Below the pieces are notes generated by a model. The model was not told where the DNA came from and ran no database searches. It worked only from the letters and a program-made list of their open reading frames with translations. A DNA stretch of 25,227 nt from a virus: IMG/VR virus record IMGVR_UViG_3300021440_000111, positions 1 through 25,227 of that record, one strand, 5' to 3'. Shown in pieces: positions 1-25,227 of the stretch; positions within the stretch are counted from its first letter, which is position 1, and each line of letters begins with the position of its first letter. Both the position numbers and the translations under genes were made by a program.

Positions 1-117
1 CCCTGTCTCGCGGATCACGAAAATAGAATCCTGGCGGAACAATCGCCGCGCAAACAACTGACAATCACCGACAACGCACCACATGCGCGCAGCGCGCAAT
101 ACATTGGAGCAGCTTAG
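1..117 (+). CDS. 3' end of an upstream gene (partial, unknown)
   Basis: Frame 1 is open from the first base of the window to a TAG at 115-117, two bases before the ATG of the next gene. The 38 visible residues (ending ARSAQYIGAA) show no motif I recognise. The other two + frames have stops at 59-61 and at 22-24, so this is the only frame that could carry a gene into the terminase cluster. The tight spacing fits the compact gene packing of the rest of the window. A chance open frame of this length cannot be excluded. Confidence 0.4.
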   Translation, partial: PCLADHENRILAEQSPRKQLTITDNAPHARSAQYIGAA

Positions 118-119
118 CC

Positions 120-767
120 ATGCCTGACGAATTACTGACACGCGAGGAGCTGATAGAGGCCTGGGGTTTCCGGGCCGCTGGGGAGTCGTGGGACGACATT
201 GGGAGTCTGCTCGGTGTGAGTCCGACCAGGCTGCGTAAACTCGTGACGAACTGTGACCCGCCACAGGGCGAGGCGTCCCCACGTCTAGATACGCCGGGAT
301 ATAGACGATGGGCTAGAGAGCGAGCACAGGAGCGCCGAGCACGTAATCCGCGGCGTCCCGCGTCTGTTGCGGACAGCGCAGAGGATGACCCGGCCGACTC
401 GGATCCGGTCAACAAGTTACCCGACGACTTGCGGCCGCCGCGCACGTTAAGCCGAGACCAACAGAAGCAATGGTACTCTAAGATCGTAGACGACTGTGAT
501 TCAGAGTGCAGGCTGTTAGCCGCGGCCGGTGCACATGCGGAGATCCGAAAAGTCCGCGCCCTGGCGATTAACGCGAACAAAGAGCTCGCGCGCTTGAACC
601 GTGACGACGGCGGGGACTCGATTCGAGTTAACAAGGAGGAGCTGGCGAAACGAGCACAATCCGTGCGTGATAAGCTGACGGCGTACCTGGGAACGAAGCG
701 CCCTTTGCTTTGCTCGCATTGCGGTCATGAGTTATCGGTGAGCTGGGGCAAGGCAGACTCGCCGTGA
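120..767 (+). CDS. Probable terminase small subunit (HTH protein)
   Basis: A 215-residue protein placed two genes upstream of the large terminase. Residues about 5-45 (ELIEAWGFRAAGESWDDIG, then LLGVSPTRLRKLV) look like a helix-turn-helix. A basic, arginine-rich linker (about 60-80) and an acidic stretch follow, then a helical region (about 115-190). Near the C-terminus there is a single CSHCGH knuckle, which would need a partner to bind zinc. Small terminases bind phage DNA at the packaging start and regulate the large subunit; HTH plus helical oligomerisation region fits that pattern. GGAG at 106-109 is a ribosome binding site about 10 bases before the ATG. The stop overlaps the GTG of the helicase by four bases. 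The call rests on position and HTH; it could be a different DNA-binding regulator. Confidence 0.55.
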   Translation: MPDELLTREELIEAWGFRAAGESWDDIGSLLGVSPTRLRKLVTNCDPPQGEASPRLDTPGYRRWARERAQERRARNPRRPASVADSAEDDPADSDPVNKLPDDLRPPRTLSRDQQKQWYSKIVDDCDSECRLLAAAGAHAEIRKVRALAINANKELARLNRDDGGDSIRVNKEELAKRAQSVRDKLTAYLGTKRPLLCSHCGHELSVSWGKADSP

Positions 768-2317
768 AACTCCGAGACTACCAAGCGGACTGGCTGAGAC
801 GAGCCCAGTCGGCGCCCGGTCGCGTGCTAATGGTAGGCCCAACTGGCTGCGGAAAGACCGTTGTCGCGGCGCACCTGATTCGATCGTATGTTGAGCGCGA
901 TAAGCGGGTTCTGTTTATCGCGCATCGTAGGGAGCTGATCTATCAGTGCGTGGAGCGTTTACGGAGCAACGGAATCACTGACATTGGGATTACGATTGCA
1001 GGGCAACGATCAAATATTGGGGCATCGGTACAGGTGGCTAGCATCCAGTCGCTTCGCAGTGCAGCCATTGGGTGCGATGTGATCGTGATCGACGAAGCTC
1101 ACCGAGCGACATCCACCAGCTACCGAGCCATAATTGGCAAAAATAAGCGTGCAAAAGTTTATGGGTTAACGGCCACGCCATGTCGTCTAGACGGAAGACC
1201 ACTGTCCGATATGTTCGATTCGATGGTGCAATCGATAGGGGTCGAGAAGCTGATCGAAATTGGGTCGCTTTCTAAGGCGCGCGTCTACTCATGTAGACCG
1301 GAAGATCTAAAGGGTGCCAGGATTAAAGGAGGTGACTATGTTAACAGCGACGTTGACGCTGTTGTTAACACTCCTCACCTTGTGGGAGATGTGATTGAAC
1401 ACTGGGAGCGGCTCGCTTGCGGCCAGCGGACAGTCGTCTACGCGAATTCGATATCACACGCGGAACACCTAGTATCCCGATTCATAAAACGCGGTCATAG
1501 TGCCAGACTGTTAACCGGAAAAACAAGCCATGCCGAGCGCGTGGAAACGCTAGAGCAAATTGCGTCAGGGCATCTGTTGATCGTCGTGAATGTTGACGTC
1601 CTGACGGAGGGATGGGACTGTCCATCTGTCAGGTGTTGCGTGCTTGCGCGGCCGACTCGGAGCATCAGTCTGGTTAGGCAAATGGTTGGGCGGGTGATGC
1701 GCCCTGGTGACGTGTCTCCGATTGTGCTGGATCATGCAGGTAATTTCCTGATTCATCCACTCCCCCATGTCGGGATCAATTGGACGCTAAGCGCTAGGGC
1801 TTCAGTCGCGTTGACACGGGGGGAAAGGTCGGCCCAAACTAAGTCGTGCGACTTATGCGGGTGCATGGTTGCCTCAGGTGAACGCGAGTGCCCGAACTGC
1901 GGGCATCAGTACTGGGGCGCGATTCCTACAGAACATGACGTGGCACTCCAGGAATTTGATTTGGAGTTCGTTGCTGGATGTGTGTCACGCGACCGCCAGA
2001 GCGAAGCATACCTGAAGGCGGTTGCAAACATTAACCATCGGAAACCATACGATTGTGGTATAAAGATGAACGAGAGCATACAAAAGATGCTCGCCCTCAA
2101 CGGGGTCGAACCAGCTCAAGAGGATAGATTGCATCAATTTAAGCAAGTTGTTGGAAGGTGGTGTTACTCACGCGGTTACGGTAACGCGTCCAAAGACACG
2201 GGCATTCCGCGTATGGTCCTAGAGCGGTTGTATCCGCCGATCCGATCATACGAGTCCGATGAGGAATATTGGAACCGATGCTCAAAAGTGTACGAGTCCA
2301 TCAAGGGAGAACAATGA
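764..2317 (+). CDS. SF2 DEAD/DEAH-box helicase with zinc knuckle
   Basis: A 517-residue superfamily 2 helicase of the DEXH type, an ATP-driven motor on nucleic acid. Visible motifs: Q-motif-like RDYQ (4-7), Walker A GPTGCGKT (25-32), DEAH (110-113), motif III-like GLTATP (about 137), motif V-like TEGWDCPSV and motif VI QMVGRVMRP (from about 306). A CxxC...CxxC zinc knuckle (CDLCG, then CPNCGH) lies at about 362-381. The C-terminal part (about 410-517) resembles the tail of many phage SF2 helicases. These usually sit with replication genes; here it lies between the terminase genes, so a role in recombination, replication or packaging is open. The start is GTG, overlapping the previous stop as GTGA, with no better in-frame start at the overlap. 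No nuclease domain is visible. Confidence 0.9.
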   Translation: MKLRDYQADWLRRAQSAPGRVLMVGPTGCGKTVVAAHLIRSYVERDKRVLFIAHRRELIYQCVERLRSNGITDIGITIAGQRSNIGASVQVASIQSLRSAAIGCDVIVIDEAHRATSTSYRAIIGKNKRAKVYGLTATPCRLDGRPLSDMFDSMVQSIGVEKLIEIGSLSKARVYSCRPEDLKGARIKGGDYVNSDVDAVVNTPHLVGDVIEHWERLACGQRTVVYANSISHAEHLVSRFIKRGHSARLLTGKTSHAERVETLEQIASGHLLIVVNVDVLTEGWDCPSVRCCVLARPTRSISLVRQMVGRVMRPGDVSPIVLDHAGNFLIHPLPHVGINWTLSARASVALTRGERSAQTKSCDLCGCMVASGERECPNCGHQYWGAIPTEHDVALQEFDLEFVAGCVSRDRQSEAYLKAVANINHRKPYDCGIKMNESIQKMLALNGVEPAQEDRLHQFKQVVGRWCYSRGYGNASKDTGIPRMVLERLYPPIRSYESDEEYWNRCSKVYESIKGEQ

Positions 2318-2321
2318 AGTC

Positions 2322-2387
2322 ATGATTGAGCTAGATTCTTTTACAATAGAAGTTTCCAAGCTACGAAATAGCCCGTGCGAAACGTGA
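2322..2387 (+). CDS. Possible 21-residue leader ORF before TerL
   Basis: A short ATG frame (MIELDSFTIEV..., stop TGA at 2385-2387) fills the gap between the helicase stop and the large terminase, and overlaps the terminase GTG start by 13 bases. A GGGAG at 2305-2309 lies about 12 bases upstream. It could couple translation into the terminase, whose own GTG has no Shine-Dalgarno sequence that I can see. There is no homology evidence, and the frame may be chance. Confidence 0.2.
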   Translation: MIELDSFTIEVSKLRNSPCET

Positions 2388-3826
2388 CACTACCGATCCC
2401 GCCATGGCAAGCGCTAGCCCACACACTCGACGGTGCACCTGATCTCGATGATCTCGACTGGGCGCTACTCGGTGACGATCCAGAGTTCGCGTTGCGTTGC
2501 GACCAGCACCCGCCAAGACCGAACTGGCGATACCTAGGATTCCTCGCTGGTCGTGGATACGGTAAAAGCTTCGCGATTGCGGCGCACATTACCCGTGAGA
2601 TCGTTAACGGGCAAGCAAGGTCAATTGCGCTAATGGCCCAAGACGAACTGCGCACGATAACATTGCAGGTTAATCCGCTGCTTGAGGCAGCACCACTGTG
2701 GTGCAGGGCCGAGATGTATAAGGACCAGATTCATTGGGCAAACGGCGCAGTGGCGAGCATATACACGCCAGAGTCACCGGGTAAGATCCGTGGTTTCAAT
2801 GGGGACTTTGCTTGGTGTTCGGAGTTCGTTGCGTGGCCAGCGATAACGCGGAAAGAAGCGTTTTCAAATCTGCTCACAGCGACTCGCGTGGGTAACGCCC
2901 GTATGGTTTGGGATACGACATCCAAAGGGAGAAATGAGCTAATCAAATACCTGAAACAGTTAAACGAGCGCAACCCGGACGCATACCCGATAATCCGCGG
3001 CACGATATTCGACAACCCATTCCTGAAGCGCGAATATCTACAGGAGCAGCTCGCTCTTTACTCGGGTAGACGCGCACAGGAAGAGCTTGAAGGCAAAGAC
3101 TTCGACGAATCGGAGGGATCCGACTGGCAGCAGTCCTGGATTGACCTGTCACGGGTGCACACATGCCACGGGTTAGAGCTTTCGGTTATTGGCCTGGACC
3201 CAGGCATATCGATCAAGGAGGGAGTTGATGGCACCGGATTTGTGGTCGTCGGACGTGCCCCGCGAGACGCTGGATTCTACGTCGTGCGCGACCGCTCGGG
3301 CGTGCTGTCGTCTGAGCAGTGGGCGGGGCTTGCCCTCGAGGAATACCAGGCAGGGCACGGCATCGGACTGACTGGTATAATCGTCGAGACAAACCGTGGA
3401 GGGGACACACTAACTGCGGTAATACGAGCCACGGCATACCATCGTGGGATAGAGGTCCGTGTGTTAACTAAGGGTGCCGAGTTCCCGCGTAGAACTGATG
3501 GCGTGCTGTACGTCAAGGAGATGCACAGCCGCGGAGACAAAGCCAGCCGCGGAGTGGGACCCGCGGCGCTGTATTCGCAGGGCCGCGTGCACCACGTTGG
3601 CGTGTTTCCTGAGCTCGAAAACGAACAGTGCACGTACGTTCCTGAGCCCGGCATGCCGAGCCCGAACCGATTCGACGCGTGCAATATGGCTTTGTCCGAG
3701 CTCGCTGGTCTGAACACGGACAAATCCGTCCCTGGCGTGCGTGAGGCTAGGGCAAAACAGGAGCAGCAGTTTCACCAGCAGCTTCGGGCGCGATTGCAGC
3801 AGATGTCGAAACGGTCGGTGATTTAA
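2375..3826 (+). CDS. terL: Terminase large subunit
   Basis: The packaging motor: an ATPase that pumps DNA into the prohead plus a nuclease that cuts the concatemer. Walker A is GRGYGKS at residues 59-65. The Walker B position reads FAWCSEF with Ser149-Glu150, where many terminases have Asp-Glu. The C-terminal RNase H-like nuclease shows its acidic residues: Asp275 (GLDPG), Glu338 (VETNRGGDT) and Asp434 (RFDACNMALSEL). The length of 483 residues is normal. The start is GTG; an in-frame TAG at 2369-2371 rules out an upstream start. The last 80 bases overlap the 3' end of the portal gene on the other strand, so the two genes converge. The partner should be the protein at 120-767, but a helicase gene separates them. 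Confidence 0.93.
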   Translation: MRNVTLPIPPWQALAHTLDGAPDLDDLDWALLGDDPEFALRCDQHPPRPNWRYLGFLAGRGYGKSFAIAAHITREIVNGQARSIALMAQDELRTITLQVNPLLEAAPLWCRAEMYKDQIHWANGAVASIYTPESPGKIRGFNGDFAWCSEFVAWPAITRKEAFSNLLTATRVGNARMVWDTTSKGRNELIKYLKQLNERNPDAYPIIRGTIFDNPFLKREYLQEQLALYSGRRAQEELEGKDFDESEGSDWQQSWIDLSRVHTCHGLELSVIGLDPGISIKEGVDGTGFVVVGRAPRDAGFYVVRDRSGVLSSEQWAGLALEEYQAGHGIGLTGIIVETNRGGDTLTAVIRATAYHRGIEVRVLTKGAEFPRRTDGVLYVKEMHSRGDKASRGVGPAALYSQGRVHHVGVFPELENEQCTYVPEPGMPSPNRFDACNMALSELAGLNTDKSVPGVREARAKQEQQFHQQLRARLQQMSKRSVI

Positions 3827-5384
3827 CCCACCCGTCTAGTTGCGCGATCGTCATGTCATCGCGTTCGTCGCCAAATGGCTCTAGACCCTGGCTTGCACGA
3901 GCCTCACGAGCTCGCACGACCTTCGCTACATCTGTTGGTGCGAGCGCAAGCGGTACAGACCTAGACGCAACAGCAGCCAGTTTTGGAACCGGCTCGACTC
4001 CGTACAGCTCGGCTAGCACATCAATCGTTACCTGAGTTATCTCCATGCCGCTGCTCCGATAGCGATCTAGCAGGCTGAATAGTGAGTCCGTAGCCTTCTG
4101 ACGTTGATCGATTTTCTCGTTTGCGTCCTCACTAGGGATTTCAAAAACATATCTAGGGGCGCGCGAGCTGTCCGCATAGTTAACGGCAGCCCATGGCATA
4201 AACACGCCTTCGTACAGGCCTATTTCAAGCGCCGAAACATCACCCTTTACTTTTGCCGCAGCTACGCCAAACAACGTGGCGACATCAACACCAGGCGCAC
4301 TGGTTGACGATCCAAGCATGCCATCGTTGCCGAGAAGAATACGCGCTGCTGCCCGTTCCCGATTGTTAATCAGTTCCGAGAATACCTGCCATGCAGAGCT
4401 TGTGTTGCTGATGAAATTTGCCTTTGCCCCGGCTGGTATTATTCCTGCCCCAGCGTCACCACTGACAATGTCGGCAAGCATATCGAGGAATGACTGGGCC
4501 TCAGGACTTAACGAGACGCCATCGTCAGACAGGAGAGCCATTCCAGCCGGAAGCTCACCAACAATTTTGGCCATGCCATGCGAGTTAATCGCACCGCCCC
4601 ATGCGCGTATTGCCTCAAGGTGAGCTGCAAACACAAGTGCTAGCGCCAGAATCGCAGCCTCTTGTAGCCACGGTTGCAAGTCGTATTTTTTGAACACAGT
4701 CCAATACCCATCGCCATGGGTTATCGGAACCTCGCCGTCGGCAGTGCGTGCAAAAAACGAGCCTTTTGCCTCGATCCATCGGACTGATTCGATCGGCCAC
4801 TCCTCGAGCCGGAAGTCCTCTCGCGAACCGTCTTCGCTTCGCGTGCGTCTGTTGTACCCGAATGAAACCCCGTGCATCGCCATCGTAACACCGAGAGACG
4901 CAAGCGCATACCGTGGAACAGAAACCCCGATAGCCGCGGCCTTAGCGATTGGCTCTCCGCGAGTTCCGCCGGTGGACTGGAGTCTGGTCGTCAGCTCAGT
5001 CAATGGTGCCGCTCGGTTACTGCGCGCGACGAAGATCGGATCGTCGCCCTGCATGGCCTTTGCGAGCTGAGCAGCAGGTCCAAAGTTTCCCTGTGATTGA
5101 GCGTCGCGGGCGGAGCGGATGGATTCGAGTGTCCACCCGAGTTGCGGGGTGCGCTTACGGACCTGCGTCAGCTCTGGCGCCCGCGGGTAGTCACTGGCCG
5201 TAGTTACCTTTCCACGGATCTTTGCGAGCACGGCTAGGGATGCCGAGCCGCGTGAAACGACGTTAGCCAGCGTGCGGTGGTTAATACCCAGTCGCCTGGC
5301 CGTCTCGCGTTGTCCGTTAGCGTACAACGAGGCCTGCAGGCTTTTTAGGATCTCGGGGTCTATCGGTTGAGTTGGTTGGGTCAT
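3747..5384 (-). CDS. Portal protein (DUF935/Mu gp29-like) with N-terminal HTH
   Basis: Encodes 545 residues on the opposite strand to every other gene here. From about residue 85 it looks like a Mu gp29/DUF935-type portal, the dodecameric head vertex through which DNA passes: GNFGPAAQLAKAMQGDDPIF, a GDGYWTVFKKYDLQPW segment, and a late helical stretch IDQRQKATDSLFSLLDRY. Unusually, residues about 24-46 (GQRETARRLGINHRTLANVV) form a clear helix-turn-helix, joined by a short linker. The C-terminal tail is rich in Ala, Ser and Pro. I chose the ATG at 5384 (MTQPTQPID); a TTG three codons upstream is possible. There is no GGAGG-type site; instead three TGGGTCAT half-sites cover the start. The gene needs its own promoter, and its 3' end overlaps the large terminase by 80 bases antisense. 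The portal call is firm as a family resemblance; the HTH role is inference. Confidence 0.85.
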   Translation of the reverse strand: MTQPTQPIDPEILKSLQASLYANGQRETARRLGINHRTLANVVSRGSASLAVLAKIRGKVTTASDYPRAPELTQVRKRTPQLGWTLESIRSARDAQSQGNFGPAAQLAKAMQGDDPIFVARSNRAAPLTELTTRLQSTGGTRGEPIAKAAAIGVSVPRYALASLGVTMAMHGVSFGYNRRTRSEDGSREDFRLEEWPIESVRWIEAKGSFFARTADGEVPITHGDGYWTVFKKYDLQPWLQEAAILALALVFAAHLEAIRAWGGAINSHGMAKIVGELPAGMALLSDDGVSLSPEAQSFLDMLADIVSGDAGAGIIPAGAKANFISNTSSAWQVFSELINNRERAAARILLGNDGMLGSSTSAPGVDVATLFGVAAAKVKGDVSALEIGLYEGVFMPWAAVNYADSSRAPRYVFEIPSEDANEKIDQRQKATDSLFSLLDRYRSSGMEITQVTIDVLAELYGVEPVPKLAAVASRSVPLALAPTDVAKVVRAREARASQGLEPFGDERDDMTIAQLDGWVKSPTVSTSAAIAPEAAGETAAPVLP

Positions 5385-5404
5385 GACCCACAATTGTGGG
5401 TCAT
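5377..5404. promoter_or_regulatory. Overlapping perfect palindromes over the portal start
   Basis: Three copies of TGGGTCAT in alternating orientation lie at 5377-5384 (+), 5383-5390 (inverted) and 5397-5404 (+). They form a perfect 14-bp palindrome (5377-5390) and an overlapping perfect 22-bp palindrome (5383-5404, centre AATT). The portal ATG on the minus strand (5384-5382) lies in the overlap. The layout suggests an operator, perhaps for the HTH of the portal itself. In RNA, the larger palindrome would form a 9-bp stem with an AATT (AAUU) loop and could hide the portal start. I saw no other full 8-bp half-site in the window, only ATGACCC 7-mers inside genes. Confidence 0.7.
5381..5404 (-). 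CDS. Possible 7-codon leader peptide before the portal
   Basis: On the minus strand an ATG at 5404 opens a seven-codon frame, MTHNCGS, whose TGA (5383-5381) overlaps the portal ATG as ATGA. This is the same coupling arrangement used between many genes in the window. No ribosome binding site is evident upstream. The frame may be a by-product of the palindrome, since the half-site itself contains ATGA. Confidence 0.2.
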   Translation of the reverse strand: MTHNCGS

Positions 5405-5471
5405 CTGGCTATTGTTGGCTAATTTAAAACCAGTTTTGCCAAAATATTAGCAGTCTGCCAGCCTTGCGCTG
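5405..5471. promoter_or_regulatory. AT-rich divergent intergenic region, probable promoters
   Basis: This stretch separates the divergent portal and protease genes and is clearly richer in A and T than its surroundings. It holds short inverted repeats: GCTAAT at 5418-5423 paired with ATTAGC at about 5446-5451, and AAAAC-CA-GTTTT between them. Promoters in both directions are expected because no transcript from one gene can serve the other. The best + strand match I see is weak (TTTAAA, a spacer of 16, TATTAG); on the minus strand a TAATAT is present without a good -35. These are guesses from sequence, and a phage-specific promoter is equally possible. Confidence 0.4.
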
Positions 5472-6626
5472 ATGGGATTTGCGCGTCTGGCTGCAGTTTG
5501 CGTGTGCGAGGAGGAATCCCCGGCAACCGAGCTGCGCCTGTTTCGCGCCGGGATCAACGAGACCAGCAAAGGGTCGTTCATTTTCGACGCGGCTTCGGCC
5601 GCAAGCGTGTTTGCCGAGCACGCAAAAGTCGGAACCGACATCATGTTCGATCTCGAACATCTATCGTTAGATCCGCATCACCCAAACTACAACCCGGACG
5701 CCATGGGTTGGTCTGGCCTAGAGCTTCGCTCGGGCGAACTATGGGTTACTGGGATCAAGTGGACTACCGAAGGCCAGTTTAGACTTCGAGATAAGCGCCA
5801 GCGATATCTGAGTCCGGCGATACTATTCGACGAAAGTACCCGCCGGGTTACCTCTCTGGTGAACGTTGGGCTTGTGGCTCAACCGGCAACTTATGGATCT
5901 CAGCAACTAATCGCGGCAAGTCGCCGCGCACAGCTATCCACGGGAAAACCAATGGACAAAACGTTAATTCAATCGGCGCTTGATGCTCTGATCGCTGGCG
6001 ATGCAGAGAAGTGCGCCGAGGTTTTGAAGCAAATCATCACAAGCGAAGTCGTCGGCGAAGAGGCTGTAGATCCTATGGATGGCATGCCAGCTGGTGCGCC
6101 GCCCGCAGATGGGGCAGACGCAGGGGCTGGGCTCAGTATCGACAAGAGTGGCGCCACGTTGCTGCTATCGTCACTGCTGAGGGTAACCGATGCAGCAGAC
6201 CCGTCCGAGGCTCTGCAAATCGTAGAGACATGGGGCAAAGCACAGGAAGAAGTTCGCGCTCAACGAGCGGGCTTGGAGTTGTCGAGCCGACGCATGCTGA
6301 TCGCCGATCTGGTCAAGCTCGGTGTGGAGACTCCGGGAACAGCGTGGGAGGGCGACGACAAGTCATCTAGGCTCCCCGTTGCTCGCTTGATGGCTGAGCC
6401 TATAGACGCACTCCGAGCGCGCGTTGCGATCCTAGCCAAGTCTGTCACGCGTAGCGCCCCTGCTCTGTTGCGCCCGGCATCTGATGATGCTCCGGCCGTC
6501 ACACTCAGCGAACGCGAGCAATCACTCATCAAGGCCTCAGGAATTTCCGAGATGGAATTCGTGGAGCGAAAGAACGCAATGCTTAGTAAGGCAAGCGTTA
6601 ACCACAAGCTGCAGGTGTCAAAATGA
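5472..6626 (+). CDS. Mu gpI-like prohead protease with scaffold domain
   Basis: A 384-residue protein resembling the phage Mu I protein, the capsid maturation protease whose C-terminal part acts as internal scaffold. The N-terminus (MGFARLAAVCVC) is like that of other gpI proteins. The protease domain spans about residues 18-155: TELRLFRAGINET, DIMFDLEHLSLDP, WTTEGQFRLRDKRQRYLSPAI and SLVNVGLVAQPA. The rest (about 160-384) is Ala-rich, helical and acidic, as in scaffolds. No clear ribosome binding site precedes the ATG; an AGGAGG at about 5509-5514 is inside the gene and has no start codon after it. It is the first + strand gene after the divergent region, so it probably has a promoter there. 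The stop overlaps the next ATG as ATGA. Confidence 0.85.
   Translation: MGFARLAAVCVCEEESPATELRLFRAGINETSKGSFIFDAASAASVFAEHAKVGTDIMFDLEHLSLDPHHPNYNPDAMGWSGLELRSGELWVTGIKWTTEGQFRLRDKRQRYLSPAILFDESTRRVTSLVNVGLVAQPATYGSQQLIAASRRAQLSTGKPMDKTLIQSALDALIAGDAEKCAEVLKQIITSEVVGEEAVDPMDGMPAGAPPADGADAGAGLSIDKSGATLLLSSLLRVTDAADPSEALQIVETWGKAQEEVRAQRAGLELSSRRMLIADLVKLGVETPGTAWEGDDKSSRLPVARLMAEPIDALRARVAILAKSVTRSAPALLRPASDDAPAVTLSEREQSLIKASGISEMEFVERKNAMLSKASVNHKLQVSK
5952..6626 (+). CDS. Possible nested scaffold protein (Mu gpZ analogue)
   Basis: An in-frame ATG at codon 161 of the protease gene (MDKTLIQSALDALIAG...) sits just after the protease domain, with GGGA at 5942-5945 and a spacer of six bases. It would give a 224-residue, helical scaffold lacking the protease. 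Phage Mu makes its scaffold Z in this way, from an internal start in gene I. The sequence shows the start and the site; use of the start is inference. Confidence 0.45.
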   Translation: MDKTLIQSALDALIAGDAEKCAEVLKQIITSEVVGEEAVDPMDGMPAGAPPADGADAGAGLSIDKSGATLLLSSLLRVTDAADPSEALQIVETWGKAQEEVRAQRAGLELSSRRMLIADLVKLGVETPGTAWEGDDKSSRLPVARLMAEPIDALRARVAILAKSVTRSAPALLRPASDDAPAVTLSEREQSLIKASGISEMEFVERKNAMLSKASVNHKLQVSK

Positions 6627-7021
6627 GACCAAACTTCAGAAGCTATTACCCAACTAATGTGACGCTCGCGATCGAGGCTAACACTCTGATCGAGTCGGGC
6701 GACATCGTGATCCAAAACGCGAACAAGCGGGCAATTCCAGGGGCCGCAGCCGCTGGTGCGGCTCTGGTCGTGGCAGGGATCGCAAAGCACACGGTCGACA
6801 ATCGCACTGGATCTGCTCTCGGTGGCGCAGCTGGCGCGGCGGATGTGGATTGCGAGGTTGGGTTATTTGACCTGGTAACCGCGGACAATCCGGCGCTCAA
6901 GGCTCAGTTGTATGTCCTTTCGGCAACGTCGGTGACAACCACTGCTAGCACCAATACTCCATGCGGGATCGCTCGCAACGTCGTAAAAAATGGCGTCGTA
7001 ACGACCGATGTTGGACGTTAA
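6623..7021 (+). CDS. Head decoration/capsid cement-like protein
   Basis: A 132-residue protein between the protease and the major capsid gene, the usual place for a capsid decoration or stabilising protein. It is rich in Ala, Gly, Val and Thr and looks all-beta, with short turns (ANTLIESGDIVI, LVVAGIAKHTVDNRTGS, VGLFDLVTADNPALKAQLYVL). The pattern resembles DUF2190-type cement proteins of Mu-like phages, which bind the outside of the shell. The ATG overlaps the protease stop as ATGA. The TAA stop is part of a GTTAAC word. Family assignment is by general resemblance and position only. Confidence 0.6.
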   Translation: MRPNFRSYYPTNVTLAIEANTLIESGDIVIQNANKRAIPGAAAAGAALVVAGIAKHTVDNRTGSALGGAAGAADVDCEVGLFDLVTADNPALKAQLYVLSATSVTTTASTNTPCGIARNVVKNGVVTTDVGR

Positions 7022-7044
7022 CTGGTAACAAGACGCTTTACCAG
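7022..7044 (+). other. Hairpin between decoration and capsid genes
   Basis: CTGGTAA at 7022-7028 and TTACCAG at 7038-7044 form a perfect 7-bp inverted repeat with a 9-base loop, just after the decoration gene stop. There is no T run, so it is not a classical terminator. It may mark an RNA processing or stability point ahead of the highly expressed capsid gene. The 74-base gap (7022-7095) otherwise holds a GTTAAC at 7065-7070. Confidence 0.35.
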
Positions 7045-7095
7045 GAATCCAATGGCTCCTGAATGTTAACCAGGTAGCGCCAAACCAAGGACCGT

Positions 7096-8103
7096 ATGGC
7101 TAAAATTAGATTTGATGCACTTCCCAAGACTTTGCAGGACCGTCTAACCGAGTTCCGCGATGACTTCATTTCAGTTTTCTCAGCTGGCATCCCATATGTG
7201 TGGGCCGAAGATGTCGCAAACGTAATTGAGACGGATGCACCTAAAGTTAGGTTGACACTCAGCCTTGATGCTGCGGGTTATCAAGAGTTTAAGGACGAGT
7301 ACAACTATCGCGAGCTAGACGGTCGAGAGCTGTCTCTAGTTAAAAAGCTCTGGAACGATGGCGTAAAAGCCAAGGCCGACCAACTCAAACAGTCGGACTA
7401 TCTGGGGTTCGCACAGCAGCCGCGAGTGCTCGCAGAGTATGCGCTGCGGTTGCCGAATAAGTGGTGCGCCGCCGTGCTGGAAGCGAACCCGCTGCTTGAG
7501 ATGTATCGTAAACCTGATACAGGCGCCGCGTCGACGATCAATCTGTTCCACGCGTCACATCCGGTTAACATCTTCAAGTCGTCGCTTGGAACGTTCGGGA
7601 ATACCGGCACAGCAAACCTAGTTGGCGTTGGCGGGTTCACGCTAGCAAACGTTACGTTGTGGGCCAAGCACTTTGCTTCTATCCTATCCCCGAGTGGTGA
7701 CTCGATGGGGCTTCAGTTAACGCATGTCGGTGTTCCTCGAAACCGAATGGTCGAGGCTAACGCGTTCTTTGCCAATGACCTGGTTGTTCAGGCTATTCGC
7801 AATGCAGCGAATACCGACAACGTTGGCGGCGTTATGGTACGAAACAACTACAACGGTAGCGTCACGCCGGTTGTTATGGATGAGTTGACCAACGTGAACG
7901 ACGTTTATCCAATGTCGTTAACCAAGGCCGCTTCCGGGTTGCTTCCACTTGGTGTCATCATCGGCGCAACGCCGGAGACTAACATCTTGGACGAAAACTC
8001 GGCCATGTATGAAACCACTCGCCACGTAGCTGTGAACGCAGTTGTTGAGGGTTATGCCGGCGCCATGTTCCCGCACCCAATCGCCAAGGTAACACTCTCC
8101 TAA
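7096..8103 (+). CDS. Major capsid protein, Mu gpT-like
   Basis: A 335-residue protein resembling the Mu gpT major head subunit family, the main building block of the icosahedral shell. Typical segments are the N-terminal helix region (LPKTLQDRLTEFRDDFISVFSAG), the FHASHPVN motif, then GGFTLANVTLWAKHFASIL and a C-terminal region ending NAVVEGYAGAMFPHPIAKVTL. The length is close to that of gpT. The ATG has a strong site, AAGGA at 7087-7091, four bases upstream, which fits high expression. A short gap separates it from the decoration gene. Downstream, 8104-8170 holds only an imperfect GC-rich hairpin (CCGGGAG...CTCCGG) without a T tract. Confidence 0.85.
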   Translation: MAKIRFDALPKTLQDRLTEFRDDFISVFSAGIPYVWAEDVANVIETDAPKVRLTLSLDAAGYQEFKDEYNYRELDGRELSLVKKLWNDGVKAKADQLKQSDYLGFAQQPRVLAEYALRLPNKWCAAVLEANPLLEMYRKPDTGAASTINLFHASHPVNIFKSSLGTFGNTGTANLVGVGGFTLANVTLWAKHFASILSPSGDSMGLQLTHVGVPRNRMVEANAFFANDLVVQAIRNAANTDNVGGVMVRNNYNGSVTPVVMDELTNVNDVYPMSLTKAASGLLPLGVIIGATPETNILDENSAMYETTRHVAVNAVVEGYAGAMFPHPIAKVTLS

Positions 8104-8224
8104 CGGTCAGCGTTCCGGGATTATACGCGTCAGTTTCACAGGGCTCCGGGAGTTTCGCTCCGGCTCGCCGGTGCCCGCCTACTCGTTCCGTTTCCGACGG
8201 TTAACTCGTTGCGTTTTGCGTCAT

Positions 8225-8866
8225 ATGCCTTCCCAGTACTGCACCATTCCTGACCTGTACGATTACGGACTGCCTCGCGGCGGTCTGCCTAATCCTGCGC
8301 GTCTGGTCGACTCGGTGAACTCTGCTGGCGATACGCTTTCGCTGGATGAGCACGGTTGGTTAGGAGGAGAGGCGATCGCATTTCGTGCGGACGTCGGTGG
8401 CAGTCTGCCTCTGCCACTAGTGGATGGTACTACGTACTACGCGCTTAGAGTTTCGGTCAGCCTGTTTCAGGTCGCGGCTACGTCGGGCGGTGCGGCAATT
8501 AACCTGACGACGCCAGGAGCTCGGGTGCTGGTGATTGAGTCGCTCCCGTTGCTCCCGGCGATCATGTGGGCAAGCGCGATTATCGAGGATAATGTGCCGG
8601 GACACGTGATCCCGTTCGTGTCTCCAATCCCGGAGATCGTAAAAATGACGTGCGCCGAGCTCGCTATCGGTAAGCTAATGGCTCGGCAGGGCGCACAACC
8701 TGAGTCACTCCGGGCAATAGTCGCGGACGCGCAGATGCGTCTAAAGCGTTGGGCAACAGGTATTCCGGTGCGCGGTACAACTGCTCCAACTCGAGCAAAT
8801 CTAGCCGTCGCGTCATCGGCTGCTTATCGCGACACAGCTGGTTGGCGCAGCAGGGACACGATCTAA
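8225..8866 (+). CDS. Head completion/connector protein, gp36/DUF1320-like
   Basis: Using the ATG at 8225 gives 213 residues (MPSQYCTIPDLYDYGLPRGG...), which matches how gp36-like proteins begin. A GTG at 8171 would add 18 arginine-rich residues; neither start has a clear ribosome binding site. The C-terminal part (EIVKMTCAELAIGKLMARQGAQPESLRAIVADAQMRLKRWATG) fits the helical connector fold that caps the portal. Between these, about residues 38-115 hold a beta module (DGTTYYALRVSVSLFQVAATSGGAAINLTTPG) seen in many phage structural proteins and not usual in Mu gp36. The stop overlaps the next start as TAATG. Confidence 0.6.
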   Translation: MPSQYCTIPDLYDYGLPRGGLPNPARLVDSVNSAGDTLSLDEHGWLGGEAIAFRADVGGSLPLPLVDGTTYYALRVSVSLFQVAATSGGAAINLTTPGARVLVIESLPLLPAIMWASAIIEDNVPGHVIPFVSPIPEIVKMTCAELAIGKLMARQGAQPESLRAIVADAQMRLKRWATGIPVRGTTAPTRANLAVASSAAYRDTAGWRSRDTI

Positions 8867-9258
8867 TGGCCTCGCTCAAGGGCAATGTTAGCGACCTGAA
8901 AAGCTTAGGTCGGCGATTGACGTCGTTCCCGACTACGCTTGTGCACGCTGTTGCTGGTCAGACTGCGCCGGCGCTCACAATAGCCGCAACGTCGGCCCAT
9001 GCGGCACGGCGCTCCGTCTACGGAGAGAGCTACGGAGAGTCGACGGCGACCGGAAAACCACTCACGCTGGACCGCACCGGGTTAGCAGCTTCGACCATTC
9101 GGTTCATTGCAACGGGATCCGTTGTGCGGTGCGTTCTAGGACCCTCATACTCTAGGTTTCTGATCGGTCGGTACCGCATCTTGCCAATGGGCAGGATGCC
9201 TGCCGAGTGGGCGGATAAGATCCGACAGATCGTATCCAAATCGCAGGTGGCATTGTGA
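8866..9258 (+). CDS. Hypothetical head-tail connector protein
   Basis: A 130-residue basic protein starting at the ATG in TAATG (MASLKGNVSDLKSLGRRLTSFP). An Ala-rich helical stretch (about 23-48) is followed by YGESYGEST and a beta-rich C-terminus ending in ILPMGRMPAEWADKIRQIV. The final segment (proposing Pro, then a short helix) resembles the end of tail-completion proteins of the Mu G / HK97 gp10 kind, which join the neck. Position between the gp36-like and the tail-terminator-like gene supports a neck role. I do not recognise the family for certain. The stop overlaps the next GTG as GTGA. Confidence 0.5.
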   Translation: MASLKGNVSDLKSLGRRLTSFPTTLVHAVAGQTAPALTIAATSAHAARRSVYGESYGESTATGKPLTLDRTGLAASTIRFIATGSVVRCVLGPSYSRFLIGRYRILPMGRMPAEWADKIRQIVSKSQVAL

Positions 9259-9833
9259 TTCACCTGCTGGCATACAAGGTTCAGGAGCATCTTCGCGAGA
9301 AGCATTTCCCGATCGGCGTGCAGTACGGCCCGGAGGGGTTTAGGCGCGAGCAGGCAACTAACCTGATCGTGATGCACCGCGAAGGCGAGAGCGACTCTTT
9401 TGCCGCTCCGTCGGCACCAGGTCGCAACCCGCGAAGTCACTCAAACAGGACATTTGGGTTCGCTTGTTTGGTTTACGCAAAGGCATCAAAAGCTGGCGCG
9501 CGTCGTGAGGATCATGAGGTGCTTTGCGACGTATTCGTGAACGCGCTGGTTTGCGCTCTGTTCAAATCGGCGTGCGGATCGGTCAATAGCATTGTGCTCG
9601 GTCCTGGCCACCTGCTCACGGCAGCGGAGCGCGCCGGGACCAAGTTCGAGACCTTCTCAGGTGTCGTTTACGAGCTCAAGGCATCGCTGGTTCAAAGCGT
9701 TCAGGATTTCGACTGGGATGGCCAAGGGGCGCCACTGGGGTTAATCAGCGCGGTGCACACAGACTCCTTCACAACTAACGGCATCGGCGAAGACAGAGTC
9801 TCGCAATTCGCGGGCTCGGTTGACGTAGATTAA
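9255..9833 (+). CDS. Tail completion/terminator-like protein
   Basis: A 192-residue protein that starts with GTG overlapping the previous stop (GTGA). The second half (GARREDHEVLCDVFVNALVC, then NSIVLGPGHLLTAAERAG and FSGVVYELKASLVQSVQDFDW) has the layout of small tail-completion proteins found just before sheath genes: a helix that starts with an R..H..LC pattern and a closing beta hairpin. Such proteins cap the tube and join tail to head. Position immediately before the sheath supports this. No enzyme motif is seen. Confidence 0.55.
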   Translation: MIHLLAYKVQEHLREKHFPIGVQYGPEGFRREQATNLIVMHREGESDSFAAPSAPGRNPRSHSNRTFGFACLVYAKASKAGARREDHEVLCDVFVNALVCALFKSACGSVNSIVLGPGHLLTAAERAGTKFETFSGVVYELKASLVQSVQDFDWDGQGAPLGLISAVHTDSFTTNGIGEDRVSQFAGSVDVD

Positions 9834-9848
9834 CAGGGACTTTGAAGC

Positions 9849-11795
9849 ATGGCACAACTCACTAAATCGAAGGTCACTGTCTCGGCAGAAGCGGGAGCGG
9901 CCGGAACTGGAACCGATTTTTATACAATCATCGCCCCCGTTCCGGTTAGCCCGGATGGGGTTCCTCGGCTGTTCGCATCTGGTAAACAGGTGTTTGACCA
10001 GCACGGATATAGTCCCGGTTGCGAATTCGCATCGCTGTACGCGGACGAGGTTGGGAAGCCGTTCATTTTTGTCGGTGTTCCGATCGCTACGCAAGGTTCG
10101 CTTGGGCAGCTTAACACGGTTGGCAATACGGGTACATCGACCGTATCAGTAACGGCTGGAACCAATGGTCCCCTTGAGGAGACCAACGGAATCGTTAAGG
10201 TGCTCGCTGGCGGCACCATCGGGGCAAGCCAGATCTTGCTCAGTCTGAGTCTAGACGGAGGGTCTAAATACAAGACCGTGCGGCTTGGCACGGCCAACAC
10301 ATACACCACGCAGTACTCAAGCATCACGATCTCGTTCGGTGCGGGAACGCTGGTAACCGGCGACACGATCGCAACATGGAAAACTACCGCTCCAATCTGC
10401 GACACGGCAGGAGTAACGCTTGCCCGTCAGAGTCTAGCGGGACAGCAAAAGCTTAGCAAAAAGTGGATCGTAATCTCCGACGCGCCTGACCTAACGTTTG
10501 CCAATGGTGTGCTCGCCCAGTGCCTCACGTATGAAACAGCTAATGAGCGTTTTCAAGGGGTACGCGTACAAGTTCGTGATCACATTGCGCAAGCGGTGAT
10601 GGCGAAAACATCACTGTCTGTCGCCGCGCAAATGACGTTTGCTGAGGTGGGCGGCACCGGCGATACGGTTACCCGAACGGGTGGATCGTTTCTGTCTGAC
10701 GGGGTCGTTGTCGGCGACATCCCAACGATAAGCGGAACTGTATCCAATAACGTAACAGGCGTAGACAAAATCACTGCCGTGACGGCCACGGTGTTGACGC
10801 TCGGCACAGATGACTTGACGCCGGAAAGTAACGTCACAACTGCTCGCATTGTGTTTTGGGGGTCGCTCACATTCTCGCTTGCGGGGCGAACTGTTACGCG
10901 TAACCGCGGATCTTGGATTGATGACGGATTCCGTGTCGGCCAAGTCGCTACGATGACCGGCAACGGTAACGCCAACGACCAGTCCGCGCAGATTCTGACT
11001 GTTACCCATACCGTGATCACATTCGTAACCGGGACAGTTTTGGTCGACAGTGTTAAGTCTACGCAGAGCGTTTCTGTAACTGTTGGGGAAACTAAGGCAC
11101 AGTGGGTCACGTCAATCGAGTCTGCGTTCAGCACGGTTGACTCCGCTCCGCGGATTAACCTCGGGGCAGGGCGGGCGCGAAAGCTCTCTCCGATGACTGA
11201 TTGGAACTATCGGAGACCCGTTCAGTGGGCGGCCGCAATCCGCGAGATGCAACACGATGTGCACGTTCCCACATGGAAGAAGGATCTAGGTTCGCTTCCG
11301 GGGTGGTCGCTGCTGGATTCAGCTCAACAACTTGTTGAATACGATGACCGGATTGATGGAGCGGGGCTTAGTGCCGCGCGATTCACAAGTTTCCGTTCAT
11401 GGGCTAACGGACCGTCGGGGACATTCATCAGCCTCGATCTTACGCGCGACGTTGACGGCGGTCGCCTGTCCTATGCGCACAACCAAGACGTTGTGAACCT
11501 TGTTCAGACACTCGTACACTCAGCTACTGAGTATCTGATCGGAAATACTCCGCAGCTTAATCCGGACGGAACAGCCATGAAAGATGAGTTGGCAGACATC
11601 AAGGAGCGTGTGAACGCGCCACTTCGCCGAGAGATGTACAAAAATCTTGGCGAGGGAAACAGATGCTCGTTCGTAGAATGGGCGCCAAATACCACCGACG
11701 ATCTATCGGTACCCGGAGCTGTTCTGACCGGCATTAGTGAGCTCAGCCTCAACGGCATAATTCATTCTACCAACACGGTCATAAAGGTACGTTAA
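9849..11795 (+). CDS. Tail sheath protein with inserted beta modules
   Basis: A 648-residue contractile sheath protein, the sleeve that shortens to drive the tube through the host envelope. The core is split by inserts. Residues about 85-180 carry a Gly/Thr-rich beta domain (TGTSTVSVTAGTNGP, LDGGSKYKTVRLGT, LVTGDTIATWKTTAP). Residues about 262-337 and 338-420 are two related modules with the same plan (TVTRTGGSFLSDGVVVGD; TVTRNRGSWIDDGFRVGQ). The C-terminal region (ISELSLNGIIHSTNTVIKV) is the conserved sheath handshake end, resembling DUF2586-type sheaths. AGGGA at 9835-9839 lies nine bases before the ATG. The TAA stop lies in a GTTAAC, two bases before the tube gene ATG at 11798. Confidence 0.8.
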   Translation: MAQLTKSKVTVSAEAGAAGTGTDFYTIIAPVPVSPDGVPRLFASGKQVFDQHGYSPGCEFASLYADEVGKPFIFVGVPIATQGSLGQLNTVGNTGTSTVSVTAGTNGPLEETNGIVKVLAGGTIGASQILLSLSLDGGSKYKTVRLGTANTYTTQYSSITISFGAGTLVTGDTIATWKTTAPICDTAGVTLARQSLAGQQKLSKKWIVISDAPDLTFANGVLAQCLTYETANERFQGVRVQVRDHIAQAVMAKTSLSVAAQMTFAEVGGTGDTVTRTGGSFLSDGVVVGDIPTISGTVSNNVTGVDKITAVTATVLTLGTDDLTPESNVTTARIVFWGSLTFSLAGRTVTRNRGSWIDDGFRVGQVATMTGNGNANDQSAQILTVTHTVITFVTGTVLVDSVKSTQSVSVTVGETKAQWVTSIESAFSTVDSAPRINLGAGRARKLSPMTDWNYRRPVQWAAAIREMQHDVHVPTWKKDLGSLPGWSLLDSAQQLVEYDDRIDGAGLSAARFTSFRSWANGPSGTFISLDLTRDVDGGRLSYAHNQDVVNLVQTLVHSATEYLIGNTPQLNPDGTAMKDELADIKERVNAPLRREMYKNLGEGNRCSFVEWAPNTTDDLSVPGAVLTGISELSLNGIIHSTNTVIKVR

Positions 11796-11797
11796 CC

Positions 11798-12289
11798 ATG
11801 AACCTCGACTTCCCGGTTTTGGACGGGGTTACCCCGTCGTTTGCAGACATCCAGGTTAAGTGTACGCTCTACCCGGGCATGCCGCTGGTCATGAGTGATA
11901 TCAAGGCGCTCGACACTGGCGGCACGGTCGATATCGGCGAACAACGTTCTGGGGGACGCGTCATCAGCCGCGGAACGGGATCGGTGAGTTACACCGGAAG
12001 CATCACGCTCTACCGCTCGGGCTACAATAAGTTCTTGCGGTTTGCCTCCAAGGTAGCGCCCAAGCGAAATGGCAAGTCGCTGTTAACACATGTTATGTTC
12101 GATCTTACAGTTAGCCACACGCCGCCGGTAGCCGCCGGGGAGATTTACCAGTTCGTCGCTCGCGGGCTGAGAATCATGGGTCGCGCGATGAATGGCGCCG
12201 AAGGAACAGACCTAGACGTTGTTACGTTGCCGCTTAGTGTCGGCGAGATCGTCGATATCATCGACGACCAAGAAGTTGTTTTGGGTTAA
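11798..12289 (+). CDS. Tail tube protein
   Basis: A 163-residue all-beta protein directly after the sheath, the normal place for the tube subunit that stacks in rings to make the inner DNA channel. Features are an N-terminal strand region (MNLDFPVLDGVTPSFADIQVKC), the loop VDIGEQRSGGRVISRGTGSVSYTGSITLYRSGY, and a C-terminal strand ending in SVGEIVDIIDDQEVVLG. Length fits tube proteins. An AAGG at 11784-11787 lies about 10 bases before the ATG. The stop is again inside GTTAAC. Confidence 0.75.
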   Translation: MNLDFPVLDGVTPSFADIQVKCTLYPGMPLVMSDIKALDTGGTVDIGEQRSGGRVISRGTGSVSYTGSITLYRSGYNKFLRFASKVAPKRNGKSLLTHVMFDLTVSHTPPVAAGEIYQFVARGLRIMGRAMNGAEGTDLDVVTLPLSVGEIVDIIDDQEVVLG

Positions 12290-12310
12290 CGCAAATTAAC
12301 GGAGCACACG

Positions 12311-12751
12311 ATGGAACAAGAATCAAAACCGCCGTCACAGGTGGAAACGAGGGAGCAACGCAAAGCGCGTCTCTCCGTTGAATGCGAGGCTCAGATCGCG
12401 CTGGACACTGAGCAAATCAACCAACTGGAAATCGAACACGGTGACTCAAACATTGCCGTGGTTCGCTGCCCGTTTACCGACGGGCTTCCTGTCCTGTTGG
12501 CAGTTCGTACACCGAAGCAAATTGAAATCCAGCGGCACCGAACGATGATTTCTAAGGGATCCAGCGGAGCGAAGATCGATTTGCTCGCTGCGACGAAAGC
12601 GCTCGAAGAGCTTGGGACTTTGTGTTGCGTTTACCCGGACCGGGACACCCTGGCTAGGGTAGTTGCGGCTCGCCCTGTTGCTCTCAGCGACCTGGGTGGT
12701 GCGGCGGCAAACCTTGCCAAGACCTCGGCCGAAGTCGAGGGAAAAGACTAA
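12311..12751 (+). CDS. Tail assembly chaperone (G-like product)
   Basis: A 146-residue charged protein between tube and tape measure. In most long-tailed phages this slot holds a chaperone made in two forms by ribosomal frameshifting, which guides the tape measure during tail assembly. The N-terminus is highly charged (REQRKARLSVECEAQIALD); a beta region (SNIAVVRCPFTDGLPVLLAVRTPKQIEIQRH) follows, resembling lambda G-type chaperones. GGAG at 12301-12304 is a good ribosome binding site. Immediately before the stop, GGGAAAA occurs in slipping phase (G GGA AAA), so part of the ribosomes should continue in the -1 frame. Confidence 0.75.
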   Translation: MEQESKPPSQVETREQRKARLSVECEAQIALDTEQINQLEIEHGDSNIAVVRCPFTDGLPVLLAVRTPKQIEIQRHRTMISKGSSGAKIDLLAATKALEELGTLCCVYPDRDTLARVVAARPVALSDLGGAAANLAKTSAEVEGKD

Positions 12752-12906
12752 GGCTCCTGATCGGCGACTCGAAAAAAGACGCTGATCTTTTTTCGGATCT
12801 GTTGCTGCTCTGGGGTAACGAAGAGGAGTCGACAAAATCTAAAGCAGCAGCGTTCCGAGTGGCGGAGCTGATGAACCTTGCCTACCGATACCTAGCAAAG
12901 CAATAA
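12311..12906 (+). CDS. Tail assembly chaperone, -1 frameshift product (GT-like)
   Basis: Reading the frame at 12311 to the slip site and then moving back one base gives a 198-residue protein ending at TAA 12904-12906. The extension (53 codons after the slip) is RLRLLIGDSKKDADLFSDLL, then LLWGNEEESTKSKAA, then a helix ending MNLAYRYLAKQ. It has no start codon of its own near its beginning, is stop-free, and fills the gap up to the tape measure exactly. In known systems the longer form binds the tape measure through the T part. The product is inferred from sequence layout. Confidence 0.72.
12739..12745 (+). other. -1 ribosomal slippery heptamer GGGAAAA
   Basis: The bases G GGA AAA are in the X XXY YYZ phase of the chaperone frame, one codon before its TAA stop at 12749-12751. 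A slip by one base re-pairs as GGG AAA and enters the open frame to 12904. This is a standard heptamer of tail chaperone frameshifts. A second GGGAAAA, in the same phase at 5942-5948 within the protease gene, leads only to an early stop and is probably chance. Confidence 0.75.
12770..12795 (+). other. Perfect 10-bp stem-loop after the slip site
   Basis: CGAAAAAAGA (12770-12779) and TCTTTTTTCG (12786-12795) are perfect inverted repeats with the 6-base loop CGCTGA, in the frameshift extension. Its 5' side is 24 bases after the heptamer, farther than a usual stimulatory hairpin. The stem is A/T rich with a T6 run, so it also looks a little like a weak terminator or pause site, though the T run is inside the stem. 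Confidence 0.55.
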
Positions 12907-12919
12907 GGACCGTCGACCC

Positions 12920-15013
12920 GTGGCAGATGCCCGAGCACAATACGCAATCGATATCGCTGCCCGGTTAATGGGTGGCGATGCTACTATTGCTCAGCTCGAC
13001 ACGCTCACAACGTCACTGATGGGCGGAGGCAAAGAGGCTGACTTTTTCAGTGCGGCCCTTGGCACTATCGAGTCAGAAATGAAGTCGGCCCAGCTTGCAA
13101 CGGAGTCTGCGAATGCGGCGCTGAAGATTGGGACTGAACAGTATTCGGCGCTTGAAACCGCTGCTGTTCAGGCCGCAAAAGCGGCCGAACGGGCGGCGCT
13201 TAAAAACGGGGGGCTTATCCCGCCGGAGCTGTTTGCGGAGCAGGAGCGCGCCAAGGCTGCAGTTGACGCACACGCCGTTGCGCTCAAGGGTTTGGAGGGC
13301 GCCGCGAAGCACGCAAAACTCGAAGAGGATCGGCTTGCGGGTGTACAGCGAAACCTAGTCAAGGTGCAGGCGCATGTGGCAAAGTCTTTGGCATCTACTG
13401 CCGAGCAAAGCGGGAAACTCAAAGAGGCAATCGGCGCAGTCGGGGGACCACTAGGCGGGCTCGCGCAACGAGCATTTGGCCCCGTCGACAGCTTCAACAA
13501 GCTGTCTCAAGCGTTCGGCGCATCGCAGGCCGCGGGTATACTAATGGGCCTAGGTGTAGTGGCGGTTGCTGCGGCTGTCGTGGCTCTCACCGTGGCAACG
13601 GCTGCAGGGGTCGTTGCAGTTTCAGCCTGGGGCGTAAAGCTGGCGGACACGGCGCGCAATGCGGCTCTCAGCAATGAAGCGTTTCAGGCGGCGCACCCGG
13701 CGCTAGACGGTTACTCGGCGGCGGCTGATCGCGCCGCCAGCGCTTCCGGTTTGGCGGGCGAAGCACTCCGAGGGCTCGCCGTAAAACTTGAGGCCGCGCG
13801 TGTGTCTGCAGATGACATGCCGGCAGCCCTTGAGGCCGCTGCAATCTCCGAGCGAGCACTAGGCAGCGGCGGAGCCGACAGGTTTGTGGAGTCAATTCGC
13901 GCCGGCACGAAGAGTGTTTCAGAGCTTGCCGCGGTCGCTAAAGCGTCATTCGGCGGAATTGTCGCGAAGCAACTGCTAAGCCTTGATGCGCAAATAGCGC
14001 GCTTTAAGGTTAACATAGGTCAGACGTTTGGGGGGATCAAGATTGATCCTCTTCTCGAAGGCGTGCGCACACTGGGGCGCCTATTCGACGCCGACACCGC
14101 CAGCGGTCGCGCACTAAAAAGTTTGTTCGATGGCTTCGTGCAGCCGCTTGTCGATGGGTTTACGGAAGCTATCCCTGCAATTGAGGCATTTTTCCTCGGA
14201 ATTGAAATCGGTTTGCTGAAGCTAGGGATATTTCTCAAGCCAACTACGAAAGCGATCAAGGAGGCGCTTGGTTTCAGCGACTCCAGCACAGAGAGCACGT
14301 TGGCAGCACTCGCGACGGCTGGGCAGGTTGCCGCGGTAGTTGTTGCCGGGTTGGTTGCGTCAGTGGGTGTGCTGGCGGCTGTTGTCGTTCCTGCAGCGGC
14401 ACTCGCACTAGTGGGACTGGCGTCTGTAGTGGTCAGCCTTGGCGCCGGGATTGCGGCGATTGGCGCAGTCGTGGCAGGCGCTGGGTACGCGTTAACGAAG
14501 TTTTTCGAAAAACTTTGGTCCGATACACTGGGTGCGGTTCAGGTAGGGAAAGATCTCGCACTCGGCCTGGCCAACGGAATCGCCGATGGCGCTGGGGCCA
14601 TTGTTAACGCGTTGACGAGTGCCGTTAGCGGAGCAATTACGGCAGCAAAAAAGCTGCTCGGAATCGCCTCACCATCGAAGGTGTTCGCGGAGATCGGAGG
14701 CAACACCGTTCTGGGTTACGCGGCCGGCATTGACGCCGCCGCCCCGCTCGCGCACGAGGCCGTTGCTGATGCGCTTGCGCCGCCCCAAAAGCGGTCACTG
14801 GCAAGCCTGGACATGTCGGCGGAGCGCGCCGGATCAGGCGCTCCGGTACAGAGCACCAGTACGACAACAGACAACTCGCGGTCGGTTAACCTTGGAAGCT
14901 CCGTATTCAATTTCTACGGGGTAAAAGACGCGGAGGATTCAGAGTCGCGACTCCGTGATGTGGTGTTTCAAATATTCTCCGGCGAGCTCGCGCAGTCAGG
15001 ATGGGGCGCGTGA
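12920..15013 (+). CDS. Tape measure protein
   Basis: A 697-residue, Ala- and Lys-rich protein that sets tail length and may enter the host membrane with the DNA. The N-terminal 200 residues are long helices, likely coiled coil (ESEMKSAQLATESANAALKI, ELFAEQERAKAAVDAHAVAL). Two hydrophobic stretches are at about 204-238 and 468-527. The C-terminus carries the motif typical of tape measures, IASPSKVFAEIGGNTVLGYAAGI (about 577-600). By the rule of about 1.5 angstrom per residue the tail would be about 100 nm. The start is GTG with AAGGA at 12905-12909. No peptidase motif is visible. It follows the chaperone, as expected. Confidence 0.88.
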   Translation: MADARAQYAIDIAARLMGGDATIAQLDTLTTSLMGGGKEADFFSAALGTIESEMKSAQLATESANAALKIGTEQYSALETAAVQAAKAAERAALKNGGLIPPELFAEQERAKAAVDAHAVALKGLEGAAKHAKLEEDRLAGVQRNLVKVQAHVAKSLASTAEQSGKLKEAIGAVGGPLGGLAQRAFGPVDSFNKLSQAFGASQAAGILMGLGVVAVAAAVVALTVATAAGVVAVSAWGVKLADTARNAALSNEAFQAAHPALDGYSAAADRAASASGLAGEALRGLAVKLEAARVSADDMPAALEAAAISERALGSGGADRFVESIRAGTKSVSELAAVAKASFGGIVAKQLLSLDAQIARFKVNIGQTFGGIKIDPLLEGVRTLGRLFDADTASGRALKSLFDGFVQPLVDGFTEAIPAIEAFFLGIEIGLLKLGIFLKPTTKAIKEALGFSDSSTESTLAALATAGQVAAVVVAGLVASVGVLAAVVVPAAALALVGLASVVVSLGAGIAAIGAVVAGAGYALTKFFEKLWSDTLGAVQVGKDLALGLANGIADGAGAIVNALTSAVSGAITAAKKLLGIASPSKVFAEIGGNTVLGYAAGIDAAAPLAHEAVADALAPPQKRSLASLDMSAERAGSGAPVQSTSTTTDNSRSVNLGSSVFNFYGVKDAEDSESRLRDVVFQIFSGELAQSGWGA

Positions 15014-15555
15014 ATCCGTCTGATAACGAGGAGCTGTATCGCTCACTGGTAATCGGCGACCGTGTGTCTCCTGGCGTCGTTACCCTGAGTGGTCACGACC
15101 GCGGACACAACTGGGACATCAAGACGACCAAGGGCGTTGACGGCGCAACCACGTCATACGTTGGGGCGCCGCCCGGTGAGTTCGTTGCTGCGTTTTCTCT
15201 GACCAAGGATTACACCACTGGCGAAGATCAGTTCGCCGACTGGGACACGTTCCAGATTTACCTGGAAAGTCTGCTGCCGGGCCCTGAGCCCAAAGCAGCA
15301 CCAATCTACCACCCCGACCTAGCCCGACAGCATTACTCAGAAATCACCGTTTCGAGCATTGGCGGAATGGTGCATTCGGGGAATGGGGTAGGAACCGTCA
15401 CGGTCAAATTCCTCGAGTACAAGCCGCCAAAAAAGAAGCCGGTGAAGAGCGCTTCAGCAAAGGCCGGAAGCTCCACACAAAAGGGTAAAGACGATCCAAA
15501 CGCTGCGCGCAAGGCGGAGGTTGACGCGTTAACCAAGGAGTGGCAAACTCCATGA
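15010..15555 (+). CDS. Baseplate/tail protein after the tape measure
   Basis: A 181-residue protein if it starts at the GTG in GTGA 15010-15013, with AGGA at 14998-15001; an ATG at 15001 would add three residues. It has an N-terminal beta region (VVTLSGHDRGHNWDIKTTKG), a middle FQIYLESLLPG, and a very basic C-terminal tail (YKPPKKKPVKSASAKAG, ending DALTKEWQTP). In contractile phages the genes after the tape measure make the baseplate initiator or hub assembly proteins. Family not recognised with certainty. The stop overlaps the ATG of the next gene. Confidence 0.55.
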   Translation: MNPSDNEELYRSLVIGDRVSPGVVTLSGHDRGHNWDIKTTKGVDGATTSYVGAPPGEFVAAFSLTKDYTTGEDQFADWDTFQIYLESLLPGPEPKAAPIYHPDLARQHYSEITVSSIGGMVHSGNGVGTVTVKFLEYKPPKKKPVKSASAKAGSSTQKGKDDPNAARKAEVDALTKEWQTP

Positions 15556-16718
15556 CGCTAACGGTCAACGGAACCGCCGTCACTACCGCACGGATCCGAA
15601 TTGGATCCTGGGGCGTATGGTGGGCCGACGTGAACCTATCCGATCCGCAATCTCTTGCCGGTAAAGTCACTATCGACGATGACGGCGCGCACTTGATTGG
15701 GACGATCATTTCAGGCGGCGTCTCAACGAGCGGGGCATCGTACCGAATCGTTGGAGGAGCCGGAGGGTGGCGCAAAGAGGTCGGCCCAGTGGGGCACCAA
15801 AACGCAGCAGGATGCACGTTTTCTAGCATTGCGATCGAGCTTGCGTCGGAAGTCGGCGAGACGCTGGAGAACCCCCCACGGACCGCGCTGGGGCCCCACT
15901 ATGCGCGTCGCGGGAGCACGGCCGCGTCGAAGGTTTTCGCGTCGGACGTGCTCAATCATCACTTTCCGCGTGCGTGGCATGTCGGCGACGACGGTGTCAC
16001 GCGATTCGTTGCGCGAAATGGCGGAGCGTACTCCGATCCGGCGGCAGTAATTGAGCCAGCGAATGGTCTCGGAATCGTGCGGATCAGCGCAGATTCTGGC
16101 GCAAAGATTCGCCCCGGCATCATGATTGATGGGGCGCGTATCGGAGACGTAGACCTCCACTATTCAGTTACTCGGGTTACCGCGTACTGCCACCCGGAAG
16201 CTGGGCAGCAGGCGGACATACTGGGGCAACTGACGGAGCGTGTACTTGTGCGAGTTAGGTTCCTGGGTTGTTACGAGTATCGGGCCAACGATTGCGATGG
16301 TGCCTATCTGCTCAACGTCGAGCCAATCGATCCAACGCTTGGCCTGCCGACACTCGAAAAAGTCGGGATTCGGCCCCCCGCTGGTTACCGTTCTAGCGTG
16401 GCCTCGGGCGCCAAGGTTGCTTTGATGTTCCTAGACGGAAACCCGGCTCGCCCAGTTGTTCTGGGCGCAACAGAGTCGGACGATAACGACTCTGATTCGG
16501 TGACGATTGGATCTGTTAACGCGTCGGACTACGTTGCCCTAGCTACCAAAACGGACCAGGCCATCAGTGACGTTGTGAGTGCTACCAGCACAGCACTTGG
16601 CGCGATTGCCGTCGCTGCCGGGTCTGCGTTTTCAGGGGCGGCGATTTGCCAAGCCCCGTTCGACATTTCGACCGCCACGATCCAATCGGTGGCGGCATCA
16701 CATGTGAGGGCTAGCTAA
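15552..16718 (+). CDS. Baseplate hub/spike-like protein
   Basis: A 388-residue protein. I chose the ATG at 15552 (ATGA overlap), with AAGGAG at 15535-15540 eleven bases upstream; a GTG at 15540 overlaps that site and is less likely. Residues about 200-325 resemble baseplate spike proteins of the V / gp45 kind, with an OB-like beta domain: VTRVTAYCHPEAGQQADILG, LVRVRFLG, LLNVEPIDPTLGLP and KVALMFLDGNPARPVVLGA. The first 190 residues (beta-rich, with an FASDVLNHHFPRAWHV segment) resemble hub proteins. The C-terminus is Ala/Ser-rich. It probably acts as hub and spike combined at the tube tip, piercing the outer membrane or wall. Confidence 0.6.
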   Translation: MTLTVNGTAVTTARIRIGSWGVWWADVNLSDPQSLAGKVTIDDDGAHLIGTIISGGVSTSGASYRIVGGAGGWRKEVGPVGHQNAAGCTFSSIAIELASEVGETLENPPRTALGPHYARRGSTAASKVFASDVLNHHFPRAWHVGDDGVTRFVARNGGAYSDPAAVIEPANGLGIVRISADSGAKIRPGIMIDGARIGDVDLHYSVTRVTAYCHPEAGQQADILGQLTERVLVRVRFLGCYEYRANDCDGAYLLNVEPIDPTLGLPTLEKVGIRPPAGYRSSVASGAKVALMFLDGNPARPVVLGATESDDNDSDSVTIGSVNASDYVALATKTDQAISDVVSATSTALGAIAVAAGSAFSGAAICQAPFDISTATIQSVAASHVRAS

Positions 16719-17122
16719 TGCCCTACGGGATGGATCTTAGCTGCACGGACTCGGTGGAGGTTTCGCGGTACGTCGCTGGCGTGGAGCTTGTTGGACAGGC
16801 GCTATATCGGCGCCTAATTACTCCGCGAGGGACGCTGCCAGGTGGAGCCGAGGCACAGGCCTACGGGATCGATTTGCCCGGGTTAATTGGGTCGATCCCT
16901 ACGGAATCAATGCTCGCTTCACTGCCCTCTAGAATCAAAAACGAGTGCCTTAAAGATCCGCGCGTGCAGTCGGTGAGCGTATTGATCGAAGTCAGCGGAA
17001 CGCTGCTGGTTGAGATCTCAATTGCCATCGACGTGACACTGCAAAACGATGGCGAAACGTTTACGCTGCAAGTCCTAGCTTCGGCGGTAAGCGCCAAGTT
17101 TATCGGAGTGTTCCAATCATGA
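16718..17122 (+). CDS. Baseplate wedge protein, W/gp25/Mu gp46-like
   Basis: A 134-residue protein starting in TAATG overlap with the hub gene. The pattern (YGMDLSCTDS, VELVGQALYRRLITPRGTLPGG, LPGLIGSIPTESMLASLPSRIKNECLKDPRVQSVSVLIE) is that of W/gp25 baseplate proteins: a helix that ends in an R.LxTP-G motif followed by a helix/strand pair. These sit at the top of the baseplate wedge, next to the J protein that follows here. The stop overlaps the next ATG as ATGA. Confidence 0.78.
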   Translation: MPYGMDLSCTDSVEVSRYVAGVELVGQALYRRLITPRGTLPGGAEAQAYGIDLPGLIGSIPTESMLASLPSRIKNECLKDPRVQSVSVLIEVSGTLLVEISIAIDVTLQNDGETFTLQVLASAVSAKFIGVFQS

Positions 17123-18273
17123 CTTTGACTTTTGACGCAAGCGCACTGTTCACGCCGGCGAGCGAACGCGAGCTGTTTGACCTGAGCACATCAGTCGCCA
17201 CCGGCGTTGGTCTGCCTGTTAGCACATGGCAAGTGGGAGACCCAACGCTCACCGGTTTGACGTGTCTAGCTAGCCGCCTGGCAGCCGTTGAGAAATCCGT
17301 TGCTGGGTATTTCGCAAGCGGGTTCTTGAGCTCAGCATCTGGCGACTGGTTAACACTGCTGGCGTGGGAGCATTTCCGAGTGCTACGCGTCTCGGACTCA
17401 TACGCGACAGGCATAGCGACCATTTCGAATTCGACGACGACTAAGTTCTCATGGGAGCCGAATGGGTTAACGCTCAAGAATAGAAGCACTGGGCGCACAT
17501 ACAAAAACAGCGCCACGGTTACGCTGCTTCCTGGAAGTAGCGTGGTTTTAAGCTACGTAGCGGAAGAGTCGGGCTCGGGGTCAACGGCCCTAGCAAATAG
17601 CCTTGACCTGCAGTTATCGATCAAAGGCGTCGCCGTAGAGTCCAGCGCTGCGGCGATTGGAGTAGACGAACAAAGCGATGCCTCGCTAAGACTCGATTGC
17701 GTCGCGAAACTTTCTGGACTCAGCCCCAACGGGGCGTGGTACGCGTCGGAAGCTGTAGCGAAAAACCCCAAGTTGACAGGCGTTGTATCGTGCAGGAAAT
17801 CGCAAGCCGTCGCCGGTCCAGTTGGGACGGGAACCGTGCTAACCTATGTTAGTGATGTGGCGTCGCTACTAACCGGCCCAGACCTAATCAGTGTTGCTCA
17901 GGCAGTCGCAAAGCTGGCAACCCCAATTGGGATGACGCCAGTTGTTCATCACGCGACACCACGCATTGCAAACGCATCCGGTCGGATAGTGATCCGCAAC
18001 GGGGCGGACAGAGACGCAGTGAAGATCCGAGCAACGCAGGAGATTCAGAGGATTTTTCTCGATATCCCAATCGGCGGAGGAAGCGGTCCCGGATTTACTC
18101 AAGGAAACTTGGGAAACATGCTGATCAATGAGCGAATCTTTCGGAGCCTTGAGGACTGGAACGAGGGACTCGTTCGCGAGATCTCGCTGTCTACAGATAT
18201 GGCGGGTGGGGTTATAAACCCTGGGGAACTCATCATGCTTGGTTCGTCGCCGAGCATAAGTGTCACTTATTAA
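17119..18273 (+). CDS. Baseplate wedge protein, J/Mu gp47-like
   Basis: A 384-residue protein of the baseplate J family, which forms the wedges around the hub. Typical features: N-terminal helix (LASRLAAVEKSVAGYFASGFLSSASGDWLTLLAWEHF), a middle Ig-like beta region (about 95-165, with STGRTYKNSATVTLLPGSSV), then EEGSGS-like EESGSGSTALAN and a long C-terminal domain (IATPIGMTPVVHHATP region). GGAG about 10 bases before the ATG. It follows the W-like gene, the usual order. The stop is TAA at 18271-18273. Confidence 0.82.
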   Translation: MTLTFDASALFTPASERELFDLSTSVATGVGLPVSTWQVGDPTLTGLTCLASRLAAVEKSVAGYFASGFLSSASGDWLTLLAWEHFRVLRVSDSYATGIATISNSTTTKFSWEPNGLTLKNRSTGRTYKNSATVTLLPGSSVVLSYVAEESGSGSTALANSLDLQLSIKGVAVESSAAAIGVDEQSDASLRLDCVAKLSGLSPNGAWYASEAVAKNPKLTGVVSCRKSQAVAGPVGTGTVLTYVSDVASLLTGPDLISVAQAVAKLATPIGMTPVVHHATPRIANASGRIVIRNGADRDAVKIRATQEIQRIFLDIPIGGGSGPGFTQGNLGNMLINERIFRSLEDWNEGLVREISLSTDMAGGVINPGELIMLGSSPSISVTY

Positions 18274-18274
18274 C

Positions 18275-19081
18275 ATGGCCCGCTTTCGATACAACTTCAC
18301 AGAGTCGGCGCCGTCGTGGATAACGACAGGCGACGGGAAGCTCGTGCAGTACACGCACGGCCGTGTGCTGGACACCTTTTTAGAGCGCGTTCGACAATCT
18401 GCTTTATCCAGGTTTCCTGGCGTGACAGAGACCGACGGCACGCTAAGTCTGATAGGTGAGACACGCAACCTTAGCCAGGGTCTATCCGAGCCAGATGACA
18501 GATTCCAAGCGCGTTTGGGTGAGTGGTTGGAACCGCATAGCCTCAAAGCCAAAGGCGCCTACTACCCGTTTTTGACGCAGATGCATGCCGTGCTCGGGAT
18601 GCCGGTAGGAGCGCTCGTGAAACTCGTTACACGCAATGGGTTCATCGCCGCATGGGATGGTGCAAGCTTTACAACCGACGAGACATTCAACGCAGCAACG
18701 AGCACCAACAACGGTTTTTGGGTTGGAGCCGGAGCTCCGTCACTTGATGCCGGATTGTGGGCGTACGCGTACGTGGTAGTGGAAAATTACGCGTCCTGGT
18801 CACTTCCGACAACGCTACTGATTGGCGACCCAGCACTCTGGGGCGGAGCACTCGGGACGACCGATGAGGTGCTGGGTCTTGGCGGAGCTAAGTTTTCACA
18901 ACTCATAGACCTCAGAGACTTTGTACGCGAGTGGTTCCCTCTCGGAGTGACGCCGGTAGCTCTGCTGTTTAATGCTGCAGCAGCAAGCCCATTTCCTGAA
19001 ACTGGCATCGATACTGGATCCGAGGATGCCCCAAACTACACGGCCCTGGTGCCGTCCAACCTAGTGGTGATTGATCTATGA
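18275..19081 (+). CDS. Baseplate/tail protein, tail-protein I/gp48-like slot
   Basis: A 268-residue protein with ATG at 18275, one base after the J gene stop; a GTG at 18260 inside the J gene is an alternative. It has an N-terminal helical region (YTHGRVLDTFLERVRQSALSRFPG, DRFQARLGEWLEPHSLKAKG) and a C-terminal Trp-rich region (FWVGAGAPSLDAGLWAYAY, WSLPTTLLIGDPALWGG, DFVREWFPLGVTPV). This Trp-rich plan is seen in tail proteins that take the place of P2 I/Mu gp48, linking baseplate and fibres. No GGAG-type site is clear before the ATG. The stop overlaps the next ATG as ATGA. Confidence 0.6.
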   Translation: MARFRYNFTESAPSWITTGDGKLVQYTHGRVLDTFLERVRQSALSRFPGVTETDGTLSLIGETRNLSQGLSEPDDRFQARLGEWLEPHSLKAKGAYYPFLTQMHAVLGMPVGALVKLVTRNGFIAAWDGASFTTDETFNAATSTNNGFWVGAGAPSLDAGLWAYAYVVVENYASWSLPTTLLIGDPALWGGALGTTDEVLGLGGAKFSQLIDLRDFVREWFPLGVTPVALLFNAAAASPFPETGIDTGSEDAPNYTALVPSNLVVIDL

Positions 19082-20019
19082 GCGCGCTCACATATCCAGG
19101 AAATCCAGCCGTATACCCGGCAGCAATACACAAGGTGATGAACGGTGACCAGCCCGTTGGGATAACATGGGAAGTGCCGCTGGAAGAGCTCGCAGATCGC
19201 ACGGAATTTCTGAACGCTCGATATGAGCACATCTTCGTGTTCTCATCGCCAGGCACAACCGCATTTGACATGACGGCACCGGCATTCTCAAGGGCCAGCA
19301 GTGTCGAGTTCTGGGTGATTGGAGGCGGCCAGTCAGGAGGTCGCGCCTCGAATACTAGCCACGGCAAAGGCGGGGCGGCAGGCGCTAGGAACAGCATTTT
19401 CCTTCCTCTTTGGGATGTTAGCGGATGGTTCGGGGCGTCCGACTATCGAAATTTTGAGGTTGTTGTTGGCGCCGGTGGAGTGCAGCAAACATCTGTTAAC
19501 TCACGTGGAAACCCAGGAGAGGCAAGCTACGTGCGGGAGCTTAACCTAGGCGGCCCAATAGTGTACGCGTCCGGTGGCGGACAATTGAGCACTGCATTGT
19601 CATACTCTGGGTCTGCTGGTACATGTCTGTATGCGGTTGACCCAACGCAATCACCTGGTGACGCATTCGACGCGTCGCTGATAGATCCATCAAGCGGAGT
19701 GCGAGATCTGTCGATGGCAACAAATCATGGTACTACCTGGGGCCTCGCTCAGCACGGGCTGAGTGGAGGTGGCAAAGCCGGTACTATTGGTCCAGACGTC
19801 GGCGGTAAAGCGGGTTTCGGCGCGGGTAGTGGTGGTGGTGGTGGCATACTAACGACCGGTGGCATAGGCGGCGGCACCGCTCTCTATGCATCGGGCGGGC
19901 ACGGTGGATACCCGCACCGACCGTCTGCCGCAGCTCAGGACGGAATTGCCGGAACCACTAATTGCTACGGCGGTGCCGGGGCATCGGGAATTGTATTCGC
20001 CCGAGTAACATTTCGCTAA
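19078..20019 (+). CDS. Tail fibre/adhesin with glycine-rich domain
   Basis: A 313-residue protein. The N-terminus (VMNGDQPVGITWEVPLEELADRTEFL) looks like the tail-attachment part of phage fibres. After HIFVFSSPGTTAFDMTAPAF the protein has FWVIGGG, GAGG and long Gly-rich runs to the C-terminus (SGGGKAGTIGPDVGGKAGFG, GSGGGGG, GIGGG, HGGYP, YGGAGASGIVFARVTF). Glycine-rich domains with a wVIGGGG start occur at the ends of receptor-binding fibres and adhesins. It probably binds the host surface. The ATG overlaps the previous stop. Confidence 0.65.
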   Translation: MSALTYPGNPAVYPAAIHKVMNGDQPVGITWEVPLEELADRTEFLNARYEHIFVFSSPGTTAFDMTAPAFSRASSVEFWVIGGGQSGGRASNTSHGKGGAAGARNSIFLPLWDVSGWFGASDYRNFEVVVGAGGVQQTSVNSRGNPGEASYVRELNLGGPIVYASGGGQLSTALSYSGSAGTCLYAVDPTQSPGDAFDASLIDPSSGVRDLSMATNHGTTWGLAQHGLSGGGKAGTIGPDVGGKAGFGAGSGGGGGILTTGGIGGGTALYASGGHGGYPHRPSAAAQDGIAGTTNCYGGAGASGIVFARVTFR

Positions 20020-20029
20020 GGGTTAACGC

Positions 20030-20386
20030 ATGGCAAGCTTTTGGCCTATACCGCAAAAACAACTTGAGCTAGCGGCGGACATCGCAACCGGAAATATCCG
20101 GTGCGTCGGCGTCGATAGCCTGGTTACGGACCCGACCGAGACCATGCAATACATGAGCTCGCTCACATCAGCGATCAAAACATCGGTCCACACGCCGGCG
20201 CTATCAGCGTCGAATGCGATTGTCTCGTGTACGAGCTTCGTTTTCGCGTCAGGCACTGGTCCGTACAACCGGATTGTGTTCTATTTCACAACTGGAAACC
20301 CAGCGACGGATAGAATCTGGCTTTGCCTAGACCATGGTCGCACATCGAACCTCACGGTAACGGCCGGGCAAATAGCGGGAAAGTAG
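20030..20386 (+). CDS. Small tail-region protein, unknown
   Basis: A 118-residue beta-rich protein with no family I recognise. The start ATG has AAGGG about nine bases upstream and a GTTAAC at 20022-20027 between. The N-terminus (MASFWPIPQKQLELAADIATGNIRCVGVD) is followed by strands (AIVSCTSFVFASG, NRIVFYFTTGNPATDRIWLCLDHG). Position between two fibre genes suggests a tail tip or fibre chaperone part. No enzyme motif is visible. Confidence 0.5.
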   Translation: MASFWPIPQKQLELAADIATGNIRCVGVDSLVTDPTETMQYMSSLTSAIKTSVHTPALSASNAIVSCTSFVFASGTGPYNRIVFYFTTGNPATDRIWLCLDHGRTSNLTVTAGQIAGK

Positions 20387-20393
20387 CAGCGCC

Positions 20394-22178
20394 ATGTCAG
20401 TGTTAACATTTGCCGGCAGAAGCATCAGGACCCTGGACGCGTCAACGCTGGTTGGCGTTGTTGCTGACGGCGTAACAGTTGGCACAAGCGTCACCGATGC
20501 TTCCGGATCGGGTGACGCGTACCAGTTGGTTCCAGGCGGCGGGGCTAACCAGGCTAGGTTTTCGGCGAACGGTTTTTCGACTGGCGTCCCGTCAATTCAG
20601 ATGGATGGGACAGGTGGGCTCTATCTAACCACGTCATTCGCTTCGACCGTCGGTAGCGGCGTTGACCATTCAATCACATTCGGAGCAAATGTTAACCTGA
20701 CATCTGTCACAGGGTTGACGTCGCACTTTGTGGCGGTCAGCTCTTCGACGTCGCAAAACCCATTCTGGTTTTTTGGAGCAGGCTCAGCCAACGCATGGCG
20801 AATCGGTCGGCGAAGCGACGCTGGCGTGACTACACGCTCGGCAACGGCTGGCGTAACTGCGACCGGGCAAACGCGGCTGATAGCCACGTTCGACGGCGCA
20901 ACGGGGCTTGGCGAGGTCTGGCTGAACGGAGTTAGCCTTGGAGGCGCGATAAACATCGCCGATGCCACATCGCTCACACTCAACCTATTGTGTTGGGGTT
21001 GTCAGTATAGACCGACGGCATCGCCAGCAATTGCCGGCGGGATGATTGGTTACCTTCATCGCGCGTTTGCGGTTAACGGGAAGCTGAACTCTGGAGAAAT
21101 CGCCACGGCTGATGCGTGGCTATCGGAGTTAGTACAGGCACCGGCAGTCATCACCATGGGTGCTCCCCGGTGGGCAATTCTTGGGTCAAGCACGGCTGAC
21201 GGAGCTGGCGGTCTAGTCAACCCAACAGTTAACTCGTGGCCTGGTGTACTGACAACTCGCTATGGTGCAGCAGCTTACCGAGCTACGTCTAGCGCTGGCA
21301 TCGAGACGTGGGAAACGCTCCCTGCTGGTGACGCACGCCCTGCATGGGCGCCTCCAACTATCAGCACGCACGACATTAACACGTGCCTTGCAGCAAATCC
21401 GAAGGTCCTGCTGTACCAAATCCAGTCTGATTTCGGTCAGATTGCTACCTACCAAGCTGGTGGGTATGCGGGTGACGTCTGGTCGTATCCAGACGATCAT
21501 CTGATCCCAATGATGACCCGGATCAAGGGATTGTGCGACGCCGCAAAGTGCGAGCTTCGCATGGTGCCGCTCCCTCAAGTTAGCCCGACTGTCACATCAG
21601 ACGATCACCTGATCGCAATGATTCACTGGGGGCGCAAGCTTCGTGCAGCGTTTGGGCACATCTTCGTCGACACGCTACCTATTCTGTCACTTGACCGAGC
21701 AAATGCTAACACGGCGGTGTTTATCACCGCTAATGCACACCCGGATATTCCCGGGCAATTGCTGCTGGCTAACGTATTCGAGCAGTATGCAAAGACCGCT
21801 CAGATCAACGTTCCGAAATTCTTCGCTACGAACGTCGAGGGGTTTCCGATCCTAGACGGTGCGTCGGTAATCCTGACGCCTGGAACCGTCGCATACAACC
21901 CAGGGACCGCGCTCAACGGTGCGTCGGTAACCCTGACGCCTGGAACCGTCGCATACAACCCAGGGACCGCGCTCAACGGTGCGTCGGTAACCCTGACGCC
22001 TGGAACCGTCGCAGGGCTTGGTTCCGTGATCAATGGCGTGTCGGTAACGCTGACGCCGGGGTCTGTTGTTTATGCGCCTCCGGTGTCGTTCGAGGGCGAG
22101 TTTTCTGCTACGCTGGGAAAGCGGATGGCAGTTTCGGCAATGCTCCAACGTCGGCCGCGCGCGGTCATAGGATCCTAA
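20394..22178 (+). CDS. Tail protein: LamG-like + SGNH-hydrolase-like + repeat tail
   Basis: A 594-residue modular protein in the fibre cluster. Residues about 1-240 have the layout of a concanavalin/LamG-like sugar-binding sandwich (LIATFDGATGLGEVWLNGVSL). Residues about 258-465 look like an SGNH/GDSL hydrolase: block I ILGSSTADG with likely nucleophile Ser266, and block V HPDIPG with His449. The usual Asn of block III is not evident (QSD) and the usual Asp three before the His is Ala. Residues about 488-560 are a 20-residue repeat (NGASVTLTPGTVAYNPGTAL) in about three copies plus a degenerate one. Such proteins de-acetylate or cut surface sugars; activity here is doubtful. It starts at ATG, eight bases after the previous gene. 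Confidence 0.7.
   Translation: MSVLTFAGRSIRTLDASTLVGVVADGVTVGTSVTDASGSGDAYQLVPGGGANQARFSANGFSTGVPSIQMDGTGGLYLTTSFASTVGSGVDHSITFGANVNLTSVTGLTSHFVAVSSSTSQNPFWFFGAGSANAWRIGRRSDAGVTTRSATAGVTATGQTRLIATFDGATGLGEVWLNGVSLGGAINIADATSLTLNLLCWGCQYRPTASPAIAGGMIGYLHRAFAVNGKLNSGEIATADAWLSELVQAPAVITMGAPRWAILGSSTADGAGGLVNPTVNSWPGVLTTRYGAAAYRATSSAGIETWETLPAGDARPAWAPPTISTHDINTCLAANPKVLLYQIQSDFGQIATYQAGGYAGDVWSYPDDHLIPMMTRIKGLCDAAKCELRMVPLPQVSPTVTSDDHLIAMIHWGRKLRAAFGHIFVDTLPILSLDRANANTAVFITANAHPDIPGQLLLANVFEQYAKTAQINVPKFFATNVEGFPILDGASVILTPGTVAYNPGTALNGASVTLTPGTVAYNPGTALNGASVTLTPGTVAGLGSVINGVSVTLTPGSVVYAPPVSFEGEFSATLGKRMAVSAMLQRRPRAVIGS
21856..22013 (+). repeat. 60-bp tandem repeat inside the SGNH-like gene
   Basis: Two full and one partial copy of a 60-bp unit begin at 21856, 21916 and 21976. 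Copies two and three are identical over 38 bases; copy one differs at one base (T at 21871 where the others have C at 21931 and 21991). A fourth, diverged copy lies at about 22033-22074. It keeps the frame and adds 20 residues per unit. Near-identity indicates recent duplication, and copy number could vary. Confidence 0.9.
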
Positions 22179-22181
22179 GTT

Positions 22182-22523
22182 ATGGCTATAGATAAACGCG
22201 AAATCGCCGGGTCGTTCATCGGGATCAAAGGCGAGACCTTCGAGGTCGACATACTGCGGATAACGTTCGGCGGGGCGGATATCACCGCACCGCAGCTATC
22301 TGCCGCTACGATTACCGGCACAATTGGCGGGGTGCCTGTAACGGGGGTTGTTGTCGACCCTGAGGCTGGTGTCCGTCTACGCGCGAGCTGCAGCCCGTCA
22401 ACGACAGCATACGCGGTGCCATCTGCTGATGCGTACCTAAGCGATTTGCGACTAGAGTTCAGCTCGACGGTCGTGCGTAAAATACGCTTCCTATTCACTG
22501 TTCTAGATTCACCAACGGCGTGA
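22182..22523 (+). CDS. Small beta-rich tail-region protein
   Basis: A 113-residue protein with short strands (GSFIGIKGETFEVDILRITFGGADITAPQLSAA, GVPVTGVVVDPEAGVRLRASCSPST). The plan (a polypeptide with alternating strands and a DPEAG loop) resembles small immunoglobulin-like baseplate-associated proteins, but I do not recognise the family. No clear ribosome binding site precedes its ATG, three bases after the previous stop. It is likely a structural or accessory part of the fibre assembly. Confidence 0.5.
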   Translation: MAIDKREIAGSFIGIKGETFEVDILRITFGGADITAPQLSAATITGTIGGVPVTGVVVDPEAGVRLRASCSPSTTAYAVPSADAYLSDLRLEFSSTVVRKIRFLFTVLDSPTA

Positions 22524-22530
22524 GGTTAAC

Positions 22531-22932
22531 ATGGCGACATTATCAATCCAAGACAACATCTTTGCACATATGCTTGTGCGTATATCAGGTGGCGACGTAT
22601 TCAAGCTTGCCCTCTCTAACGTTGCCATACCGACTACTGTTGCGACTCTAGCAGGCATTACTGAGATCGCTACTGGCGGTGGATACGTAGCTGGTGGGTT
22701 TACGGTGTCCGCATCTGTGAGCAATCCGACATCACGGTCTGCAGCCGCGGCATTCGCGGATTACGCGATCACTGCTACTGGTACGATGGCGACGTTTCAG
22801 TATGGTCTGATCTACAATTCGAGCGATGCAAACCGTGCTTGGTTCACGTTCAATCTAGGTGGCCCCGTCAGCTTAACAGCTGGCTCACAGCACCCGCTTG
22901 ATTTCCAAACAGCTGCAGTAACGGTGTCCTGA
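22531..22932 (+). CDS. Small beta-rich tail-region protein
   Basis: A 133-residue beta-rich protein with an N-terminal MATLSIQDNIFAHMLVRISGGDVFKLALS and later NRAWFTFNLGGPVSLTAG. GAGG lies about six bases before the ATG, with GTTAAC at 22525-22530 as the spacer. Ser/Thr/Ala content and position suggest a minor virion or fibre-associated protein. Function unknown. Its stop overlaps the following ATG as ATGA. Confidence 0.5.
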   Translation: MATLSIQDNIFAHMLVRISGGDVFKLALSNVAIPTTVATLAGITEIATGGGYVAGGFTVSASVSNPTSRSAAAAFADYAITATGTMATFQYGLIYNSSDANRAWFTFNLGGPVSLTAGSQHPLDFQTAAVTVS

Positions 22933-23828
22933 TGGCTGGCAGCTGGGTAGACGATTGTGTTCCGGTACAGACTGTTTTCGGACGGTCTGGGAACGTTGCT
23001 GCGGCCGCTGGCGACTACTCAGCGGCTCAAGTGTCGTTCGACACAGGGCTTCAGATTGCGACGCCCGGAAACGTGGCGCTGGCTATCGACTCGTTGTTTG
23101 ACGCATCGCCAGTCGGAGACAAAGCGCTACGGGTTACCAGCGATGATTTCCAGTCTGGGCTAATACTGTCTGGATCAACTCCGTCAATCATTACCCCAGG
23201 CAATTCAGCGGCATCGGGTCTAAGTCAGGTCGCACTATCAACGGGTGCATGGGAGTTCACCGGCGCATCTGGCGTCGATATCCTGAGAGAGGCGCCGCCG
23301 TCAAACACTACGTTTTCAGGACTTTGGACGATCCGATCAACGGGGTCGGCGCAAGGCCGCATTGATAGCCGGGCGGCGTTGTTCCCGACAGCCAACAAGC
23401 GACTTCGTTTTGCCTGCAGACTGCAAGCGCTTCCAGTAGCGCAACGGGTGAGCATTGGTTTCTATGACACATCGTCACAGAATTATGCGCTCGTTCAGTT
23501 TCATACGCTGTCGAGTTCGGTGTTCTCGATTCAATGGGCAAATTCAAAAGCGAGCACTGCACTTTCTAGTGCGCTTCCGTTTTCGACTACGAACGAGGCG
23601 CTTGAAGTTGTGTTCACGCTGGACAATTACGGCGCACGCCAGCGCGTCGCAATCTACGGAGCAGCAGGTAATCTGATCGGTCCGATCTCGGAGTATACAG
23701 TGCCAGCGGCAAACATTCCGTTGCAAACAACGAGCATGCGCGCCGGGATATACACCGACTCAATTAGTCTCTCGGCAAATACGCCGTGCGTGCGTGTCGA
23801 TTACTGTGAGCTGGGGTTGATGCTATGA
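22932..23828 (+). CDS. Tail fibre-like protein, paralogue A
   Basis: A 298-residue protein. The N-terminus (VFGRSGNVAAAAGDYSAAQVSF) carries the VFGR-G-V...GDY motif of many phage fibres and baseplate adaptor proteins; it probably attaches the protein to the tail. The remainder is a beta-sandwich-like region (about 110-298, with LWTIRSTGSAQGRIDSRAA, RLRFACRLQALPVAQRVSIGFYD), similar in plan to carbohydrate-binding domains. The downstream gene repeats the same plan with diverged sequence. The ATG overlaps the previous stop and the stop overlaps the next ATG. Confidence 0.65.
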   Translation: MAGSWVDDCVPVQTVFGRSGNVAAAAGDYSAAQVSFDTGLQIATPGNVALAIDSLFDASPVGDKALRVTSDDFQSGLILSGSTPSIITPGNSAASGLSQVALSTGAWEFTGASGVDILREAPPSNTTFSGLWTIRSTGSAQGRIDSRAALFPTANKRLRFACRLQALPVAQRVSIGFYDTSSQNYALVQFHTLSSSVFSIQWANSKASTALSSALPFSTTNEALEVVFTLDNYGARQRVAIYGAAGNLIGPISEYTVPAANIPLQTTSMRAGIYTDSISLSANTPCVRVDYCELGLML

Positions 23829-24757
23829 CCCCCCTGGACGCGCAGCTGGCGCCGGTCATATCGGTGTTGGGTAGGGGCGGCAGGGTCCTGCCAGTGTCTG
23901 GCGACTATGCTGCCAGCCAGGTAGCATGCAGTTTGCCTACAGCGCGCCGAGACGGCGCAAATAAAAACAATGTGCTGTCTGCGCTGGGGCACCTGCTGAG
24001 TGGTCACGCGACGGACGGATTGCGACTCGGTCGGGGGGTATTCGACGATTTCAGCGCTTCGGGATTCGTGAGCTCTGGCGGTGTGTGGTCAGTCGCTTCT
24101 GACGGAGGAGGCCCCGGAAACGGACAGAGCGATCACCTGTCGACCGGAATTGCGAGCTGGAGACCTGATGGACTTGGCGTGCTAAAGTGGTCACAGGATA
24201 ACGACTCGTTTGGTAGCTGGGAGATACTGACAGGCACTACAGTTGTCGCGTCGGGCGGAGTAATCCGTGTAGCCGTACCAGTCGGATCGTGGCCTACCGG
24301 ATCGCGCAAAGCGATCCGAATGGTTTGCCGAGTACGTGTCCCACAGTTCTACCCAGGATCACTCGGTGTGTTTGCCGGATTAACCCTTGCGTCATCCAAC
24401 GGGCAGGCGTCAACATCTATAGCAGATAAACAGGCAGGGTTCCATTTTGATGGCGTCCAGGCCACACATGGGATGCATCAGGTTATGGTCACGACCGGCA
24501 GCGGGACCGTTACAACCAGGATGGCTCCGTTTGCGGTTGAGACGTTCGACTTTGCGATAACATACAGCCCAACATATGGGCTGCATATGCGATCCCAGTG
24601 GGCAGACGGACCGGGTGGTGAGTATGAGGTTGCGGACACGTCGGCACTATCGACACAAGCGCTGGCCTTCGTAGTCGCCGCAAAGTCTCAAATAACCACC
24701 AACTCAGTGATCGCTGCAGTAGATTATGTAGGTTACCAGTTGCTAGACATTGCGTGA
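23825..24757 (+). CDS. Tail fibre-like protein, paralogue B
   Basis: A 310-residue protein with the same start motif as its upstream neighbour (VISVLGRGGRVLPVSGDYAASQV) and the same order: a helical linker with xxLxxLxxLL-type leucines, then FDDFSASGFVSSGGVWSV and a beta region ending AAVDYVGYQLLDIA, where the neighbour ends CVRVDYCELGLML. Both look derived from one duplicated ancestor. Likely role: an alternative or partner receptor-binding protein on the tail. The ATG overlaps the previous stop as ATGA. Confidence 0.65.
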   Translation: MTPLDAQLAPVISVLGRGGRVLPVSGDYAASQVACSLPTARRDGANKNNVLSALGHLLSGHATDGLRLGRGVFDDFSASGFVSSGGVWSVASDGGGPGNGQSDHLSTGIASWRPDGLGVLKWSQDNDSFGSWEILTGTTVVASGGVIRVAVPVGSWPTGSRKAIRMVCRVRVPQFYPGSLGVFAGLTLASSNGQASTSIADKQAGFHFDGVQATHGMHQVMVTTGSGTVTTRMAPFAVETFDFAITYSPTYGLHMRSQWADGPGGEYEVADTSALSTQALAFVVAAKSQITTNSVIAAVDYVGYQLLDIA

Positions 24758-24763
24758 GGACAC

Positions 24764-24976
24764 ATGACCGACGAACCCAACACCATTATCCCGCCACCGT
24801 TAACCAAGCTCGACCGGCAAACCGCCGTCGAGATGACGATCGCAAGCGCGCTGCGGATCAGCTCGACAGCGGCCCAGATAGCGGGCCTTGCGGAGCAGAT
24901 GGCTGCCGAGGTGCGCAGTCTCGGCGAGTCATGCGAGCTAGTCGCGGACTGCCTCACCTCGCCGGGGCTGCAGTGA
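24764..24976 (+). CDS. Small helical protein, unknown
   Basis: A 70-residue protein with GAGGA at 24756-24760, just before its ATG. After a Pro-rich start (NTIIPPPLTKLDRQ) it is one long amphipathic helix (AVEMTIASALRISSTAAQIA, then GLAEQMAAEVRSLGESCELV). There is no signal peptide or membrane segment. The next small protein has a similar helix. Position between fibre genes and a possible endolysin gene suggests a virion or lysis accessory role, but there is no direct evidence. Confidence 0.45.
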   Translation: MTDEPNTIIPPPLTKLDRQTAVEMTIASALRISSTAAQIAGLAEQMAAEVRSLGESCELVADCLTSPGLQ

Positions 24977-25146
24977 TTGCGGCATCACTGCGTGATGATC
25001 TGAGCGCGACAGCTCGGGCTCTCGATGCAACGGCGGCGCGCATGCGGTTCGTATCTGCTCAGATGGCTGAGTTGGCGAACGACCTCCGGGAGCGCCAGGG
25101 ACCGCCGTCATCGCGCCGCGATTGCCCGCTGGAGGTACACCCATGA
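24973..25146 (+). CDS. Small helical protein, unknown
   Basis: A 57-residue protein starting at a GTG that overlaps the previous stop (GTGA), and whose stop overlaps the next ATG (ATGA). It is mainly one helix (ASLRDDLSATARALDATAAR, then MRFVSAQMAELANDLRERQG) followed by a basic, Pro/Ser-rich end. It resembles its neighbour in helix plan. It is short, so a chance frame is possible, but both junctions match the coupling style of the operon. Confidence 0.45.
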   Translation: MIAASLRDDLSATARALDATAARMRFVSAQMAELANDLRERQGPPSSRRDCPLEVHP

Positions 25147-25227
25147 TTGAGCCAATCCCCATGGTTCGCGCTGTTAACTACACGGTTGCAGAGCGAACTG
25201 ATATCCGCCTGATCGTTATAGATCGGA
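25143..25227 (+). CDS. Start of a possible amidase-type endolysin (cut by window edge)
   Basis: Only 28 codons are visible (MIEPIPMVRAVNYTVAERTD, then IRLIVIDR). The pattern of a short lead, then Ala-x-Asn-Tyr/Phe-Thr...Arg and RLIVI resembles the start of phage N-acetylmuramoyl-L-alanine amidases (Amidase_2), where the next residue is normally a zinc-binding His. Here it is Asp. The gene starts in ATGA with the small gene before it. The call is tentative, since only the beginning can be read. Confidence 0.35.
   Translation, partial: MIEPIPMVRAVNYTVAERTDIRLIVIDR

Follow-up and report, generated by a model that had tools for sequence, protein, structure and literature searches.

The closest described counterparts of the portal studied here are gp29 of phage Mu and the portal of phage JBD30 (PF06074, DUF935), which have in common with it both the fold (residues 58–440) and the neighbouring genes for the large terminase subunit (TerL) and a Mu-like protease. 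Compared with Mu and JBD30, however, the portal gene described below is reversed in place, and its product carries a 57-residue helix-turn-helix (HTH) extension of which the solved chains of these two portals have no counterpart. When a collection of 50,697 phage records was searched for members of its clade none was found, the nearest being Myxococcus phage Mx4 (OK085710; 26% identity, E = 2e-5), whose host also belongs to the Myxococcota; Mx4 and its mutant were the only phage records with sequence similarity to our portal. The Mx4 portal, unlike ours, is co-directional with its terminase and has no HTH at its N-terminus. A survey of the open-access literature, judged by title and abstract, brought up no paper on a reversed portal or on one with an HTH, which leaves room for a description elsewhere. 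Each head of a tailed phage needs one portal ring and no more, and the way in which the supply of portal and of capsid protein is balanced is not settled.

A reversed portal gene of the Mu type

The window that we analysed is the whole 25,227-bp record of an uncultured virus (Table 1). The succession TerL, portal, protease, decoration protein and capsid protein is that of a Mu-type head operon, with the portal gene reversed, so that the one-strand layout of such an operon is broken. The preliminary description had placed the portal alone on the minus strand, and this held: the genes for TerL, the protease and the decoration, capsid and tail proteins all read in the plus direction, and the other long minus-strand open reading frames (ORFs) overlap assigned plus-strand genes and were read as shadow ORFs. 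The 3′ ends of TerL and portal overlap head-on by 80 bp (3747–3826). Assignment of the decoration and capsid genes was based on matches to phrog_1731 (E = 5e-12) and, weakly, phrog_371 (E = 0.059), and on synteny with relatives; the presumed small terminase subunit has homologues in the four HTH-portal relatives described below. A scan of the region between portal and protease, presumed to be a bidirectional promoter region, found no sigma-70 consensus promoter. Elsewhere in the window, a DNA helicase gene (764–2317; phrog_16, E = 1e-95) lies between the presumed small and the large terminase genes, and the C-terminus of a tail-region protein (21856–22060) is encoded by 60-bp tandem repeats that specify NGASVTLTPGTVAYNPGTAL units.

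Table 1. Positions of the features of the window discussed in the text.
Feature	Position	Strand	Remarks
Presumed terminase small subunit with own HTH	120–767	+	weak phrog_57 match, E = 0.026
Terminase large subunit (TerL)	2375–3826	+	
Portal gene, Mu-type with N-terminal HTH extension	3747–5384	−	545 aa, ATG at 5384; reversed relative to all neighbours
Portal core, residues 84–516	3837–5135	−	conserved across all clade members
N-terminal extension, residues 1–64	5193–5384	−	restricted to five members of the clade; alignment to the Mu portal starts at model residue 58–63
Predicted HTH domain, residues 10–56	5217–5357	−	Pfam, PDB profile, model helices
14-bp perfect palindrome TGGGTCATGACCCA	5377–5390		centred on portal ATG; half-site common with 22-bp palindrome
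22-bp perfect palindrome ATGACCCACAATTGTGGGTCAT	5383–5404		covers first two bases of portal start codon; candidate operator
Portal/protease divergent intergenic region	5385–5471		87 bp; AT-rich stretch 5405–5450 (33% GC)
Mu-like head maturation protease	5472–6626	+	opens divergent head/tail operon
Decoration-like protein	6623–7021	+	
Presumed major capsid protein	7096–8103	+	

The window portal is a member of the Mu-type portal family. Its residues 200–436 matched Portal_Mu (PF06074) with an E value of 1.4e-16 and 61.2 bits, against a curated cut-off of 23.9. An AlphaFold model built with 27 clade relatives reached a pLDDT of 82 (37 without an alignment), and the structures that it matched were headed by 9knu, 8rka and 9khx (Z = 22–23), which identifies the fold as that of a Mu-type portal. 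Residues 58–440 of the model aligned to residues 5–390 of the phage Mu portal (9knu; Z = 23.0), and residues 64–419 aligned to the JBD30 portal (8rka; Z = 22.6). Because the Mu alignment starts at model residue 58, the N-terminal 57 residues lie outside the Mu portal; the Foldseek match lists for the full model were taken up by the portal core.

Orientation of the portal gene in relatives

Scans with the single portal and terminase proteins of the window retrieved no relatives, and alignments of distant homologues were required. Searches with these alignments uncovered a clade of portals 35–44% identical to that of the window, found on contigs from many samples and in prophages of three bacterial genome assemblies (G035, G039 and G092), which had been chosen from the same phylum as a Polyangiaceae (Myxococcota) genome; the identifiable hosts of the clade are Myxococcota. 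Orientation was scored using iterated profiles for TerL, protease, capsid and the next gene. The portal was opposite to the protease/capsid operon in 23 of 30 distinct clade portals and co-directional in the remaining 7. In 19 of the 30 members the portal alone was reversed (or TerL was not seen), as in the window, while in four (L224, L225, L231 and L270) portal and TerL were both on the strand opposite to the protease. Outside the clade, co-directionality was the rule (121 of the 122 distinct portals next to which a TerL or protease gene was recognised), in agreement with the preliminary view of Mu-type portals. The portal-core tree required a minimum of three changes of orientation, a number that fits a single inversion at the root of the clade followed by two returns to the canonical order. 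These comparisons show an in-place inversion of the portal gene between TerL and protease that has been kept in most lineages of these Myxococcota-associated phages.

The sole exception outside the clade, L091 (G357), lies on a 10.75-Mb Myxococcota contig in which TerL and protease are on the plus strand and the portal is on the minus strand. Its portal belongs to another branch, with no detectable BLASTP similarity to that of the window (E = 0.15), and no HTH extension was seen. Since this portal is unrelated to the clade, in-place inversion has arisen independently, at least twice. The gap between portal (6285–8087, minus strand) and protease in this locus contains the repeats ATGACGCGCGC, two direct and one inverted. 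That the arrangement in the window is an assembly artefact or a misread strand is hardly credible: the window is a single record of an uncultured virus in which two 3′ ends overlap, but the same arrangement is repeated in 19 distinct lineages, including the genome assemblies G039 and G092, an unrelated portal was inverted independently on a contig of 10.75 Mb, and no inverted repeat longer than 8 nt joins the two borders of the portal gene. The lack of such repeats also led us to reject site-specific inversion. In the four members with TerL reversed as well, the order is kept, the portal preceding TerL in the direction of transcription, so that the two genes appear to have been flipped one by one and not as a block.

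A few Portal_Mu frames had other unusual structures. The portal of a Deinococcus gobiensis plasmid (L003, 4935–6716) has a C-terminal match to RNA 2′,3′-cyclic phosphodiesterase (TIGR02258, E = 4e-7, below the cut-off), and open frames of approximately 830–900 aa in L066 (1012–3738) and L068 (451–2943) are possible fusions with the following gene.

The N-terminal extension and its origin

The preliminary description had located an HTH at residues 24–46. When the N-terminus of the window portal was searched against Pfam as a single sequence, only HTH families were matched (E = 0.015–0.14), all below their curated cut-offs, the best scoring 15.5 bits against a cut-off of 27; none of five scrambled N-termini matched any Pfam family. 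Four related N-termini matched mostly HTH families, one of them also DUF5791 and an antidote-like family. Searched against the PDB, the five fused N-termini taken together as a profile brought up chiefly headpieces of the LacI family and lambda Cro (E = 0.14–1.4), together with a few unrelated chains, and the model placed helices at residues 10–32, 36–45 and 48–54 (pLDDT of about 78). In size, predicted helices and weak profile matches the extension resembles small phage HTH regulators and LacI/Cro domains. Unlike these regulators, it forms one polypeptide with a structural protein of the virion, and no match to a solved one fell below E = 0.1. The HTH is itself part of the portal, and a presumed small terminase subunit is encoded separately, so the extension does not qualify as a small terminase subunit.

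The fused HTH was found only in the window, L224, L225, L231 and L270, which form one branch of the portal-core tree (98/99 support), so that the fusion, like the inversion, recurs in homologues. No HTH was apparent by eye in about 70 Portal_Mu N-termini, as expected from the earlier suggestion that Mu-type portals normally have no such domain. Within the HTH region, codon position 2 was the least and position 3 the most divergent in four of five pairs, a pattern expected of a translated region under selection at the protein level. The window HTH has diverged considerably, with 21% identity to that of L231 over 61 codons, and when the window was left out, a profile built on the remaining four fused N-termini failed to retrieve its HTH (E = 8.1); its homology to the others consequently rests on the position of the fusion point, the tree and the predicted structure. 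Such divergence, the sub-threshold Pfam matches and the lack of an operator common to the fused members would suit a fusion fossil that is tolerated by the portal and has no DNA-binding role. We consider this unlikely, given that none of the five members of this deep branch has lost the HTH, that it is constrained at the amino-acid level, and that its helices are still predicted.

Other clade members start about 37 residues before a tryptophan of the core, typically with MGAPSKRAKKIR.ASEFD. An internal GTG at codon 52 of the window portal lies 32 residues before this tryptophan, close to where the HTH-less relatives start, and could yield an HTH-less portal alongside the full-length protein, as could processing; the GTG is not preceded by a Shine-Dalgarno-like sequence, and we regard two products as very improbable. 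Leaderless starts did not mark the fused members, as several HTH-less members also lack a Shine-Dalgarno sequence.

A candidate for the source of the extension was found in L227, where an ORF of 67 aa encoding an HTH (6929–7132) lies on the portal strand and ends 18 bp short of the ATG of the portal. When the fused N-termini were used as a profile, this ORF was found at E = 0.0013, at the top of 5322 ORFs after the five fused portals themselves, and hhalign gave E = 7e-5. L227 is placed beside the fused branch with moderate support (89/87), and its free HTH gene likely represents the state before fusion. In the simplest history, a small HTH gene preceding the inverted portal lost its stop codon and became joined to the portal. 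A fused HTH is missing from 18 of the 23 inverted members, so the inversion cannot be put down to the HTH; as read from these sequences, it preceded the HTH and is independent of it.

Palindromes at the portal start and a possible role of the HTH

Two perfect palindromes overlap at the start of the window portal (Table 1), creating three TGGGTCA half-sites with the palindrome centres 10 bp, or one helical turn, apart. The 22-bp palindrome is the longest perfect one of the record, and local-region shuffles equalled its score in 0.5% of cases. As 3 of 200 shuffled windows contained a palindrome of at least 22 bp somewhere, its length alone is modest evidence; it is notable for its position on the start codon of an HTH-bearing gene. 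The corresponding divergent region of each of the other four fused members was searched and lacks this palindrome, and no palindrome is conserved among the fused members, so we rejected it as a general operator for the HTH. Two members without a fused HTH (L228 and L245) have other symmetric repeats at the portal/protease junction. A role as terminator was also rejected, as no T-run follows the palindrome on either strand. A common promoter motif, GCAA...TTT...CCA, could be aligned across related members that lack the HTH and, in part, in the window, and is explained equally well by phylogenetic relatedness.

We propose, with a probability of roughly 40%, that the portal regulates its own synthesis. 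The HTH would stem from a small protein that autoregulated the promoter region from which portal and protease diverge, and unassembled portal subunits would bind the candidate operator at the portal start (5377–5404) and thereby repress portal synthesis. Assembly of the ring and its entry into the procapsid would then remove the HTHs from the pool and lift repression, so that portal output would track demand independently of the capsid operon. The inversion, the fusion, the free HTH neighbour and the operator-like site are seen in the sequences, whereas DNA binding, repression and assembly sensing are inferred. In favour of the proposal are the conserved inversion (23/30), the fused HTH branch and its codon constraint, the free HTH gene of L227, the start-codon palindrome of the window, the weak resemblance to LacI and Cro, and a sigma-70-like gene at the junction of L229. 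The DNA binding, regulation and timing of portal synthesis apart from the capsid genes suggested in the preliminary description would likewise be favoured by the palindromes of the window and disfavoured by their absence from the other four fused relatives. Against autoregulation stand the absence of the palindrome from the other four fused members, the junction repeats of the HTH-less L228 and L245, the 3 of 200 shuffles, the sub-cut-off HTH matches, the profile miss of the window HTH and the moderate support for the position of L227. A dual-function portal, at once ring subunit and repressor sensing its own unassembled pool, which came about by fusion of an adjacent HTH gene after inversion had brought the portal to its own promoter, is advanced more tentatively. 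If true, this would tie gene expression to virion assembly in a new way, through a structural protein whose regulatory action reflects whether it has been built into a ring. Across the clade, the portal gene was split from the capsid operon in most lineages, regained the usual order in others and was joined to an HTH in one branch, so that co-directional, inverted and inverted-plus-HTH states can be compared in nature, with a concrete candidate operator.

The HTHs could instead act in packaging, binding a pac- or cos-like site of the phage DNA, or acting with the small terminase, to join the genome end to the procapsid. Portal and terminase act together, TerL directly follows the portal on the same strand in the four other fused members, and some presumed small-terminase ORFs were among the next weak matches of the HTH profile. 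However, the fused members retain a presumed small terminase with an HTH of its own, the HTH of the sister L227 is a free gene and not a portal domain, and the window palindrome lies on the start codon of the portal itself; such a docking role is therefore doubtful.

The location of the palindromes between portal and protease genes, in a divergent arrangement with 87 bp of intergenic sequence, together with the regulatory genes at this junction in L227 and L229, might also indicate that the HTH acts on the protease/capsid/tail promoter and not on that of the portal, so that expression of the structural operon would depend on how much portal is available. This is rather improbable, considering that the palindromes extend over the start codon of the portal, with the protease ATG about 68 bp away. 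The gene in L229 (6417–6938, minus strand) encodes a sigma-70 region 2 protein (E = 1.6e-10) and is located between portal and protease, so that a phage sigma factor is encoded where the two genes diverge. In L226 and L269 (about 6699–7115 in the latter), an ORF with weak HNH_3 and HTH matches, possibly the remnant of a homing endonuclease, ends just before the portal start. Taken with the free HTH gene of L227, these genes suggest that the portal/protease junction attracts regulatory and mobile genes. At the same junction, L238 carries a short cysteine-rich ORF upstream of the portal.
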